Part shown: in pieces, positions 1 to 64,000 of the stretch
Layout of the letters: every line of letters starts with the position of its first letter
Position numbering within the stretch: position 1 is the stretch's first letter
Assembly: GCF_011762095.1 (NCBI RefSeq)
Contig: NZ_JAASQO010000006.1
Span: forward strand, 62,001 to 126,000
Length of the DNA: 64,000 nt
Origin: Parvibaculum indicum
Lineage (GTDB): Bacteria > Pseudomonadota > Alphaproteobacteria > Parvibaculales > Parvibaculaceae
Direction: 5' to 3'
Notes under the pieces: model-generated
What the model was told of the DNA's origin: nothing
The model's database searches: none
Seen by the model: only the letters and a program-made list of their open reading frames with translations
Made by a program: the position numbers and the translations under genes

Positions 1-1327
1 CGCGTTCGGGAAAGAGGATGCGGATGCGCCCCTCGCCCCAGCCGCCCCAGGCGCGGGCGAGCGCGCGGACGTTCTGGTGCAGGCTCGTCGCATCCGAGCC
101 CTGGAGCCGCCAGGTGAGTTTGGTGCGGTTGAGGCCGAGCGCGTCCTTCTCCTCCGACAGCGTGATGCGGCTGTCCGGATTGGGCTGCTGCTCGCTGGCG
201 CAGCCGATGCCGAAGCGCCAGCCCAGCGTGTCGTTTTTCGCCGGCAGCGCGGTCGAGCTGCGGATCGCCTGCAGGATGCCCGCATCGAGTTCATGGGCCG
301 CCCGCTTTTCCGCCGTCTTGTCCGGATCGGCGTCGCCGTCTTTCGGGGGCGTGTATGCCGTCTTCACTTCCTCGCGCGGATAGAAGGTCATCACCGTGCC
401 GAGGCGGCCGGTGCGTTCCAGATATTGCGGCGAGAACATGAAACAGCCGCGCATCACCGCTTTTTCCACCGGCGTATAGGTGCGGTAGAAGGCGGGTACC
501 AGCTTCTCGTCGGTAATCAGAATGTCCGCCGGATAGGGGATATGCGGGTGCTCCATGAAATAGCGGCCCACCATGTCGTTCTGGTTGCCGAGCCCCGCTG
601 TCGCGACGCTGTTCGACAGGAGCAGCATGCGCGCATTCTCGATGCCGCCGGTCGCGAGCACGACCGTTTTCGGCTTCACGGTAAAGCTATTGCCCTGAAG
701 CGTCGCCACGCGCAGGCGGTCCACTTCCGCCGCGTTTTCCGTCGGCACGATCTCCAGCACGTTGGAATGGAGATAGCAGGAGACGTTCTCCGCCTTTTCG
801 ATGTCGGGGCGGTAGACCTCGCCGAAGCGGGTGGGGGGCGAATAGATGAAGAAGCGCGTCATCACCTCGTCGCCCGCCAGCGGCAGCGGTTCCACCGGTG
901 TGTCGGTCGGCCAGCCCTGCGGGTCGTCGAAATTGGTGGAATGGAGCTGGCAGATTTCGGCGGCGCGCGGGTAATAGGGGTCGAGATCGTCGCGCGTGAT
1001 GGGCCAGCCGGAATGGGGCACCCAGTCGCGCTTTTCGAAATCCTGCCTTTCGAGCGGGCGGCACCAGCCGCCCCAATGGTTCGTGCTGCCGCCGAAATAG
1101 CGCAGGCGGGAGCCGTCCAGCGTGTAGTCCACGCCGCCGATCTCGCCTTCGTAAAGCGCCTGGGTGTCGGCGTCGAACTCGAAGCCGCCGGATTCGATCA
1201 GCGCGACCCGCACCCCCGTGCTCGCGAATTCGCGCGCAATGGTAATGCCCGCCGCCCCGCCGCCGATGATGGCGAGGTCGGTCTCGATTTCGGTTCCGTC
1301 GGGAACCTGGCGTCCGTCGACAAACAT
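1..1327 (-). CDS. GMC-type FAD-dependent oxidoreductase (C-terminus off the window)
   Basis: The reading frame opens with ATG at 1327 and is still open at base 1, so only the first 442 residues are visible. The N-terminus has the Rossmann FAD-binding motif GGGAAG at residues 22-27 followed by an acidic residue in LIESGG. A later FGGSTNHWGG segment and an LATGGIENARMLL segment are typical of the glucose-methanol-choline oxidoreductase family, which oxidises alcohols with FAD. The gene diverges from an aldehyde dehydrogenase gene, which suggests sequential alcohol-to-aldehyde-to-acid oxidation. The substrate cannot be told from the sequence. The active-site His region lies in the missing C-terminus. 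Confidence 0.85.
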   Translation of the reverse strand, partial: MFVDGRQVPDGTEIETDLAIIGGGAAGITIAREFASTGVRVALIESGGFEFDADTQALYEGEIGGVDYTLDGSRLRYFGGSTNHWGGWCRPLERQDFEKRDWVPHSGWPITRDDLDPYYPRAAEICQLHSTNFDDPQGWPTDTPVEPLPLAGDEVMTRFFIYSPPTRFGEVYRPDIEKAENVSCYLHSNVLEIVPTENAAEVDRLRVATLQGNSFTVKPKTVVLATGGIENARMLLLSNSVATAGLGNQNDMVGRYFMEHPHIPYPADILITDEKLVPAFYRTYTPVEKAVMRGCFMFSPQYLERTGRLGTVMTFYPREEVKTAYTPPKDGDADPDKTAEKRAAHELDAGILQAIRSSTALPAKNDTLGWRFGIGCASEQQPNPDSRITLSEEKDALGLNRTKLTWRLQGSDATSLHQNVRALARAWGGWGEGRIRILFPER

Positions 1328-1641
1328 GTCTTTCAATCGTCCGGTTGGTGGCCCTTGTCGTCAGGGCCTACATGAACGGCCAGTCTGCGGTTTTTTTGCG
1401 GCGGCAAACGGGAAATTTTGCGCGTCCCGCCCGGTCGCCCCGCGCCGGATGGCGTTTTTTGCCTGCTTTTTGCACTGGACCGCGCCCGATGCGCATGCCA
1501 GTTTTCCTGACAATAAAAATCCCCTCGCATGGGTGCCGAAAAACGGAGCGTCACCGGGCGATTTTCGCCTTTCTTTCGGTCCGATCCAGCATAAAAACAG
1601 GCGCCCTGCCCGCGAGGACCGGCTTCAAACGGAGGACTGTC
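1328..1641. promoter_or_regulatory. Divergent intergenic promoter region
   Basis: These 314 bases separate the outward-facing GMC oxidoreductase and aldehyde dehydrogenase genes and must contain both promoters. The clear element is a Shine-Dalgarno GGAGGA at 1631-1636 before the ATG at 1642. I see no convincing operator palindrome and no ORF that looks real. Confidence 0.5.
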
Positions 1642-3069
1642 ATGAAAGAATGCCTGAAGTTTTACATCAATGGCGAGTGGGTAGACCCGGCCGAGCCCAA
1701 GACGCTCGACGTGATCAACCCCGCCACGGAAGAGCCCTGCGCCAAGATCAGCATTGGCGCCAAGGCCGATGTGGACAAGGCGGTGGCCGCGGCGAAGAAG
1801 GCTTTCGAGACCTTCTCGCAGACCAGCGTCGAGGACCGCGTCGCGCTTCTGTCGAAGATCCTTGAGGTCTATCAGAGCCGCTATGGCGACATCGCCGAGG
1901 CGATCACCATGGAAATGGGCGCGCCGGCCAAGCTCTCGCAGATGGCGCAGGCCGCCATGGGCGTGGCGCATCTGGGCACCATGATCGAGATTCTGAAGGG
2001 CTATGAGTTCGAAGAGAAGCGCGGCACGACCACGCTTCGCAAGGAGCCCATCGGCGTGTGCGGTTTCATCACGCCGTGGAACTGGCCGATGAACCAGATC
2101 ATGTGCAAGGTCGCCCCGGCCATCGCCGCGGGCTGCACCGTCGTGCTGAAGCCGTCCGAGGAAGCGCCGCTCGACGCCTACATCTTCGCCGAGATCATGG
2201 ACGCGGCGGGCGTGCCCAAGGGCGTGTTCAACCTCGTCAATGGCGACGGCCCCGGCGTGGGCACGGCCCTTTCCAGCCATCCGGATGTGGACATGGTGTC
2301 CTTCACCGGCTCCACCCGCGCGGGCATCCTCGTTGCGAAGGCCGCCGCCGACACGGTGAAGCGCGTCGCGCAGGAGCTGGGCGGCAAGTCGCCGAACATC
2401 GTTCTCGACGATGCCGACCTTGAAAAGGCGGTTGCCGGCGGCGTCATGGGCGTCATGCAGAATTCCGGTCAGTCCTGCAATGCGCCGACGCGCATGCTGG
2501 TGCCCGCGGGCAAGCATGACGAAGCGCTCAAGATCGCCAAGGCGACGGCGGAAAGCGTGAAGGTCGGCGACCCGAACGCCGAAGGCACGACGATGGGTCC
2601 GGTGGTGAACGAGGTTCAGTTCAACAAGATCCAGGATCTCATCCAGAAGGGCATCGACGAAGGCGCGACGCTCGTCACCGGCGGCACGGGCCGTCCGGAC
2701 GGCCTCAACAAGGGCTTCTATGTCCGCCCGACGATCTTCGGCAATGTCACCAACGACATGACCGTCGCGCGCGAGGAAATCTTCGGCCCGGTACTGGCGA
2801 TCATGCCGTATGAGTCCGAGGAAGAAGCCATCCGCATCGGCAACGACACGGTCTATGGCCTGTCGGGCTATGTGCAGGGCGAACTGGCGCATGCCAACAA
2901 GGTCGCCGCGCAGATCCGCGCCGGTCAGATTCATGTGAACGGTGCCGGTCCGGACCTCCACGCGCCCTTCGGCGGCTACAAGCAGTCCGGCAACGGTCGC
3001 GAATGGGGCGAGCTGGGCTTCGAGGAATTCCTCGAAACCAAGGCCGTCCTCGGCGCCAACGCCGCGTAA
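1642..3069 (+). CDS. NAD(P)-dependent aldehyde dehydrogenase
   Basis: This 475-residue protein has the standard length of the aldehyde dehydrogenase superfamily. It carries the cofactor/oxyanion motif TPWNWPM (Asn147), the general-base Glu245 in QELGGKSP, and the catalytic Cys279 in SGQSCNAPTR. The ATG at 1642 is preceded by GGAGGA six bases upstream; an in-frame upstream start at 1345 would add about 100 residues with no family similarity and is rejected. It oxidises an aldehyde to the acid in the cytoplasm. The divergent GMC alcohol oxidoreductase suggests the aldehyde may come from that enzyme. A strong terminator follows. Confidence 0.93.
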   Translation: MKECLKFYINGEWVDPAEPKTLDVINPATEEPCAKISIGAKADVDKAVAAAKKAFETFSQTSVEDRVALLSKILEVYQSRYGDIAEAITMEMGAPAKLSQMAQAAMGVAHLGTMIEILKGYEFEEKRGTTTLRKEPIGVCGFITPWNWPMNQIMCKVAPAIAAGCTVVLKPSEEAPLDAYIFAEIMDAAGVPKGVFNLVNGDGPGVGTALSSHPDVDMVSFTGSTRAGILVAKAAADTVKRVAQELGGKSPNIVLDDADLEKAVAGGVMGVMQNSGQSCNAPTRMLVPAGKHDEALKIAKATAESVKVGDPNAEGTTMGPVVNEVQFNKIQDLIQKGIDEGATLVTGGTGRPDGLNKGFYVRPTIFGNVTNDMTVAREEIFGPVLAIMPYESEEEAIRIGNDTVYGLSGYVQGELAHANKVAAQIRAGQIHVNGAGPDLHAPFGGYKQSGNGREWGELGFEEFLETKAVLGANAA

Positions 3070-3101
3070 TCAGCTTCCCGGATTATTCCGGGTGCGATAA
3101 A

Positions 3102-3131
3102 GCCGGTGCGGGAAACCGCACCGGCTTTTTT
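3102..3131 (+). terminator. Rho-independent terminator of the aldehyde dehydrogenase gene
   Basis: A perfect 10-bp stem (GCCGGTGCGG / CCGCACCGGC) with a GAAA loop is followed by a run of six or more T. It lies 32 bases past the stop codon. Confidence 0.92.
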
Positions 3132-3177
3132 ATTGCGCTCTTTTCGCGAGGCTCTTCCCGCCCGCCCAAAACAACCC

Positions 3178-3296
3178 GTCATCCCGGAACCCCGGTTTCC
3201 ACTGGCGCAGGCAAGTCCGGCATGACGGCTTCAAAGCCTGCGAAAATCACCGCCCCCCAAACAAAGCTGTCATCCCGGCGAAAGCCGGGAAAATTC
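3178..3296. repeat. Two dispersed palindromic intergenic repeat units
   Basis: Two copies of a GTCATCCCGG-type palindrome (one starting near 3178, one near 3266 with the core CCCGGCGAAAGCCGGG) lie between the terminator and the AT-rich islet. Such units are common in alphaproteobacterial intergenic DNA. A related palindrome closes the islet at 5335. Confidence 0.6.
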
Positions 3297-3318
3297 GAGT
3301 GACCGAAATACGTTGGCG

Positions 3319-3978
3319 TTAACCGTATAGATTGATTAAAGGAGCGCAGCACTTCTTAAACTTTTTTCCGCTGCAGCAGAAGCACCTATCGTTCACTTTT
3401 GTTTTTCTTGCTAGATCAACTAGAACCATTGCCCAAGTGTTCATTACATCACTAGTGTAGGGGTAAAGTTCTTTTTGAGTGTAGTGAATTTGATTTCCGA
3501 TGGAATGTTCTTCGATGAATTTATGATATCGGTCAGTGGCGTGGATCCACTCAGCCACACTGCTAATTTCATCTAAGCTTCGCTTAACATTCGGAAGTCT
3601 TTTGTTCTCGTTGTAGTCATAAATTCGGTCGGGGTCGGGAAGGAAAAGAATTTTCTCCTCACCATTTGTGTGCGGAGTAATATCAATTTTCGTTTTGTCT
3701 TTTTCCCAAACAGCGTGATGTTCGGCCTCAACGAAGACGCGCTTCCACTCCCAGATAGCCCATCCGTAGACAATGGCACCACCTTCGCGTTGAACTTTTT
3801 CTCCAACGTTTGCAAAGCACTCTCCAACGCGAGCATTCTGGTCGGGATAGGTCGGTACCCAGACAGGTGTATATGCAGGGTTGATCTCGTGGCAAAGCGC
3901 AAGAACATCTGCTGAAATTATTTGTGGTGTGGTCGTAAAGTTCTTCTTGAATATGCTTGGATCAACAGTGGGCATCAT
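3319..3978 (-). CDS. SEC-C motif zinc-binding protein of unknown function
   Basis: The 219-residue protein ends in a CFCCSGKKFKKCC segment (about residues 199-211), the SEC-C zinc-binding motif known from SecA tails and many uncharacterised proteins. The rest (aromatic-rich, WEWKRVFVEAEHHAVW) resembles no family I can name. A good AAAGGA ribosome site precedes the start. The DNA is visibly AT-rich compared with both flanks, which suggests horizontal acquisition. A small ORF lies 22 bases upstream on the same strand and may be co-transcribed. Confidence 0.75.
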   Translation of the reverse strand: MMPTVDPSIFKKNFTTTPQIISADVLALCHEINPAYTPVWVPTYPDQNARVGECFANVGEKVQREGGAIVYGWAIWEWKRVFVEAEHHAVWEKDKTKIDITPHTNGEEKILFLPDPDRIYDYNENKRLPNVKRSLDEISSVAEWIHATDRYHKFIEEHSIGNQIHYTQKELYPYTSDVMNTWAMVLVDLARKTKVNDRCFCCSGKKFKKCCAPLINLYG

Positions 3979-4000
3979 TGTGGTTCCTTTTGCTTCAAAC

Positions 4001-4213
4001 TTAGTGATCTTTGCCTTTTTGAAGTACTACCACGACCCGCCACCCTCTCTCTTGGGCAGCGTGTTTCGCGCGCTCTATCGCTTCCGTCAACCGCATGTCG
4101 AATGGGCCACTGCCGCCCCAATCCGCTTCATTGCTGAGGAAGAAGTAGCCTTTATCTATCGAGTTGGGGTCATTTTGGTGCGCATGTACAACTACGTGTG
4201 GTTCAGAGGGCAT
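4001..4213 (-). CDS. Small hypothetical protein upstream of the SEC-C gene
   Basis: A 70-residue soluble protein with an even amino-acid mix (MPSEPHVVVHAHQND start, a hydrophobic RVVVVLQKG end). It is placed 22 bases before the SEC-C gene on the same strand, consistent with a two-gene unit. The ribosome site is only a weak AGGGG. I recognise no domain. The opposite-strand frame here is longer but has poor composition and no start signal. Confidence 0.5.
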   Translation of the reverse strand: MPSEPHVVVHAHQNDPNSIDKGYFFLSNEADWGGSGPFDMRLTEAIERAKHAAQERGWRVVVVLQKGKDH

Positions 4214-4505
4214 TTTTTTAGGCCCCTAAATAATATCCTTCATATGGAAGCCTCTCTTGCTTCAAGCGAGCTTTCGAAGTTGAGCGCTGCCTCCATGCAA
4301 TTCTCCCAAAAGAGTTGACTTGTAGATTCTTGTCTAAGTGCGGAGTAGAAGGCAAGTTACTTGTGAAAGCATGAATACAGCCAAATTGTTTGACGGTATT
4401 TGGCTTTTGATTTGACCTTCTTTGTTGAGTTTGAAACGTACCTACTAAGGGAAATATGCTTGTAGGGGATTTACCCATTTTGGAATCCCAATGTTTGGAG
4501 GGCGC

Positions 4506-5261
4506 ATGAAGTTCGCACCGAGTCAAAAAATAGGTAGGCAGGGTCAGCGTTTCGTCGAGTCATTTGTTGAAGAGAAGCTTGGGTTTATATATCGACCCGT
4601 CGATGAGGTTGATATTGGCGTCGATGGTGAAATAGAGATACTTGACGCAGAACGTATGTCGACGGGAGGGCTCCTAAAGGTCCAGGTGAAGACGTCTAAA
4701 GAGAGTAATACTGGAAATAAGATTGGGGTTTATTTTGATGAAAAGCATATGGATTATTACTCTTCATTGGTTGTTCCGCCTATACTTGTAGTTGTTAGTC
4801 TTGCCGATGAAGACTTGTGGTGGGTGCCGATTCTGGGGAAAAATGTATACCGTAAGGCAAAAAAGAATTTTTACATTTCTTTAGATGCAGAAGAAGATAG
4901 GATGACCAAATCAAGTGCCCGCCTAATTCGCATGATTGGTGAGCAGTCTAACGGTATCATCGCGAAATACATCATTGAAGAAATAGAACAACAATTGTCG
5001 GATATAAATGTTCAGGAGGAGAGTGGTGATTTTGACCGCATTTCATTATCTTTCTGGGCCGACACTTTGCTTTTGGCAGAGAAAAATATGAGGGATGCTG
5101 CTTGTCTGCTTCGGTATGAGCGCAGGTGTTCTCATGAAATTGATTCTATAATGAGGCGATATGAGGACATTGCTTTGGGTATTGATTCAAGGAAGCGATG
5201 GTTTTTCGAAAATGGATGTGAGGATCTATTAGAGGGCCGAGAGGGTTGGATTCCTAACTAG
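4506..5261 (+). CDS. DUF4365-like, possible nuclease-fold protein
   Basis: About 251 residues. The N-terminal half carries the pattern E(F/L)GFIYRPVDEVDIGVDGEIEI followed by LLKVQVKTS, which matches the DUF4365 family and has the D...E...QxK layout of PD-(D/E)xK nucleases. The C-terminal half is helical and unassigned. The start is set at 4506 because GGAGG lies just upstream (4497-4501); an alternative ATG at 4491 adds five residues. It stands alone in the AT-rich islet, divergent from the SEC-C pair. DUF4365 proteins are often found in defence islands, so a defence role is possible but is inference. Confidence 0.75.
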   Translation: MKFAPSQKIGRQGQRFVESFVEEKLGFIYRPVDEVDIGVDGEIEILDAERMSTGGLLKVQVKTSKESNTGNKIGVYFDEKHMDYYSSLVVPPILVVVSLADEDLWWVPILGKNVYRKAKKNFYISLDAEEDRMTKSSARLIRMIGEQSNGIIAKYIIEEIEQQLSDINVQEESGDFDRISLSFWADTLLLAEKNMRDAACLLRYERRCSHEIDSIMRRYEDIALGIDSRKRWFFENGCEDLLEGREGWIPN

Positions 5262-5334
5262 GGTAGAGTGTTTGATTGCTTTCCAATTTTGGGGCTTCTT
5301 CTCATTTGTCGCATGCGTCGCAACCTTCCCATGG

Positions 5335-5355
5335 ATGCCGGATCAAGTCCGGCAT
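5335..5355. repeat. Palindromic repeat at the islet right edge
   Basis: A perfect inverted repeat ATGCCGGA-TCAAG-TCCGGCAT lies between the DUF4365 gene and the convergent MFS gene. It is related to the GTCATCCCGG units at the left edge of the islet and could also act as a bidirectional terminator. Confidence 0.55.
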
Positions 5356-5366
5356 GACGCGATTGC

Positions 5367-6698
5367 CTAACCCCGCATCCCCCGCTTCCGCGGCTCGTCC
5401 ACCAGAAACAGCATCGTCGCCGCCGAGCCCGCCAGCACGGCGATTGCCAGCCAGAACAGCGCCTCGAACGAAGCGCCATGCGCGATGAGGCCGCCGAAGA
5501 GCGGGCCCATCGCCATCATCACCGAGGTGCAGGTGTTCAAGACCGCGATACGCATGGGCAGGTCTTCGCGCGCGCCGAATTCCACGATGATGTTCATGTT
5601 GGAATTCATGAAGCCGCCCTGTCCGGCGCCGAGCCCTGCGAAGACCGCCGCCACCGTCCACATCGTGTCCACCTGCATCAGCGCGAAGATCGAAACCGCC
5701 CAGGTGCCGATCGCCATGATGAAGACGAGCCGGTTGCCGAAGCGGTCGGCGATCGTGCCCCAGGCGAGATTGGTTGTCGTCTGCGCGATCAGAAAGGCCG
5801 TGGACAGAATACCGAGCGTCGTGCCCGACAGGCCGATCCGCTGGCCCGCATAAATGATGTAGAAGGGCACCGCCATGGTGGCGAGCGCGGCGAGCGCCGC
5901 GGCCAGATAGTAAAAGCCGAGGCTGCGGTCTTCGGCCAGCATGGCCGGGATCTGGCGCAGGCGCTGGCCGAGTTTCGCGCGCGGGCGGATGACGGGCGGC
6001 ACGGGCTCCTTCACGATGAGGAGCATCATCAGCCCCGTCGCGGTGAGGACGAAGCCCAGCAGGAAGGTCGTCGCATAGCCATTGCCGAACATGTCCTGTC
6101 CGACGAAATATCTGCCGCCGAGATAGGAGACGCCCGCCGCCGTCAGCCCGGCGCTGAAATTGCGGAAGCCGGTGAGCCGCCCGCGCAGGCGCAGCGGAAT
6201 GACTTTCGCCATCAGCGTGTTGAAGATCACCGCCTGCATGCCGTTGAAAAGGCCGAACAGGCACAGCATCGCAATGGCGGTGGCGAGCGCCCAGTGCGTC
6301 GGCATGAAAAAGCCCGACAGCGCCAGTCCCAGCACGCCGAGGCGCATGCCTGCGCCGACGATGAAGCCGATGGGCAGCACGCGCTCGCGATGTTCGATCA
6401 GCGTGGCGCCGAAGGTGGCGGAGACCGCTGCGCCCAGCCATTGCGCGGCGAGTGCGAGGCCCACCACGAATTCGGACCCGGACAGCAAAAAGATATAGGA
6501 GGGGATGAAGGTCGGCGCGTTGATGAGGCGGAAGCCCGTCTGGCCGAGCAGGCCATGCGCCAGATTGGCCGCGTAGTTGCGCGGCAGGTTCTTTTCTATT
6601 TCCGCTTCATATGCGGTTTCGGCGTCCGCCTTGCGGGCGGCTTCGGCGGCCTCGGCGGCTTTGGCATCGTCGCGGCTTTCAACTGACTTACTGTCCAC
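5367..6698 (-). CDS. Major facilitator superfamily transporter
   Basis: About 443 residues with 10-12 hydrophobic segments after a charged 45-residue cytoplasmic N-terminus rich in Ala, Lys and Glu. The segment RLRGRLTGFRNFSAGLTAAGVSYLGGR sits in the first half, and GTIADRFGNRLVFIMAIGTW in the second half resembles the MFS loop motif. The GTG at 6698 has GAGGGG just upstream; an in-frame GTG at 6722 is the alternative. It is monocistronic and convergent with the islet. Substrate unknown; an exporter of small organics is plausible. Confidence 0.85.
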   Translation of the reverse strand: MDSKSVESRDDAKAAEAAEAARKADAETAYEAEIEKNLPRNYAANLAHGLLGQTGFRLINAPTFIPSYIFLLSGSEFVVGLALAAQWLGAAVSATFGATLIEHRERVLPIGFIVGAGMRLGVLGLALSGFFMPTHWALATAIAMLCLFGLFNGMQAVIFNTLMAKVIPLRLRGRLTGFRNFSAGLTAAGVSYLGGRYFVGQDMFGNGYATTFLLGFVLTATGLMMLLIVKEPVPPVIRPRAKLGQRLRQIPAMLAEDRSLGFYYLAAALAALATMAVPFYIIYAGQRIGLSGTTLGILSTAFLIAQTTTNLAWGTIADRFGNRLVFIMAIGTWAVSIFALMQVDTMWTVAAVFAGLGAGQGGFMNSNMNIIVEFGAREDLPMRIAVLNTCTSVMMAMGPLFGGLIAHGASFEALFWLAIAVLAGSAATMLFLVDEPRKRGMRG

Positions 6699-6884
6699 GC
6701 GCCCCTCGTTTCCACGCGCCACCGATGTTGTTTTCGTTGCGTGACGCAGGGGCTTTATAGACCCGTTCGGGGCCGGAGCGCCAATCGAATGACCAGAACA
6801 GTGTTCGAAGTCAGTCCGAGCGGTTCCAGGGAAAGTGGAAACCGGTTTCCCCTCCGGAACCGCGACAAACGGAAATGCCCTTCC

Positions 6885-7718
6885 CTATTCGGCCAGCCAC
6901 TCCACCCGCGCCCGCGCGCCGGGGCCTTGCGCGAGTTTTTCCGCCAGCCAGTCGAGCAGCGCCTCGCCCTCGTTCGCCAGCGGCCAGGGCGGGTTGACGG
7001 CGAGGATGCCCGAGCCCGTCATCCGTTTGCCGTCGGGCGCCATTACATGGAGTTCGAGCGCGAGCTGTTTGGGGATGCCGCTTGCCGCCATCCGTTCGAG
7101 GAACTCGCCGCTCACGCTCGGGTCCTTCACCGGGTACCAGACGAGGAGCGTGCCGGTCGCCCATCGGCGATGCGCGCCGGCGAGCGCCTTCTCGATGGTG
7201 GCGAACTCGGCGCGGTCCTCGAAGGGTGGATCGACGAGGATAAGTCCGCGCCGCTCCTTCGGCGGCAGCATCGCCTTCATCGCGCGGTAGCCGTCCATCG
7301 TCTGCACCTTCACGCGCGGGTCGCGCTTGAAGAGCTCTGCGCAATCTCGCCCCGGCTCCTGTTCAATCTCAACAAAAGCTATCCGATCCTCACTCCGTGC
7401 AAGGTAAGCGGCAAGCGCAGGTGAGCCCGGATAGCGCGTCAGCGGGTCGCCGCCGAGCGCGCGCACGGCCTCGAGATAGGGGGCGAGCGGGACGGGGATA
7501 TTGCCCTCCGCGTCGAGAAGCCGTGCGATCCCCTGCCGGAATTCGCCGGTTTTCTGCGCTTCCTCGCCTGCGAGATCCGTCATCCCGGCGCCCGCATGGG
7601 TGTCCAGCAGGAAGAAGGGTTTCGCCTTCTTCTTCAGATGCTCGATGGAAAGGGTCAGCAGCGCGTGTTTCATCACATCGGCGAAATTGCCGGCGTGAAA
7701 TTCATGTCGGTAGTTCAT
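6885..7718 (-). CDS. rlmJ: 23S rRNA (adenine-2030-N6)-methyltransferase RlmJ
   Basis: A 277-residue SAM-dependent methyltransferase with the family hallmarks: MNYRHEFHAGNFADVMKH at the N-terminus, SAM-site LDTHAGAG at residues 38-45, and the N6-adenine catalytic DPPF at 163-166. RlmJ methylates A2030 of 23S rRNA. The ATG at 7718 overlaps the stop of the upstream MgtC-family gene by four bases (ATGA), so the two are translationally coupled. A much longer upstream in-frame extension is a shadow of that gene. Confidence 0.95.
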   Translation of the reverse strand: MNYRHEFHAGNFADVMKHALLTLSIEHLKKKAKPFFLLDTHAGAGMTDLAGEEAQKTGEFRQGIARLLDAEGNIPVPLAPYLEAVRALGGDPLTRYPGSPALAAYLARSEDRIAFVEIEQEPGRDCAELFKRDPRVKVQTMDGYRAMKAMLPPKERRGLILVDPPFEDRAEFATIEKALAGAHRRWATGTLLVWYPVKDPSVSGEFLERMAASGIPKQLALELHVMAPDGKRMTGSGILAVNPPWPLANEGEALLDWLAEKLAQGPGARARVEWLAE

Positions 7719-9079
7719 ATCGTTCCGGCGAGGATAAGGGCGGCGGCGACGGTGCCGAGCGAGAGGAGGAAGAGCGCGGCGGCGGGCAGGAGGCCGTTCT
7801 TTTTCCCTGCGAAAACAACCGTGTAGCCCGCCTTCAGGAAATTGTTCGAGGCCGCCGCGACGAGGATGGCGGCGGCCGTGAGCGCCGGCGGCGAGGCCGT
7901 TGTCGCGCTTTGGGCGAGGCTCAGCACGAAGGGATCGACGTCGGTCACGCCGGCAATGGCGGCAACGGCGAAGATACCGCCTTCGCCGAATTCCTGCCGT
8001 CCCCAGGCCACCGCGACCGACAGCGCCACGAAGAGCACGGCAAAGGTCAGCGCGGCGGAGACTTCCAGCGGGTTGGAGGAGTAGTAGGGCGCGGATTCCG
8101 CCTTTGTTTTCCGGGCCTTGCCGCGCAGGTAGAGGAGCCCTGTCAGGCCGAGCCCGACCGCGCAGAGGGTGAGGAGAGCGGGCATCAGCGTCAGCGCCAG
8201 CGCGCCGTTGAAGACCGATACCACGACGAGAATCCGGACGAACATGATCGAGGTTGCGAGCACGATGCCGGCTTCCGCGCTCGCCTGGGGCGGCGTTTCC
8301 TGCGCGAGCTGGCGCGACAGCACCACCGTCGTCGCGGTGGAGGAGTAGAGCCCGCCCAGCGCGGCGGAGTACATCGCGCCCGCTTTCGGGGCGAAATAGC
8401 GCTGCAGCAGATAGCTCGCATAGGAGAGCGTGCTTACCGCCACCACCGCGAGCCAGACCTCGTAGGGCGTGATCGGCGTGAGGTCCGTCACCGGTTCGTC
8501 CGGCACCAGCGGCAGGATAATTCCTATTATAATCAGGAACTTGCCGAGCGTGGTGAGTTCGGTCCGCCCAACGCCCGCGGCAAAGGCATGCAGCCTTTCG
8601 CGCGCGCCGGTCAGCAGGACGACCGCCACGGCAATGCTGACCGCCACCCAGAGGGGCTGCGACAGTGCGACGGGACCGAGCAGAAACACGATCAGGTTGC
8701 AGAGCGGCGCCATGATGCCGCCGTCTATCCGCGCGCCGGGCGCGGGCTCGATATCGGGTTCGGCGCGATGGGCCTCCAGCCGCTGCCAGTAAAAAATCGC
8801 AAGCCACAGCCCGAGGACGCCGAGCCCGACGAGGAAGGGAAGCAGCGTTTCCGGTGCCAGCGCGTAGAGCAGCGCGCCGGTGAGCGCCAGCAGGGGAAAA
8901 GTGCGCACGCCGCCCGGCGGTTTCAGGCGGCTGCGGCTGAAAAATTCCTCGAAGGCCAGGCCGACGAAGAACCCCAGGCCGAGGACGACGATCAGCCGTT
9001 CCGGCGCCAGCAGCAGGTCGCCGCCGATATTCGCAAATGTACCGGACAGGAGGGAACCATTGTCCGCGGGCTCTGTCAT
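7715..9079 (-). CDS. MgtC/SapB-family membrane protein with DUF4010 domain
   Basis: A 454-residue integral membrane protein with about 12 hydrophobic segments. The N-terminal part (LIVVLGLGFFVGLAFEEFFSR) matches the MgtC/SapB start, here with an Arg/Lys/Pro-rich loop, and the C-terminal two thirds match DUF4010. Family members are linked to magnesium stress or metal homeostasis, but the transported ion is unknown. It is the middle gene of a tightly overlapping operon, sharing four bases with ppk2 upstream and with rlmJ downstream. Confidence 0.85.
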   Translation of the reverse strand: MTEPADNGSLLSGTFANIGGDLLLAPERLIVVLGLGFFVGLAFEEFFSRSRLKPPGGVRTFPLLALTGALLYALAPETLLPFLVGLGVLGLWLAIFYWQRLEAHRAEPDIEPAPGARIDGGIMAPLCNLIVFLLGPVALSQPLWVAVSIAVAVVLLTGARERLHAFAAGVGRTELTTLGKFLIIIGIILPLVPDEPVTDLTPITPYEVWLAVVAVSTLSYASYLLQRYFAPKAGAMYSAALGGLYSSTATTVVLSRQLAQETPPQASAEAGIVLATSIMFVRILVVVSVFNGALALTLMPALLTLCAVGLGLTGLLYLRGKARKTKAESAPYYSSNPLEVSAALTFAVLFVALSVAVAWGRQEFGEGGIFAVAAIAGVTDVDPFVLSLAQSATTASPPALTAAAILVAAASNNFLKAGYTVVFAGKKNGLLPAAALFLLSLGTVAAALILAGTI

Positions 9080-9891
9080 TTGGAGAGCTTGCCTTTTTCG
9101 ATCAGCTTGTCGTCGAACGGCATCACGATGTCCGGGTCGGGCTCGATGCGTTTGCCGTTCTTGCCCTCATAGTCGATCCGGCTCAACAGGTCGCGGATAA
9201 CATTGATGCGCAGCAGCCGCTTCTTGTTCGCATCGACTACCGTCCACGGCGCCCATTCGGAATGGGTGCCCGTCAGCATTGCGTCGCGTGCCTTCGAATA
9301 ATTGTCCCAGTGTTTTACCGCGACTTCGTCGATGGGGGATATCTTCCATTGCTTGAGCGGATTTTCCCGGCGCTCCTTCATGCGCGCCTTCTGCTCCTTC
9401 TTCGATATGTCCAGATAGTATTTGATGAAATGGATGCCGGAGCCGATCAGCAGGTTTTCGTAATAGGGCACCTGCTCCATGAAACGCTCGTAGTCGGTGT
9501 CGGTGCAAAACCCCATCACGCGCTCGACGCCGGCCCGGTTGTACCAGGAGCGGTTGAAGAGAACCATTTCGGCGGCGGCGGGCAGGTGCTCGGTGTAGCG
9601 CTGGAAATACCACTCCGTCGTTTCGCGGTCCGAGGGTTTGCCGAGCGCCACGACCCGGGTTTCGCGCGGGGAGAGGTGCTGGACGATCCGCTTGATCGTC
9701 CCGTCCTTGCCGGCCGCGTCGCGCCCCTCGAAGAGGACCAGCACACGGCGGTTGTTCGCAATGATGTCTTTCTGGAGTTTCACCAGCTCGACCTGAAGCT
9801 CGTATAGCTCGTGCTTGTACACGCCGTGGCGCATGCCGTGACGTTCTTCGCCGTCATCGTCGCTGGGGGATTCGTCCTTGTTCTTGCTCAC
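9076..9891 (-). CDS. ppk2: Polyphosphate kinase 2
   Basis: A 271-residue PPK2-family kinase, which transfers phosphate between polyphosphate and nucleotides. The Walker A motif GRDAAGKDG is at residues 56-64, followed by NRSWYNRAG (Walker B region) and the lid segment KKEQKARMKERRENPLKQWK. The start is GTG at 9891 because GGGAGG lies about eight bases upstream; a further in-frame start at 9972 has no ribosome site and adds an unrelated basic stretch. It is the first gene of the ppk2 - MgtC - rlmJ operon. Confidence 0.92.
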   Translation of the reverse strand: MSKNKDESPSDDDGEERHGMRHGVYKHELYELQVELVKLQKDIIANNRRVLVLFEGRDAAGKDGTIKRIVQHLSPRETRVVALGKPSDRETTEWYFQRYTEHLPAAAEMVLFNRSWYNRAGVERVMGFCTDTDYERFMEQVPYYENLLIGSGIHFIKYYLDISKKEQKARMKERRENPLKQWKISPIDEVAVKHWDNYSKARDAMLTGTHSEWAPWTVVDANKKRLLRINVIRDLLSRIDYEGKNGKRIEPDPDIVMPFDDKLIEKGKLSK

Positions 9892-10010
9892 CGGTTCGGC
9901 CTCCCGCGCTTTGGTGTCGGCGACAAGACTAGTCTGTGTGCGGCGGCGGGTATAGCAAGCCCGTCGCTGCATTGCGGAAGCGGGGTTGCGTCGCGGTAGG
10001 CTCTCCAGTA

Positions 10011-10029
10011 AATGTTACGTTATAACATT
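10011..10029. promoter_or_regulatory. Zur box upstream of a TonB-dependent receptor
   Basis: A perfect palindrome AATGTTA-CGTTA-TAACATT ends 15 bases before the receptor start codon. It matches the alphaproteobacterial Zur operator layout (AATGTTA-N5-TAACATT). Zinc-loaded Zur would repress the receptor gene; zinc starvation would induce it. Confidence 0.75.
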
Positions 10030-10044
10030 CTAAAAGGGGTGATC

Positions 10045-12114
10045 ATGCGAACGAGATTATTGGTGCGGGCCGGACTCCTCGGAGGGTCGGCCTTGCTTTT
10101 TGTTGCCGGATCGACGGTTCTGGGCGGGGCGTCGGCGCGGGCCGCGGAGCAGGCGGATGAAACTTCGACCGCTGAGTCATCGCCCATCATCGTGACGGCA
10201 TCTCCCTTGCCCGTTCGTCTGGATGAGCTGGCCGCGCCGGTGCTGAGGCTGGACAGGGAAGATATCGAGGCATCGCAGGCCTCCACGCTGGGTGCGCTGC
10301 TGGCAGACCAGCCGGGCCTGAGCGAGAGTTCCTTCGCCGCGGGGGCAAGCCGGCCGATCATCCGGGGCATGGACAATAATCGCGTTCGCGTTCAGGAAAA
10401 CGGTATCGGCGCAGGTGGCGTGTCCGCCCTTTCGGAGGATCATGGCGTACCGATTGATCCGTTGTCGGCAACCAGCGTCGAAGTGGTGCGCGGTCCTGCC
10501 ACGTTGCGCTACGGTTCGGAAGCGATCGGCGGCGTCGTCAATGTGCTGAACGACCGTATTCCGTCGGCGCGTCCCTCCGGAGGTTATTCGGTTTCCGGCG
10601 GTACGAGCTTCGATACGGTCGACCAGGGCAAGGAAGCCCATGGTGCACTGAATGTTGCGACGGGGAATATCGTTTGGCATGCCGACGGCTTTCGCCGCGA
10701 GACAAGCGATTACGACACGCCGCAGGGCGAGCAGTTCAACAGCTGGACCGACACGTCCGGCGTGTCGGGCGGCGGTTCCGTTCTCTTCGGGAACGGATAT
10801 GCGGGTGCCAATGTCGTGCATTACGACAGCGAATACGGCATCCCGGCGCCGGAAGATCCGGCCGATCCCGTCCATATCGATATGCGCCAGACCAAGGTTC
10901 AGCTTCGCGGCGCCTTTGCTTTCGATAGCTGGCTCAGGGGAATCGATTTTGCCGGCGGCTATGGCGATTACCGGCATGACGAGATAACGCAGAGCGGCGT
11001 CGTCGGTTCCACGTTCAAGAACAAGGAGTGGGAAGGGCGCGCCGAATTCCAGCATGGGGCGGTCGGTCCCTTCGCCGGCGCCTTCGGCGTTCAGTACCGC
11101 GACCGGGATCTATCCGCCGCGGGCGAGGGGGGAGAATTGCTCGCCCCCAACACGACGCGCGCCGTGGCCGGTTTCCTCTATGAGGAGATGTCCCTCACCG
11201 ATGCGCTGTCCTTGCAGATGGCAGGGCGCGTGGAGCATGTGAAAGTCGAGGGGACGGCGCTCGATACGGCGACGATCACGGAATATGACGTCTCGCGCGA
11301 CTTCACGCCGCTGAGTGCTTCCGCCGGCCTGGTCTGGAATCTCGACGGCGGATGGGTGACCTCGGCCACCTTCCAGGCTGCGCAGCGGGCGCCGGAGGCA
11401 CCGGAACTCTTTTCCAAGGGGCCTCATGAGGCGACGGAGACCTTCGAGATCGGCGATGCCTCCCTCAACGAGGAAACCGCGTATTCGGCGGAACTTTCCG
11501 CCCGGCGCGAGGGACGCGGCTATTCATTCGCGGCGTCGCTCTTTCACGTCAGTTTCGACGATTTCATCTACAAGGCGCTCACGGGCGAAACCTGCGATGA
11601 CGATTATGCGAGCTGCACCGACGCAGGCGGCACGGGCACGGAACTCGACCAGGTGCGCTATGCGCAGCAGGATGCGAGGTTCTACGGCTTCGAGCTGGAG
11701 GGCAAGGTCGCGCTTCTGCGTACCGATACGGCCACCTATGGCGTGACGGGGCAGGCCGACTATGTACGGGCGAAGCTCGACGGCGGAACCAATGTGCCGC
11801 GCATCCCGCCGATGCGTATCGGCGCCGGTGTCTATCTGGAAGCGGACAGGTTCATGGCGAAGGCCGGTTTCCTTCATGCCTTCCGGCAGAACAAGCTGGG
11901 TCCGAACGAAACCGAGACAGGCGAATATACCGATGTCTCCATGGCATTCCGCTACACATTGCCGGAGCAGATGACCGGCGGCGCCAGCGTGAAGATCAGC
12001 GTTGTCGGCCAGAACCTGCTCGATGCGGATATCCGCAATCACGTTTCCTTCAAGAAGAACGATGTGCTTCTGCCGGGACGCAATTTCCGCCTCGTGGCGA
12101 GCGTGGATTTCTGA
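10045..12114 (+). CDS. znuD: TonB-dependent outer-membrane receptor, probable zinc receptor (ZnuD-like)
   Basis: A 689-residue receptor. Residues 1-33 form a signal peptide ending ARA. A TonB box-like PIIVTASP follows, then a plug domain with SEDHGVPIDPLSATSVEVVRG and LRYGSEAIGGVVNVL, and a 22-strand-type barrel ending in a terminal aromatic (VASVDF). The plug motif with EDHG and the Cys pair CDDDYASC in an extracellular loop resemble ZnuD zinc receptors. The start at 10045 has AGGGG upstream; the ATG at 10012 lies inside the Zur box. Zur control supports zinc uptake. Specificity is inferred from the operator plus similarity, not proved. Confidence 0.85.
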   Translation: MRTRLLVRAGLLGGSALLFVAGSTVLGGASARAAEQADETSTAESSPIIVTASPLPVRLDELAAPVLRLDREDIEASQASTLGALLADQPGLSESSFAAGASRPIIRGMDNNRVRVQENGIGAGGVSALSEDHGVPIDPLSATSVEVVRGPATLRYGSEAIGGVVNVLNDRIPSARPSGGYSVSGGTSFDTVDQGKEAHGALNVATGNIVWHADGFRRETSDYDTPQGEQFNSWTDTSGVSGGGSVLFGNGYAGANVVHYDSEYGIPAPEDPADPVHIDMRQTKVQLRGAFAFDSWLRGIDFAGGYGDYRHDEITQSGVVGSTFKNKEWEGRAEFQHGAVGPFAGAFGVQYRDRDLSAAGEGGELLAPNTTRAVAGFLYEEMSLTDALSLQMAGRVEHVKVEGTALDTATITEYDVSRDFTPLSASAGLVWNLDGGWVTSATFQAAQRAPEAPELFSKGPHEATETFEIGDASLNEETAYSAELSARREGRGYSFAASLFHVSFDDFIYKALTGETCDDDYASCTDAGGTGTELDQVRYAQQDARFYGFELEGKVALLRTDTATYGVTGQADYVRAKLDGGTNVPRIPPMRIGAGVYLEADRFMAKAGFLHAFRQNKLGPNETETGEYTDVSMAFRYTLPEQMTGGASVKISVVGQNLLDADIRNHVSFKKNDVLLPGRNFRLVASVDF

Positions 12115-12140
12115 GCGCGGCGGCTGGACCGAACGAAAAA

Positions 12141-12175
12141 GGGGCGGCCTCTCGGGGCCGCCCCTCGATTTTTTA
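12141..12175 (+). terminator. Rho-independent terminator after the receptor gene
   Basis: A 9-bp GC stem GGGGCGGCC / GGCCGCCCC with a six-base loop is followed by GATTTTTT. It separates the receptor from the convergent chrR gene. Confidence 0.9.
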
Positions 12176-12192
12176 TGAAAGCGGTATCTCCC

Positions 12193-12888
12193 TCAGAGCC
12201 CGATAAAGGGCTGGATCAGGCGCGCCGCGAGGCTTTTCAGACGGATCGGGCCTTCCGTCAGGGCAAGGCAGACACATTCCTCGCCGTCCTCGATGGTCAG
12301 GCCGTGCATGTCGGCTTCGTTCTTTTCCTCGATATCGCCCCTTGCGAAGCGGCCGTGCGGATCCCTGAATGCACCTTTGAGGACAAGGGTAAGCTCGGTA
12401 CCGCGGTGACCATGCACGGGGATATTCGTGCCCGGCCGCGCCCTGAGCATCCAGACACGCTGGTCGCCCGGGCCGCGCCAGAGCATGACCTTCTTCATGC
12501 CCGGTCCCATGAACGACCAGTTCAGATCTTCGAGATCGTTCACGCCCAGCCATTCGCGCAACGGCGCGGGCAGCACGCTGTCCGTCGCGTCGGGGGCCGC
12601 CGACGGGGCTGTCTTGGCCGGCCGTTCGCCGGATACAGGTTCGTCGATCCGGGACAGAACGGCTGCCAGCGCATCCGGCGCCATGGCCGCGCCCGCCTCG
12701 CCGTCCAGCAGCGATCCGCCGATTGCCTCGGCCGCTTCCATGGAACGGGCCGCGTCCGGGCGGTAGCTCAGATGAGACGCAACGAGCACCGCTTCGCCTT
12801 CGCTCAGCGTGCCGGCTGCGTATTCCATGATCCACTCATCGCCAAGGGGATGGGTGATCCCGTTATGCTCGACCGTTGCCGCGCACAT
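12193..12888 (-). CDS. chrR: ChrR-type anti-sigma factor with cupin domain, zinc cysteines missing
   Basis: A 231-residue protein with the two-domain ChrR layout: an N-terminal anti-sigma domain (residues 1-80) and a C-terminal cupin (about 110-225) with the metal motif HGHRGTE and a later His in ADMHGL. ChrR binds and inactivates its ECF sigma factor until singlet oxygen or related stress releases it. In known ChrR the anti-sigma zinc is held by His...HxxxCxxC. Here His13 and His39 are present, but the two Cys positions are Arg43 and Ala46. Its ATG overlaps the sigma gene stop (TGATG), so the two are translationally coupled. Confidence 0.85.
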   Translation of the reverse strand: MCAATVEHNGITHPLGDEWIMEYAAGTLSEGEAVLVASHLSYRPDAARSMEAAEAIGGSLLDGEAGAAMAPDALAAVLSRIDEPVSGERPAKTAPSAAPDATDSVLPAPLREWLGVNDLEDLNWSFMGPGMKKVMLWRGPGDQRVWMLRARPGTNIPVHGHRGTELTLVLKGAFRDPHGRFARGDIEEKNEADMHGLTIEDGEECVCLALTEGPIRLKSLAARLIQPFIGL

Positions 12889-13472
12889 CACTTCAAATCC
12901 TCCAGAGCCGTACGTAGACGGCCGAATGCCAGTCTCATTCTCGATTTCACCGTGCCGAGCGGAATATCCAACTGCTCGGCGATTTCCGAATGCGCCTTGC
13001 CTTCCATGAAGGACAGCATGACGACCTCCGCCTGATCGGGCGGGAGTTCCTTGAGGGCGGCCTGCACCCTGTCGCCGGTCTGCCGGCTTATCACCTCGGT
13101 GTCGGCCTGAGGCGGATCTTCAGGGGTCAGCATGGGGTCGGCGGGGTCGAGGTCGGCCCGCTTTTCCCGACGAACGCGGTCGATGAAGCGGTTTCGCGCA
13201 ATGGTGAATATCCAGGTCCCTACCGCCGCCTTGGCCGGGTCGTATTGCGCCGCCTTGCGCCAGACGGTCAGCATCACCTCCTGTGCGATATCCTCGGCGA
13301 GTTTCTCGTCGACCCTGAGGCGCATCAGGTAGGACTTCACGCGCGGCGCGTAGTAGCCGAACAGTTCAGCAAAGGCCGCCCGGTCCGCGCGATCCACGAT
13401 CGCGGCGATATGTGCCGCCATTTCCCCGGCGCTTGCGTCCGGGGAAGGCGATGCCGGGCTTTCGCGATCCAT
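12888..13472 (-). CDS. rpoE: ECF sigma factor, RpoE/ECF11-like, partner of ChrR
   Basis: About 194 residues with region 2 (AFAELFGYYAPRVKSYLMRL...AEDIAQEVMLTVWRKA) and region 4 (LPPDQAEVVMLSFMEGKAHSEIAEQLDIPLGTVKSRMRLAFGRLR). Its pairing with a cupin anti-sigma factor is that of the RpoE-ChrR singlet-oxygen system of Rhodobacter. The start is placed at 13472 (GGAG upstream); the in-frame ATG at 13556 lies only seven bases past the predicted -10 element and is unlikely. Its own promoter matches the sigma factor's consensus, so it is probably autoregulated. Confidence 0.88.
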   Translation of the reverse strand: MDRESPASPSPDASAGEMAAHIAAIVDRADRAAFAELFGYYAPRVKSYLMRLRVDEKLAEDIAQEVMLTVWRKAAQYDPAKAAVGTWIFTIARNRFIDRVRREKRADLDPADPMLTPEDPPQADTEVISRQTGDRVQAALKELPPDQAEVVMLSFMEGKAHSEIAEQLDIPLGTVKSRMRLAFGRLRTALEDLK

Positions 13473-13562
13473 TCGCTCCAACATCCTCAATCTCGCCCGC
13501 CTTGCAGGGCGTGCGATCCGGGCCCGACCGGTATCTATGGCGGCGATCATCTGCATGACCCG

Positions 13563-13590
13563 GATACGAGCCTGATTTCAGGCTGGATCA
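13563..13590 (-). promoter_or_regulatory. RpoE-type promoter of the rpoE-chrR operon
   Basis: TGATCC (13590-13585) and CGTATC (13568-13563) are separated by 16 bases on the minus strand, matching the RpoE/ECF11 consensus. The 16-base spacer is itself a perfect inverted repeat (AGCCTGA-AA-TCAGGCT). Confidence 0.8.
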
Positions 13591-13692
13591 CCGACGGGCG
13601 GCCTTTTCGACCCCGGATTACAGACGATCCTAGGCCTTCGCATCGGGATGACAACAGGCGGGATGTCCGGAGGGCTCACACCGCGGGCGGAC

Positions 13693-13721
13693 TGATCCGA
13701 CGGAGACCCGGTTGCGTAAGA
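13693..13721 (+). promoter_or_regulatory. RpoE-type promoter of the FAD-protein/DUF1365 operon
   Basis: TGATCC at 13693-13698 and CGTAAG at 13715-13720 with a 16-base spacer, the same architecture as the rpoE promoter on the other strand. The predicted transcript start is close to 13728, which argues for the downstream ATG at 13780. Confidence 0.78.
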
Positions 13722-13779
13722 CAGGACAATGCCGAGGCGGACGGCTTTCCCTCCGCCGGAATTCATTTCAGGGGCTTTC

Positions 13780-15150
13780 ATGGCGCCATTCGACGATCGA
13801 GCATTCAGCGGCCCGAAACCGGGTAAACCCTTGCGGATCGCCGTGGTCGGCAGCGGGATCGCCGGCCTTTCGGCGGCCTGGCTTCTCTCCAAATCGCATG
13901 ATGTGACGGTGTTCGAGAAGAGCGACCGGCCCGGGGGACATTCGAACACGCTGGTGGCGCCGTGCCCCGAGGGGGATGTCCCGGTCGATACGGGCTTCAT
14001 CGTCTATAACGAGGTCAACTATCCCAACCTCACGGCTCTGTTTCGGCATCTCGGTGTGGCGACCTGCGCGAGCAATATGTCGTTTTCCGCCTCCCTGCCG
14101 ACGGCGAGGGGGGGTAGATTCGAATATTCCGGTTCGGGTCTTGGCGGCCTGTTCGGCGACCGGCGCAATCTGGTCCGGCCCCGCATGTGGCGGATGATCC
14201 GGGATATCGTCCGCCTTTATCGCGGCGCACCGGAACTGATGGGCGAGGAGGGGCTGGAGCACAAGGCGCTGGGCGATTTTCTGTCGGAGAAAGGTTTTTC
14301 GAGGGCGCTCAGGGATGATCACCTTCTGCCCATGTGCGCGGCGATCTGGTCGCTGCCGCTGGAACGGGTGGAGCAATTTCCCGCGCTTTCCTTCCTGCGG
14401 TTCTTCGACAATCACGGGCTGATGCGTCTGACGGACCGCCCGGTCTGGCGAACCGTGGACGGTGGGTCGCGCGAATATGTGAACGCGCTTTGTGCTCCGC
14501 TCGGCGACCGGCTTCAGACTGGGCGCGGGGTCGAACGGATCGTCCGCGATGGCGGCGGCGTTGCCGTGACGGATGTGCATGGCAGAACGGAGCGGTTCGA
14601 CAGGGTGGTCATGGCCGCCCATAGCGACGAAACGCTGCGCATGCTGGGCGATGCCGATGAGACGGAGCGGCGGCTTCTGGGTGCGATGCCCTATCAGCGC
14701 AATATCGCCTGGCTTCACAGCGATCCGTCCTTCATGCCGCGTCAGAGGCGCGTCTGGGCGAGCTGGAATTATATGGGCGGTGGCGATGCGCCGGTTTGCG
14801 TGACCTATTGGATGAACAGGCTTCAGCCGCTCCCCACGGAGAGGCAGCTTTTCGTGACGCTCAACCCGACGCACGACCCCGCGCCCGAACATGCGATTGC
14901 CTGCATCGAGTACGATCACCCGGTTTATGATGCCGGTGCCATCGCCGCGCAGCGGGCGTTGTGGTCGCTGCAGGGGCGGCGGCATAGCTGGTTCTGCGGC
15001 GCCTATTTCGGGTCGGGATTTCACGAGGACGGCCTGCAGGCCGGGCTCGCCGTGGCGGAAGAGCTTGGCGGCGTAAGGCGGCCCTGGGATGTGGAAAGTG
15101 CGTCGTCGCGTATCTTCCGCGCGATGCCTCTGGAAAGTGTAGCGGCGTGA
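13780..15150 (+). CDS. NAD(P)/FAD-binding amine-oxidase-like protein
   Basis: A 456-residue flavoprotein with the dinucleotide-binding motif AVVGSGIAGLSAAWLL (about residues 21-36), EKSDRPGGHSNT and a conserved DTGFIVYNEVNYPNL segment. It belongs to the NAD(P)-binding flavoprotein group that accompanies DUF1365 genes in the RpoE-ChrR regulon of Rhodobacter and relatives. The start at 13780 has AGGGG upstream. It is the first gene of the divergent RpoE-controlled operon and overlaps the DUF1365 gene by four bases. A role in modifying unsaturated fatty acids or lipids under singlet-oxygen stress is plausible from context. Confidence 0.87.
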   Translation: MAPFDDRAFSGPKPGKPLRIAVVGSGIAGLSAAWLLSKSHDVTVFEKSDRPGGHSNTLVAPCPEGDVPVDTGFIVYNEVNYPNLTALFRHLGVATCASNMSFSASLPTARGGRFEYSGSGLGGLFGDRRNLVRPRMWRMIRDIVRLYRGAPELMGEEGLEHKALGDFLSEKGFSRALRDDHLLPMCAAIWSLPLERVEQFPALSFLRFFDNHGLMRLTDRPVWRTVDGGSREYVNALCAPLGDRLQTGRGVERIVRDGGGVAVTDVHGRTERFDRVVMAAHSDETLRMLGDADETERRLLGAMPYQRNIAWLHSDPSFMPRQRRVWASWNYMGGGDAPVCVTYWMNRLQPLPTERQLFVTLNPTHDPAPEHAIACIEYDHPVYDAGAIAAQRALWSLQGRRHSWFCGAYFGSGFHEDGLQAGLAVAEELGGVRRPWDVESASSRIFRAMPLESVAA

Positions 15151-15947
15151 CGGGCAAGACGGCAGGCATATGGCGCTCGCGCCTTTATGCGGGCTCGGTT
15201 TTTCACCGGCGGCTCAGGCCGCGGCGGCATGAGCTGCGCTATGGCGTTTTCTACATGCTTCTCGATCTGGACGAGCTCGATGGGCTTGACCGGGGTCTCG
15301 CCGGGTTTGCGCATAACCGCTTTGCGCCGGTCTCCTTTCACGATCGGGATCATGGCGGCGGGGACGGTCGGCCTTTGCGGCAGTGGATTGAAAATCAGTT
15401 GCAGCGCGCGGGACTGACCGTTCGCGGGGGGCGGGTGGAGCTTCTCACCATGCCCCGCATTTTCGGCTATGCGTTCAATCCCTTGTCGATCTGGTTCTGC
15501 CGGGACGGAAGCGACCGCCTGATTGCCGTGCTTTATGAAGTCCGCAATACATTCGGCGACCGGCATTGCTATCTTTTTCCCGTCGCGCCCGGCGACACCC
15601 ATATCGATCAGCGGTGCGACAAGGCATTCTATGTCTCGCCCTTCATGGCGGTTGAGGGAGAATATCGTTTCCGGCTGATGGAGCCCGGGGCGCGCTTTTC
15701 GCTGACGATCCGTGAGAGCGACGGGGAAGGCACCCTTCTGACCGCAAGTTTCGCAGGCGAGGCGAAATCGCTGTCGGCCTCCGGCCTTGCCGGAATGCTG
15801 CTGCGCTATCCCCTGCTGACGCTCAAGGTCGTGGCGGGGATACATTGGGAAGCCCTTAAACTGCTTGCCAAAGGCTTGCGTTTCCGGTCGCGCCCGGCGC
15901 CGCCGGCAAGCCCGGTGACGGTGATTGCGCCCGGATTTCGGCGCTGA
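15147..15947 (+). CDS. DUF1365 protein of the RpoE regulon
   Basis: A 266-residue protein beginning at GTG 15147, overlapping the previous gene's TGA. It has the DUF1365 signature (RRLRPRRHELRYGVFYMLLDLDEL and RIFGYAFNPLSIWFC) and a VLYEVRNTFGDRHCY segment. Function is unknown. In other alphaproteobacteria DUF1365 genes sit with a flavoprotein and a cyclopropane-fatty-acid synthase-like methyltransferase; no methyltransferase follows here, so the operon is shortened to two genes. Confidence 0.88.
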   Translation: MTGKTAGIWRSRLYAGSVFHRRLRPRRHELRYGVFYMLLDLDELDGLDRGLAGFAHNRFAPVSFHDRDHGGGDGRPLRQWIENQLQRAGLTVRGGRVELLTMPRIFGYAFNPLSIWFCRDGSDRLIAVLYEVRNTFGDRHCYLFPVAPGDTHIDQRCDKAFYVSPFMAVEGEYRFRLMEPGARFSLTIRESDGEGTLLTASFAGEAKSLSASGLAGMLLRYPLLTLKVVAGIHWEALKLLAKGLRFRSRPAPPASPVTVIAPGFRR

Positions 15948-16092
15948 AATCCTATGTCCCGTTCCGGGACGGCGCCAATATGAACAATTTTATCTACGTA
16001 ACCTATTCTTAGGAGCGACTTCCTATAAGTAGCCTAGATCGTGCGCAGGGTCCGCAGAAGGCGGATTGTTTCTGCGGCAGGGAATAGGTGCG

Positions 16093-18345
16093 ATGCATAG
16101 AGAAGACGGGCCGGACCGCACAGAAAGTGGGGCGTCGGGTCTCAGCGGTACCGGCCGAGGCCATGCAGACGCGAAGAATGCCCCGACCCGCTCCGGGCAG
16201 CCCGTTGGCCTGCGCTCATTATTCTCCCGTTTCAATATGTGGCGTCGCAACAGATATCTGACGCTTCGGGCGAAGGTCGTCCTCGTCGTCACGCTTATCG
16301 GCGCGGCCCTGATCCTGCTCGCGGCAGTCTTCACCTGCATGAATTTCCGGCACAATGTGAACGCGGAGGCGCGGGCGCATGTGAATATCGCGCTGGGCGT
16401 TCTCGATCAGGCTATCGTGCGGACGCAGTCCCTCGGCGCGCTGGTGCCCGTCCTGGACGCCGTCTCCGGCTCGCCGGCGGTTACCGCCGTTGCTATCGGG
16501 ACGCGGCACGGCGAGGTGCTTGCCTATGAAGGATACCAGCCGATCAACCGCCGGATGCTTGCCGAACGGCTTGCCGCGGCGGGCCGAAAATTCGGCAATG
16601 ACCGGACGGGTGGCATCGAAGCGGCGGGTTCGGTCCAGAACGGCATTCAGGATTATGCGGCGCCCGTTGCGCTGCCGGGCGGACGGGGCAGCGGCATTGC
16701 GGTTTTCAGCATCGATGTTCATCTGATCGAGCAATCGCAGATCGCCAGCGCCATGTCGATGATGAGCTGGCTCTTCGTCCTCATCATCGTTTCCATTCTG
16801 ACGATTTCGCTCATCCTGCATCGTGTGGTGGTTGCGCCGATTGAGGCGCTGAGCGGGTTTGTCGGCAATAAAAGGCGTCCGCCCCAGCCTGCGAGCGGTA
16901 TGCGAGACGAGATCAGCGTCGTGACGCGGGCTTTGTCCGACGCCTTTGCGGATTCGGAAGCGAAGGAAGTGATGCTGCAGCGACTTGCGTCCACAGACGG
17001 CCTCACCTCGCTGGGCAATCGGGGGTGGTTCAAACAGTCTCTGGCCGAAGCGATCGCGGAACATCGCGAGGATCGCTCGCTGGTGGGCGTTCTGGTGTTC
17101 AATCTCGACAAGTTCAAGGACGTCAACGACACGCTCGGACACGATGCTGGCGACAGGTTGTTGCAGCGGACGGCGGACGTCCTGAAGGGCTGCACACGCG
17201 ACGGCGACAAGATCGCGCGTATCGGTGGCGATGAATTCGGTTTGATCCTGCCGGGGCTTCGCAGCGCCGATGAGGCCCTCGACCTTTCCTATCGTTTCAT
17301 TCGGGCGGTGGGCGCTCCCATACGGTTCGGGCCCCATGAGTTGCAGCCGAGTTGCAGTGCGGGAATTACGCTGTTTCCGCAGGACGGGCGCGACCCGGAT
17401 ACGCTGTTGAAGAATGCCGATCTGGCGCTGTCACGCGCCAAGACGGAAGGCAGCGGGACAAGCCTTCTCTATCGTCACGAGCTTCATCTGCGCGCTATCG
17501 AGCGTAATTCGATCGAACGGGATCTGCGCGCCGCCATCCGGCAGGGCGATCTCGAACTCTTCTATCAGCCGAAAGTGGATGTCGCCTCTCAGCGTATCGC
17601 GGGCGCGGAGGCGCTGGTTCGGTGGCGCCACCCCGAGAGCGGATATATTCCGCCGGATGTTTTTATCCCCGTTGCCGAAAAGAGCGGGTTTATCGGCGAA
17701 CTCACCAAATGGGTGATGAACGAGGCCTGTCGCCAGGTGCGTCACTGGCAGGATATGGGGCTGACGCGCGTCACCGTGGCCGTCAATGTTTCGGCAGGCG
17801 ACCTGCGCCGTCCGGACCTTACCGACATGATCGCGAATACGCTGGTGAGACATTCGGTATCGCCGCAATATCTCGAACTCGAGGTAACCGAAAGCATGGT
17901 GATGCAGGATGTCGATATGGTGATCGGCACGCTGCGCCGGCTGCGCAGTCTCGGGATCGGTATCGGGATCGACGATTTCGGAACGGGCTATTCGTCGCTC
18001 GCCTATCTCAAGCGCTTCCCGGTACAGCGCCTGAAGATCGACCGCAGCTTCGTGAGCGACCTCAGCTCCTTCGGCGAGGGGCGCGTTATCCCCAAAGTGA
18101 TTATCGATCTTGCCCATGCGCTTGGCGTGAAGGTCGTTGCCGAGGGGGTGGAGACCGCCGAACAGCTCCACGTTCTTGCAGAGCTTGGCTGCGACGAGGC
18201 GCAGGGCTATTTCCTCGGTCGCCCGATGCCGTGCGACGAGTTCGAGGCCTTCCTGCAAAACTCGCCTGTGGCGCGCGATCCGCAGGCGCCGTCCCACGAG
18301 CAGGTGGCGGTACGGCTGCCTTCGATGGGCGGAAGCGCGGCCTGA
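16093..18345 (+). CDS. Membrane GGDEF-EAL cyclic-di-GMP enzyme
   Basis: About 750 residues. Two membrane segments (about residues 60-80 and 226-246) enclose a periplasmic sensor of about 145 residues. The GGDEF domain has an intact RIGGDEF (near 379), with the inhibitory I-site RDGD five residues before it. The EAL domain has intact EALVRW (near 506), DDFGTGYSS and EGVET. Both diguanylate cyclase and phosphodiesterase chemistry appear possible. The start is chosen at 16093; an upstream TTG at 16066 and later ATGs are alternatives. It stands alone. Confidence 0.92.
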   Translation: MHREDGPDRTESGASGLSGTGRGHADAKNAPTRSGQPVGLRSLFSRFNMWRRNRYLTLRAKVVLVVTLIGAALILLAAVFTCMNFRHNVNAEARAHVNIALGVLDQAIVRTQSLGALVPVLDAVSGSPAVTAVAIGTRHGEVLAYEGYQPINRRMLAERLAAAGRKFGNDRTGGIEAAGSVQNGIQDYAAPVALPGGRGSGIAVFSIDVHLIEQSQIASAMSMMSWLFVLIIVSILTISLILHRVVVAPIEALSGFVGNKRRPPQPASGMRDEISVVTRALSDAFADSEAKEVMLQRLASTDGLTSLGNRGWFKQSLAEAIAEHREDRSLVGVLVFNLDKFKDVNDTLGHDAGDRLLQRTADVLKGCTRDGDKIARIGGDEFGLILPGLRSADEALDLSYRFIRAVGAPIRFGPHELQPSCSAGITLFPQDGRDPDTLLKNADLALSRAKTEGSGTSLLYRHELHLRAIERNSIERDLRAAIRQGDLELFYQPKVDVASQRIAGAEALVRWRHPESGYIPPDVFIPVAEKSGFIGELTKWVMNEACRQVRHWQDMGLTRVTVAVNVSAGDLRRPDLTDMIANTLVRHSVSPQYLELEVTESMVMQDVDMVIGTLRRLRSLGIGIGIDDFGTGYSSLAYLKRFPVQRLKIDRSFVSDLSSFGEGRVIPKVIIDLAHALGVKVVAEGVETAEQLHVLAELGCDEAQGYFLGRPMPCDEFEAFLQNSPVARDPQAPSHEQVAVRLPSMGGSAA

Positions 18346-18511
18346 GTCTTTCCGGCGGCGTCGTTCTCCCTGCAACTTGACGCAAGGTCCGGCACGGAAT
18401 TGCCGGGATGCGTGGATTCCAAAACCTTCCGCGCTACACTCCCCGCCGACAACAAACGCGCCGGGCCGCATTTGCATTGCGAAGTCCGGCCGGCAAGCAG
18501 GGAGTAGAGGT

Positions 18512-19705
18512 ATGGACCTCGCATACGGGCCCGAATACGAGGCCTTCCGCGAAGAGGTACGCCAGTTCATCACCAAACACCGCAAGGATGCGCCGGAGCG
18601 TATGCGCGTCGCGCGTCCGGATGCGGAATGGAAAGCATGGCAGCAACTGCTCATCAAGAACGGCTATGCCGCCCGGACCATTCCGACCGAATATGGGGGC
18701 TATGGCGGAGAACCCGACATTCTCAAGTCGCGCATCATCGCGGAAGAATTCACCGCCGCAGGCCTGCCGCTCGGGCTTGCGAACCAGGGCATCTCCATGT
18801 TCGTGCCGACGCTGCTGGAGCTCGGGACGCAAGAGCAGAAGCAGAAATGGATCGAGCCGACGCTGAAGGGCGAGGTTGTGTGGTGCCAGGGCTATTCGGA
18901 ACCGGGCTCCGGCTCGGATCTGGCTTCGCTGCAAACGAAAGCGACAGAGGATGGCGACGATTTCGTCATAAATGGCCAGAAGATCTGGACCTCGACGGCG
19001 AAGGACGCCGACATGATCTTCTGTCTTGTGCGCACCGAGCCCGAAGCCCCGAAGCATCAGGGGATTTCCTATCTCATTTTCTCCATGGACACGCCGGGTA
19101 TCGAGGTGCGTCCGCTGAAAACCATGACAGGCGCGGCGGAGTTCAACGAGGTGTTCTTCACCGATGTGCGTGTGCCGAAGAACCAGATCGTCGGCGAAAG
19201 GGGGCAGGGCTGGTTCGTCGCCAATGCGACGCTCAAGCATGAGCGCGGCATGCTCGGCGACCCGAACCAGGCGGGTACGCGGCTGAAAGAGATCGTCGAT
19301 CTCATGCAGACCGAGACGATGGACGGGCAAAAGCTTATCGACCATCCGCTTTATCGCGACCGGTTGGTGGACCTGCAGTCGCGCGTCTATGCGATGCAGT
19401 TCCATGGGCTTCGTCTGCTGACGGCGGCCTCCAAAGGTGAGGATCCAGGTATTGCGCGGCTGATCGTCAAGCTGCAGGGCTGCGAGATCAATCACCAGCT
19501 CGCGGCTCTTGCCATCGACGCGCTGGGCGAACTGGGTGTGCTTTACGGCAAGAGCCCGCATCTGCGCGCCTGGGGCTCGTGGCAAAGCCGCTACATGTTC
19601 GATCTCGGCCTCATCATTGGCGGCGGGACGGCGCAAATTCAGAAAAACATCATCTCGGAACGCGGTCTCGGCATGCCGCGCGAACCGAAACCCGCCAAAG
19701 CGTAA
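18512..19705 (+). CDS. Acyl-CoA dehydrogenase, large subunit-type
   Basis: A 397-residue acyl-CoA dehydrogenase with the FAD/substrate segments CQGYSEPGSGSDLASLQTKA and WTSTAKDADMIFCLVRTEP, and the C-terminal helical domain ending in GGGTAQIQKNIISERGLG. The start has AGGGAGTAGAGG upstream. A second, shorter acyl-CoA dehydrogenase starts 15 bases downstream, which suggests a heteromeric enzyme like those acting on steroid side chains or dicarboxylic acyl-CoAs. The substrate is not determined. Confidence 0.92.
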   Translation: MDLAYGPEYEAFREEVRQFITKHRKDAPERMRVARPDAEWKAWQQLLIKNGYAARTIPTEYGGYGGEPDILKSRIIAEEFTAAGLPLGLANQGISMFVPTLLELGTQEQKQKWIEPTLKGEVVWCQGYSEPGSGSDLASLQTKATEDGDDFVINGQKIWTSTAKDADMIFCLVRTEPEAPKHQGISYLIFSMDTPGIEVRPLKTMTGAAEFNEVFFTDVRVPKNQIVGERGQGWFVANATLKHERGMLGDPNQAGTRLKEIVDLMQTETMDGQKLIDHPLYRDRLVDLQSRVYAMQFHGLRLLTAASKGEDPGIARLIVKLQGCEINHQLAALAIDALGELGVLYGKSPHLRAWGSWQSRYMFDLGLIIGGGTAQIQKNIISERGLGMPREPKPAKA

Positions 19706-19720
19706 AGGGAGGCTCGATCC

Positions 19721-20812
19721 ATGGAATTCGGATTGTCTGAAGATCAGCGCATGTTGCAGGACAGCCTCAACGGTACGCTGGAGCGCGTCTGCCCGCTGGA
19801 GCGAGTGCGCAAGGCGGCGGAAGGCGGGGAGGAGATGGCCGGCGATATATGGGCCGCGCTCACCGAACTCGGCGTTCCCGGCATGATCGTGCCGGAAGCG
19901 CAGGGCGGCCTCGGGCTCGCGTTGCTCGACGCGGCGCTGGTGTCGGAGGTGTTGGGTCGTCACGTGGCGCCCGTGCCTTTCGTTGCCACAGCCGTCATGG
20001 CGCCGCTGGCGCTGATGCAAGCGGGCTCGCCGGCGCAGCAGGAGGAATGGCTGCCGAAACTCGCCTCGGGCGAGGTCATCGCGTCGGTTGCGATTGCCGA
20101 GCAGGTGTCCGGCGCACGCGAGGATGCGGGCGTCACGGCATCGGGCGGCACACTCAACGGCAAAGCCTACTTTGCGATGGATTTCGGCAAGGCCGATCTC
20201 TTCATCGTGGTCGACAGGGATGGCGGGCTGCATCTCGTGAAAGGCGATGCCAGGGGGCTTGCCAAGGTCGGGCTCACCAGCATCGACCTCACCCGCTCTC
20301 TGGGCGAATTGCAGTTCGACGATGTGGAAGCCGAGCCGCTTGCCGGCGACACCGCCGCGGCGCTCGATGCCATGCGGGATGCCGGTCGCATCATGCTTGC
20401 CGCGGATACGCTGGGTGCGGGCTGGATGATGATCGACAAGGCCGTCGAATATGCCAAGGAGCGCAAGCAGTTCGGTCGCGTCATCGGCTCCTTCCAGGCG
20501 GTGAAGCATATGTGCGCTGAAATGGCGGCTGAACTCGAGCCTTGCCGTCCGCTTGTCTGGTATGCGGCGCATGCCTTCGACGAGATGCCGGACGAGGCGC
20601 CGCTGATGGCAGCGCACGCCAAGTCGCTGACCTCCGATGTGGGGCGCTTCGTGGCGCGTACGGCGACGGAGGTGCATGGCGGCATGGGCTTCACCGATCT
20701 TCTCGGGCTTCATTATTGGTTCAAGAGAATCGGGCTTAATCGCCAGCTTCTGGGCGCGCCGGAGCGCGTCCGCCGGGAAGCGGCGGTCATGCAGGGCTGG
20801 GCGGCGGACTAG
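19721..20812 (+). CDS. Acyl-CoA dehydrogenase, partner subunit
   Basis: A 363-residue, more divergent acyl-CoA dehydrogenase with the C-terminal segment KERKQFGRVIGSFQAVKHMCAEM and TEVHGGMGFTDLLGLHYWFKR. It follows the first subunit gene by 15 bases with GGGAGG upstream. The typical FAD-loop sequence in the middle (SVAIAEQVSGAREDAGVTA) is degenerate relative to the first subunit, as in alpha-beta acyl-CoA dehydrogenases in which the two chains share sites. Confidence 0.9.
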   Translation: MEFGLSEDQRMLQDSLNGTLERVCPLERVRKAAEGGEEMAGDIWAALTELGVPGMIVPEAQGGLGLALLDAALVSEVLGRHVAPVPFVATAVMAPLALMQAGSPAQQEEWLPKLASGEVIASVAIAEQVSGAREDAGVTASGGTLNGKAYFAMDFGKADLFIVVDRDGGLHLVKGDARGLAKVGLTSIDLTRSLGELQFDDVEAEPLAGDTAAALDAMRDAGRIMLAADTLGAGWMMIDKAVEYAKERKQFGRVIGSFQAVKHMCAEMAAELEPCRPLVWYAAHAFDEMPDEAPLMAAHAKSLTSDVGRFVARTATEVHGGMGFTDLLGLHYWFKRIGLNRQLLGAPERVRREAAVMQGWAAD

Positions 20813-20831
20813 TTGCCCGACAGGGGGAGCG

Positions 20832-22022
20832 ATGACGGAGAAGGCAGCGCAGGGCACGATCGGCGAAGTCTTCTCCGCCTTCCTCAAACTGGGCTTTACT
20901 TCATTCGGCGGCCCGGTTGCGCATCTGGGATATTTTCGCGCTGAAATCGTCGAAAAGCGGGGTTGGCTCGATGACCGGGCCTATGCCGATCTCGTCGCGC
21001 TTTGCCAGTTCCTGCCCGGCCCGGCGAGCAGTCAGGTCGGTATGGGGCTCGGTCTCATGCGGGCGGGCGCGGGCGGCATGCTGGCGGCATGGCTTGCCTT
21101 TACCCTGCCATCCGCCATCGCGCTCATGCTCGCCGCGTTCGGCGCGGCGGCGCTTGAAGGCGAAATCGGGCATGGTGTGCTGAGCGGGCTGAAGATCGTG
21201 GCCGTCGCCGTGGTTGCGCAGGCCGTGCTGCAGATGGCCCGCAATCTGGCGCCCGACGGGCCGCGCGCCACGCTTGCGGTCGCGGCGGCTGTCGCCATGC
21301 TCGTCCTGCCTTCCACGCTGATGCAATTCGGGGTGCTGGCGGTCTCGGCGCTCGTTGGACTTGTCGTGTTGAAGCCGGAGAAAGGCGAAGACTGGCCGCC
21401 GCTTGTGTCGCCGGTGCCGCCGGTCGTTTCCATCCTGTGTCTGGTGCTGTTTTTCGGTCTGCTCGCCGGCCTGCCATTTCTCGCGCAAGGTGGCGAACCG
21501 TTGCTTCGTCTCGGCGATATCTTCTACCGGGCGGGAGCGCTCGTGTTCGGCGGGGGGCATGTGGTGCTGCCCCTGCTGGAGGCCGAACTCGTGCCGCGCG
21601 GGCTCATCTCGCAGGACAGTTTTCTGGCCGGTTACGGCATGGCGCAGGCGGTGCCGGGTCCGCTCTTTACCTTTTCGGCCTATGTCGGCGCGGCTGTGGA
21701 CGAAGTGGGGCGGCCGGTTCTGGCCGCCACGGTCTGCCTTGTCGCCATGTTCCTGCCGAGTTTCCTGCTGGTGCCGGGTGTCCTTCCCTTCTGGTCGAAA
21801 CTGTCGCGTTTTACCTCGGCGCGGGCGGCGCTGATGGGCGTCAATGCAGGCGTGGTGGGGCTGCTCGCCGCTGCGCTTTATACGCCGGTCTTTACCGCCG
21901 CCATTTTCGGCGCGGCGGAGGCGGCGCTCGCGCTGGCCGCGTGGGCGGCGTTGGCGGTGTGGAAGCTGCCGCCCTGGGCGGTGGTGGTGGCGAGCGCCGC
22001 CATTGGCGGGATGGCGTTGTGA
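20832..22022 (+). CDS. chrA: Chromate transporter ChrA (long form)
   Basis: A 396-residue membrane protein made of two homologous halves, each starting with the CHR signature (KLGFTSFGGPVAHLGYFR near residue 19; FYRAGALVFGGGHVVLPLLEAE in the second half). It exports chromate by proton exchange in characterised members. The ATG at 20832 has GGGAG just upstream and lies 20 bases after the acyl-CoA dehydrogenase stop, so it may be carried on the same transcript. Confidence 0.9.
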   Translation: MTEKAAQGTIGEVFSAFLKLGFTSFGGPVAHLGYFRAEIVEKRGWLDDRAYADLVALCQFLPGPASSQVGMGLGLMRAGAGGMLAAWLAFTLPSAIALMLAAFGAAALEGEIGHGVLSGLKIVAVAVVAQAVLQMARNLAPDGPRATLAVAAAVAMLVLPSTLMQFGVLAVSALVGLVVLKPEKGEDWPPLVSPVPPVVSILCLVLFFGLLAGLPFLAQGGEPLLRLGDIFYRAGALVFGGGHVVLPLLEAELVPRGLISQDSFLAGYGMAQAVPGPLFTFSAYVGAAVDEVGRPVLAATVCLVAMFLPSFLLVPGVLPFWSKLSRFTSARAALMGVNAGVVGLLAAALYTPVFTAAIFGAAEAALALAAWAALAVWKLPPWAVVVASAAIGGMAL

Positions 22023-22088
22023 TACCGCTTGCGTGAAATCCGTTACCGACGGAAAGTCGCAACCGGTTTTACGCAAGGGGCATTGGTA

Positions 22089-22360
22089 ATGGTCGACATC
22101 GGTTATATCGCGGCGTTCCTCACGACGGTCGCTTTCGTGCCGCAGGCGCTGAAGACGATCCGCACACGCGATACGTCGGGCATATCTCTTGCCATGTATG
22201 TGTGTCTGACCGTCGGTGTTTCCTCTGGTTCCTGCACGGGTTGAACCTTGGCGACGGGCCTTTGATCGGTGCGAATGCGCTGACCCTGCTTCTCGCGGTG
22301 CCGATCCTCGTCATCACTGCGATCAACAGTCGCCGAGACAAGAACAGGACACCGAAATAG
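22089..22360 (+). pseudogene. SemiSWEET (PQ-loop) transporter, frameshifted
   Basis: The first 38 codons from ATG 22089 encode MVDIGYIAAFLTTVAFVPQALK and the rest of the first SemiSWEET helix and PQ motif. The frame then stops at about 22244. In the next frame the protein resumes at FLWFLHGLNLGDGPLIG and runs through the last helix to a stop at 22358-22360. The total (272 bases) is one base short of a 90-residue SemiSWEET. Either a one-base deletion near 22221 inactivated the gene, or there is an assembly error there. SemiSWEETs are three-helix sugar carriers that dimerise. Confidence 0.85.
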
Positions 22361-22439
22361 ACCGAAGTCTATTTTTTCTTGCGCCAGGCCTCTCCCGCTG
22401 CTTCCATAGCGGCCAAGGAAAAACAAGGGAGGAAAGACC

Positions 22440-23534
22440 ATGCGCGCAGCGGTGTTCCGCAAAGGCGATCTTTACGTCGATGAAATCGAAGCCCCCAAGC
22501 CCGACGCCGGGCAGGTGCTGGTGAAGACGCTGGCCTGCGGCATTTGCGGGTCGGATCTGCATGCGTTTCATCACGCACACCATATGGTGGATGCGGCGAA
22601 GCGCTCGGGCTCCAGTTTCGTGATGGACCTCGAAAAGGACATCGTCTTCGGCCATGAATTCTGCGCCGAAGTGCTGGATCACGGGCCGGGCACGGAAAAA
22701 AAGTTCAAGCCGGGGACGCGCGTCTGCTCCATGCCGATTGCCGTCTATATGAACGGCGAGAAGGCCAATGTGCAGCCGGTCGGCTATTCGAATGTCGCGC
22801 CGGGCGGTTTTGCCGAGCAGATGGTGCTGAACGAGCTGCTGCTGCTCGAAGTGCCCAGCGGTCTGCCGACCGATCATGCCGCGTTGACCGAACCCATGGC
22901 GGTCGGCTGGCACGCGGTGGAGAAGGCAAACCTGACGGGTGAGGAAGTGCCGCTGGTGGTGGGCTGCGGGCCGGTGGGCCTTGCCGTTATCGCCGGTCTC
23001 AAGATCAAGGGCGTGGGTCCCATCGTGGCCGCCGATTTCAGTCCTGCGCGTCGCGCGCTGGCGGAAAAGATGGGCGCGGATGTCGTCATCGATCCGGCCG
23101 ATCATTCCGCTTATACCGATTGGTCAGAGCGCACGCTGCCCGAGGGCTACGATCCGCAGAGCCTGCTCTCCGTCATGGGGATGGGGCCGCAGCCCAAGCC
23201 GGGCGTCATTTTCGAATGCGTCGGTGTACCCGGCGTCATCCAGCAGATTTTCGAAGGGGCGATGCGGCATACGCGTGTCGTGGTGGTCGGCGTCTGCATG
23301 GAGCATGACCGTTTCGAGCCCTTCTTCGGCATCAACAAGGAGCTCAATGTTCAGTTCGTACTGGGCTATACGCCGGAGGAATTCGCGCTGACCCTTCAAC
23401 ACATTGCCGAAGGCAAGATCGACGTCTCGCCGATGATTACGGGCAAGGTGGCGGTGGAGGAAGTGCGCCATGCCTTCGAGGAACTCGGCAATCCGGAAAA
23501 GCATGCCAAGGTGCTGGTGGAGCCCTGGCGCTGA
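22440..23534 (+). CDS. Zinc-dependent medium-chain alcohol dehydrogenase-like protein
   Basis: A 364-residue MDR protein. The catalytic-zinc motif CGICGSDLH is at residues 33-41 and FGHEF at 70-74; the NAD-binding GCGPVGLAV follows near 176. The four-Cys structural zinc lobe is replaced by an unrelated loop (MPIAVYMNGEKANVQPVGYSN). GGGAGG precedes the ATG. The substrate is unknown. It is convergent with arfB with a nine-base gap. Confidence 0.9.
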   Translation: MRAAVFRKGDLYVDEIEAPKPDAGQVLVKTLACGICGSDLHAFHHAHHMVDAAKRSGSSFVMDLEKDIVFGHEFCAEVLDHGPGTEKKFKPGTRVCSMPIAVYMNGEKANVQPVGYSNVAPGGFAEQMVLNELLLLEVPSGLPTDHAALTEPMAVGWHAVEKANLTGEEVPLVVGCGPVGLAVIAGLKIKGVGPIVAADFSPARRALAEKMGADVVIDPADHSAYTDWSERTLPEGYDPQSLLSVMGMGPQPKPGVIFECVGVPGVIQQIFEGAMRHTRVVVVGVCMEHDRFEPFFGINKELNVQFVLGYTPEEFALTLQHIAEGKIDVSPMITGKVAVEEVRHAFEELGNPEKHAKVLVEPWR

Positions 23535-23543
23535 GCCGCGGGC

Positions 23544-23966
23544 CTAGTCGCCATTCGTCGGGCGGCGTCTCATCTTCTTGACGTCGCCACGGCGTTTCTT
23601 GTGTTCGAGATGGCGCTTTTTCGAGGCACGGGTCGGCCGTGTCGGAATTCGGGGGCGGGGCGGAACGGCCGCTTCCCGGATGAGCGCCAACAGCCTGCCG
23701 ATCGCATCCTTGCGGTTTTCTTCCTGCGTGCGGTAACGGTTCGCCGTGATGACGATGACGCCGTCGCGGGTCAGCTTGCCGCCTGCGAGTTTCTGGAGGC
23801 GGTTGCGAACGGTCGGGGGCAGGGAAGGCGAGTGGCGGGCGTCGAAGCGAAGCTGCGCGGCGGTCGCGACCTTGTTGACGTTTTGCCCGCCGGGACCGCC
23901 CGAGCGGATGAAGCTCAGGACGATCTCTTCTTCCGCGAGGGAGAGTCTTTCCGTGACCTCTATCAT
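23544..23966 (-). CDS. arfB: Alternative ribosome-rescue factor ArfB (peptidyl-tRNA hydrolase)
   Basis: A 140-residue protein with the catalytic RSGGPGGQNVNK (GGQ at residues 26-28) and the basic C-terminal tail (SKKRHLEHKKRRGDVKKMRRR) that probes the empty mRNA channel of stalled ribosomes. The start MIEVTERLSL at 23966 fits family length; upstream in-frame codons to 24017 overlap the GST gene and are ignored. Confidence 0.93.
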   Translation of the reverse strand: MIEVTERLSLAEEEIVLSFIRSGGPGGQNVNKVATAAQLRFDARHSPSLPPTVRNRLQKLAGGKLTRDGVIVITANRYRTQEENRKDAIGRLLALIREAAVPPRPRIPTRPTRASKKRHLEHKKRRGDVKKMRRRPTNGD

Positions 23967-23988
23967 GGGGGCAGGCCTGGTGCAGCGG

Positions 23989-24594
23989 TCAGGATGCGGG
24001 CGGGGCTGTGTCAGCAAAGGACGGACGCTTGCTCATGTCCGCCCACCAGCCGGCGATCTCGCGGTAGCTCTTCTGCCATTCCAGCGCAGCGTGACGGAAG
24101 TCGAGATATCCAAGCGCCGACCCGACCGCGATGTGAGAAAGGTCGACGGGGCCGTCGAGTTTCGTCACTTCGTCGTCCAGAATCTGAAGCGAGCGGTCGA
24201 TGGCGCGATGCCAGCGGCCGAGCCAGATTTCGGATTGTTCGGAATCCTTGCGGCCGCGTTCCATGGTGATGGCAACGGCTGCGTCCATGATGCCGTCTGC
24301 CAGTGCCTGAAAGCGTAGCACGGGCCAGCGCTCGGGATGGGCAAGCGGGATCATGGTTTCGCCTTCGAGGGTCGAATCCAGATATTCGCAGATGAGCGGG
24401 CTGTCGAAGAGCGTGTCGCCATTGGCAAGTACAAGCGCGGGCACCTTGCCGAGCGGGTTCGCTTCATGCAGCGCCGGCGGATCCTGCATGGCGACGATAT
24501 TTTCCTCGCTCACATGGGATGTGCCGTTTTTCTCGCGGATGAGCACGCGGCATTTGCGGGCGAAAGGGGATGTCGGCGAGGCATAGAGTTTCAT
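23989..24594 (-). CDS. Glutathione S-transferase family protein
   Basis: A 201-residue protein with the thioredoxin-fold N-terminus (MKLYASPTSPFARKCRVLI) and NPLGKVPALVLANGDTLFDSPLICEYL, the glutathione-binding Pro and Ser region. The all-helical C-domain follows. The ATG at 24594 has AGGAAA upstream. It lies 22 bases before arfB and is probably co-transcribed with it. Confidence 0.92.
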   Translation of the reverse strand: MKLYASPTSPFARKCRVLIREKNGTSHVSEENIVAMQDPPALHEANPLGKVPALVLANGDTLFDSPLICEYLDSTLEGETMIPLAHPERWPVLRFQALADGIMDAAVAITMERGRKDSEQSEIWLGRWHRAIDRSLQILDDEVTKLDGPVDLSHIAVGSALGYLDFRHAALEWQKSYREIAGWWADMSKRPSFADTAPPAS

Positions 24595-24701
24595 CGGAGT
24601 TTCCTGAAGAGACGACCGGACCATACAGCTCCGGTTTCTATCCCATTCCGTTCCTGCCGTCACTCGACGTCATATGCTGCCATCCGGGCAGAATCGCGCT
24701 G

Positions 24702-25235
24702 CTACTCCGGTTTCGCGTCGTCGTCTCTGGCCCCGCCATCGCGATTGAGGATCGGCATGATGATCTTGCGCAAGAAAGGGCTCATCGCAGCCAGGGCGCC
24801 CAGGATGATTGTGACCATCGGCATCCCGGAAGAGGTGCCGCGGACCATGCCGAGGAGTCCCATGGAGAGATCGTTGAAACGCTTTTCCAGCGCATCGACA
24901 TCGCGGCGAATATCGGCGCGTGCCGCCTCGATATTGAGGTTGGCGAGTTTCATTTCCAGTTCGTCGGCATGGCTCGGTTTGCGGGCGGCAAGGCCGAGCG
25001 CAACAATGGCGACGAACAGGAGTGCACCGCCGGTGATAAGTGCCCCGAGCGGATAGCCATAAAGTTCCGAGAGCGCGAGAAATCCGGCGATCACCAGCAT
25101 GGTGAAGGCGAAAATCGCGAGAAAGACAGCGATGCCGACCAGGCTCAGCCGGTTTGCGAGCCTCTTTGCCTCCAGTTCGGCGCGGAAGAGTTCGGCTTCG
25201 GCAAGCGTTCGCAGTTTGGGTGTGGGGTCGTACAT
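24702..25235 (-). CDS. Phage-holin-superfamily-like membrane protein
   Basis: A 177-residue protein with two central hydrophobic segments (about residues 32-55 and 65-85), a charged helical stretch and a hydrophobic segment near the C-terminus. It resembles the holin-X/DUF1469-like membrane proteins often paired with small DUF883/YqjD-like proteins. It follows such a gene by seven bases, which suggests a two-gene envelope-stress or ribosome-anchoring operon. Function unproved. Confidence 0.65.
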   Translation of the reverse strand: MYDPTPKLRTLAEAELFRAELEAKRLANRLSLVGIAVFLAIFAFTMLVIAGFLALSELYGYPLGALITGGALLFVAIVALGLAARKPSHADELEMKLANLNIEAARADIRRDVDALEKRFNDLSMGLLGMVRGTSSGMPMVTIILGALAAMSPFLRKIIMPILNRDGGARDDDAKPE

Positions 25236-25242
25236 CTCGGTC

Positions 25243-25503
25243 CTACTTTCCCAGCACGCGGCCGATAAGGAATCCGATGCCGAATGCGATGAGCGCGCTT
25301 GGAACGGGGTTGGAATCGATCTGCTTTTCCAGGTCGGTCAGCCCGTCCTGCAATTTGTCGCCAAGCTCCTCGACATCTTCTTTCGAAAAGGGCGGCGCCT
25401 TGCGGGCGCGTTCCTCCTCCAGCGCTTCCTTGAGCGCGGCGATCTCCGCGCGGAGGTCTTTCAATTCCGCGTCTGCCGTTTTTTTCGCGCCGCTTTCGGT
25501 CAT
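25243..25503 (-). CDS. Small DUF883/YqjD-like membrane-anchored protein
   Basis: An 86-residue protein: a charged coiled-coil helix (LKDLRAEIAALKEALEEERARK), then a C-terminal glycine-rich anchor IAFGIGFLIGRVLGK typical of the ElaB/YqjD group. The start is placed at MTESG (25503). It is the first gene of the pair with the holin-like gene. Confidence 0.65.
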   Translation of the reverse strand: MTESGAKKTADAELKDLRAEIAALKEALEEERARKAPPFSKEDVEELGDKLQDGLTDLEKQIDSNPVPSALIAFGIGFLIGRVLGK

Positions 25504-25596
25504 TTCGAACCTCTTCGGGATCGTCGTTTCGGATGGAGCGTCCGATCGCACCCCGGCAGCATAGCGCTCGTGGGCCCCGGGGAAAAGGAGATCGGG

Positions 25597-27045
25597 TCAG
25601 AGATAGGGTGAGCCAAGGCGGAAGAAAGCGTCACGCAGCTTGATCGAGATGGGACGCGCGGCGAGTTCCTTGCCGGAGACGGGCCGGGCCGACGCGATCT
25701 TGTGTTCGATGATGTCGTCGATCCTGCTTGCCAGCGAGGCACCGTAGCATTCCAGGTTGAATTCGAAATTGAGGCGAAGGCTACGCCCGTCCCAGTTGGC
25801 CGAGCCCAGCATCGACCAGAGCTTGTCCACGGTCATGAGTTTGGAGTGCTCGAAGGGGCCAGGCGTCTTCCAGATGCGGCAGCCCGCGCGGGCAAGCCAT
25901 TCCAGTTGCGGGGTGGCAGCCCAGTCGACGAAGGGCAGATTGTTGGTCTCGGGCAGGACGATGTCGACCTTTACGCCGCGCATGGCGGCGAGCGAGAGAT
26001 TGGTCCGCAAGGTCTGATCGGGGACGAAATAGGGCGTGACGATGCGGATGCAGTGACGGGCTTCGGAGAGCGCGCCGAGCAATGTCCAGCGGATCGGGTT
26101 CATGCCCATATCCGGACCGGCGGGGAGGCCGCGTGCGGTGATCTCGCCGGCTTCCTTCAGTTCCGGAAACCAATCCGGCCCGTCCAGAAGTTCGCCGGTG
26201 GCGAAATTCCATTCATGCGCGAAAGTGTGCATCAGGTGTGCGACCACCGGTCCCTCCACCCGGAAGTGATAGTCGCGGATCGGCTTTCGGGGATCGGAAC
26301 CGATCAAATTCCCCTCTGAGATGTTCATGCCGCCGGTAAAGCCGTGCCGACCGTCAATCACCAGAATTTTCTGATGGTTGCGCATGTTGAGATAGGGCAT
26401 GCGCCAGGGCATGAAGGAATGCAGGTAGCGCGTGTGATTGAGGCCTCGCTCTCTGAGGAGCGGCATGAGAGAGGGATGCGAGTAATAGCAGCCGACGCCG
26501 TCGATCAGGATGCGCACCCGCACGCCGCGTGCCTTTGCCCGTGTCAGGGCGTCGAGCACCATTCGGCCAGCGAGATCGTTGTTGAAGATATAGGTGGAAA
26601 GCGCGACGGAGCGTTGGGCCGTATCGATCGCCTCGACCATGGCGGGATAGGCCTCGTCGCCATTTTCCAGGACGCGGATGGCGTTCCCTCCCTCGAAGCT
26701 TTCCGGCAACACCTTCCAGCCGAAACGGGCAAGGCTCTCCATTTCGCGCACCTGCGGACCGTCCGGCACGGTCTCGCCGGCGACGCGGGCGGGCGGCGGG
26801 ACGGGCAGCAATTCGCCGACATGGCGGGCGCGCAGTTCGCGCGCACGGCGCTGAATGCGGTTGATGCCGAAGATGAGATAGACGAGCCAGCCCAGGAACG
26901 GCACCAGGAGAATGACCGCAAGCCAGCCGGCCGCAGCGCGCTCGTCGCTCTTGGAGAGCATGACATGCACGGCGGCGCCCGCCATCGCGGTGAACTGGAT
27001 AAGGCCGAGAAGCAGGGGCCAGAGATCGGACAGAAAGGTCAGCAT
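25597..27045 (-). CDS. cls: Cardiolipin synthase-like phospholipase D family protein
   Basis: A 482-residue protein with two N-terminal membrane helices (residues 5-27 and 38-60) and two phospholipase D HKD motifs (HQKILVID followed by GFTGGMNIS; HSKLMTVD followed by GSANWDGRS). This is the architecture of bacterial cardiolipin synthase A, which condenses two phosphatidylglycerol molecules at the inner membrane. The start at 27045 is MLTFLSDLW; upstream in-frame residues are not family-like. Confidence 0.93.
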   Translation of the reverse strand: MLTFLSDLWPLLLGLIQFTAMAGAAVHVMLSKSDERAAAGWLAVILLVPFLGWLVYLIFGINRIQRRARELRARHVGELLPVPPPARVAGETVPDGPQVREMESLARFGWKVLPESFEGGNAIRVLENGDEAYPAMVEAIDTAQRSVALSTYIFNNDLAGRMVLDALTRAKARGVRVRILIDGVGCYYSHPSLMPLLRERGLNHTRYLHSFMPWRMPYLNMRNHQKILVIDGRHGFTGGMNISEGNLIGSDPRKPIRDYHFRVEGPVVAHLMHTFAHEWNFATGELLDGPDWFPELKEAGEITARGLPAGPDMGMNPIRWTLLGALSEARHCIRIVTPYFVPDQTLRTNLSLAAMRGVKVDIVLPETNNLPFVDWAATPQLEWLARAGCRIWKTPGPFEHSKLMTVDKLWSMLGSANWDGRSLRLNFEFNLECYGASLASRIDDIIEHKIASARPVSGKELAARPISIKLRDAFFRLGSPYL

Positions 27046-27247
27046 GGCGCGCAAGACTAGTGCATGCGGGTCCGTCTGCCATCCCTCATTGTGTGGCGGT
27101 GCGGTAAGTGTGCGATGCACAAAAATAGAGGGCCTCCGCGGGCCTTGCACAGCCCTACATAGCTGCACGTCATCTCACACGGGAAAACAGTGTCGTGCAT
27201 TACGGTCATGCTGACTCCATCACCTGTCGATGGGGCAGAACAGGATG

Positions 27248-27457
27248 GTCGCACTCAACATGACGAAATACGAAGAAAACGAGCGTGTGCTGCTTTGCTA
27301 TCTGTCCGGCCAGATGAGCGAGCGCCAATGGCAGGCGCATTGTGCGGATCGGGCATTTCGCGGTTGGCTGACAAGTCGGCAGTGCCTCAACAATACCGGC
27401 GCAGACGTCATACCTTTTAGTCGCTCTCGCATGCTGTCGGGATTTAGCGGGACTTAG
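27248..27457 (+). CDS. Small hypothetical protein at the island boundary
   Basis: About 69 residues starting MVALNMTKYEENERVLLCYLSGQMSERQWQAH. The first 45 residues have the composition of a real acidic small protein. The tail after GWLTSR is Ser/Arg-rich and may be non-native, because the relic of a tnpB element begins right at its stop codon. A start at the internal ATG (MTKYEEN) is equally possible. Function unknown. Confidence 0.45.
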   Translation, partial: VALNMTKYEENERVLLCYLSGQMSERQWQAHCADRAFRGWLTSRQCLNNTGADVIPFSRSRMLSGFSGT

Positions 27458-27640
27458 CGTCTTTCCCTCAACCCGAATGAAGGGGATTTTTGCTTGAGAC
27501 CGGCACACGCGATGCCTGGAGAGATTTCCGGTTCGATGGTTCCGCGCGAGGGGATCTCCCCGATGGCCGTGGTCCGGCCTTGAGAATGTTCCGAGTTGCG
27601 TTCGTATTGTCATGGCCGGTGTGACCGCCTATGAAGGGCG
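27454..27640 (-). pseudogene. tnpB: Relic of an IS1341-type element: TnpB C-terminus and right end
   Basis: Read on the minus strand, the fragment encodes GHTGHDNTNATRNILKAGPRPSGR, closely matching the TnpB tail (HADTNAARNILKAGTRPSGR) of the intact copies at 54.8 and 57.5 kb. The right-end signature follows (CAAAAATCCCC ... GGGAAAGACGCTAA; intact copies end GACGTTAA). Everything upstream of the zinc ribbon is lost. Confidence 0.8.
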
Positions 27641-27667
27641 CACAAGACCGGCAAATGATTATGGCGC

Positions 27668-28999
27668 TCATTCGCTCTGCAAGCGGAATCCGCCTCCTTT
27701 GAGCAGGAACGCGTCTCGGTCGGGGACGTCGACATGGAGGTCCAGCGCTTCCGAGATGTGCTCGATCTGATGGGCTACCATATCCCCTAGTAGTTTCGTC
27801 TGTCCGCCCTGCAGGTCGTTTATCTGCATGGCAATACGGTTAAGGAACTCGCCGGTGGTCTTGAGGACTTCATCTTCGCCGGACTTGCCGCGCGCTTTGA
27901 GCCCGATTGCTCGCACGAAGTCGAAGAAGGTGTCGCGCGTAAGCGTATCCGTCGTGTCGGTGGTCCCGATATGCAGTGAGAACCGGTGATCGACATTCGG
28001 GTCGAGAAGAACGGGCACAACGTCATAGAGCGGGGCCAGCTCTGGCGCATTGCCTCGATAGATCAGGGCATGGTTTTTGGCGTGGTTGTCCGTGTTGCCG
28101 AGAGCAAGATTGAGGATGGTCATCTGCAGAAAGAACTGCCGCGCCCTGGCCGGAAGGCGCGTGCGGCCGAGGATCTCGCCTACGGCACGGCCGTTGAAGG
28201 CCCGCCCGGCCTCTCCATCGCGTTCGTATTTGAGGTTCTTCGGCAAGCCTAGCGCCTGGCAGAAGTCCTCCTGATGGATCCGGCTCACCACGCCGTTCTC
28301 GACAGATCGATCGAACCGGGTGACGAGAAGCCCCCGTATATTGTCGATTTCGAGCGGTTCGACATGTGCGACATCGTCGTCATAGACGCGCGCCGTGATC
28401 GACATCAATCGATGCTCCTGATCGACAAGAGCTTCTTCGCCGCGGCGCGGGATCTTGAGAATATGCGTGGTAGGGACGCCGGACCCGTGGCGCGGGATCG
28501 CAAAGGTCCCGTCGGGCAGCATCGTAAGCGCGATCTTGCCCTGGACGCCGGCCAGCGGCGACGGGTCGCGTGTGTCGGCCGGCAGACGCCGGTCGTCGCG
28601 AAGGGAGCGCATGATCCCGGCGAGATCGTCCTCGCTCAATGCGTCGTAGTCTTTATCCAGGTGCCCGGGCTTCTTTCCCGGCCCTTCGCCGGCAGGCACA
28701 CATGAAATCGCGCCGGGGCAGTCGCGGCCGAGGTGATAAAGCAGGCCCGCAATGTCTGACCGGTCGATGTTGTGCTTTGCCATCACTGCGTCGAGGGAGG
28801 CGTTCTCCTGCAGCAGATTGTCGAAGAAGGCGCGCGCCGCGCTGTCCTTGAAGCTTTCGCGTTCAAGCGGCAGGGCGAGTGAGATCGGACGTCCGGCGTC
28901 CGCGGTGTAGCGGAACGACAGGGCGCCCTGCTCGTCACCGGTCAGCTGTCCGGCCGGGCGGTCCTCGCCTTCGAGGAAGACATCGATTTCGTGCGTCAT
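27668..28999 (-). CDS. hipA: HipA family serine/threonine kinase toxin (copy 1)
   Basis: A 443-residue HipA kinase, the toxin of a type II toxin-antitoxin pair. It has the N-terminal couple-type domain (VFLEGEDRPAGQLTGDEQGALSFRY), a glycine-rich/substrate region (PLAGVQGKIALT) and the catalytic motif LALGNTDNHAKNHALI. In characterised HipA the kinase phosphorylates glutamyl-tRNA synthetase and triggers persistence. Its ATG overlaps the hipB stop by four bases. It is paralogous to the copy at 60949-62277. Confidence 0.95.
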   Translation of the reverse strand: MTHEIDVFLEGEDRPAGQLTGDEQGALSFRYTADAGRPISLALPLERESFKDSAARAFFDNLLQENASLDAVMAKHNIDRSDIAGLLYHLGRDCPGAISCVPAGEGPGKKPGHLDKDYDALSEDDLAGIMRSLRDDRRLPADTRDPSPLAGVQGKIALTMLPDGTFAIPRHGSGVPTTHILKIPRRGEEALVDQEHRLMSITARVYDDDVAHVEPLEIDNIRGLLVTRFDRSVENGVVSRIHQEDFCQALGLPKNLKYERDGEAGRAFNGRAVGEILGRTRLPARARQFFLQMTILNLALGNTDNHAKNHALIYRGNAPELAPLYDVVPVLLDPNVDHRFSLHIGTTDTTDTLTRDTFFDFVRAIGLKARGKSGEDEVLKTTGEFLNRIAMQINDLQGGQTKLLGDMVAHQIEHISEALDLHVDVPDRDAFLLKGGGFRLQSE

Positions 29000-29220
29000 G
29001 ATCTCGGTTCCATGCGCAGTTCGAGCCCGAGCTCGCTGGCGGCGCCCAATGCCATCTCGATGGACACCCCGCGTTCTCCGTTTTCGAGGGCAGAGACAAG
29101 GCGCCGCGTCGTGCCCATCGCCGTTGCGAGCTCAGCCTGGGTCAATTTCGCCGCTTTCCGCTGGCGGCGGATTTCAGCCCCGAACCCCTTGGCTGTCGAA
29201 ATCGAAGCGAGAAAATCCAT
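28996..29220 (-). CDS. hipB: HipB antitoxin (copy 1)
   Basis: A 74-residue XRE-type helix-turn-helix protein (IRRQRKAAKLTQAELATAMGTTRRLVSALENGERGVSIE). It neutralises HipA and represses the operon. The start at 29220 (MDFLASIS) fits the paralogue at 60728; upstream in-frame sequence is operator DNA. It is the first gene of the hipBA operon. Confidence 0.93.
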   Translation of the reverse strand: MDFLASISTAKGFGAEIRRQRKAAKLTQAELATAMGTTRRLVSALENGERGVSIEMALGAASELGLELRMEPRS

Positions 29221-29247
29221 GATCAAGCCTTCAGTGTGAGACAAATA

Positions 29248-29265
29248 TATCCCATATACAGGATG
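29248..29265. promoter_or_regulatory. HipB operator TATCC-N8-GGATG
   Basis: TATCC at 29248-29252 and GGATG at 29261-29265, spaced by eight bases, match the E. coli HipB operator pattern TATCC-N8-GGATA. The same site occurs before the second hipBA locus at 60682-60699. Confidence 0.75.
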
Positions 29266-29764
29266 TTTGTAAGAATTCAAGAGAAATGAGACGAATATGG
29301 CGCAGAGGAAGAGTTGTCGCCTCATGATGACGGTATGAGACGAATATGGCGCATTTATTATCTTCTTTGGGGCCCTGATCATGATCGTCATCACCGGTGC
29401 GATGACGATCAACCTGGTGGTCATGTGCAAGCTCGGCGTGCCGGGTCGGTCCGGTAGCCTGTGTCATTATGGAGTTCGCGCTTTTACCGACGCTCCGGGC
29501 GACGTTATCCACTCTTTTCAACTTCAAGACGTCACCGGCCGGTGAGCGGGGTCACATGCCCGCCGCTCTTGAGCGGAAATGTCTGTCATCGGGTCGATCG
29601 TCATGCAGCGGATCGAGTGCCCGAGACCGCAGAGCGCACGATTACCAGCCGAAAAGGGAATCGCCATCGGGTGGGAAGCGATGCAGCTCTCCTTTCTTGC
29701 AAAAAGTGGCGTCAGGCTTGTCCTGCACCGGAGCCCTGCTCCTACTGGAAAGGCAAAATGGAGA
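29266..29764. other. hipBA upstream region and gap before the recombinase
   Basis: This stretch holds two direct copies of a 19-base motif (29286-29304 and 29335-29353, core GAATATGGCGCA). A near-identical copy lies at 60643-60661 before the second hipBA locus, in the same orientation relative to hipB, so it is probably part of hipBA control. A hydrophobic 54-residue frame (29381-29545, MIVITGAMTINLVVMCK) could be a small membrane peptide or a relic; I would not defend it as a gene. Confidence 0.45.
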
Positions 29765-32356
29765 ATGATGATGAATTCGGGATCAGAGGCGGATCGTCGC
29801 CGCGGAGACAACGGGGCTGGCAGCCAGGCCGGCGTTCGCGCGGGCCGCGAGAATTCAAGGAAGGCCGCGCATGTCAGTGCTGGGGATCGAGCCGGTTCCA
29901 GATCTGGAGGCACTCCTGTCGGGCCGTCGGTTTCGAATAAAACCGGGGCCAAGCCGACCGCCAAACAGCCTGGTCAGAAACAGCCCAGCCAGAAACAGCC
30001 GAGACAGGAAAGGCCCAGCCAGGAACGGGCCAGAAAGAGAGCACCCGTTTCGAAAGGGCCAGATGCGAAACAACCGCGCCTGATGTGGAAAATCCGGATA
30101 TGGCGGTTTGCGAAGCAGGCTTTTACGAAATGGACGGATCTGTACGCCGCCATTGCGCAGCGTATCCTCGACAAACCGGCCGGGCAGCAACGGGCTGTGA
30201 AGCATGCAGGCACTTCCAAACCGCACCGGATGAAAGATGCGACCAAGGCGAAACCGCGTATCGATGAAAAGAAGCGGACGAGTGAGGTAGTGACAAATTC
30301 GACTGCGACGAAGGAAAATCAGACCGCCTTGAAATCGGCGACGGTGCATTCAACCGCAGAGAAGCCTGCAACGGATACGGAGGTGGCGCAAAAGTCGGCC
30401 GCCGTGGCACCTGCCCGAAAGGTTTCGAAGCAGGACGAGCCTTCTGGGGCACATAGGGTGTCCGGTGAGCCGGATGCCGCCCCGGTGAAAGCGCCAGGGG
30501 CGGGGGCGACGCCGGACAGCCCGCGCCGCTGGGGCACGCCGGACTACGAACGTCTCGGCGCAGTAAACCGAGATCCGCTGGACCTGCGCCGGGCTGACGG
30601 CACCAGGATTTCAAGGTTCGCCAAAGGCGGTCTCTACAATCCGGACGGGACACGGGACAATGCGGATATCCTGGCGCGCGAAGGGATCCAGTTCCAGGGC
30701 ATGGTGTTCTCGGGCCTCGCGGAGAGAGCCCTGCGTGCCAAGATCAATACCCGCGAAGCCGGCGATCCGATCGATGCGCCCGGGCTACCGAGCGAGAACG
30801 AGCTGCTCGATCGCGCCCTCGCGCATCATGCCAAGCTCGCCGTCGACGCCGCGATGGCCAAGATCGAGGCCAGGAAGGCAGAGGAAGAAGAAGCCCGCGA
30901 ATACGCCTATGTGAACCAGCCGCCCAAACCGGCCCCTACCCAAACGTCCGGGACCGGAATGAAGGAGCCCGGAGGAAAGACTGGAGCCGGTGAGCCGGAC
31001 CGGCAGATGCCGACCTCGGGCGCCGACGCCGAGCCGATCCTGCGGATTGAGGGAGAGGACGCCTACATCGCCGCGCTGGACGAGCTCACCTTTATCGGGC
31101 CGGTCCGCAGCCATCTGTCCCCACCGCTGTGCCGCCGGACGCAGACCCTGATCGAAGCGGCGCGCGCGCAGATCAAGCTGCGCGAGGCCGCCTATGTCCC
31201 CGAAGAAGCCGAGATGGAGCCCTGGGACAATTACGACCCGGACCCGGACGCCCACACGCTGCGCCGGTGCCGCGACCTCATTCACCGCTACCGCCGTCTC
31301 ACCGGGATCACGCCGGACGATCAGGACGACATCGATCTTGATGCGGTCGAATTCGTACACTGGGTCCTTGTTGATGCGAAGCAAAAGTGCGCGAGCGTGC
31401 AAAAGGACGTCCTCGACGCGCTCTGGAACGGCATGGACCACTACATTCGACACAATCTGAGAGCGGCACGGGTAATGATGAATGCGAGCCGGATCGAATT
31501 CTCCGAAAAGGCAGAGCATACCGCCTATATGGGCAGGACGGACCGGGCCGCCGCCGCGGCGGAATGGAGCCCGGAAGGATCCGGCGACTTCGCGCATCCG
31601 GACCGGCATCTGCCCTGGGACGATTTCGATTCCATCATGACCGAGCTCGAACGGCGCTCCTCTGTCGGTGCCGCGCGGACCCGGCTCTGGCTGCAGGCCT
31701 CGTTCGCGGTGGGATTGCGGCCGATCGAATGGCTCTATACCGATATCCACAGTTTCGAGATGGAAGGCCGCAAACGCGACTTCCTCGTCGTCATGAACGC
31801 CAAGCTCAGCGTATATCCCAGGAGCTCGGTCTCGCGGGCCATCGATATCACCGAGCTCGAGCCGTTCTGGCGCAAGCCCATGGACGACATGGTCAAGCAC
31901 GGCCGCACCTGGGACGAGCCGGCGGAGTTCATCAAGGAATACCGTCTCGTGAAAACCACCCTCGTCCGTATCCAGAAGAAGATCTGGGGCGAGGTGCGCT
32001 ACTCACTTTATTCCTGCCGGCGCCAGTTCATCGCAAACCAGAAAACCATGCTGAACCCGGTCGAGCTCGCCGCCGTTACCGGCCATTGCGATACGACATC
32101 CCAGGCCAGCGGCTATCCCGGCGCCCAGTACGCATGGGCCGCCCGCCGGATCGGCGTGGTGTACCCGAACCCGGACGAAGTGTTCCACCTGCGCTCCCAT
32201 GAAATCGCCAAAAAGGATCGCGGCCGCGTGCGACTCGGCAAGCCCCGCCTGCCGGGCAATTTCGAAATGAAGCAGATCCAACCGTTCCTGGATGCAATCG
32301 AACGCGAAACACCGCGCCCCGACACGAGCCCCCTCAAAGGGATCGCACTCGGATAG
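29765..32356 (+). CDS. Large divergent tyrosine recombinase-like protein
   Basis: About 863 residues. The first third is a low-complexity basic region rich in Lys, Gln, Pro and Ser (KQPGQKQPSQKQPRQERPSQ-type repeats). The C-terminal domain has the marks of a tyrosine recombinase: GLRPIEWLY (Arg I), SLYSCRRQFIAN (box II with Arg), AAVTGHCDTTSQASGY (His/Arg box and a Tyr). The spacing is unusual and a canonical HxxR is not clear. The start is uncertain: 29765 (MMMNSG) or 29579. It is followed by four iterons. It probably mobilises or maintains the island, but this is inference. Confidence 0.65.
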   Translation: MMMNSGSEADRRRGDNGAGSQAGVRAGRENSRKAAHVSAGDRAGSRSGGTPVGPSVSNKTGAKPTAKQPGQKQPSQKQPRQERPSQERARKRAPVSKGPDAKQPRLMWKIRIWRFAKQAFTKWTDLYAAIAQRILDKPAGQQRAVKHAGTSKPHRMKDATKAKPRIDEKKRTSEVVTNSTATKENQTALKSATVHSTAEKPATDTEVAQKSAAVAPARKVSKQDEPSGAHRVSGEPDAAPVKAPGAGATPDSPRRWGTPDYERLGAVNRDPLDLRRADGTRISRFAKGGLYNPDGTRDNADILAREGIQFQGMVFSGLAERALRAKINTREAGDPIDAPGLPSENELLDRALAHHAKLAVDAAMAKIEARKAEEEEAREYAYVNQPPKPAPTQTSGTGMKEPGGKTGAGEPDRQMPTSGADAEPILRIEGEDAYIAALDELTFIGPVRSHLSPPLCRRTQTLIEAARAQIKLREAAYVPEEAEMEPWDNYDPDPDAHTLRRCRDLIHRYRRLTGITPDDQDDIDLDAVEFVHWVLVDAKQKCASVQKDVLDALWNGMDHYIRHNLRAARVMMNASRIEFSEKAEHTAYMGRTDRAAAAAEWSPEGSGDFAHPDRHLPWDDFDSIMTELERRSSVGAARTRLWLQASFAVGLRPIEWLYTDIHSFEMEGRKRDFLVVMNAKLSVYPRSSVSRAIDITELEPFWRKPMDDMVKHGRTWDEPAEFIKEYRLVKTTLVRIQKKIWGEVRYSLYSCRRQFIANQKTMLNPVELAAVTGHCDTTSQASGYPGAQYAWAARRIGVVYPNPDEVFHLRSHEIAKKDRGRVRLGKPRLPGNFEMKQIQPFLDAIERETPRPDTSPLKGIALG

Positions 32357-32376
32357 GCCGGGCGGCGCGGGAAGCG

Positions 32377-32456
32377 GTTCAACTCACTTGAATCGAGTTC
32401 AATCTATTTGAACCGGGGTCAACTCACTTGATCCCGGTTCAAATCATTTGACCCGC
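32377..32456. repeat. Four tandem 20-bp iterons
   Basis: Four imperfect direct repeats of exactly 20 bases start at 32377, 32397, 32417 and 32437. Each fits G(T/G)TCAA-N5-TTGA followed by a short variable tail, so each unit also has dyad symmetry (TCAA...TTGA). They lie 20 bases past the recombinase stop and could be recombinase arm sites, a replication-initiator site or a regulator array. Confidence 0.8.
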
Positions 32457-32581
32457 ACTGGATTCGCGCCGCTCGCCGCGGCCGGGGTTCCCGGGCGAGT
32501 GCGCCGGAAACGGATGACGCAACCAGCGCATCGGCATCGCCCTTTGCATCCCCCGCATCACCAACACAGGAGACCTGAACC

Positions 32582-32899
32582 GTGCAGATCAGACACTTCA
32601 TCCTCGCCAAGGATGGCGGCTGGACCGGCTCCATCCGGACGCTCACCATCGACGCCAAGGTCCGGCTAGTCCCCAACGACGATCGCAATGGCGACAACGC
32701 CCCGGCATTCCGCGCGCTCGTCGGAAACGCCCGCATTGGTGACGCCTGGGATGCGCGGACGGCAGGCGATAACCCGAGATATTATCTCCGTGTCCGCCTC
32801 GACGACCCGAGCCTGACCGCGCCACTCAGACTGTCCTTGTTCCCGTGCGACGAGGGCCGCAAGGCGCGGTTGGTGTGGAACAGAGGGAAGGAACGGTAG
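32582..32899 (+). CDS. DUF736 family protein
   Basis: A 105-residue protein with the DUF736 pattern: GGWTGSIRTLTIDAKVRLVPND, GDNAPAFRALVG, IGDAWDA and YYLRVRLDDPSLTAPL. DUF736 genes are common on conjugative plasmids and integrative elements of alphaproteobacteria; no function is established. The start is GTG at 32582. A second, broken DUF736 tail lies at 33688-33770. Confidence 0.85.
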   Translation: MQIRHFILAKDGGWTGSIRTLTIDAKVRLVPNDDRNGDNAPAFRALVGNARIGDAWDARTAGDNPRYYLRVRLDDPSLTAPLRLSLFPCDEGRKARLVWNRGKER

Positions 32900-33022
32900 C
32901 ACATGCGCGCCGCTTGGGTGAGCAGGATCGTTTGGCCTGCCTATGTTGACGAAACCGCCGTCTGATCCACCCGGAATCGAGATAAGAAGGGTCTGCGAGA
33001 GGTGAAATCGAGGAAGCTTTCC

Positions 33023-33673
33023 ATGGCGAGGACAACGGAAACCGGTGCTGGTAGCTACGATGAAAACGTGAAACGGATTGAGGTCATTCAGACCGGTCTT
33101 AGTGAATTCTGGAAAGACGCCGAGGGCTGGGCTCCGTCAAATGTCGCTGCGCTGCTGGACAAGTCCCGCCTGGACTGGCTCCCATCTCTTGCTACGGCCC
33201 TCAATCATTGGTCCAAAGATGGAGACTTGTCGCCAGGAGAATTGATCCTGGCCTGGGCAAATCTCGGTAGCCTGCTGGAAGGGACACTGAAGCTGTTCCT
33301 TGCGGTCTATCTCGCTGACTACGAGAACGATGCGGAACTGCTAAAGGCATTGAACATCATATACAGGAAAGGGTCTAAGAAGGACGATCCGAAGTCGCCT
33401 GATGAACTGACCTTGGAACCTATCCGACAATTCTGCAAAAAGCGGAAGCTTCTGAAAGCGGAGGAGTTGGAATTTCTGCACCAAGTGCAGAACTACCGAA
33501 ACCTGATTCATGCCTTCAAGGACAAACCACTCGGCACGACGGAGGACTTTCGGAATGCAGTTGGCGTCTACCTGACGTTCATCGCCGGCCTTGCGACGAG
33601 GCTGCCGTATCCAGGAGAACTCAGCTTCCACTGGCTCGATCTGGCGGGTCGTATATGGGCACAAAATGTCTGA
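33023..33673 (+). CDS. Hypothetical helical protein with HEPN-like RNxxH motif
   Basis: About 216 residues, mostly helical. A LHQVQNYRNLIHAFKD segment near residue 160 resembles the catalytic RNxxxH of HEPN ribonucleases, though the spacing is one residue short. The ATG at 33023 has GAGGAA eight bases upstream; GTG at 33002 is an alternative. It lies between the DUF736 gene and an AbiE toxin-antitoxin pair. HEPN nuclease function would fit the context but is unproved. Confidence 0.6.
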   Translation: MARTTETGAGSYDENVKRIEVIQTGLSEFWKDAEGWAPSNVAALLDKSRLDWLPSLATALNHWSKDGDLSPGELILAWANLGSLLEGTLKLFLAVYLADYENDAELLKALNIIYRKGSKKDDPKSPDELTLEPIRQFCKKRKLLKAEELEFLHQVQNYRNLIHAFKDKPLGTTEDFRNAVGVYLTFIAGLATRLPYPGELSFHWLDLAGRIWAQNV

Positions 33674-33687
33674 AGGAGGTGTTTGGA

Positions 33688-33770
33688 GGTGCGCAGGCCT
33701 CCGGCGACAATCCGCGTTACTTTCTCCGCATCCACCTCGATGACCCGAGCCTGCCCGCTTCCGGTTGCAG
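33688..33770 (+). pseudogene. DUF736 gene tail relic
   Basis: The frame encodes QASGDNPRYFLRIHLDDPSLPA, matching the end of the intact DUF736 protein (TAGDNPRYYLRVRLDDPSLTA). No start or upstream half remains. The intergenic part after it is AT-rich and probably holds the promoter of the following AbiEi gene. Confidence 0.75.
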
Positions 33771-33831
33771 GATCCCGCTGCCTATGAGACAAAGTCTCGG
33801 CATTTATATATTATTGCTGAGCATAAGAAAC

Positions 33832-34446
33832 ATGGCTAGGACGGCTCACGGAACGCTGAAAGATCGCGCGCTCACCATCGCCAGGGAGCACGGCATCGCG
33901 CGTGCGCGCGATTTCGATGCGAAGGGTGTTCCGCGCGCCTATCTGGGCCGACTGCTGGATGAAGGCCTTCTTGTGCGCACGAGTCGCGGTCTCTATCAGC
34001 TTGCCGATGCGGAATGGTCCGAGTCCCATAGCCTCGCCGAAGCCGCGCGGGCCGTACCGCACGGTGCCATCTGCCTGCTCTCCGCGCTCAGATTCCATGA
34101 ACTCACGACACAACTGCCGCATCAGGTGTGGATGCTGATAGGTCACAAGAAATGGGCGCCCAAAAACCCACCGGTGTCCCTGCGCATTATCCGAGCCACC
34201 GGCGAAGCCCTGACGGCGGGCGTCGAAAGGCATACAATCGAGCAGGTGGAAGTGCCCATCACAAATCCGGCCAAGACGGTCGTCGATTGTTTCAAATACC
34301 GCAGCCAGGTCGGTCTCGATGTGGCCATCGAAGCGCTGAGAGACTGTCTCCGAAGCCGCCGGGCCACGGTCGATGACATTTGGCATTTTGCCACCATCGA
34401 CCGTGTACAGAACGTGATGCGGCCCTATATCGAGGCCACGGTATGA
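33832..34446 (+). CDS. AbiEi-type antitoxin of a type IV toxin-antitoxin pair
   Basis: A 204-residue protein with an N-terminal winged-helix (residues 1-60, ARDFDAKGVPRAYLGRLLDEGLLVRTSRGLYQLAD) and a C-terminal antitoxin domain (AICLLSALRFHELTTQLPHQVWMLI...TNPAKTVVDCFKYR). AbiEi represses its own operon and counteracts the nucleotidyltransferase toxin. Its stop overlaps the toxin ATG by four bases. Confidence 0.9.
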   Translation: MARTAHGTLKDRALTIAREHGIARARDFDAKGVPRAYLGRLLDEGLLVRTSRGLYQLADAEWSESHSLAEAARAVPHGAICLLSALRFHELTTQLPHQVWMLIGHKKWAPKNPPVSLRIIRATGEALTAGVERHTIEQVEVPITNPAKTVVDCFKYRSQVGLDVAIEALRDCLRSRRATVDDIWHFATIDRVQNVMRPYIEATV

Positions 34447-35186
34447 CCCCGAAACCACCCCTCAAGAATGTCGGTGCCTCGGTCCGGACACGGCTCACCC
34501 GGCGCGCCAGCGAGCGCAAGGAAAACGTTCAGCTTGCGCTCACCCGCTTCGCCATCGAACGGCTGCTCTACCGACTGAGTCTGTCGCCCCACAAAGATCG
34601 TTTTGTGCTGAAGGGTGCCATGCTGTTCAGCCTCTGGACGCCCACGCCTTATCGCGCAACCGGCGATCTCGATCTTCTGGGATATGGCGATGCGGCGCCG
34701 GAGCGGATCGCTGCGGTCTTCCGCGAAATTTGCGGGATCGAGGTCGAGAGCGACGGCGTGGTCTTCAAGCCGGAAACCCTGCAGGCCGAGCCGGCCCGGG
34801 CTGAAGACGAATATAGCGGCGTCCGGATCACCATGACCGCCGAGATAGCCGGCGCGCGCTTGCCCATTCAGATCGACATCGGATTTGGCGATGCGGTGAC
34901 CCCGGCCGTGCAGGACATCGACTATCCCTCGCTGCTCGACATGCCGGCGCCCCGGCTGCGAGCCTACCCGCCCGAGACGGTCGTGGCCGAGAAATTCCAG
35001 GCGCTGGTCGCGCTCGGCATGCTCAACAGCCGCATGAAGGATTTCTTCGACCTCTGGGCGATCTCGGAGACGTTTTCCTTCAACGGACCGGTCCTCGCGG
35101 ATGCAATCGCGGCGACCTTCGATCGCCGCCGCACGGACATCCCCACGGATACGCTGACCTGCCCCCCGTCGGTCCCTCGTTCATAA
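34443..35186 (+). pseudogene. AbiEii nucleotidyltransferase toxin, 3' end lost at the IS3 insertion
   Basis: The first 230 codons encode an AbiEii/AbiGii toxin with FVLKGAMLFSLWTPTPYRATGDLDLLGYGD (nucleotidyltransferase G-S and DxD region) and PETVVAEKFQALVALGMLNSRMKDFFDL. After RRRTDIPTDT the sequence stops matching the family and the frame ends as it meets the IS3-type element at 35185. About 50 C-terminal residues appear to be missing, so the toxin is probably altered or inactive while its antitoxin is intact. Confidence 0.82.
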
Positions 35187-36089
35187 CGAGAGTCTGCGGG
35201 TTTGATTTTGATACTCATGGGTTTCGGTTTGGGCAAGCGCGCCGGGCGCGGAGCCCTCAAATTGCTCAAGCGCTCGGCGCGCTTGCAGTGGCGTCTGGTT
35301 TCCGAGCGACGAATGCGGCCTGACGGCGTTGTAGTCATATCGCCATAGCGCCAGCTTTCGCCGGGCATCGTCCAAGGTGTCAAAGATCTCCTCGTTCAAT
35401 AACTCGTCGCGCAGGCTGCCGTTGAACGACTCGATAAAGGCGTTCTGCTGCGGTTTCCCTGGGTCGATGTAATGCCACGGCACATCGTTCTGGTCGGCCC
35501 ATTTCAGGATGGCCCGGCTGGTGAACTCCGTCCCGTTATCGCTGACGATGCAACCTGGTTTTCCGTAGACCCTCACCAGCGCATCCAGCTCGCGGGCGAC
35601 ACGGGCTCCCGAGATACTGGTGTCGGCCATCAGGCATAGGTTTTCTCGGCAGCAATCGTCGATCACCGCCAGAATGCGGAACTTGCGTGAAGCACCCAAG
35701 CTGTCCGACAGGAAGTCCAGCGACCAGCGCGCATTTGGGTGCGCGGCTGCTGGCATTGGCGTGCGTGTGCCACGGGCCCGCTTGCGCCCCCGGCGTCGCT
35801 TCACGGAGAGCCCTTCCTCGCGATAGATGCGGTAGAGCTTCTTGTGGTTCATGGTCATCCCCTTGCGTTCCAGCAGGACGCCGATCCGGCGGTAGCCGAA
35901 CCGACGCCGCTTGCCAGCAATCTCCTGCATTTCCTTGCGGATCTCCGGACAATCCGGCGGGCGTTGGCGCCGGACTGTCTTTGGATCGATACCGACAAGC
36001 CGGCAGGCCCGGCGCTGCGAGATGTCGTGACCCCGCATCGCCCTGAGCGCTGCCTCTCGCCGCTTGGTCAATGTCGTCAGTTCTTTCCC
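35181..36089 (-). CDS. IS3-family transposase OrfB (DDE integrase)
   Basis: About 300 residues after the frameshift site. The HTH_21 segment ([29 protein letters not shown]) is followed by the rve integrase core with Asp in WSLDFLSD, Asp in [10 protein letters not shown] and Glu in [15 protein letters not shown], the DDE triad. It is likely produced as an OrfAB fusion by a -1 slip at the A-AAG in GGGAAAGAAC just before the orfA stop. The stop codon lies in the flanking TCAT duplication. Confidence 0.88.
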
Positions 36090-36374
36090 AGCAGGTCTTT
36101 CAGCACGACGTTGTCCAGCATGGTGTCGGCCAGCAGGCGCTTGAGCTTGGCATTTTCGTCCTCCAGCGCCTTCAACCTGGCCGCCTCGGACACCTCCATG
36201 CCGCCATACTTGGACTTGAACTTGTAGAACGTCGCCGGGCTGAGGCCATGCCGACGGCACACCTCTGCCGTCGGCATGCCTGCCTCCTGCTCCTTGATCA
36301 TCCCGATAATCTGCGCCTCGGTGAAACGGCTCTTTCGCATTCGTCTGCTCCTTCAAGGTTGGGCAGACTCTACA
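35185..36374 (-). mobile_element. IS3-family insertion sequence (about 1.19 kb)
   Basis: The ends share AGAGTCTGC in inverted orientation (35190s and 36361-36374, outer end TGTAGAGTCTGCCC). The four bases TCAT occur directly on both sides (35181-35184 and 36375-36378), a fitting target duplication. It carries orfA and orfB in minus orientation and interrupts the 3' end of the AbiEii toxin gene. Confidence 0.85.
36077..36340 (-). CDS. IS3-family OrfA (helix-turn-helix)
   Basis: An 87-residue protein with the transposase_8 HTH ([46 protein letters not shown]) and a leucine-rich coiled coil ([21 protein letters not shown]). It binds the element ends and forms the N-terminus of the OrfAB transposase. 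Confidence 0.9.
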
Positions 36375-36478
36375 TCATGGTGAGGGATTTCGCGGGGGGC
36401 AGGTCATACGACAAAGCGCAGGTGATGCCGGGCAGGCCAGACCCCGTGTGCCGGAAGACCTGGACCGGGATCCGGACA

Positions 36479-37264
36479 TCAAACCTTGAACGTAAAGCCC
36501 GGGTCGAATTCCGGGTTCGTCACCTCGATCTGGTAGCCATAGGGATTGCAGAGCACCCGGGTGCTGCCGATCGTGTAGTCGAGACTGTCGTGGATATGAC
36601 CGTGGACCCACGCCTCCGGCTCATATCGCTCGATCAGGTACTCGAGATCCGATGCATAGGCTGCGGCGTCCAGACTCTTTGCTCGCTCCGGGTTTTTGTC
36701 CAGGCTTCTGGCGCTCGGCGCGTGATGGGTGACGACCACAGTCGGGCCCTCGAAGGGCTCGGCCAAAGCGCTTTCGAGCCAGTTCCTCTGCTCGCGGTGC
36801 AGACCGACCACCCATCGCGGATTGAGCTTGCGCCGGTTCCGGCTGGCCGAACGCCGCTTGATAAAACGGAAGTCGTTCATCTCACGCCGGAGTTGGCCCA
36901 AGGCCGAATAGTACGTGTCCGGATCAATCCGGTAGTCGGTCCAGAGCGTGGTGCCGACGAAGCGCGTGCCGTCAAGCTTCACGGTGTCGTTCATCAGAAC
37001 ATGGACCTCATCGTTCGAGGCCGCCCGAAGGTCCTCGATCACATCCTCAAGAATGCCGTCATAGAATTCGTGATTGCCCGGGACATAGACCGCAGGCGCA
37101 TCCAGCCTATGGGCGATGGCTTTGGCCCGCTCGATGCCGTCCAGGCCTTCCGAGATATCGCCTGCCAGAACGACGACATCGATCTTGCCGCGCAGATCTG
37201 CCGGCGGCGTGAAGTCACTCCCATGCTCGTAATGGAGGTCTGAATAGACGGCAATTCGGGTCAT
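36479..37264 (-). CDS. Calcineurin-like metallophosphoesterase (MPE1)
   Basis: A 261-residue phosphoesterase with the metal motifs in order: SDLHYEHG (DxH), LAGDISEG (GDxx), VPGNHEFYDG (GNHE), VVTHHAPS and HGHIHDS (GHxH). The metal-dependent active site is complete; the substrate (nucleic acid, nucleotide or protein) is unknown. The ATG at 37264 has GGAG upstream. It is the first of five such genes in this island; its closest relative here in layout is MPE2 at 46931. Confidence 0.9.
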   Translation of the reverse strand: MTRIAVYSDLHYEHGSDFTPPADLRGKIDVVVLAGDISEGLDGIERAKAIAHRLDAPAVYVPGNHEFYDGILEDVIEDLRAASNDEVHVLMNDTVKLDGTRFVGTTLWTDYRIDPDTYYSALGQLRREMNDFRFIKRRSASRNRRKLNPRWVVGLHREQRNWLESALAEPFEGPTVVVTHHAPSARSLDKNPERAKSLDAAAYASDLEYLIERYEPEAWVHGHIHDSLDYTIGSTRVLCNPYGYQIEVTNPEFDPGFTFKV

Positions 37265-37618
37265 GGCGCCATCATCTCCACGCTCTGCATGTTTGCGCCC
37301 CTGACCCGACGCAGCCTGTCTTCTGTGTTTCGCGGGCGGGATCATCTGCACGTCACCACGAGGCGAGCAGGTGGTGGTTCTGATCGTGCCCGCATCACAG
37401 CGGGATCTGCTTCGGTCTCGAACACTGCGTCGCCATCGAGCGATCCGTGTTGCGTCCGGGACGGCATACCGCTTCGATTTTGTATTCGAGTTTTTATATA
37501 GCGCGTCAATGTCGGATCGCAAGCTGAAAGCGGGATGCTGGCGCCGCGCCTCTGGTGTCGCGGGGAAGGCTACTGAGTGCCTGCATTTCATCCGCCCCGA
37601 AAATCTTCGTCTGACTAC

Positions 37619-38275
37619 GCGTGGGAAACCTCGTTGTCTTGCCTCGGCGTAGCCTTCGGCGCAGCCCGGGTCAGGGCAGGGCGGATAGCCTCCATCGAGT
37701 GTTTGCACTGGCAGGGCCGGCGTCCATATCGACGCCATGAAGGTTTTCCGCGTCTGGCGATACGTACTAGCCCCGACGGATGAGCAGGCCGCGCAGATGC
37801 GGCAATGCGCCGGCGTGGTGCGGCTGGTCTATAATCTCGCGCTGGAGCAGCGCCGGGCGCGCCGGCTATCCCACACCCCGGCGCCTCAATCGGAATTGGG
37901 GGATGACCCATCTCCCGAAAATCGGCCCGGTCCGCTTCCGCTGGACCCGCGACATCGCCGGTACCGTGAAGAATGTTACGGTCACAAGCGACCCGCTGGG
38001 CTGGCATGTCAGTATCGGCTGCGACGAGCCAGACCTGTTCGGAGTGTGGTTCGATCTCGAAAACCCACCGCAAGAGCCGAGCGGTGCTTATCTGTTCCGA
38101 CTGCGGGCACTCGGCCCATGCCGATACGAAAGCGGCGCGGAACATACTTCAGGCCGGAACGCGGCTTTCGGAGAGGGCGGCGGACGCGGGTCCGTCGAAC
38201 CGGGAATCTCGTCAGATCCCGCTCGCATCAGGCTGATGCGAAAATCCCCCTCCTTCAGGTCGGGGAAGACGTTAA
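37619..38275 (+). mobile_element. tnpB: Internally deleted IS1341-type element
   Basis: The left end GCGTGGGAAACCTCG (37619) and the right end ...GGGGAAGACGTTAA (to 38275) are both present. Inside, the TnpB start (TDEQAAQM, GVVRLVYNLALEQRR) jumps directly to the middle (LNRNWGMTHLPKIGPVRFRWTRDIAG) and then to the zinc-ribbon tail. About 690 bases are missing relative to the 1345-bp intact copies. It is a non-autonomous derivative. Confidence 0.85.
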
Positions 38276-38485
38276 GGCAATCAGGACAGGGACTACCTGT
38301 CTGAGATGAGCTCAGTGTGGCCGTGTTCAGGCGACAGCGTAACTTTTGTTGCGTTCGGTGCGGGTTGAACAGAGTGTTGAGTGCGCTTGAAGAATTGTTC
38401 CGAAATCCGATTTGTGTGATCCGGTGTCCATAGACATGCAGACAAGATCCGGCTTGAATATTGACATCTTTGTCAGGAGTAGCCG

Positions 38486-38905
38486 GTGGACGAATTCAGG
38501 ACGCATATTTTCGAATTGCTTTCGATGCGCGGCCGGCGTTCACGGGCGAGCTTTGTGCTGACGATCGGAGCGGCAACTATGGCTGCCGGTTTCGCGTTGA
38601 GCCTCGTATTGTCGACGGCGATTTGGGAGATCGCCAATGTCGGGTTCGATGTGTTCGGATGGGCGGGAATGGCATTGCTGCCGATTTCTTATATTTTCGC
38701 GAGCATCTGCGTGCAGCGCCTGCACGATATCGGCCTGAACGGGTTGTGGTTTGTGCCGGCTGTCGGCGCTGTTGCGGTCATGCCGGATCTGGCGTTGATG
38801 TTCCTCGTCTTTGCGATCGCGCTGGTTGCATTGATGGTCACTCCGGGTACGCCCGGTGCGAACCGTTACGGCCGCAACCGCTTCCCTTATCCGAACGCGC
38901 CGTAA
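38486..38905 (+). CDS. DUF805 family membrane protein
   Basis: A 139-residue protein with four hydrophobic segments and the DUF805 signature (GRRSRASFVLT near the start, QRLHDIGLNGLWFV in the middle, GANRYG near the end). It starts at GTG 38486 with AGGAG upstream. Function unknown; often near phage or stress genes. A tnpB element is inserted at its stop codon. Confidence 0.85.
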   Translation: MDEFRTHIFELLSMRGRRSRASFVLTIGAATMAAGFALSLVLSTAIWEIANVGFDVFGWAGMALLPISYIFASICVQRLHDIGLNGLWFVPAVGAVAVMPDLALMFLVFAIALVALMVTPGTPGANRYGRNRFPYPNAP

Positions 38906-40235
38906 AACCCGGTCCTTCAGGGCGGGGATACACGGCGCTCCCGCGCGAGCGGGAATACCTGTGTTCTCTTTTGGTTCTTGCATTTCAGTCGGCTCTGCGG
39001 AAAGATTCCGGTATGCGACGCGCGATCAAGCTTAGGCTCTACCCCACGAAGGAACAAGCTGAGGAACTGGACTTCCAGTTCGGCGCAGCGCGCTGGGTCT
39101 TCAACGACGCGCTGGAGCAGAGGTCGTCGCTCTGGAAGGAGCGGAAGGGATCCATCTCCAGATCCGATTTGATCAAGCGTCTGCCCAGGTTGAAATCGGC
39201 GCCGGAAACGGCCTGGCTGAAGCGTGGCGACAGCCAGGCTATGCAGCAATCGATCATGCATCTCGACGAGGCGTTTCAGCGTTTCTTCCGGAAGCGGGGT
39301 CGCTATCCGCGTTTCAAGTCGAAGCACGGCCGACAGGCGATCTCGTATCCGCAGCGGGTCAGGATCGTCGGCGGAAGCCGACTGTATTTACCGAAGGTCG
39401 GGGACGTCCGCGCGGTGCTGCACCGCCCGGTCGAGGGCGAGATCAAGACGGTTACCGTCTCCCGTGAGCCAACGGGCAAGTTCTTCGCCTCGATCCTGGT
39501 CGAGGATGGGCGCGAAGCTCCGGTAGCGCCCGAGGAGGTTTCCGCATCCGACGCCGTCGGCATTGACCTCGGATTGGTGCATTTTGCGACGCTCTCCGGC
39601 AACTCGGATGGCCGGAACGTGAAAGTTCCGAACCCGAGGCATTACCGCAACGCTCTTGCAGCGCTGAAGCGGCAGCAGCGCGCCTTGTCGCGCAAGAAGA
39701 AAGGATCTTCCAACCGGGCGAAGTCCCGGTTGAAGGTCGCGCGCGCCCACGAGCGCGTGACGAACGCCCGAAACGATTTTCAGCACAAACTGTCGAGACT
39801 GCTGGTCGACGAGAACCAAGCGATTTGCGTCGAGACGCTGAATGTCCGTGGCATGCTCCGGAACCGGGCGCTTGCCCGGTCCGTCGCCGACGCCGGATGG
39901 CACGGCTTCGTCTCGAAGCTGGCCTACAAGGCCCAGGAATCCGGCCGGCATTTCGTAAAGATAGATCGGTTCAACCCGTCGACGAAGACGTGCTCGCTCT
40001 GCGGCTCGATCAATGACGATCTATCTCTCGCCGACAGATCGTGGACCTGTGGCAATTGCGGTGCGGAGCACGATCGGGACGGAAACGCGGCAGACAATAT
40101 CCGCCGCGAGGGGCTTTTGAAGTTACAGGCGGCAGGACTGTCCGTCTCAGGCCTGTGGAGGCATGCGTAAGACCATTCTCCCCCGGGAGAGCGGCCGCCG
40201 CCAGCGAAGCAGGAAGCCCCGTCCTTCAGGGCGGG
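38905..40235 (+). mobile_element. IS1341-type element, lineage 2, with intact tnpB
   Basis: The tnpB gene is bracketed by two related hairpin-forming ends: GGTCCTTCAGGGCGGGG near 38912 and CCCCGTCCTTCAGGGCGGGG near 40209-40228. There is no Y1 transposase gene. The region from the tnpB 3' end through the right hairpin is where a guide (omega) RNA would be encoded. Exact cleavage sites are not determined. Confidence 0.75.
39013..40170 (+). CDS. tnpB: TnpB RNA-guided nuclease, lineage 2
   Basis: A 385-residue TnpB with all three RuvC acidic motifs: GIDLGLVHFATLSG (Asp), CVETLNVRGM (Glu) and EHDRDGNAADNI (Asp). The zinc ribbon CSLCGSINDD...WTCGNCG is complete. It begins MRRAIKLRLYPTKEQAEELD. TnpB cuts DNA guided by the omega RNA from the element's right end. 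It is clearly different from the two lineage-1 copies at 54.8 and 57.5 kb. Confidence 0.93.
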   Translation: MRRAIKLRLYPTKEQAEELDFQFGAARWVFNDALEQRSSLWKERKGSISRSDLIKRLPRLKSAPETAWLKRGDSQAMQQSIMHLDEAFQRFFRKRGRYPRFKSKHGRQAISYPQRVRIVGGSRLYLPKVGDVRAVLHRPVEGEIKTVTVSREPTGKFFASILVEDGREAPVAPEEVSASDAVGIDLGLVHFATLSGNSDGRNVKVPNPRHYRNALAALKRQQRALSRKKKGSSNRAKSRLKVARAHERVTNARNDFQHKLSRLLVDENQAICVETLNVRGMLRNRALARSVADAGWHGFVSKLAYKAQESGRHFVKIDRFNPSTKTCSLCGSINDDLSLADRSWTCGNCGAEHDRDGNAADNIRREGLLKLQAAGLSVSGLWRHA

Positions 40236-40322
40236 GAGCAGTCACCACTCCAGTTTTGCGTCCTCCGGTTTCGGCGGGCGCTGACGGACCGCCTCCTCAG
40301 ATTCAGAACCCTGGAAGGCGAG

Positions 40323-40358
40323 AAAAGGCCCTGCTGTTCCCTAGCGGCAGGGCCTTTT
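40323..40358. terminator. Bidirectional terminator hairpin
   Basis: A perfect 12-bp stem AAAAGGCCCTGC / GCAGGGCCTTTT with a 12-base loop. A-rich and T-rich sides suit termination in both directions. Confidence 0.75.
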
Positions 40359-40369
40359 CGTTGATAAAT

Positions 40370-40590
40370 GCGTGGGAAGCCCCGTCGTTCAAGGTGGGGA
40401 GGAAAGCGCGTATCGAGATTTTCATTTGCGTGCCCGGTGTCCGTATCGATGGGACCGGACCTCGCCGTGAGAACCAAGCGGCGCGGAACCTAGCTCGGGC
40501 CGCCCCCCGGCGATTCGGTGCGCCGAGTGGCAAACCGGTCGCGGCGTATCGGTTCTCCTGGCAAGGCGAGGACAGGGTTTCAAAGACGTC
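40370..40590 (+). mobile_element. Short decayed IS1341-type remnant
   Basis: A left end GCGTGGGAAGCCCCGTCGTTCAAGGTGGGG at 40370 is followed by a degenerate TnpB tail (AARNLARAAPRRFGAPSGKPV; intact copies have AARNILRAGTRPSGRAPVAG) and an AAGACGT end near 40590. Only about 220 bases remain. Confidence 0.6.
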
Positions 40591-40609
40591 GGCTCCGCTA
40601 CGGGTATCG

Positions 40610-41125
40610 TTATTTGCGAACGATGTCGCACCATTTCCCATGCGTCGAGGGGGAATAGGGGATTGCAAGACCAATCGAAATCATGTCGTCGGCGATATCA
40701 TGTCCATCGACGAAAACACGCGCGAGCGTGCGCTCGTACACGTCGTTCCCATTGCGCTCGATCGTGACAACGGCACCACCACGCAGTTTGCGGCGGAGAT
40801 AGTCCCGGGCCTTGATCGCGGCCTCGCGCTCGGCGGCGCATTTCGCACGGGTCCCCAGTTCCGGCGCATCCACGCCGAGAATGCGGACCCGCTCGGCGCC
40901 CATACGGAACGTGTCGCCGTCGTAAATCGATGTGATCTCGGAGGCCGAGACAGGCGTCGCAGCGCCGGACGGGGCCCCGGAGGTACTGGTCTGTTGATAG
41001 AGAGCGATCGCGCCGATAATCAGCAGGCCGACGGCGAAGCCGGCATTGCGGCGGCGAAAGAGTCCTATGAAGCGGCGGCGGGGTCTGGAACGGAACTGAA
41101 ATATGCGAGCCATCTTTGTGTCCAT
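40610..41125 (-). CDS. Thermonuclease (staphylococcal nuclease homologue), membrane-anchored or secreted
   Basis: A 171-residue protein with an N-terminal basic region and one hydrophobic segment (AGFAVGLLIIGAIALYQ, about residues 28-44), followed by an SNase domain: DGDTFRMGAERVRILGVDAPELG and ERNGNDVYERTLARVFVDG, carrying the Arg, Glu and Arg of the active site. It should be a calcium-dependent nuclease acting outside the cytoplasm. Such genes are frequent on plasmids and integrative elements. Confidence 0.88.
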   Translation of the reverse strand: MDTKMARIFQFRSRPRRRFIGLFRRRNAGFAVGLLIIGAIALYQQTSTSGAPSGAATPVSASEITSIYDGDTFRMGAERVRILGVDAPELGTRAKCAAEREAAIKARDYLRRKLRGGAVVTIERNGNDVYERTLARVFVDGHDIADDMISIGLAIPYSPSTHGKWCDIVRK

Positions 41126-41415
41126 GTCGGGAGCGTCGAAAAGACTTTATCAAAAGCGAGAAAAAGTGCGCTTTTGGTAAATCGTTCAGGGGCAGGTTTC
41201 AGGGGCTGCGTGTTGGGAGATGGACCCAACCGTCGAGGACACCGGTGACGGAAGCGATTGTCGCGGAGGGTATCTGCTGGCAGCCGGCCCAGCTCGTATC
41301 GATCTCGCCGGTCACTTTGTCTCCCAACCGGGTTGGAACGTCTTCATGCGATGCGGTGCGGGCTGTTTTGCTGATCCGGCGAGGTCACACTCAGGGTGAC
41401 AGGAGCCGTACGCGT

Positions 41416-42651
41416 CTAACCGAAGCTGTCTGGATCGCGTTCAGCCGCTCCGAAAAGGTCCGGGAAAAAGCGCTCTCTGTAATCGAGAGGGAAGGCAATG
41501 CGGACCGGTGTCTTTGGGCCGTCCGATTTGAGAAATCCGGCTGACACGAGTCTGGTCAGCGTTTTCCGCGCAGTACGCTGCGACGTCTGCAGGACCAGAG
41601 CGGCGTGGCCGCGGTCAAGTTCTCCTGAAAGGAATACCGCTTCCGCCAGTGTAGGTGCACGCGCGTCGTCGACGGTTTCGCGGATGATATCGGTGTAACG
41701 CTCGAGAAGGCGGTCCTGGTCGAACATGAAGAGGGAAAAGCGGATCTGATCGTGGGCTGCTTTCAGAAACCATTCCGTGAAAGAGCTGAGCGCGGCCAGA
41801 GACAGGTTCCCCCGACCGTCCAGGTCGCCGCGCCGCGGACCGTCGGCGGCATCCATCTGCCGTTTGTATTCGCCGCTGTCGACAAGGCCTCTTGCTAGGC
41901 CGCGGGAAATCGACCAGAGCCCGTGACTGCCGATCCCGGCGTGAAGCGCCATCGCATGAGATACGAGCCGGGATACCCGGCCGTTCCCGTCGGGGAAGGG
42001 ATGAATGAAATTGAGGCGATGATGGGCTGCCGGGATTGCGAGCATGTAGCGGATCTTGTTTTGAGACGAGAGCTCGCCGTAGCGCCGGGCGAAGTGCTTC
42101 ATGTATTCGGCGACGCGGACAGAACTCGGGGGCTGATGGCGTCCGACGGATACGTCTTCGTCATCGGTCTCGCGAAAGCGACCCGGAACGATCTCGATCT
42201 TCCGTCCATCGCCTGATGTCATCACCCGATATTCTGCGGGCATGTTTTCGTAGAAGCGGGCATGGACGTATCTGATGAATTCTATCGATGTGGCCACCGG
42301 CAAGCGGTCGGCAGCGAAGAGTTCGTCGATTTCCCGCTCAACGAGGACATGCGCCTTGGCCTCTTCTGCCAGAGGGCGGATTTTGTCATCGACTTCGGCG
42401 CCTGCCAGCGCGTATTCGATGTCGCGTGGGCGGACGTCGTGGCCTTCGATGAGACCGGAGTAGTAAGCATTCATTACACGGACGAGCTCAGCAAGCTCCT
42501 GCCTGGTCCCGGGAGAACGGAGCTCGTTGTCCAGCTTCCGGGCGTCTTCCAGGATGGTCCCGGCGAGGTTGGCCAGGTCTGCCGGCACGCCGGAATCCGC
42601 CCCCTCAAGAAGGCAGGGTTCGATGCGACCCGGGGTTTCAAGCGGCGCCAT
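41416..42651 (-). CDS. Fic-domain AMP-transferase with N-terminal inhibitory helix
   Basis: A 411-residue Fic protein. The core motif HPFPDGNGRVSR (about residues 217-228) is intact, including the catalytic His. An inhibitory SGLIEG motif (about 65-70, pattern S/TxxxE G/N) lies before the Fic fold, so it is a class II self-inhibited enzyme. The C-terminus is a winged-helix domain (VLQTSQRTARKTLTRLVSAGFL). It probably attaches AMP to target proteins; the target is unknown. Confidence 0.92.
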   Translation of the reverse strand: MAPLETPGRIEPCLLEGADSGVPADLANLAGTILEDARKLDNELRSPGTRQELAELVRVMNAYYSGLIEGHDVRPRDIEYALAGAEVDDKIRPLAEEAKAHVLVEREIDELFAADRLPVATSIEFIRYVHARFYENMPAEYRVMTSGDGRKIEIVPGRFRETDDEDVSVGRHQPPSSVRVAEYMKHFARRYGELSSQNKIRYMLAIPAAHHRLNFIHPFPDGNGRVSRLVSHAMALHAGIGSHGLWSISRGLARGLVDSGEYKRQMDAADGPRRGDLDGRGNLSLAALSSFTEWFLKAAHDQIRFSLFMFDQDRLLERYTDIIRETVDDARAPTLAEAVFLSGELDRGHAALVLQTSQRTARKTLTRLVSAGFLKSDGPKTPVRIAFPLDYRERFFPDLFGAAERDPDSFG

Positions 42652-42770
42652 CCGATTGCCGATCTATGGAGCAGGAAAAGTCGTTCAAATATCGGTACTT
42701 AACAACAAAATCGCTACTATTTTGCCGATCTTTATTGCCGATGTTTGGCTTCGCTGAAAAGGCAATGGAA

Positions 42771-43805
42771 TCATGTCTCTACGGGGGAGAGGCTTCTGTA
42801 TGCCGATTCAGCTTGCCCCTCGGAAGGATGCGCGATCAAGCCGAGTTGCCGCCATTTTTGCGAGATGGGGGCAACTGGTAATTCGGCCAACAGGTTCGCG
42901 GGATCGCCTTGAAGCCGGTCTCTCCAGCCCGCAAACCGGGCGCGTTCCGCCAGATATCGTTCGGCGACATCGAGAACCTGTGGCTCACCGTCTGTCTCGG
43001 GGCTCAAAACCCGGGCGGCCGCCGTCGCCATCGCCATGACCGGTTTGGATATCGAGGCAGGACGGATTTCCTGCTTCGGGCCTCTCCCGTTTTCGGTGGT
43101 TTTGTTTGTCCCGGTCTCAGTCGGTGAACCCCAGCTCCCTTGCCGAGCAGTGACTCCTTCTTCCGAAGGATTGGGATCTCCGTCAAAAATGTCGGTAAGG
43201 GATCCAAAAAAACGATCGATCCATTCGCGCAGTTTTTTCGAGAGCACGGAGTAGGTGTTGATCGCGCGGCGGTTTCGCTTTTCGGTCCAGGCGCGCTGGA
43301 TCCGGATGAGCCCCATGCTTTCCAAGTGCAGGATCGCACGCTCCACCGTCTTCTGACTCGTACCCGCATACGCCGCGATCGCGTCGAAGGCGATCCGGAC
43401 CTCGCGGCGGCCCTTGAGCTCACGGCCGAGCGTATAGAGCACAGCGCCCATCGCCGGTGTCAGCCCGTAGGTGGAGTGCTTTACCCAAAACGGCAGCCGG
43501 CCGGCCATGTCCTGCCAGCGATCCTTGTTGCGATGTGGTCCGTATGCGGCCTTTTTCGGGCGGGCCGGCGTGATCTTGAGATCGAGTGCTGGGCCGGTCT
43601 CGCCATCGACCACATCGAAGCGGCCCTGGTTCCGGAGCGCGCGGCGCTCGCTCGCTTTGACTTTCTCGCGCTGGGCGGTGCTCGCCTCGATCTCGGCCAG
43701 CATTTTCGCCATCAGCTCCGCGTCGGGCGCGCGGCGCATCAGCTCGGTGTTCATCAATCGGGTAGCAGGGTTCGGTCGGCGCCCGGGGTGATTCCGGTCC
43801 GTCAT
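42771..43805 (-). CDS. Winged-helix, replication-initiator-like protein
   Basis: A 344-residue protein with a central winged-helix (about residues 105-170: GLTPAMGAVLYTLGRELKGRREVRIAFDAIAAYAGTSQ...) of the kind seen in plasmid and phage replication proteins. N- and C-terminal parts are basic or acidic and unassigned. The assignment rests on this domain and on the neighbouring ribbon-helix-helix gene. The C-terminal coding sequence near 42850 (TTGCCGCC...GGGGGCAA) resembles hairpin repeats at 59.2 and 60.5 kb. Confidence 0.55.
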   Translation of the reverse strand: MTDRNHPGRRPNPATRLMNTELMRRAPDAELMAKMLAEIEASTAQREKVKASERRALRNQGRFDVVDGETGPALDLKITPARPKKAAYGPHRNKDRWQDMAGRLPFWVKHSTYGLTPAMGAVLYTLGRELKGRREVRIAFDAIAAYAGTSQKTVERAILHLESMGLIRIQRAWTEKRNRRAINTYSVLSKKLREWIDRFFGSLTDIFDGDPNPSEEGVTARQGSWGSPTETGTNKTTENGRGPKQEIRPASISKPVMAMATAAARVLSPETDGEPQVLDVAERYLAERARFAGWRDRLQGDPANLLAELPVAPISQKWRQLGLIAHPSEGQAESAYRSLSPVET

Positions 43806-44237
43806 GTCTTCCTCCAGTTCTGAGGAAGCCGCCGCCCGGGCAAAGACCCAGGGTTCACCGCAAGCGCATTCTTGCGGTGTTAACCCGTCGGGCCTATCTT
43901 CTGACCGTGAAGCAGATCAGAGGCCGCGACGTCGGCTTCGGGTTTCAAAGGGTCTCCGGTTGCCGCCGGGGGCCCTTTTCTTTTGAGATCAATGGGTTAC
44001 GTCGTCGCTTCCCTCCTCGGTTCGAGTCCGTTGAACGCGCTGGGCGTTCGTCCTGCTTTCCGGGCAGCGCGGCCGAATCGCAGGCCGCAGCTCTCCCGTG
44101 CCGGCGCGCGATTTTTTGCTTGCCGGGGAAAATCGAGGTGGGTAATGTCGGGGGTATCGAACCTACCGACGAACCCACCTGGGGTTCTTTCCGAGCCCTC
44201 CGAAGCGCCAACTTCGGGGGGTTCGTCGCTTTTGGGG
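43806..44237. other. Gap between replication-like and RHH genes
   Basis: It contains an inverted repeat ACCGCAAG-N6-CTTGCGGT near 43858-43879. A minus-strand 98-codon frame (43945-44241) starts with a GTG overlapping the RHH stop, but it is Arg/Pro/Lys-rich with no recognisable domain, so I do not call it a gene. Confidence 0.4.
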
Positions 44238-44486
44238 TCACGTTTTCACTGTGTGCTCCCTGTGGTCGGAACGGGTGTCGCGGCCGAGCGCTGCCGCAAT
44301 CAGGCGCTGCACGGCCTCGGAACGGTTTTCACCAGGAGCTGCGACCGCATCCACCGCGGCGATGATCTTCTCGTCCATATGCAGACAAACCGACTTCTTG
44401 CCCGCGCGCGGGCGCGCGGGCGAACCGCAGATGCTGGCGGGAACGGTTTATCCGTTCCCGCCAGCATCTGCGGTTCGTGCTTTCAT
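44238..44486 (-). pseudogene. Ribbon-helix-helix protein gene split by a perfect hairpin with an in-frame stop
   Basis: The 83-codon frame from ATG 44486 reads MKART, then a hairpin segment containing a TAA stop, then continues in the same frame through PRAGKKSVCLHMDEKIIAAVDAVAA and GENRSEAVQRLIAAALGRD, a clear ribbon-helix-helix DNA-binding protein of the kind used as antitoxin or partition regulator. The next internal ATG (44378) is within the RHH strand, so reinitiation there would lose the DNA-binding strand. The gene is therefore broken, or unusually regulated. Confidence 0.7.
44421..44477. repeat. 26-bp perfect inverted repeat with 5-base loop
   Basis: Left arm 44421-44446 and right arm 44452-44477 are exactly complementary around the loop TTTAT. 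No T run follows, so it is not an ordinary terminator. It lies inside the RHH reading frame and is flanked by a second GC palindrome (44401-44420). Confidence 0.9.
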
Positions 44487-45156
44487 CTACACTTTTATAC
44501 AAGCATTTGTTTTTAAAGGCATTTTTTGGCTCATCGGCTGAGCTGTGCCGATCCCGCTCCGGTTACGGATGGGTCGCAACAACCCAACAGGCCGGATCCG
44601 TCCTGGCGTCGCATCGCGTTACCAGCATGCGGCTATATTAAGTCATTGAATTCATGCATTTAATTCCTGACGGCCTTCCTGTCGGGTGGCGGTCTGAACG
44701 GTCTGTCGGCTTCCCCGGATCAGGAAAGTTCGTGCTTTCATCTACACTTTTTGTGTAACGCATTGATTTCAATGAATTATTTGTTGAACTCACGCCCCGG
44801 CGGCCCGCGCGCCCAGAAGTCACCCGTGCTTCTTGGCAAGACGGATCATTACGGATGGGACATGTTAAGATATTAAATCAAAACATTTTTTTGATACTTG
44901 GGAGAAAATTGCGCGCAGGAGGCAGGCCGGTGAATGAGCGATCGAACCGTCGATGAAAGCACGAGCTTTCCCTATCCAGGAGCAGGCCTGGGGCGCGGTA
45001 GCGCGCATGAGCTGGACCCATCCCTTTGCCCGGGATCTTTCGCTCCGGTTGGGCCGACCGTGCCGCGGCAGGCGTGGGCGGTCAAAATTCCCTGAATTGA
45101 TTCGCAGTTCTCGACGTCGGACACGCGCTGCAAGCACAGCCATGTTCAGGCGTTTT
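44487..45156. other. Gap with duplicated RHH leader sequence
   Basis: No convincing gene. The sequence just before the RHH start (minus strand AAAAGTGTAGATGAAAGCACGAAC) recurs near 44726-44755 and, in part and opposite orientation, near 44951-44970. The 44.74-kb copy contains a perfect 15-bp palindrome TACAC-AAAAA-GTGTA (44743-44757), a possible operator. These look like duplicated promoter/leader fragments without their gene bodies. Confidence 0.5.
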
Positions 45157-45537
45157 TTATGCTGCGAGTTCCCGTCGCGCTGCTCTGGCCAGGAAAGCGG
45201 ATCGGTTTGACGCCACCTTGTCGATAGCGTCCAGGAGATCTTCCGGCAACGTTACTTGAACTCGTTTGGACCTTCCCGGATCACCCGGAATTGAGACAAG
45301 AAAGGCTACGGCATCGGCGTTGTCGGGATCGGCCATGATCGTATCAAGATCAGTGGGAGCAGGAATGCTCTCCCCATCTGCCCGCATAGCTTCGACATGT
45401 CCGGCAAGAGCCTCCGCAGCCATGAGGCGAGCTTCCTCCAGCGTTTCACCGGCCGTGATGCAGCCGGGAAAATCGGGGAAATCGACGCCGTAATCTGAAT
45501 CGCTATCCTTCCGGAGCAATGCAATGAAAGTGGCCAT
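45157..45537 (-). CDS. hicB: HicB antitoxin (locus 1)
   Basis: A 126-residue protein: partial RNase-H-like fold (YGVDFPDFPGCITAGETLEEARLMAAEALAGHVEAM) followed by a ribbon-helix-helix tail (RVQVTLPEDLLDAIDKVASNRSAFLARAAR). It binds HicA and represses the operon. It lies 31 bases downstream of hicA. Confidence 0.93.
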   Translation of the reverse strand: MATFIALLRKDSDSDYGVDFPDFPGCITAGETLEEARLMAAEALAGHVEAMRADGESIPAPTDLDTIMADPDNADAVAFLVSIPGDPGRSKRVQVTLPEDLLDAIDKVASNRSAFLARAARRELAA

Positions 45538-45568
45538 TTGCCCCTCCTTGGGCTAGAGCAGCCGAGCT

Positions 45569-45754
45569 TCAGAACGTGAGGCCGGCCTGCTTCTCGATGC
45601 TTTTGACCGTGCCCTTCGGGATATCCCGCTTTGGATGAGGCACAGTCACGATGCCGGGTTTCGTAGGGTGTTTGAAGTGATGGTGGCTGACGGTTGTGCG
45701 AACATGCTGCCAGCCGTCGGCTTCAATCTTTCTGATAACGTCCCGGCTATTCAT
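45569..45754 (-). CDS. hicA: HicA mRNA interferase toxin (locus 1)
   Basis: A 61-residue dsRBD-like toxin (SRDVIRKIEADGWQHVRTTVSHHHFKHPTKPG) with the catalytic His in the HHHFKHP segment and the usual GTVKSIEKQAGL end. It cleaves mRNA during translation. It appears intact, with two operator-like palindromes immediately upstream. Confidence 0.93.
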   Translation of the reverse strand: MNSRDVIRKIEADGWQHVRTTVSHHHFKHPTKPGIVTVPHPKRDIPKGTVKSIEKQAGLTF

Positions 45755-45813
45755 GTGTACGTATATACACGCAACCGGCTGCCTTTAAACAGAGTTGTGT
45801 ATTTTTATACACA
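45754..45813. promoter_or_regulatory. Two hicAB operator-like inverted repeats
   Basis: TGTGTA-N6-TACACG at 45754-45771 overlaps the hicA start, and TGTGTA-N6-TACACA lies at 45796-45813. The centres are 42 bases apart, four helical turns, as expected for cooperative HicB/HicAB repression. Confidence 0.75.
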
Positions 45814-45982
45814 TAAATTGCCTTCAAGGGCAGGTTGCGGGCGGTCAAAGTCCCCCGATATCACGCGCGATTTCATCAGGCGTCTCCGGCCATCAGTCGC
45901 GCGGCTTGCACACGTCCTGCCGGATCGTCGCATTGAGATCTGCCATTTCCCGTATCCAGGCGACAGGACAGTCACCTTCCGC

Positions 45983-46207
45983 TCAGGCAACATCCTCTGT
46001 GTCCCAGATCCGGGCGGCCCGGTACAGAGTTTCGAAATCGATAACGTCGGCAAGCACGATGTCATGGATCGCGCCGATAGAGACCCCATCGAAGAAGGCC
46101 TGCATATGTGGCCGCCAGGCGCGTGCGCGATATGAAGCATGCAGACATCCCACGAAGGTCTCGATGTCGATCCATTCGGGACGCGGTGCATTGATCGTCT
46201 TAACGTC
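45983..46207 (-). pseudogene. 3' fragment of an unknown gene, cut by an IS remnant
   Basis: A continuous frame encodes INAPRPEWIDIETFVGCLHA, then HMQAFFDGVSIGAIHDIVLADVIDFETLYRAARIWDTEDVA and a stop. The composition is that of a real soluble protein, but no start codon remains because the frame runs straight into the right end of the IS1341-type remnant at 46200. Function not recognised. Confidence 0.5.
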
Positions 46208-46452
46208 TTCCCGCGCCTGAAGGAGGGGATTTGGGCATCAGGCCGGGGGAAACGCGACCTGACGGCATTCGCGGTTCGATGGTTCCGCGCGAGGCGGTTT
46301 CCCTGATGGCCGCATTCCGGCCCGAAATATGTTCCGCGCTGCTTGGGTCTCGCGACGAAGTTATTGTGTCAACGATATGGACACCGGTCGCGCAAATAGA
46401 AATTGTCGATACGCGCTTTCCGCCCCGCCCTGAACGACGGGGCATCCAGCGC
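46200..46452 (-). mobile_element. Miniature IS1341-type element (about 250 bp)
   Basis: On the minus strand a left end (GCGCTGGATGCCCCGTCGTTC..., 46452) and a right end (...GGGAAGACGTTAA, 46200) bracket a TnpB tail remnant in which SAEHISGRNAAIRE corresponds to a shifted frame of AARNILRAGTR. It is a deletion derivative with both ends, possibly mobilised in trans. Confidence 0.8.
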
Positions 46453-46496
46453 ATCTTTGGTGAGGTGCATCGACACCTCCTTTGGGATTTCAAACT

Positions 46497-46940
46497 ATGG
46501 CAAAGCCTTATACGGTCGCGTGCAGTGATCGGTACAAGCTGATGATGCATCGGATCATTGCACGCGCGTTGCGCCGTGATCCCTCGCTCCTCGCCAGAGG
46601 GTGGACGGCGCTGGAGCGCCAGAAGAGCCGGGGTGAGGATTCGTTTCGCATCCAGGAATGGGCAGAGATCTTGTCACTTCCGATCCCGGAACTCGCACGG
46701 AAGATCATCGAAAGGTCGGAGAATATGGAACGGCTGCGGCTGAGTTCGCCGCTCTATTTCGTCGTCGATTTCACCGATCTCGATCTGCGACGGCGCCTCA
46801 TTGCCAAGGCAAAGCGGGGAATCGTGTATGAGCGCCGCGCTATTTTCGTGGAGGAGCTCAGCGACGAAGACCTGCGGCTGATCGCCAAGGCCCGTGTGCC
46901 GGAAGATCTCGACTGGGATCCTGAGGCCGATCAGTCCTGA
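46497..46940 (+). CDS. Hypothetical protein
   Basis: About 147 residues starting MAKPYTVACSD, helical and charged, ending in an acidic tail (PEDLDWDPEADQS). No recognised domain. The C-terminal region (LDLRRRLIAKAKRGIVYERRAIFVEELSDEDLRLIAKA) suggests a small regulatory protein. It converges on MPE2 and overlaps its end by ten bases. Confidence 0.55.
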   Translation: MAKPYTVACSDRYKLMMHRIIARALRRDPSLLARGWTALERQKSRGEDSFRIQEWAEILSLPIPELARKIIERSENMERLRLSSPLYFVVDFTDLDLRRRLIAKAKRGIVYERRAIFVEELSDEDLRLIAKARVPEDLDWDPEADQS

Positions 46941-47917
46941 TCGCGTCGGGACAACTCCTCGAAGCCTTCGCGGAGCTCATCGAGAATCTCGCCGGGCGCA
47001 TTGTCCAGCGAGTAGGCCTCGGTCGAACTCCCGAGTGTGAAGACGAGCGGCTCGTATTTGTCGGCCCCTTCTTCGTGCCCGGTATATCCGCGCTGAGAGG
47101 ACAGGACCCGGGTTCTGCCGTAGGTCCGGTCGAAATCGATATGCGTGTGGCCGAAACACCAGGCATTGGGATGCCACTTTTCGATTTCGGCGGTCAGATC
47201 GCTGGCATAAGCCGGGGACAGGTCTCCACAAACAAATTCGCCGTTTGCCTCCGGCACCGGCGCGTGATGGGTCACGATCAGGATCAACGCGTCTTCGCCT
47301 TCATCGGCACGGATACGCGAGACCTCGTGGTCTAGCCAGGCCCGGCTTTCGAAGTGGATGTTCCGGAGGTCGAAGGGCTCGAGCATTTTGAGCCCGTACC
47401 TTACGAGCTGGTGGTCATTGAGCTGGCGGCTGGCCTGGTGCATCGCGCCGGAGATTTTCTTTTCTTCCTTGCTGTTGACCTCATAGTCGGTCCAGCGCGT
47501 GCAGCCGAGCACGTGTAGGCGACGGCCGTCCTTCTCGAGGACGAGTTCGTCATTCTCGAGGAAGTGCGCATCGGCATTGGTTAGTGAGAGCTCGCGCAGG
47601 TCATCAACCGTGCCGCCGAGATCGCGCTTGTAGGCCTCGTGATTGCCGGCGATATAGACCACTGGCACGCCAAGAAAGGCGGCTACCTTTTCGGCATAGA
47701 CAAAGCCCTGCTTGCCGATATCGATATCGCCGGCCAGCACAACGAGGTCCAGGTCTGCCTTGGCCAACCCGTCTAGCAGCGGCCCAACCTTCGGGTGCTT
47801 GTCAATTTTTTTCCGGGCCGTGTTCAGCGCGAACCAGGCGCCGCTCGGCGAGGAGGGCGGTTCGAACTCATTATGCAGGTCCGACATGAGCGCAATACGG
47901 AATGGCTTCGGGGTCAT
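46931..47917 (-). CDS. Calcineurin-like metallophosphoesterase (MPE2)
   Basis: A 328-residue phosphoesterase with MSDLHNEFE, LAGDIDIGKQG, IAGNHEAYKRD, IVTHHAPVP and FGHTHIDFD, the full set of metal-binding motifs. It is similar in layout to MPE1 (36479) but carries an N-terminal insertion after the first motif. Its ATG overlaps the exonuclease stop by one base (TAATG), so it is co-translated with the exonuclease gene. The pairing suggests action on nucleic acid. Confidence 0.9.
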   Translation of the reverse strand: MTPKPFRIALMSDLHNEFEPPSSPSGAWFALNTARKKIDKHPKVGPLLDGLAKADLDLVVLAGDIDIGKQGFVYAEKVAAFLGVPVVYIAGNHEAYKRDLGGTVDDLRELSLTNADAHFLENDELVLEKDGRRLHVLGCTRWTDYEVNSKEEKKISGAMHQASRQLNDHQLVRYGLKMLEPFDLRNIHFESRAWLDHEVSRIRADEGEDALILIVTHHAPVPEANGEFVCGDLSPAYASDLTAEIEKWHPNAWCFGHTHIDFDRTYGRTRVLSSQRGYTGHEEGADKYEPLVFTLGSSTEAYSLDNAPGEILDELREGFEELSRRDQD

Positions 47918-48456
47918 TATGCGATTCCAGTCACACAGAAGCTTTGGTCCGGACATGCGATCCGGGCGACGAGCTTGCCCCATTCCAGGGCGTCGGGACC
48001 AGCCCTGTGACGGCGATGTGTGCGCCGTCTCATCGCAAACTCCAGCTCGAGGAGCGGTTTGTCCTTCACGATCTCTTCGAGCCGGTCCTGAAGCTTCAAT
48101 ATGTCCCCGGTCCTGTTAGGACGCGGGGTACCGGCCGCCTCGTAGAGAGTCTTCATCCAGAATTTCTCGAAGGATGGCGCATCGGAATAGAGCGGGGTAT
48201 CGCCAAATCTTTCGTCGATCCGCTGAACCGCGGTTTCGACGTTGATCCCTTTGTCCATGAGGTCGCGAAGCCGCAATCCATGCAGCAGCTCGGCTTCTGA
48301 AGTCCATTCCCAGTTCTGGAGCCAGTCCTCCGTCGGCCGGATCAGAAAACTGTCGACCGAAATCTCCTGCGCGTCGATATCGACTGTGGCCCAGCCGAAC
48401 TCGATCGGGTAACTCTCCATGCCCGCGGCTTCGAAATCTATGACCGTGATTTTCAT
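47917..48456 (-). CDS. DEDDh-family 3'-5' exonuclease
   Basis: A 179-residue protein with the exonuclease motifs: Exo I VIDFEAAG (Asp7, Glu9), Exo II SEAELLHGL...YSDAPSFEKFW (Asp) and Exo III HRAGPDALEW (His, Asp). It is the short form seen in phage and island proteins rather than DNA polymerase epsilon subunits. It is the first gene of a two-gene unit with MPE2 and is divergent from MPE3, separated by only 38 bases. Confidence 0.87.
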   Translation of the reverse strand: MKITVIDFEAAGMESYPIEFGWATVDIDAQEISVDSFLIRPTEDWLQNWEWTSEAELLHGLRLRDLMDKGINVETAVQRIDERFGDTPLYSDAPSFEKFWMKTLYEAAGTPRPNRTGDILKLQDRLEEIVKDKPLLELEFAMRRRTHRRHRAGPDALEWGKLVARIACPDQSFCVTGIA

Positions 48457-48494
48457 GCGCTTATAATACCCGGGTTTAAAAGGGCCCTGACGAG

Positions 48495-49670
48495 ATGTCT
48501 GTCGAGATTACAGCATTTATGCCATCCGACCTGGTGCGACCGGGGCAGGGGAAGCGTGTTTTTGCCATCGGTGACGTACACGGACAAGACGATGCTTTCG
48601 AGCATGTGCTCAACGCGATGGCGGAGGCTGCCGAAGAATCGAAGGAAGAGACCGAGCTCGTGCTGCTTGGCGACCTCATCGATCGCGGACCAGGCCCGGT
48701 GCGGTGTCTCGACCTTGCAATGAAGCCGGCCGAGGAACTCGGCTTTGACGATAAAACCGTTTTAATGGGCAATCACGAGCAGATGGCACGGCTTGCTATG
48801 GGGCTGCCGGACCATTTTTTTTGGCTCTGGATGCAGAACGGTGGCCACACGATTTGTCGCGAGGCCGGGATTTCGAAAGAGGAAGTCGAGGATCTGGAGC
48901 AACAGAAGCTCCTTGCCGACTGGTTTCGCCGGACCGTTGGTTGGGAGAGGCGCCTGTTCCTGCGTTCGCTGAAGTCGCATCGTCAGATCGGAAATCTGCT
49001 CTTCGTGCATGCGGGAATTGCTCCAGGTGAGTCCAGGGAAGAGTTCCTCGCCGGACCCTGGCATGGCAATGGCGTTCGCACAGCCCATATCGATCAGTAT
49101 CACTGGGCCTGGATCCGATGGCCGTTGCTTGAACACGAAACAGGTTGGGGAGGTGATCTGATCGTCCACGGTCACAGCATCGAGAAGCACCAGCTCCAGC
49201 GAGAGGGGCTGGACGAGGATCAGGCACACCGCATTCGCTTCGACCGGCTCGGGTTGGATGGTGGCGCGGCCATTTTCGATGCCGTGGTCGGCGCCGAGTT
49301 CGTCGATGGCGCCTATCGGATCTTCCGTGCGGAAGCAGCCAACACAAATCCGTATGCACCAAAAGCGCCAACTAAGCCTGTGAAACGCGTTGAGACAGAG
49401 GAATCACGCAAGATTGCTGAGTTTCTTCGCCGAGAAAAGGAAATCGGCGATCGCGTCCGTGCCGGCGGGATCGAGTTGCCGAGCGCCATAGCCGAGCTGC
49501 GGGAAGCCTACTTCTTGACGCAAGACCAGCTCTCGCTTCTCACCAAGATGCCGGCCGATCGGATCAACGACATCGAAAACGGAGACGTCGACCCAACCCT
49601 GTCCGAACTTAACCGTCTCCTCCGGCCTTTCACCTTTATCGTTGGTGCTATTGCAAAGAAAGACAGCTAA
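48495..49670 (+). CDS. Metallophosphoesterase with C-terminal HTH-like domain (MPE3)
   Basis: A 391-residue protein. Residues 20-255 form a bis(5'-nucleosyl)-tetraphosphatase/PPP-type phosphatase domain: AIGDVHGQDDAF, LLGDLIDRGPGP, LMGNHEQMAR and VHGHSIE. After a Lys/Glu-rich linker, residues about 335-385 (LREAYFLTQDQLSLLTKMPADRINDIENG...PTLSELNRLL) look like an XRE helix-turn-helix. The fusion suggests a DNA-binding or self-regulating phosphatase. It overlaps MPE4 by one base. Confidence 0.87.
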   Translation: MSVEITAFMPSDLVRPGQGKRVFAIGDVHGQDDAFEHVLNAMAEAAEESKEETELVLLGDLIDRGPGPVRCLDLAMKPAEELGFDDKTVLMGNHEQMARLAMGLPDHFFWLWMQNGGHTICREAGISKEEVEDLEQQKLLADWFRRTVGWERRLFLRSLKSHRQIGNLLFVHAGIAPGESREEFLAGPWHGNGVRTAHIDQYHWAWIRWPLLEHETGWGGDLIVHGHSIEKHQLQREGLDEDQAHRIRFDRLGLDGGAAIFDAVVGAEFVDGAYRIFRAEAANTNPYAPKAPTKPVKRVETEESRKIAEFLRREKEIGDRVRAGGIELPSAIAELREAYFLTQDQLSLLTKMPADRINDIENGDVDPTLSELNRLLRPFTFIVGAIAKKDS

Positions 49671-50248
49671 TGCCCCGGGAATTTGTCATATCCGACCTGC
49701 ATTTCGGGCACGGGCTCATGATCTCCGAGAAGATCCGAAGCCCGCGACCGTACGACGATACGACCCAGATGAATAATGCCCTCGTCGAGGCGTGGAACGC
49801 GGCCGTAGAACCCGAAGATACGGTCTATGTCCTGGGCGATGTCGTGCTCGGTATGGCTCCGAACGCCGGCATCGCCCAGCTCTCGCGCTTGTTGGGGCGC
49901 AAGGTGCTCGTGCGCGGCAATCACGATGACGACGAGATCGTGACCGCCCCCGGCCTCTGGGATGAGGTCCATTCCTATCTAGAGCTGCTCCGCACGAAGA
50001 ACCGACCCATGGTCGTGCTGTTCCATTTCCCGATTGAGGAATGGCACGGCATTCGGCGCGATGCGGTCCATCTGCACGGCCATCAGCACGGGCGCAACCG
50101 CCCGATGAAGAACCGGCTTGATGTTGGGGTCGATGCGGTCGGCCTGGCGCCGATCCGGCTGGAGGACGCGATCAAGCTGGCGCAGAAGCAGAAGACGGTG
50201 ATGACCGCTCTCGATGTGCACAGCCCGCGCTCGAAGCGGCCGAAGTGA
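49670..50248 (+). CDS. Calcineurin-like metallophosphoesterase (MPE4)
   Basis: A 192-residue small phosphoesterase with SDLHFGHG, LGDVVLGM, VRGNHDDDE, LFHFPIEEWHG and HLHGHQHGRN, like MJ0936/YfcE-type enzymes and phage counterparts. The ATG overlaps the MPE3 stop (TAATG). The 3' end of this gene is duplicated as a relic at 59867-60048. Confidence 0.9.
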   Translation: MPREFVISDLHFGHGLMISEKIRSPRPYDDTTQMNNALVEAWNAAVEPEDTVYVLGDVVLGMAPNAGIAQLSRLLGRKVLVRGNHDDDEIVTAPGLWDEVHSYLELLRTKNRPMVVLFHFPIEEWHGIRRDAVHLHGHQHGRNRPMKNRLDVGVDAVGLAPIRLEDAIKLAQKQKTVMTALDVHSPRSKRPK

Positions 50249-50274
50249 ATTGCGCGAGAGAAAGGGCGGGCGGG

Positions 50275-50395
50275 GCAACCTGCAATGATTTCTTGCAGGT
50301 TCAATCTGACTCCGGCCGCACTGAATCCGGAAGATTCTCGACGGCGCTGACTTTCTTTTAGCGGGCTCTCGAAGGGATTGAGCTGCCACGCAGGG
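50275..50395. repeat. Dispersed 120-bp repeat with a hairpin
   Basis: It contains the inverted repeat AACCTGCAA-N-TTGCAGGTT and the marker CCGGAAGATTCT. A close copy lies at 60075-60185 and a partial copy at 57375-57435. All three occur at rearrangement junctions. Confidence 0.75.
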
Positions 50396-50482
50396 TATTT
50401 AGATCGCCTATACGGCACTGCGTGTTAAAAAATATCATAACTATATGAATATGAAATGATTTTTCGAAAACATGCAAAATTG

Positions 50483-50516
50483 CTTGTTAGAAATATATAT
50501 GATAATATCTAACAAG
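50483..50516. promoter_or_regulatory. Inverted repeat operator of the AbiE operon
   Basis: CTTGTTAGA (50483-50491) and TCTAACAAG (50508-50516) are perfect inverted arms around an AT-rich spacer, 14 bases before the antitoxin start. AbiEi proteins bind inverted repeats in their own promoters, so this is the probable autoregulatory site. Confidence 0.7.
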
Positions 50517-50529
50517 AAAGTGAGGCTCA

Positions 50530-51138
50530 ATGTCTGCAATTGCCGACAAAATCATGAAGCGGGTACGCGGCAAAGGCCGTGGCTGGGTCTTTACACCCAA
50601 AGACTTCATCGATTTCGGCACGCGCGGGTCTGTCGATATGGCGCTTTCGCGGCTTGTCCAGTCGGGAACGATCAGGCGCGTCGGGCGCGGCCTTTATGAC
50701 TACCCGGAACTACACACGAAGCTCGGGCCTCTAAGCCCGGACGCAGATAGGCTTGCTCGCGCGGTTTCACGACAAGGCGGCGACCAGGTGACTACCTCCG
50801 GCGCGGCGGCGGCAAACCGCCTTGGGTTTTCGACCCAAGTCCCGGCCAAAGCCACCTATGCGACGACCGGCCCGACGCGCACCAAGAATGTCGCGGGACG
50901 CACCCTGACCCTCAAACATGCCCGCGCGCCGGTGATCGACAAGGCGTCCGACCGCGCCAATTCGGTGTTGCAAGCTCTCGCCCATATCGGAAAGGACCGC
51001 ATTGATGCTGATACGATCCGGCAATTGGCGCGCCGCCTCGACGACCACGACATGAAAACACTCATCAAGGCCCGTCCGAAGATGCCGGGCTGGATGGGCG
51101 ATATCGTGCTGAAGATCGGAGCGGTCAGACATGGATGA
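50530..51138 (+). CDS. DUF6088/AbiEi-like antitoxin
   Basis: A 202-residue winged-helix antitoxin (RGWVFTPKDFIDFGTRGSVDMALSRLVQSGTIRRVGRGLYDYPE). GTGAGG precedes the ATG. It overlaps the toxin gene by eight bases. Its 3' half is duplicated as a relic at 60186-60380. Confidence 0.88.
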   Translation: MSAIADKIMKRVRGKGRGWVFTPKDFIDFGTRGSVDMALSRLVQSGTIRRVGRGLYDYPELHTKLGPLSPDADRLARAVSRQGGDQVTTSGAAAANRLGFSTQVPAKATYATTGPTRTKNVAGRTLTLKHARAPVIDKASDRANSVLQALAHIGKDRIDADTIRQLARRLDDHDMKTLIKARPKMPGWMGDIVLKIGAVRHG

Positions 51139-52204
51139 GTTCGCTCGCAGACCGGCAGACGACCGCCGCGCCTTCATCCAGGAAGCAGCGAGCCGGCGCG
51201 ACCTGACCGCCGCCATCATCGAAAAGGACTTCTGGGTCTGCTGGACTCTAAGACGGCTGGTTCGCTGTGCGGAGCTGGAGGGGCATTTCACGTTCAAGGG
51301 CGGAACGTCGCTCTCGAAAGCCTATGGGATCATTCAGCGGTTTTCGGAAGATATCGACCTGACCATCGACAGGAACGCGCCGATGGTTCGCGACGCCCCC
51401 TCTCCTATGGAGAACGGAATCAGCGGCAAGGAACGCAAACGCCGCACCGATACGCTCAAGGCCGCCGCGCAGGAGTATGTGACCACCGTCGTCATGCCGG
51501 TTTTGCGCCGGGAAATCGAGACCGCGCTCGGCACTGCCGAAGGATGGGACATCGTTTCCGATCCGGACGATCCCGACAGCCAGACACTGCTGTTCAATTA
51601 CCCGCGTCTTGCCAATTACGGCCAAGGATATGGGCGTGGTGGATGGGGCGTTGGCAGATTTGGCGAGGGCGAAATCGGCTACATCAAGCCCCGTATCAAG
51701 CTGGAATTTGGCGCGCGCGGAGATACCGATCCGTCGGAACTGAAAGACATTACGCCCTATCTGGCCGAGACATTTCCGGAAGAGCTGCCGGATTCCATAT
51801 CCCCTATCCCGACTCTGGCGGTGGTGCGGACCTTCTGGGAAAAAGCGACCATCCTCCATGCCCTGCATCACAACGGAAAACTGCGTGAAGGTATGTCGCG
51901 GCACTATTACGACACGTTGATGCTGGCCCAAAAGGGCATTGCGGACGAAGCGCTGCAACAGCCGGACCTTCTTGCCCGCGTCGTGCACAACAAGAGCCTG
52001 ATGTTTGCCGACAACTCCGCCTCTTACGACACGGCCGTCATAGGTTCGTTGCGGCTCGTCCCCTCGGAGGAAATCAAAGCGCGGCTCGAAGAAGACTATG
52101 CGGCCATGTCGGAAATGTTCATGGACACCCCGCCTACATTCGAAGACCTGCTGGCGGGGAGCGCCGAACTGGAAGCACGGATAAACGGCCAAGCCGAACG
52201 CTGA
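51131..52204 (+). CDS. AbiEii nucleotidyltransferase toxin (intact)
   Basis: A 357-residue toxin with FTFKGGTSLSKAYGIIQRFSEDIDLTID (KGGT...SxDIDL, the nucleotidyltransferase site) and VVRTFWEKATILHALHH. It is the only one of the three AbiEii genes in this window that looks full length. Related enzymes pyrimidylate tRNA acceptor ends or modify other nucleotide targets. Confidence 0.92.
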   Translation: MDEFARRPADDRRAFIQEAASRRDLTAAIIEKDFWVCWTLRRLVRCAELEGHFTFKGGTSLSKAYGIIQRFSEDIDLTIDRNAPMVRDAPSPMENGISGKERKRRTDTLKAAAQEYVTTVVMPVLRREIETALGTAEGWDIVSDPDDPDSQTLLFNYPRLANYGQGYGRGGWGVGRFGEGEIGYIKPRIKLEFGARGDTDPSELKDITPYLAETFPEELPDSISPIPTLAVVRTFWEKATILHALHHNGKLREGMSRHYYDTLMLAQKGIADEALQQPDLLARVVHNKSLMFADNSASYDTAVIGSLRLVPSEEIKARLEEDYAAMSEMFMDTPPTFEDLLAGSAELEARINGQAER

Positions 52205-52239
52205 AGCGGGATCGTCGATTATAATTGACGGGATGTGGA

Positions 52240-52530
52240 ATGAGCTTGGTGAAAAATCCATCGCATCCAGGCGAGGTGCTCAAGGAGTTGTATCTGGACG
52301 GGCTGGGGCTTAGCCCGATCGGTCTGGCGAAGCGACTGCACGTGCCTCGCACACGCATTGAGCGGCTTGTAAAGGAAGAGACGTCGGTCACTGCAGACAC
52401 CGCGATGCGGCTCGGGAAGTTTTTCGGCACCACGCCGGAATACTGGTTGAACCTGCAACGAGCGTGGGATCTGGCGCGCGCCCGCGATGAAATCGACGTC
52501 TCCGATATCACTCCGCTAGAGGCGGCTTGA
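52240..52530 (+). CDS. higA: HigA-family antitoxin without a neighbouring toxin
   Basis: A 96-residue XRE protein (NPSHPGEVLKELYLDGLGLSPIGLAKRLHVPRTRIERLVKEE). HigA genes normally follow higB, but here the gene upstream is AbiEii and no higB remains. The sequence after its stop (52534 on) repeats the last bases of MPE4, so the toxin was probably lost in a rearrangement. Confidence 0.87.
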   Translation: MSLVKNPSHPGEVLKELYLDGLGLSPIGLAKRLHVPRTRIERLVKEETSVTADTAMRLGKFFGTTPEYWLNLQRAWDLARARDEIDVSDITPLEAA

Positions 52531-52700
52531 CCGCGCTCGATGTGCACAGCCCGCGCTCTGAGTCGCGCGTAGACGCTTCGACATAAGAATAAGTCAAGAG
52601 GCGACTGTTAAAGCCCCGGGGGACATCGAGGCGCCATCGGCGACTTGACGTGACATCACATACGATATCATATTAACGTGTGATTGTTGTGACATCCAAC

Positions 52701-52967
52701 ATGAGCACCTACCCTCTCAGAATCGCAGATCATGTTATGGAAGAAGCCAAGCGAGCAGCGGCGGAAGACAATGTTTCGCTCAACCAGTTGCTTTCAGCGT
52801 TTATCGCCGATGGCATCGGTCATCGGCGTGCCATTCTGAACCTGAGAAACCGAGCAGCACGCGGCAATGTCGATGCGGCTCTGGAAATTCTCGATCGCGC
52901 ACCTGATGTCGAACCTGACCCGGGCGACGAGTTGGTAAAAGCCCATGTCCGAGATGGCGCGGGATAG
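52701..52967 (+). CDS. Ribbon-helix-helix antitoxin-like protein with altered C-terminus
   Basis: About 88 residues starting MSTYPLRIADHVMEEAKRAAAEDNVSLNQLLSAFIADGIG, an Arc/RHH-type DNA-binding fold. The last ten codons are read from a TnpB remnant on the other strand, so its native tail and any toxin partner are gone. It follows a short AT-rich promoter with TTGACG and TATCAT-like elements. Confidence 0.65.
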   Translation: MSTYPLRIADHVMEEAKRAAAEDNVSLNQLLSAFIADGIGHRRAILNLRNRAARGNVDAALEILDRAPDVEPDPGDELVKAHVRDGAG

Positions 52968-53310
52968 ATGCCTGTTCGCCATCATGCCGCGAACATTGAG
53001 ATCCTCAATGACCACAGCGCTGGCCTTGCGGGCCAGCCCGGTCGTGAGTTTATGCAGCCCATCCTGCCGGATATTGCGGATGCGCGCATGGAGCTTCGCG
53101 ATCTTGGCGCGAGAACGCGCGCGGTTCTTCCCGCCTTTTGCCTTTCGCGCATGGGACCTCTGGAGCCTGGCGAGCCGCTTCAGATTTCTGCCCAGAGATT
53201 TCGGACCGGCAAACTTGCGGCCATCGCTCAGGGTTGCCAGGTCGGTAACACCGAGATCGACCCCGAGAACCTCCTCGTCGGGACGCGGCGTAAAGCTGTG
53301 TGTAACGCTC
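52950..53310 (-). pseudogene. tnpB: Internal TnpB fragment
   Basis: The minus strand encodes VLGVDLGVTDLATLSDGRKF (RuvC-I), a helical middle and VVIEDLNVRGMMANRHLSRAI (RuvC-II), then stops matching. Start, zinc ribbon and RuvC-III are absent. It resembles the lineage-2 TnpB at 39013 more than lineage 1, but is a separate type. Confidence 0.85.
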
Positions 53311-53716
53311 GGATCTCCGCTTCTTCCGCATGTATCAGCTCTATTCGCTGGAGGCCGACCCGCAGCCAGCGGCTCTGTCCGCTCGTGAGGTAGCGGTCTC
53401 CGGTCATGCTGTCGCCTGACCCTGACTTGTTGCTGCCCTGCCCTATGCTGCCGGCGCTTGGCGAGAAGAGTTCGCCCTGGTACTTCGCAAGCGCGGCCAG
53501 GATATGTTCGGGCCGCGGAAATCGGCTTGTGTACCCGTCGCCGGGCCGAATGTAGATCCCATCCTCGATGTGATAGGTCTTTTCCTGCTCAGTGAGCTCG
53601 GCCAGGGCGGCTTCAACGGCGCCGCGCTCGCCAAGATGCAGCAACTCGTTCGCTGTGACCGCGCCGCCGTCGGGGAACACGGCAACGTACGCCTCTACCT
53701 GCTGTGCCAGACTCAT
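53228..53716 (-). CDS. DUF6088-like winged-helix antitoxin, C-terminus replaced
   Basis: About 162 residues starting MSLAQQVEAYVAVFPDGGAVTANELLHLGERGAVEAALAEL. The part up to RIELIHAEEAEIRALHTAL matches the family and also matches the frame at the right end of the window (63930-64000). After that the protein reads into the TnpB fragment (RRFSGSISVLP), so the native end was lost by recombination. No toxin partner is adjacent. Confidence 0.65.
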   Translation of the reverse strand: MSLAQQVEAYVAVFPDGGAVTANELLHLGERGAVEAALAELTEQEKTYHIEDGIYIRPGDGYTSRFPRPEHILAALAKYQGELFSPSAGSIGQGSNKSGSGDSMTGDRYLTSGQSRWLRVGLQRIELIHAEEAEIRALHTALRRVPTRRFSGSISVLPTWQP

Positions 53717-53843
53717 CGCGCGTCTCTCGAGGTTTCCGCTGCCGGTTTTGATGGTCAGAAACCAAGCATATCCGATGGAAACGCCAACAGACCTTGATAA
53801 TTCAGGTTTTCCGGACATCTTTCAACCAGCAGAGGATTGAGAG

Positions 53844-54752
53844 ATGACCGTCGAGATTTCCGAATTCATGGCCGATGCCTTGGTGCAACCCGGGCCGGAC
53901 AGGCGCGTCTTCGCGATCGGCGACGTGCATGGCCAGCACGACGCCTTCCTGGACGTGCTCAAGGCCATGACGGCTGCGGCGTCTGAATGCGAGGAACACA
54001 CCGAATTCGTGCAGCTCGGCGATCTCATCGACCGGGGGCCGTATTCCCTGTGTTGCATCGACGAGATGATGAAGTCGGCCGCCGAACTCGGCTTCGACGA
54101 TAAAACCGTTTTAATGGCAAACCATGAGCAGATCGCCCGGATCGTCATGGACGTCGATGCGGGAAAGGCTGATTTGTGGATCGAGAACGGGGCCAAAGCG
54201 ATTTTCCGGGAATGCGGCGTGCCGGATGATGCTCGCCGGCGTTTCAGCGCATCGCAGAAAGCGAGGGCTATGCGCGATTTCTGGGGCAAGGATCGTCTCG
54301 AGTTTCTTCGCTCGCTGGAGCCACATCGACAGATCGGAAACCTGCTTTTCGTTCACGCCGGGCTCAACCCGAACGTGCCGAAGGATGAGTTCCTGGCGCT
54401 GCCATGGGATTACACCTTCCAGCCGAATATCCTGGGCGACCGGGAAAATCACTGGGCCTGGATCCGGTTCCCGTTCCTGAATCATATCAGCGGATGGGGC
54501 GGCGATCTCATCGTGCACGGTCACACGCCCGAGCCGAGGGTTATTGCCTATGAACGAGAGGATCCGCGCATGGCCCACCGTATTCGCTACGACCGGCTGG
54601 ACCTCGACGGCGGCGCCGGCATGGGCGAGCCTGTGGCGGTGGCGGGTGCCGAGTTCATCCGTGTCGCGCGGGAAACTCGGCCCTTCAGGGCGGGGAGGAA
54701 AGCGCGCTGGCCAAGGTCTTTAGAATTCTCCGTTTCTGACTATTTTCCGAGA
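53844..54752 (+). pseudogene. Metallophosphoesterase (MPE5), fused in frame to an inserted element
   Basis: Residues 1-275 are a phosphatase closely related to MPE3 (AIGDVHGQHDAF, LGDLIDRGPYSL, MANHEQIAR, VHGHTPEPR). After GAEFIRV the MPE3-like sequence ends and the frame runs without a stop through the left end of a tnpB element (54666 on) into TnpB itself. The C-terminal HTH-like segment present in MPE3 is lost. The active site is intact, so the chimera could still be a phosphatase. Confidence 0.85.
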
Positions 54753-56010
54753 ATGATCTCGAACCGAGCGTACCGATACCGGCTGAAGCCGACGGAGGAG
54801 CAGGCCGCGCAGATGCGCCAGTTCTCCGGCGTGGTGCGGCTCGTTTACAACCTCGCGCTGGAGCAGCGACGCGACTGGTGGCGGCAATACGTCGCCCGAA
54901 CCGGCAAGTCGCTCACCTATGTAGTCCAGGCGCGAGAGCTCACCGAACTGCGCCGGAGCTTCGACTGGATCGCAGCGGTCTCCCAGACGAGCCAGCAGCA
55001 GGCGCTGCGCGATCTCGATCGCGCTTATGCGAACTTCTTTGCCGGTCGATCCGGCTATCCATCGCCCCGGCGCCGGGGCGTTCATGACGGGTTCCGCTTC
55101 CAGGGTCGCGAGTGCCGGGTCCGGCGCCTCAATCGGAATTGGGGCGCGATCCATCTGCCGAAAATCGGTCCGGTCCGCTTCCGCTGGACCCGCGACATCG
55201 CCGGTGCCGTGAAGAATGTGACCGTGTCACGAGACCCGCTCGGCTGGCATGTCAGCATCGCCTGCGAGGTCGAGATCGAGGCGCCGGAGAAGCCGCCGTT
55301 GAAGGCGCTCGGCATCGATCGCGGTGTCGTACATACGCTGGCCTTCTCCGATGGGAGGTTCGCCGATCTCCCGCTGGAAAGGTTGCGCGTCCTCGACCGC
55401 CGGGCGCGCAAACAGGCCCGGTCGCTTGCCCGCTGCCGTCGCGGTTCGAAGCGCCGGGAGAAGGCCAAAGCGCGGCTGGCCCGGACCAGGGCGAAGACAG
55501 CGCGTGTCCGCAAGCACTGGGTCCATGAACGCACCGCCGGTCTGGCGCGTAGCTGCGGCACCGTCGTGATCGAGGATCTGCGGGTCCGGAACATGACCGC
55601 GAGCGCACGGGGCACTGTCGAAGCGCCCGGCACGAATGTGCGTCAGAAGGCGGGCCTTAATCGATCCATCCTCGAACAGGGCTGGTTTTTCTTCGAGACC
55701 TGCCTTCGCTACAAGCTTGAGGCCGCTGGCGGGACGCTGATCAAGGTGCCCGCTTCCTATACGAGCCGGACCTGCTTCGCATGCGGGTCCATTTCAAAAC
55801 ATCACCGCAAGAGCCAAGCGGTGTTTCTCTGTTCCGACTGCGGGTACTCGGCCCATGCCGATACGAACGCGGCGCGGAACATTCTCAAGGCCGGAACGCG
55901 GCCTTCGGGGAGGGTACCGGTTGCGGGCCCGTCGAACCGAGAATCTCGTCAGATCGCGCAAACCGCGGCCTGATGCAAAAATCCCCCGTTCAGGTGGGGG
56001 AAGACGTTAA
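54666..56010 (+). mobile_element. IS1341-type element, lineage 1, copy at 54.7 kb (1345 bp)
   Basis: The left end GCGCGGGAAACTCGG...TTCAGGGCGGGGAGGAAAGCGCG and right end ...CAGGTGGGGGAAGACGTTAA define a 1345-bp unit, exactly the same length as the copy at 57447-58791. It interrupts MPE5 on the left and an AbiEii toxin on the right, so a deletion probably accompanied insertion. No tnpA. The 3' end of tnpB plus the right hairpin should encode the guide RNA. Confidence 0.87.
54753..55973 (+). CDS. tnpB: TnpB RNA-guided nuclease, lineage 1
   Basis: 406 residues with RuvC-I LGIDRGVVHTLAFSDG, RuvC-II TVVIEDLRVRNMT and RuvC-III SAHADTNAARNIL, plus the zinc ribbon CFACGS...CSDCG. All acidic residues are present, so it appears active. 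The upstream frame is open into MPE5, allowing a fusion protein as well as TnpB from its own ATG. Confidence 0.93.
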   Translation: MISNRAYRYRLKPTEEQAAQMRQFSGVVRLVYNLALEQRRDWWRQYVARTGKSLTYVVQARELTELRRSFDWIAAVSQTSQQQALRDLDRAYANFFAGRSGYPSPRRRGVHDGFRFQGRECRVRRLNRNWGAIHLPKIGPVRFRWTRDIAGAVKNVTVSRDPLGWHVSIACEVEIEAPEKPPLKALGIDRGVVHTLAFSDGRFADLPLERLRVLDRRARKQARSLARCRRGSKRREKAKARLARTRAKTARVRKHWVHERTAGLARSCGTVVIEDLRVRNMTASARGTVEAPGTNVRQKAGLNRSILEQGWFFFETCLRYKLEAAGGTLIKVPASYTSRTCFACGSISKHHRKSQAVFLCSDCGYSAHADTNAARNILKAGTRPSGRVPVAGPSNRESRQIAQTAA

Positions 56011-56015
56011 CGCTG

Positions 56016-56317
56016 ACCATGATGCGGATGTCATTGTTGCCGCCACCGGCAATCCGCCGGGCCTGCATCTGCGGGTTTCGTTTGGTGACCGCCGCCATGA
56101 TGCGGTCGAGTGTCTGGTCAATTTCCATCAGGGACGCTTCGCGTTCGCCAACCGGCAGGTAGGTCAGGTCGATGTCGACCGACAGGCGAGGCATGTCCCG
56201 ATAGAATAGGTTTATGGCTGTGCCGTCCTTCAGGGCGAACACGTCCTCCGCTGCGATGTCTGGCAGTACGCCCAGCAGGAGCCGAACCTGATCCACATAG
56301 CGGTCAAGCATCGGCAT
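56016..56317 (-). pseudogene. AbiEii toxin, 5' fragment only
   Basis: The first 100 codons (MPMLDRYVDQVRLLLGVLPDIAAEDVFALKDGTA then LSVDIDLTYL) carry the start of the nucleotidyltransferase domain. The rest is cut off by the tnpB element right end at 56010. The start overlaps the antitoxin stop by 14 bases. Confidence 0.85.
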
Positions 56318-57152
56318 CGGCCTCCGGGTCTTCCGTCCGCACGAAGCTCTTCGGGACGTAGATGCGGTATGTTGGATGGAGCTTGCCGCCTTCGACAAGC
56401 GCCCGCGGCCCCGAGCCGAAATCGACCTTGTCGATACTTAGGTGTTTGCGCCAGGCATGCTGGTGGCGATCGGCGAAGACGAAAAACAGGCGCCGCACCT
56501 TTACGCTCTGGCAGGCGGTGAGCAGCGCCATAAGTTGCTTGGGCCGCAGCGTTGTCAGGCTCTCGAAAATTTTGTCCAGAGCCTCGAAGCTGGCTTCGTC
56601 GGTCAGTTCGTCGAGCGCTTCTAAAGTGGCCCGCTCAGGAGACGATGCCCTCAGCGACCAATGCCAGACATTCACGGCCTGACTGCTTTCGCGGGTATCA
56701 CGGTCAGTGTCGATGATGCCGGTCTGGTCGTCGCCGAACAGGGTGCGTCGGTGCACGACCATCTTTGCGTCGCTCGGCAGCCGCTTCAGCCATGAGGGCA
56801 CATCGCCGTAGAGGTGGACGCGCGGCGTGCCGCCCAGGTGCAGGTAGTGGGCATAACCCGCCAGGTCGAGCGCGCTCACGCCGCCTAGGTGCACATCGTA
56901 CTTCATGATCCATTGCAGGGAGAGCAGGGCGCTGTCCCATGGGACAGCGCTTTTTGCCTGCACACCTTCCGGCAGGGGGCGGCGGTAGACGCCCCTCATG
57001 ACCCGCTCCAGCCAACCTCGGGCCACGTAGTTGTGGATCGACTTAGCATCGATGCCCTGGCCCTTGAGCCAAGGGGTGTCCACCAGAAGGCCCGGTGGTA
57101 CCTTGTCCAGGAGAGGTTTTAATCGTTGCTGTTTTTGATGGTCCATAACCAT
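56304..57152 (-). CDS. AbiEi antitoxin with intact winged-helix (toxin truncated)
   Basis: About 282 residues: an N-terminal winged helix (LKGQGIDAKSIHNYVARGWLERVMRGVYRRP) and AbiEi_3-like middle domain (LGGVSALDLAGYAHYLHLGGTPRVHLYGD). An AT-rich upstream region (57156-57270) with TATTTTCAAAAT-like repeats probably holds the promoter. It is intact although its partner toxin has lost most of its sequence. Confidence 0.88.
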   Translation of the reverse strand: MVMDHQKQQRLKPLLDKVPPGLLVDTPWLKGQGIDAKSIHNYVARGWLERVMRGVYRRPLPEGVQAKSAVPWDSALLSLQWIMKYDVHLGGVSALDLAGYAHYLHLGGTPRVHLYGDVPSWLKRLPSDAKMVVHRRTLFGDDQTGIIDTDRDTRESSQAVNVWHWSLRASSPERATLEALDELTDEASFEALDKIFESLTTLRPKQLMALLTACQSVKVRRLFFVFADRHQHAWRKHLSIDKVDFGSGPRALVEGGKLHPTYRIYVPKSFVRTEDPEADADA

Positions 57153-57446
57153 CAAAATCGCATATTTTCAAAATAAGGCCAAGTGGGATTTTGATGTTTT
57201 GTCAATTGCATGGCTTTTTGCCAATCAAATGAATATTTTTCAAAATTATACCTCGTATACCTTAAGCGTTCTTGAGCCAGCGCCAACTGAAGAAAGTTAA
57301 AGGCTTCAACCCCCTACTAAGGGGCACCTTCGGGTGCTCGTCGTCGCTTTCGTCGATCTACGTGATCTTACTAACAACCGATTCCGGAAGATCTTCGATA
57401 GCGCCGACTTTCCGCGAGCGGCCTCTCAAGCGGTCATCTGATCAAG
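57153..57446. other. AbiEi promoter region and dispersed repeat
   Basis: AT-rich DNA with repeated ATTTTCAAAAT-like stretches (57160-57260), then a partial copy of the dispersed repeat (CCGGAAGATCTTCGATAGCGCCGACTTTCC, 57382 on) up to the left end of the next tnpB element. No gene seen. Confidence 0.5.
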
Positions 57447-58791
57447 CGCGGGAAACCTCGTCTTTCAGGGCGAGGAAGAAAGCGCGGTGGGTAGGGCCTT
57501 TTGAAGGCCGGGTTTCTGACTATTTTCGGTGAATGATCGTGAACCGAGCTTACCGATACCGGCTGAAGCCGACGGATGAACAGGCCGCGCAGATGCGTCA
57601 GTTCTCCGGCGTGGTGCGTCTCGTTTACAACCTCGCGCTGGAGCAACGTCGGGACTGGTGGCGCCAATACGCCGTCCGAACCGGCAAGTCGCTCACCTAT
57701 GTAGCTCAGGCCAGAGAGCTCACCGAACTGCGCCGATCGTTCGACTGGATCGCAGCGGTCTCCCAGACGAGCCAGCAGCAGGCGCTGCGCGATCTCGATC
57801 GCGCTTATGCGAACTTCTTCGCCGGTCGATCCGGCTATCCCACCCCCCGGCGCCGGGGCGTGAACGACGGGTTCCGCTTCCATGGCCGGGAATGCCGGAT
57901 CCGACGCCTCAACCGGAATTGGGGCGCGATCCATCTCCCGAAGATCGGAGAGGTGCGCTTCCGCTGGACCCGCGACGTCCTCGGTGACGTGAAGAATGTC
58001 ACCGTGTCACGGGACCCGCTCGGCTGGCATGTCAGCATCGCCTGCGAGGTCGAGAGCGAGGCGCCGGAGAAGAGAGCAGCAGAAGCGGTCGGCATCGATC
58101 GCGGCGTCGCGCATACGCTTGCCTTCTCCGATGGAACATTCGCCGATCTGCCGCTGGAGCGGTTGCGCGTTCTGGACCGCCGGGCGCGCAAACAGGCCAG
58201 ATCGCTTGCCCGCTGCCGGCGGGGATCGAAACGCCGGGAGAAGGCGAAAGCGCGACTGGCGCGGACCAAAGCGAAGACAGCGCGTGTCCGCAAGCACTGG
58301 GTCCATGAGCGCAGCGCCGGTCTCGCAAGGCGCTACGGCACCGTTGTGACCGAGGATCTGAAGGTCGCGAACATGACCGCGAGCGCGCGAGGTACCGTCG
58401 AGGCGCCCGGCACGCATGTGCGCCAGAAGGCGGGCCTGAACAGATCGATACTCGAGCAGGGCTGGTACCAGTTCGAGACCTGCCTTCGCTACAAGCTGGA
58501 AGCGGCCGGCGGTGTCCTGATCAAGGTGCCCGCGGCCTATACGAGCCAGACCTGTTCGGAATGCGGCTCGATCTCGAAAACCCACCGCAAGAGCCAAGCG
58601 GTGTTTCTCTGTTCCGATTGCGGGCACTCGGCCCATGCCGATACGAACGCGGCGCGGAACATCCTTCGGGCCGGAACGCGGCCTTCGGGGAGGGCACCGG
58701 TTGCGGGCCCGACGACCCGAGAATCTCGTCAGAATGCACTCGCTGCGGCCTGATGCAAAAATCCCCCTTCTTGAGGTGGGGAAGACGTTAA
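57447..58791 (+). mobile_element. IS1341-type element, lineage 1, copy at 57.4 kb (1345 bp)
   Basis: Left end GCGCGGGAAACCTCG, right end ...GGTGGGGAAGACGTTAA; length identical to the copy at 54666. The right side abuts a gene fragment whose frame is open across the junction (58792 on), so the element cut that gene. No tnpA is present. Confidence 0.87.
57533..58753 (+). CDS. tnpB: TnpB RNA-guided nuclease, lineage 1 (second copy)
   Basis: 406 residues, close to the copy at 54753, with VGIDRGVAHTLAFSDG, TVVTEDLKVANMT, SAHADTNAARNIL and CSECGS...CSDCG all intact. Differences are scattered, so the two copies are not a very recent duplication. Confidence 0.93.
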   Translation: MIVNRAYRYRLKPTDEQAAQMRQFSGVVRLVYNLALEQRRDWWRQYAVRTGKSLTYVAQARELTELRRSFDWIAAVSQTSQQQALRDLDRAYANFFAGRSGYPTPRRRGVNDGFRFHGRECRIRRLNRNWGAIHLPKIGEVRFRWTRDVLGDVKNVTVSRDPLGWHVSIACEVESEAPEKRAAEAVGIDRGVAHTLAFSDGTFADLPLERLRVLDRRARKQARSLARCRRGSKRREKAKARLARTKAKTARVRKHWVHERSAGLARRYGTVVTEDLKVANMTASARGTVEAPGTHVRQKAGLNRSILEQGWYQFETCLRYKLEAAGGVLIKVPAAYTSQTCSECGSISKTHRKSQAVFLCSDCGHSAHADTNAARNILRAGTRPSGRAPVAGPTTRESRQNALAAA

Positions 58792-58812
58792 GGGATCACG
58801 GTAGAAGAGCTC

Positions 58813-59127
58813 TTGGCCGACGGGGTCTCCCCAGAAGAGGCGATAGGCCGGCTTGATGCCGCCTTGGCCAGCTGGACCGTCTTTTCGGATTCGCCCAAGG
58901 ACCAGGAATGGCTCGACCGCCTTTATCGGGATGGCACGACCTGGATCCGGCCCCGACCTTTTTTCCGGAAGGACGTCGCCGTGGTTTTAGAGCGACGTGA
59001 CACGGATGAAATGAGGGTCCATGCCGCGCTGAAAGAGCGGGGCAGGGCGACCAGGAAGCACAGGGCCGCTGACGATGCTCGGGAATGGGCCCAGCTCTTC
59101 CTGAATTCGCGGTCGAGCCTTTTGTAG
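58813..59127 (+). CDS. Hypothetical protein fragment cut by the tnpB element
   Basis: About 104 residues from a TTG, but the frame is open back to the element right end (GITVEELLADGVSPEEAIGRL). No native start is seen, so the N-terminus was removed. The core (PKDQEWLDRLYRDGTTWIRPRPFFRKDVAVV) is not a family I recognise. Its last codons (REWAQLFLNSRSSLL) and the following hairpins recur at 60390-60475. Confidence 0.5.
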   Translation: MADGVSPEEAIGRLDAALASWTVFSDSPKDQEWLDRLYRDGTTWIRPRPFFRKDVAVVLERRDTDEMRVHAALKERGRATRKHRAADDAREWAQLFLNSRSSLL

Positions 59128-59182
59128 GCAAAATGGCTGAATTGCCTACAAAAATTGCCCCAAATCCTGCGAAATGGGGGCA
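59120..59182. repeat. Double hairpin, repeated at 60.43 kb
   Basis: TTTTGTAGGCAA / TTGCCTACAAAA (12-bp arms, 59120-59153) is followed by TTGCCCC / GGGGCAA (59155-59182). The same pair of hairpins occurs at about 60434-60516. They may be terminators. Confidence 0.75.
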
Positions 59183-59232
59183 ACTTCGAGCAAAAACAAA
59201 GAGTTAGGGCTTGTTCGATTTGCTTGCGTCCG

Positions 59233-59520
59233 TTAAGCGGCGGCCTCTTGCAGGGCCCGTACAGGTGGCTGCTCATGCTGCTGCGCCTGCCACAGATCAT
59301 AGTTGGCCTGAAGGTTGATCCAGAAGCGCGCAGTGCTTGCCCCCGCCAATTCCAGGCGGATGGCCAGGTCAGGGCTAATTCCCGCCTTGCCGTTTAGCAC
59401 TCGTGATAGGGCCGTGCGGGACATGGAAAGCCGCTCAGCGGCTTCCGTCACCTGCAAATCCAGCGGTTCGAACACCATTTCTTTCAGGATTTCTCCCGGA
59501 TGGGGATGCTTGTAAATCAT
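59233..59520 (-). CDS. higA: HigA antitoxin
   Basis: A 95-residue XRE antitoxin (HPHPGEILKEMVFEPLDLQVTEAAERLSMSRTALSRVLNGKAGIS). It follows higB by ten bases. Confidence 0.92.
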   Translation of the reverse strand: MIYKHPHPGEILKEMVFEPLDLQVTEAAERLSMSRTALSRVLNGKAGISPDLAIRLELAGASTARFWINLQANYDLWQAQQHEQPPVRALQEAAA

Positions 59521-59530
59521 GGCTTTGTCC

Positions 59531-59809
59531 TCAGTGATAGTCTTGATAATCGACCAGCTCGATATCGGAACCGACAAAGCGAAAGGTCACTCGCCAATTT
59601 CCGTTCACCCATACTGACCAGCGGCCTTTCAGCTCCCCTTTAAGCGGATGTAACCGCAATCCGGGTTGCTCCATATCCTTTGGCTCATTTGCGGCATCGA
59701 GCATAGCCAGGATCATGGCCAGTCGTTTGGTGTGGGTGGCTTGAATGCCGCGCGTTGAACCGGTGCGATAGAACCTTTCCAGGCCCTTGTGACGGAATCC
59801 GATAATCAT
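59531..59809 (-). CDS. higB: HigB mRNA interferase toxin
   Basis: A 92-residue RelE-like toxin (IIGFRHKGLERFYRTGSTRGIQATHTKRL...GRWSVWVNGNWRVTFRF) of full length, with the usual WSVxVNxNWRxxF core. Toxin precedes antitoxin as in typical higBA. A perfect palindrome lies 12 bases upstream of the start. Confidence 0.92.
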   Translation of the reverse strand: MIIGFRHKGLERFYRTGSTRGIQATHTKRLAMILAMLDAANEPKDMEQPGLRLHPLKGELKGRWSVWVNGNWRVTFRFVGSDIELVDYQDYH

Positions 59810-59821
59810 ACCGACAATGTA

Positions 59822-59839
59822 GCGCGTAACGTTACGCGC
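59822..59839. promoter_or_regulatory. higBA operator palindrome
   Basis: GCGCGTAAC-GTTACGCGC is a perfect 18-bp palindrome placed 12 bases upstream of the higB start, as expected for HigA repression. Confidence 0.7.
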
Positions 59840-59866
59840 ATCAACGACCTGCTGCCGCCATGGCAC

Positions 59867-60048
59867 GGTCCATCTGCATGGCCATCAGCACGGGCGCAAC
59901 CGTCCGATGAAGAACCGGCTTGATGTCGGGGTCGACGCGGTTGGCTTCGCGCCGATATGGCTGGGTTAGGCTGTCAAGCTGGCTCAGCAGCAGAAAACAG
60001 TGATGACCATGCTTGATGTGCACAGCCCGCGTTCGAAGCGGCCGAAGT
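59867..60048 (+). pseudogene. Duplicated 3' end of the MPE4 gene
   Basis: It encodes VHLHGHQHGRNRPMKNRLDV, then VDAVGFAPIWLG followed by an in-frame stop, and resumes LAQQQKTVMTMLDVHSPRSKRPK, matching the last 60 residues of MPE4. No upstream part is present. Confidence 0.88.
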
Positions 60049-60185
60049 GATCACCCGAGAGAAAGGGCGGGCGGGACAACCTGCAAGGATTTCTTGCAGG
60101 TTCAATCTGATTCCGGCCGCCCTGAATCCGGAAGATTCTTGATGGCGCCGACTTTCCTTTAGCGGCCTCTCAAAGCGATTGACCT

Positions 60186-60410
60186 GCGACGCGGGACGCA
60201 CCCTGACCCTCAAACATGCCCGCGCGCCGGTGATCGACAAGGCCTCCGACCGCGCCAATTCGGTGTTGCAAGCTCTCGCCCATATCGGAAAGGACCGCAT
60301 CGATACCGATACGATCCGGCAATTGGCGCGCCGTCTCGGCGACCACGACATGAAAACACTAATCAAAGCCCGTCCGAAACCAGTGCATCGCGCAGGAATG
60401 GGCACAGCTC
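60186..60410 (+). pseudogene. Duplicated 3' half of the AbiEi antitoxin gene
   Basis: The frame encodes AGRTLTLKHARAPVIDKASD, then the rest of the tail to KTLIKARPK, nearly identical to residues 123-183 of the antitoxin at 50530. It is joined to the MPE4 relic by the same dispersed repeat (60075-60185) that separates the two parent genes, with the 5' half of the antitoxin gene deleted. Confidence 0.88.
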
Positions 60411-60727
60411 TTCCTGAAATCGCGGTTGAGCCCTTTGTAGGCAAAAAGACGATTTTGCCTACAAATCAAGTGAGGGGTGTGTGAAAGGTTGCCCCCATTT
60501 TCCGAGGTGTGGGGCAACGTCGAGCGAAAACAATGGGTTAGGTCCTGTTCGACTTTGCGCCGTTCCTATTTGTTACGTGGCCAATTCGATTGATGAGATA
60601 TATGCGTCTCATATGGTCGTCAGGAGATAGTACTTCCTGATTTGCGCCATATTCATCTCATTTGTCTTGAACTCTCCCGCATATCCGCTATATGGGATGT
60701 ATACGTCCCATTTTATGGACCCGATTC
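60411..60727. promoter_or_regulatory. hipBA copy 2 upstream region and operators
   Basis: After the repeated double hairpins (60434-60516) the region holds TGCGCCATATTCATCTCAT (60643-60661), also found before hipBA copy 1, and a HipB operator TATCC-N8-GGATG at 60682-60699. A further TGGGATGTATACGTCCCA palindrome (60693-60710) overlaps it. Other GATGAGATA/GTCTCATA half-sites occur near 60593-60613. Confidence 0.7.
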
Positions 60728-60952
60728 ATGGACAAGCTCGCATTGATTTCGACCGCCAAAGAGTTCGGCGCCGAGATCCGCCGCCAACGAAAAGCGGCGA
60801 AACTTACACAGGCGGAGCTCGCAACAGCGATAGGCACGACCCGACGTCTCCTCTCCGCCCTCGAAAACGGGGAGCGCGGTGTCTCCATCGAGGCGGCACT
60901 GGCCGCCGCCAGCGAGCTCGGGCTCGAACTGCGCATGGAACCGAGATCATGA
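60728..60952 (+). CDS. hipB: HipB antitoxin (copy 2)
   Basis: A 74-residue XRE protein nearly identical to HipB copy 1, differing mainly in the first ten residues (MDKLALIS against MDFLASIS) and a few core positions (ATAIGTTRRLLSALENGERG). Its stop overlaps the hipA start by four bases. Confidence 0.93.
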   Translation: MDKLALISTAKEFGAEIRRQRKAAKLTQAELATAIGTTRRLLSALENGERGVSIEAALAAASELGLELRMEPRS

Positions 60953-62277
60953 CGCGCGAAATCGATGTCTTCGTCGAAGGCGAGGATCGCCCGACCGGAC
61001 GGCTGTCCGGCGACGAGCAGGGCGCCCTGTCGTTCCGCTACACTGCGGACGCCGTGCGGCCGGTCTCGCTCGCTCTGCCGCTCGAGCGGGAAAGCCTCAA
61101 GGACAGCGAAACGCGATCCTTCTTCGACAATCTACTGCAGGAGAATTCGTCACTCGATGCGGTGATGGCGAAGCACAACATCGATCGCTCCGACATTGCA
61201 GGCCTGCTTTATCACCTCGGCCGCGATTGCCCAGGTGCGATCTCTTGCGTGCCGGCCGGCGAGGGACCGGGAAAGAGGCCCGGACGCCTGGAGGAAGACT
61301 ACGATGTGTTGAGCGATAACGATCTCGCCAGGATCATGCGCTCCCTTCGCGACGACAGGCGTCTGCCGGTCGACACCAAGGACCCATCGCCGCTGGCCGG
61401 CGTCCAGGGAAAGATCGCGCTTACGTTATTGGCCGACGGATCCTTTGCCATTCCGCGACATGGAACCGGCGTCCCTACCACGCACATTCTCAAGATCCCG
61501 CGGCGCGGCGAAGAAGCTCTCGTCGACCAGGAGCATCGATTGATGTCGATCGCGGGCAGGGTTTACGGGGACGAAGTCGCACATGTCGAGCCGCTCGAAA
61601 TTGATGATGTGCGTGGACTGCTTATCACCCGGTTCGACCGTGTCGTCGAGAACGGTGTGGTGAGCCGGATCCATCAGGAGGACTTCTGCCAGGCGCTCGG
61701 CCTGCCGAAGAGCCTCAAATACGAACGAGACGGCGAAGGCGGCCGATCATTCAATGCAGAAGCGGTAGGCAAGGTCCTCGGAAAGACAAGGCTGCCGGCC
61801 AAGGCGCGGCGCTCCCTTCTGCAGATGACCATCCTCAATCTTGCTCTCGGCAACACAGACAACCACGCCAAAAACCACGCCCTGATCTATCGTGGCAACG
61901 CTCCGGAGCTCGCCCCACTCTACGATGTCGTCCCCGTGCTGCTCGACTCGAACATCGATCATCGATTTTCGCTGCATATCGGAGCCGCCGACACGATGGA
62001 AGCGCTCACACGCGATGACTTCTTCGACTTTGTAAGAGCGATCGGCCTCAGGGCACGCGGCAGGTCTGGTGAAGACGAAATCCTCAAGAACACCGGAGAG
62101 GTCCTAAATGCGATCGCCGGGCTTGTGGATGAACTGCAGGGCGGACAAACGAAGCTGCTTGGCGACATGATCGCACACCAGGTCGAACGTATCTCGGAAG
62201 TTCTGGGGCTCGAGACCGAGATTCCAGAGCGAGACGCCTTCCTGCTCAGAGGGGGTGGCTTCCGCCTGCAGAGCTGA
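60949..62277 (+). CDS. hipA: HipA family kinase toxin (copy 2)
   Basis: A 442-residue kinase, highly similar to copy 1 along its whole length, with LAGVQGKIALT and NLALGNTDNHAKNHALIYRG intact. Both toxins therefore look active, and cross-neutralisation by the near-identical HipB proteins is likely. Confidence 0.95.
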   Translation: MTREIDVFVEGEDRPTGRLSGDEQGALSFRYTADAVRPVSLALPLERESLKDSETRSFFDNLLQENSSLDAVMAKHNIDRSDIAGLLYHLGRDCPGAISCVPAGEGPGKRPGRLEEDYDVLSDNDLARIMRSLRDDRRLPVDTKDPSPLAGVQGKIALTLLADGSFAIPRHGTGVPTTHILKIPRRGEEALVDQEHRLMSIAGRVYGDEVAHVEPLEIDDVRGLLITRFDRVVENGVVSRIHQEDFCQALGLPKSLKYERDGEGGRSFNAEAVGKVLGKTRLPAKARRSLLQMTILNLALGNTDNHAKNHALIYRGNAPELAPLYDVVPVLLDSNIDHRFSLHIGAADTMEALTRDDFFDFVRAIGLRARGRSGEDEILKNTGEVLNAIAGLVDELQGGQTKLLGDMIAHQVERISEVLGLETEIPERDAFLLRGGGFRLQS

Positions 62278-62335
62278 TGGGGAGGCTTAAATGGGCGTGG
62301 ACGGTGAATTGCGACGGACAAGCAGGAGCGAAACC

Positions 62336-62635
62336 CTACGCAGCTTCCAGAGGTTTGGCTCGGTTGATTCGTGCCTTTTCCTTCGGATCGTGCATGGCTT
62401 TCCAGAGTTCGCTGCGGCGCTGCGTGTTCAGCCAGAAATCTGGCGTGTTGCCGAACACGCGGGCCAGAATGAGCGCGGTGGAGGCAGTCACATTTCTCTT
62501 GTCATTGCAGAGTTCGTTGACGTGCTTGCGTTGTACACCCATGGCCTCGGCCAGTTCGGTCTGGGTAAGCCCGAGCGGCTCCATGAACTCCTCGGTCAGG
62601 ATTTCGCCGACCGTGGCCGGTTTGCGCTTCGTCAT
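62336..62635 (-). CDS. higA: HigA antitoxin (locus 3)
   Basis: A 99-residue XRE antitoxin (ATVGEILTEEFMEPLGLTQTELAEAMGVQRKHVNELCNDKRNV). It follows a shortened higB by 11 bases; an ATG at 62641 is an alternative start. Confidence 0.9.
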   Translation of the reverse strand: MTKRKPATVGEILTEEFMEPLGLTQTELAEAMGVQRKHVNELCNDKRNVTASTALILARVFGNTPDFWLNTQRRSELWKAMHDPKEKARINRAKPLEAA

Positions 62636-62646
62636 CAACATGAGCT

Positions 62647-62871
62647 TTACCTGTAGCTGTGATCGTTCAGATCGATATTCCTCGCCTCGCCCCGGCTTGC
62701 ATCCCACTGGAAAACCAGTCTCCATTGCTTGCTGACGCGGATTGAATGCCAGCCGGACAGCTTGCCCTGCAGCCGTTCGAAATGATTGCCGGGCGGGATA
62801 CGAAGGTCCTCGTCGGCCATCGCGTCGTCAATCATCTGGAGCTTGCGAAACACCCGCAGCCTTTTTAGCAA
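62647..62871 (-). pseudogene. higB: HigB toxin, N-terminally truncated
   Basis: 74 codons from a TTG: LKRLRVFRKLQMIDDAMADEDLRIPPGNHFERLQGKLSG, then WHSIRVSKQWRLVFQW, matching the second half of HigB proteins of about 92 residues. The first 18-20 residues are missing and an in-frame stop lies four codons upstream (TAA before CCCCGC). Activity is doubtful, though the RelE-like core is present. Confidence 0.65.
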
Positions 62872-62939
62872 AATGCGGGGTTACAAATCGCTAGCACCTT
62901 ATGCTTACGTATATGATTGTGGCCGATTATATTGCTTGC

Positions 62940-63196
62940 ATGAACAGCAAGCACAAAAGGACGCTCAAAGCTGTGTTTGCCGAGCCCGTCTCAGGAGCGA
63001 TTGAATGGGCGTCTATCGAGAGTCTGCTTGTTGCTGTCGGGGCGCCCGCGTGATCGAAGGCCGTGGCTCCCGCGTCCGGTTTGAGAAAGATGGTGTAGTC
63101 ATCTCGTTCCATCGGCCGCATCCGCGCAAGGAGGCCAAACGCTATCAGGTCCGCGACGCCTGCGAATTCCTCTCCCAGATTGGAGCGAGACCATGA
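62940..63196 (+). pseudogene. hicA: HicA toxin, frameshifted (locus 2)
   Basis: ATG 62940 begins MNSKHKRTLKAVFAEPVSGA and runs to VAVGAPA then a stop. The family sequence resumes two bases out of phase as RVIEGRGSRVRFEKDGVVISFHRPHPRK...VRDACEFLSQIG. The total is 257 bases, consistent with a two-base insertion near 63040 (GGGGCGCCCGCG). The catalytic His region lies after the shift, so the toxin is inactive while hicB remains. Confidence 0.87.
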
Positions 63197-63537
63197 ACAC
63201 GATGACTTACAAGGGCTATTCGGCGCGGGTTGAATATGACGATGAAGATGAAATTTTTTTCGGCAAAATCGCCGGTATTTCCGATGTCATAGGGTTTCAC
63301 GCGGAGACTGTTGCTGATCTGAAGACAGCGTTCCATGAAGCGCTTGATGACTATCTTGCCACCTGCGCAAAGGTTGGTAAGGAGCCCCAAAAGCCCTATT
63401 CAGGCAAGATGATGTTCCGCGTGTCTCCGGATGTTCATCGTAAGGCTGCCGTAGCTGCAGAACTTTCCGGAAAGAGCCTCAACCAATGGGCCGAGGAAGC
63501 GCTGTCAAAGGCGGCCCAGCCGAATTCGGTCGGGTAG
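63193..63537 (+). CDS. hicB: HicB antitoxin (locus 2)
   Basis: A 114-residue protein: HicB fold (YSARVEYDDEDEIFFGKIAGISDVIGFHAETVADLKTAFHEALDDYL) and ribbon-helix-helix tail (FRVSPDVHRKAAVAAELSGKSLNQWAEEAL). Its ATG overlaps the hicA stop by four bases. It is unrelated in detail to HicB of locus 1. Confidence 0.92.
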   Translation: MNTMTYKGYSARVEYDDEDEIFFGKIAGISDVIGFHAETVADLKTAFHEALDDYLATCAKVGKEPQKPYSGKMMFRVSPDVHRKAAVAAELSGKSLNQWAEEALSKAAQPNSVG

Positions 63538-63602
63538 CTTGCTGTGCCCGCAGCCTCGATTGCGCCGTTTGTCAGAAGATCATTTTTGGGTACTTTCGGG
63601 TG

Positions 63603-64000
63603 TCAAAACACCCGCATCCCATCCTTGAGAATATGCGTTTTGATGATGTCACGCGCGCTTTCGATCTCGACGACATCGCAGTCGATTTGCAGGTAGCGCT
63701 CGATCACCCGCTGCGTCTCCTGCCATATCGCGAAATAATCCCACCCGGTCACCCGCGTCTTGTCGGCATCGATTGCGATATCGATGTCACTGTCCGGTGT
63801 GGCGTCTCCTCGGACGAGGGATCCAAAAAGCCAGAGCGCTTGCACCCCGATACGCCGCAGTTCCGGCTCAAGTTCGCGCAACCCTTCGATGCATTCAGCC
63901 TTGTCGGGCACGCGCGGCCGCAGCTTTTCCAACGCGCTGTGTAACGCGCGGATCTCCGCTTCTTCCGCATGTATCAGCTCTATTCGCTGGTGGCCGACCC
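63603..64000 (-). CDS. MNT-type nucleotidyltransferase, possibly fused to a DUF6088-like tail (partial)
   Basis: The minimal nucleotidyltransferase domain (QALWLFGSLVRGDATPDSDIDIAIDADKT, motif GSxxRG...DSDID) is complete to the stop at 63603. Upstream the frame stays open to the window edge and reads QRIELIHAEEAEIRALHSALEK, the same sequence that ends the DUF6088-like antitoxin at 53228-53716. It may be a fusion or a separate gene starting at TTG 63932. MNT proteins usually act as antitoxins by AMPylating HEPN toxins; no HEPN gene follows here. Confidence 0.7.
   Translation of the reverse strand, partial: VGHQRIELIHAEEAEIRALHSALEKLRPRVPDKAECIEGLRELEPELRRIGVQALWLFGSLVRGDATPDSDIDIAIDADKTRVTGWDYFAIWQETQRVIERYLQIDCDVVEIESARDIIKTHILKDGMRVF

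Follow-up and report, generated by a model that had tools for sequence, protein, structure and literature searches.

A ChrR-family anti-sigma factor of Parvibaculum without the zinc site of its anti-sigma domain and with an intact cupin site

The ChrR-family anti-sigma factor encoded by chrR of Parvibaculum indicum lacks the zinc site of its anti-sigma domain (ASD), having a single histidine left of the four zinc ligands known from Rhodobacter sphaeroides ChrR, and keeps all the metal ligands of its cupin domain. The gene lies in the window, a stretch of 64,000 nucleotides (assembly GCF_011762095.1, contig NZ_JAASQO010000006.1, positions 62,001 to 126,000), to which all coordinates refer (Table 1). 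Comparison with related proteins suggests that this is probably a working ECF11-type ChrR, with an ASD that would fold without zinc in the manner of RseA and sequester sigma-E, leaving the cupin to sense the signal.

The chrR frame is a real one, reading on the minus strand from an ATG at 12888 to a stop codon at 12193-12195, with the ATG sharing one base with the TGA of rpoE (TGATG overlap). The product scores 169.1 bits against TIGR02451 (ChrR family anti-sigma-E factor; cut-off 124.5) and matches PF12973 (Cupin_7), with R. sphaeroides ChrR as its best match in the PDB (2z2s chain B, E 2.6e-38). Against the ChrR equivalog NF051881 it reaches 159.3 bits with the cut-off at 300, so that it is not placed in that narrow equivalog. 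No second canonical ChrR was found in the same genome, the only other match being weak and to the cupin part, and a scan of viral contigs found no relative. Two features of an ECF11 pair are present at the locus, with an ECF sigma gene directly upstream and overlapping and an autoregulatory TGATCC-N16-CGTA promoter, and the ChrR, the promoter and the target genes together point to rpoE-chrR as an ECF11-type pair.

Table 1. Features of the rpoE-chrR locus, in window coordinates.
Feature	Position	Strand	Basis
chrR, 231 aa, ChrR-family anti-sigma-E factor; ASD without zinc site, cupin ligands present	12193..12888	-	TIGR02451, PF12973, PDB 2z2s_B
Cupin ligand His195, opposite His177	12304..12306	-	alignment
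Cupin ligands His159, His161, Glu165 (HGHRGTE), opposite His141, His143, Glu147	12394..12414	-	alignment
Ala46, position of zinc ligand Cys38	12751..12753	-	alignment
Arg43, position of zinc ligand Cys35	12760..12762	-	alignment
His39, position of zinc ligand His31, sole ligand kept	12772..12774	-	alignment
Pro14, position of zinc ligand His6	12847..12849	-	gapless alignment; clade column Arg 16, Pro 4, Gln 1, Thr 1 (22 rows)
His13, opposite R. sphaeroides non-ligand His5	12850..12852	-	alignment with offset +8
rpoE, ECF sigma factor, overlaps chrR	12888..13556	-	Sigma70_r2 and r4
Predicted sigma-E promoter of rpoE-chrR, TGATCC-N16-CGTA	13565..13590	-	motif match
Divergent predicted sigma-E promoter of FAD/DUF1365 pair, TGATCC-N16-CGTA	13693..13718	+	motif match
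FAD/amine-oxidase family protein, UfaD (RSP1091)-like	13729..15150	+	PF01593
DUF1365 protein, UfaO (RSP1090)-like	15147..15947	+	PF07103, 4e-83

In R. sphaeroides ChrR the zinc ligands of the ASD are His6, His31, Cys35 and Cys38 (PMC6852236). The window ChrR aligns with this protein (2z2s_B) without gaps across the ASD at an offset of +8, its residues 39-46 reading H-L-S-Y-R-P-D-A. The preliminary description had reported that both zinc cysteines are absent, and the alignment agrees, Arg43 and Ala46 occupying their places. It had also counted His13 among the zinc ligands that remain, which proved mistaken as the ligand position is held by Pro14 and three of the four ligands are thus missing. 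The ZAS family pattern of H-x3-C-x2-C with an N-terminal His or Cys is correspondingly replaced by H39-x3-R43-x2-A46 with Pro14. Cysteines occur in the whole protein only at C2, C205 and C207 so that no alternative alignment can yield two Cys ligands in the ASD. Alternative Cys ligands were ruled out, C2 being the only other N-terminal cysteine and common, within the 22-row clade described below, only to the window ChrR and its 89% identical relative.

An alignment of homologues from close relatives had been proposed as a check, and it extends the observation from one protein to a lineage and, beyond it, to a recurrent state. Among 27 Parvibaculum genomes including that of the window, 23 gave a ChrR match. 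Nineteen of these give a full ASD of the same lineage, every one without both cysteines and His6 and with His31 kept, and the one relative found that bears a name is an 88-89% identical one (L032); a further locus cut at the N-terminus (L022) shows the same state at the other three ligand places and another shows the cupin only (L024). Outside the genus, the two g4 genomes, which belong to a different genus within the family, carry Arg, Cys, Val and Ala at the four ligand places, and one genome of another family (L030) carries Thr, Phe, Asn and Cys, keeping Cys38. These 22 full rows, 19 from the genus and three from outside it, form one clade (SH-aLRT 99). Two further genomes of the genus (G003 and G007; loci L181 and L182) encode canonical HHCC ChrR proteins that branch elsewhere, among other genera of the family, with the same divergent layout of rpoE-chrR against FAD and DUF1365 genes, though their sigma factors share only 43-45% identity with that of the window; it is likely that a distant version has displaced the module or that the two versions were differentially lost.

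A survey across the class ruled out zinc-site loss as an oddity of Parvibaculum only. TIGR02451 was searched in 387 evenly drawn alphaproteobacterial genomes, at least 90% complete, with matches above the cut-off in 150 of them. Among the 150 matches listed, all of which were read, 114 had all four ligands (HHCC), 30 were without both cysteines and six without one, such that 36 of these 150 matches, spread over 18 of 60 families, lacked at least one cysteine. The full set, which takes in R. sphaeroides as well as the rows from the genus and from the family, comprised 174 non-identical rows after two fragments and eight duplicates had been left out, with 119 zinc and 55 zinc-free rows. Four ligands were kept in 118 rows, three in none, two in seven, one in 31 and none in 17, the remaining zinc row having an X at a ligand place and being unreadable there. 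Rows thus retain either the whole set of ligands or no more than two of them, a distribution suggesting that the ASD zinc site goes as a unit. On a quick tree, built with the ligand columns excluded and holding many open forks, at least 15 changes of state were needed, three of them forced by well-supported branches, these counts being unable to separate loss from regain. A single origin of the zinc-free state was ruled out (p-AU 3.7e-55; 42 selected rows, 18 zinc-free and 24 zinc). Of eight plasmid-borne ChrRs read from 82 records with a match, seven were HHCC and that of Phyllobacterium sp. T1018 was without His6 and Cys38.

The cupin behaves differently from the ASD. In R. sphaeroides ChrR the cupin binds a second zinc through His141, His143, Glu147 and His177 (PMC6852236), and the motif HGHRGTE, said in the preliminary description to remain, is indeed present in the window ChrR together with His195. 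The His-His-Glu-His set is unchanged in all 174 aligned rows, the 55 zinc-free rows included. Since the TIGR02451 cut-off may itself favour good cupins, weaker matches, some of them just above the cut-off, were also read (26 loci in 22 genomes). At nine loci only one of the two sites was visible, and at 17 loci, two with an identical frame, both could be read, giving 16 distinct proteins. All nine zinc-free proteins among these keep the HHEH cupin; of the seven HHCC proteins three have an altered cupin by automatic alignment, and none of the 16 has lost both sites. The ChrR-like proteins L215, L217 and L218 present the reverse case, with HHCC kept and the cupin ligands absent in the alignment.

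TGATCC-N16-CGTA is the published consensus of the Pseudomonas syringae ECF11-type factor PSPTO_1043, for which Parvibaculum is named among the genera with homologues of the pair and phrB among the genes carrying the motif in P. syringae (PMC5507510). TGATC[CT]-N16-CGTA was found before rpoE in 22 of 22 clade rows, 13 of 23 other zinc-free rows and 83 of 108 zinc rows, compared with means in shuffled upstream regions of 0.05, 0.1 and 0.45 rows, respectively, for a looser pattern counted on the rpoE strand only. The divergent copy facing the FAD gene was present in 22 of 22, 0 of 23 and 46 of 108 rows, respectively. The first ATG of rpoE stands 8 bases past the CGTA of its promoter (13556-13590, minus strand), with a spacing of 8-9 in the clade members compared, and is so near that the rpoE message may be leaderless. 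At the other end of the pair, a TonB receptor gene (10012-12114, plus strand) lies tail to tail with chrR, its best NCBIfam match being ZnuD at 318 bits, under the cut-off of 950. Of 19 Parvibaculum loci, 16 have such a ZnuD-like gene next to chrR, and zinc economy may accompany the loss of the zinc site in this genus; at three loci (L004, L009 and L013) PPK2 and the next gene take the place of the TonB receptor.

In the genome of the window the motif occurs eight times, with an estimated 6-8 expected by chance and none found with a reversed-pattern control, and only the positions of the sites, not their total, are taken as evidence of promoters. Six sites precede rpoE, the FAD/DUF1365 pair, a pair of DUF1295 and cyclopropane-synthase-type (CMAS) genes, a DUF6134 gene, a sigma-32 (rpoH) gene (NF005693, 398.7 bits, cut-off 315) and a photolyase gene; of the remaining two, one lies near unplaced genes and one inside a frame that presumably resembles nuoD. 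Just beyond the window (L193, G000:C6:129000-134500) a second divergent TGATCC-N16-CGTA pair separates the DUF1295/cyclopropane-synthase-type genes from the DUF6134 gene. Judged by family, the genes behind the sites appear to be of kinds found in the R. sphaeroides sigma-E regulon. Photolyase is a sigma-E target in that organism. The likeness of the FAD protein to UfaD is read from its family and from the gene order RSP1091/RSP1090 rather than by direct comparison, RSP1090 being what we take to be a DUF1365 protein. RSP1091 and RSP1090 have been described as UfaD and UfaO, which together with the methylase UfaM serve to make furan fatty acids (PMC7380195), and RpoHII is described as belonging to the sigma-E cascade of R. 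sphaeroides (PMC6852236).

The loss of ligands might mean that ChrR has given up its anti-sigma role in this lineage or binds weakly, sigma-E being largely constitutive or otherwise controlled. The preliminary description stated that characterised ChrR needs zinc for sigma binding, and the published account of R. sphaeroides, where zinc binding by the ASD is required for sigma-E inhibition, bears this out and speaks for such a loss (PMC6852236). In the Parvibaculum clade, however, all 22 rows have a sigma gene next to chrR and carry the autoregulatory motif, and an autoregulated sigma factor left constitutive should be counter-selected. ASD dN/dS within the clade is 0.07-0.32 (eight pairs), and the window ChrR compared with its 89% identical relative gives 0.125 for the ASD and 0.065 for the cupin (all by NG86, some dS values being high); by these estimates chrR is clearly under purifying selection in the clade. 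Across all comparisons the ASD values are 0.07-0.32 in 13 zinc-free pairs and somewhat lower, 0.08-0.12, in five zinc pairs, suggesting that constraint may be weaker without zinc. A lost or weakened role is thus unlikely for the window ChrR. Outside the clade the case is different, as a profile search found no ECF sigma gene within about 1 kb in nine of 33 other zinc-free rows (L134, L139, L155, L157, L159, L160, L165, L166 and L169) compared with nine of 118 zinc rows (Fisher p 0.005, the rows being related and not independent). Some of these orphan zinc-free ChrRs are perhaps anti-sigma factors no more, and zinc loss there may mark a changed role.

A second alternative, which we consider quite improbable, is that the ASD has a metal site made of other residues such as His13, His39 and an acidic residue. 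In keeping with this, all 22 clade rows have His13 and 19 of them have His39 as well, and the His5 column, to which His13 belongs, is kept in the clade even though it holds His in only seven of 33 other zinc-free rows. Against it, the place of His39 is taken by Cys in both g4 rows and by Phe in L030, and no new conserved cysteine was seen in the clade. Moreover, 104 of 119 zinc rows also have His in the His5 column without using it as a ligand, suggesting that the column has another role. In the clade, residue 35 (R. sphaeroides numbering) is Leu in 16 rows, Val in three, Arg in two and Asn in one, Ala occupies position 38 in 19 of 22, and Trp11 of helix I is found in 22 of 22 rows as against six of 119 zinc rows. 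In the 33 zinc-free rows outside it, residue 35 is Asp in nine, Ser in eight and Asn in four, residues common as the first of a helix, and they often precede Pro36 (23 of 33 rows), while residue 38 is Ala in 14 and Ser in 10. Such replacements may steady the helix bundle, those of the Parvibaculum lineage being correlations within one clade. An AlphaFold model made from two rows (mean pLDDT 48) placed helices at 17-24, 30-40, 46-61 and 71-79 with block pLDDT of 32-44, and analysis of ASD packing from it was discarded as the model was too poor. A sequencing or assembly error, raised earlier together with a different placing of Cys ligands as grounds for doubt, has nothing in its favour and is ruled out, as independent genomes both within the genus and in other families show the same loss; neither doubt held.

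Anti-sigma domains without zinc are already known in general, and zinc-free class I ASDs are described as an accepted kind (PMC7406223). The ASDs of RseA and ChrR are reported to share one fold, without and with zinc respectively (PMC6852236), from which it follows that protein contacts can stand in for zinc. Escherichia coli RseA and Mycobacterium tuberculosis RskA thus resemble the window ChrR, by description and not by sequence comparison, in having a zinc-free class I ASD (PMC7406223; PMC6852236), but have no cupin and belong with a different sigma group. RsiW of Bacillus subtilis likewise is reported to hold its sigma factor without needing zinc, yet it has a CHCC motif, is membrane-bound and differs in binding geometry (PMC5358783). 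The groups AS19-1 and AS27 are described as including both zinc and zinc-free ASDs, as the ChrR family does (PMC7406223). The closest known system remains R. sphaeroides ChrR (2z2s, 2q1z), which shares with the window ChrR the two-domain layout, the cupin ligands and CxC, an ECF sigma partner and the kinds of target genes, but differs in the HHCC zinc site of its ASD. RseA and RskA, unlike the window ChrR, are membrane-bound. In the open-licence papers searched, no report was found of a zinc-free ChrR or of repeated all-or-none loss of the ChrR zinc site beside a constant cupin.

As R. sphaeroides ChrR needs zinc to inhibit, a working window ChrR should fold without it and some compensation must exist. 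In this favoured reading, the three-helix bundle that zinc pins in R. sphaeroides ChrR would be held by side-chain packing as in RseA, in this lineage with position 35 hydrophobic or Arg, position 38 small and Trp at 11 of helix I. The zinc-free ChrR would still sequester sigma-E, and the cupin, its metal site intact, would sense stress, whether singlet oxygen or organic peroxide. The preliminary description had offered sensing only by the cupin as a possibility, and the comparative pattern favours it; in R. sphaeroides the response to singlet oxygen is reported to depend on the cupin, including Glu147 and His177 but neither Cys187 nor Cys189 (PMC6852236). Turnover of ChrR would probably depend on furan fatty acids, and sigma-E once freed would switch on rpoE-chrR, the furan-fatty-acid-type genes, photolyase and rpoH.

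For the family, the frequent loss of the zinc site with the cupin kept, in 55 aligned rows and nine weaker matches, tentatively suggests that the ASD zinc is structural and dispensable, its site having disappeared whole on many occasions, and that the constant cupin is the sensor. Several other groups of Alphaproteobacteria besides Parvibaculum appear to share this state. If the zinc is indeed dispensable, zinc-free ChrR lineages would provide a natural separation of the roles of the ASD zinc and the cupin. A natural ChrR without the zinc site, set among the same promoters and types of gene, makes the question of which part senses stress directly testable, and should such a protein respond, zinc thiolates would not be needed for the response.
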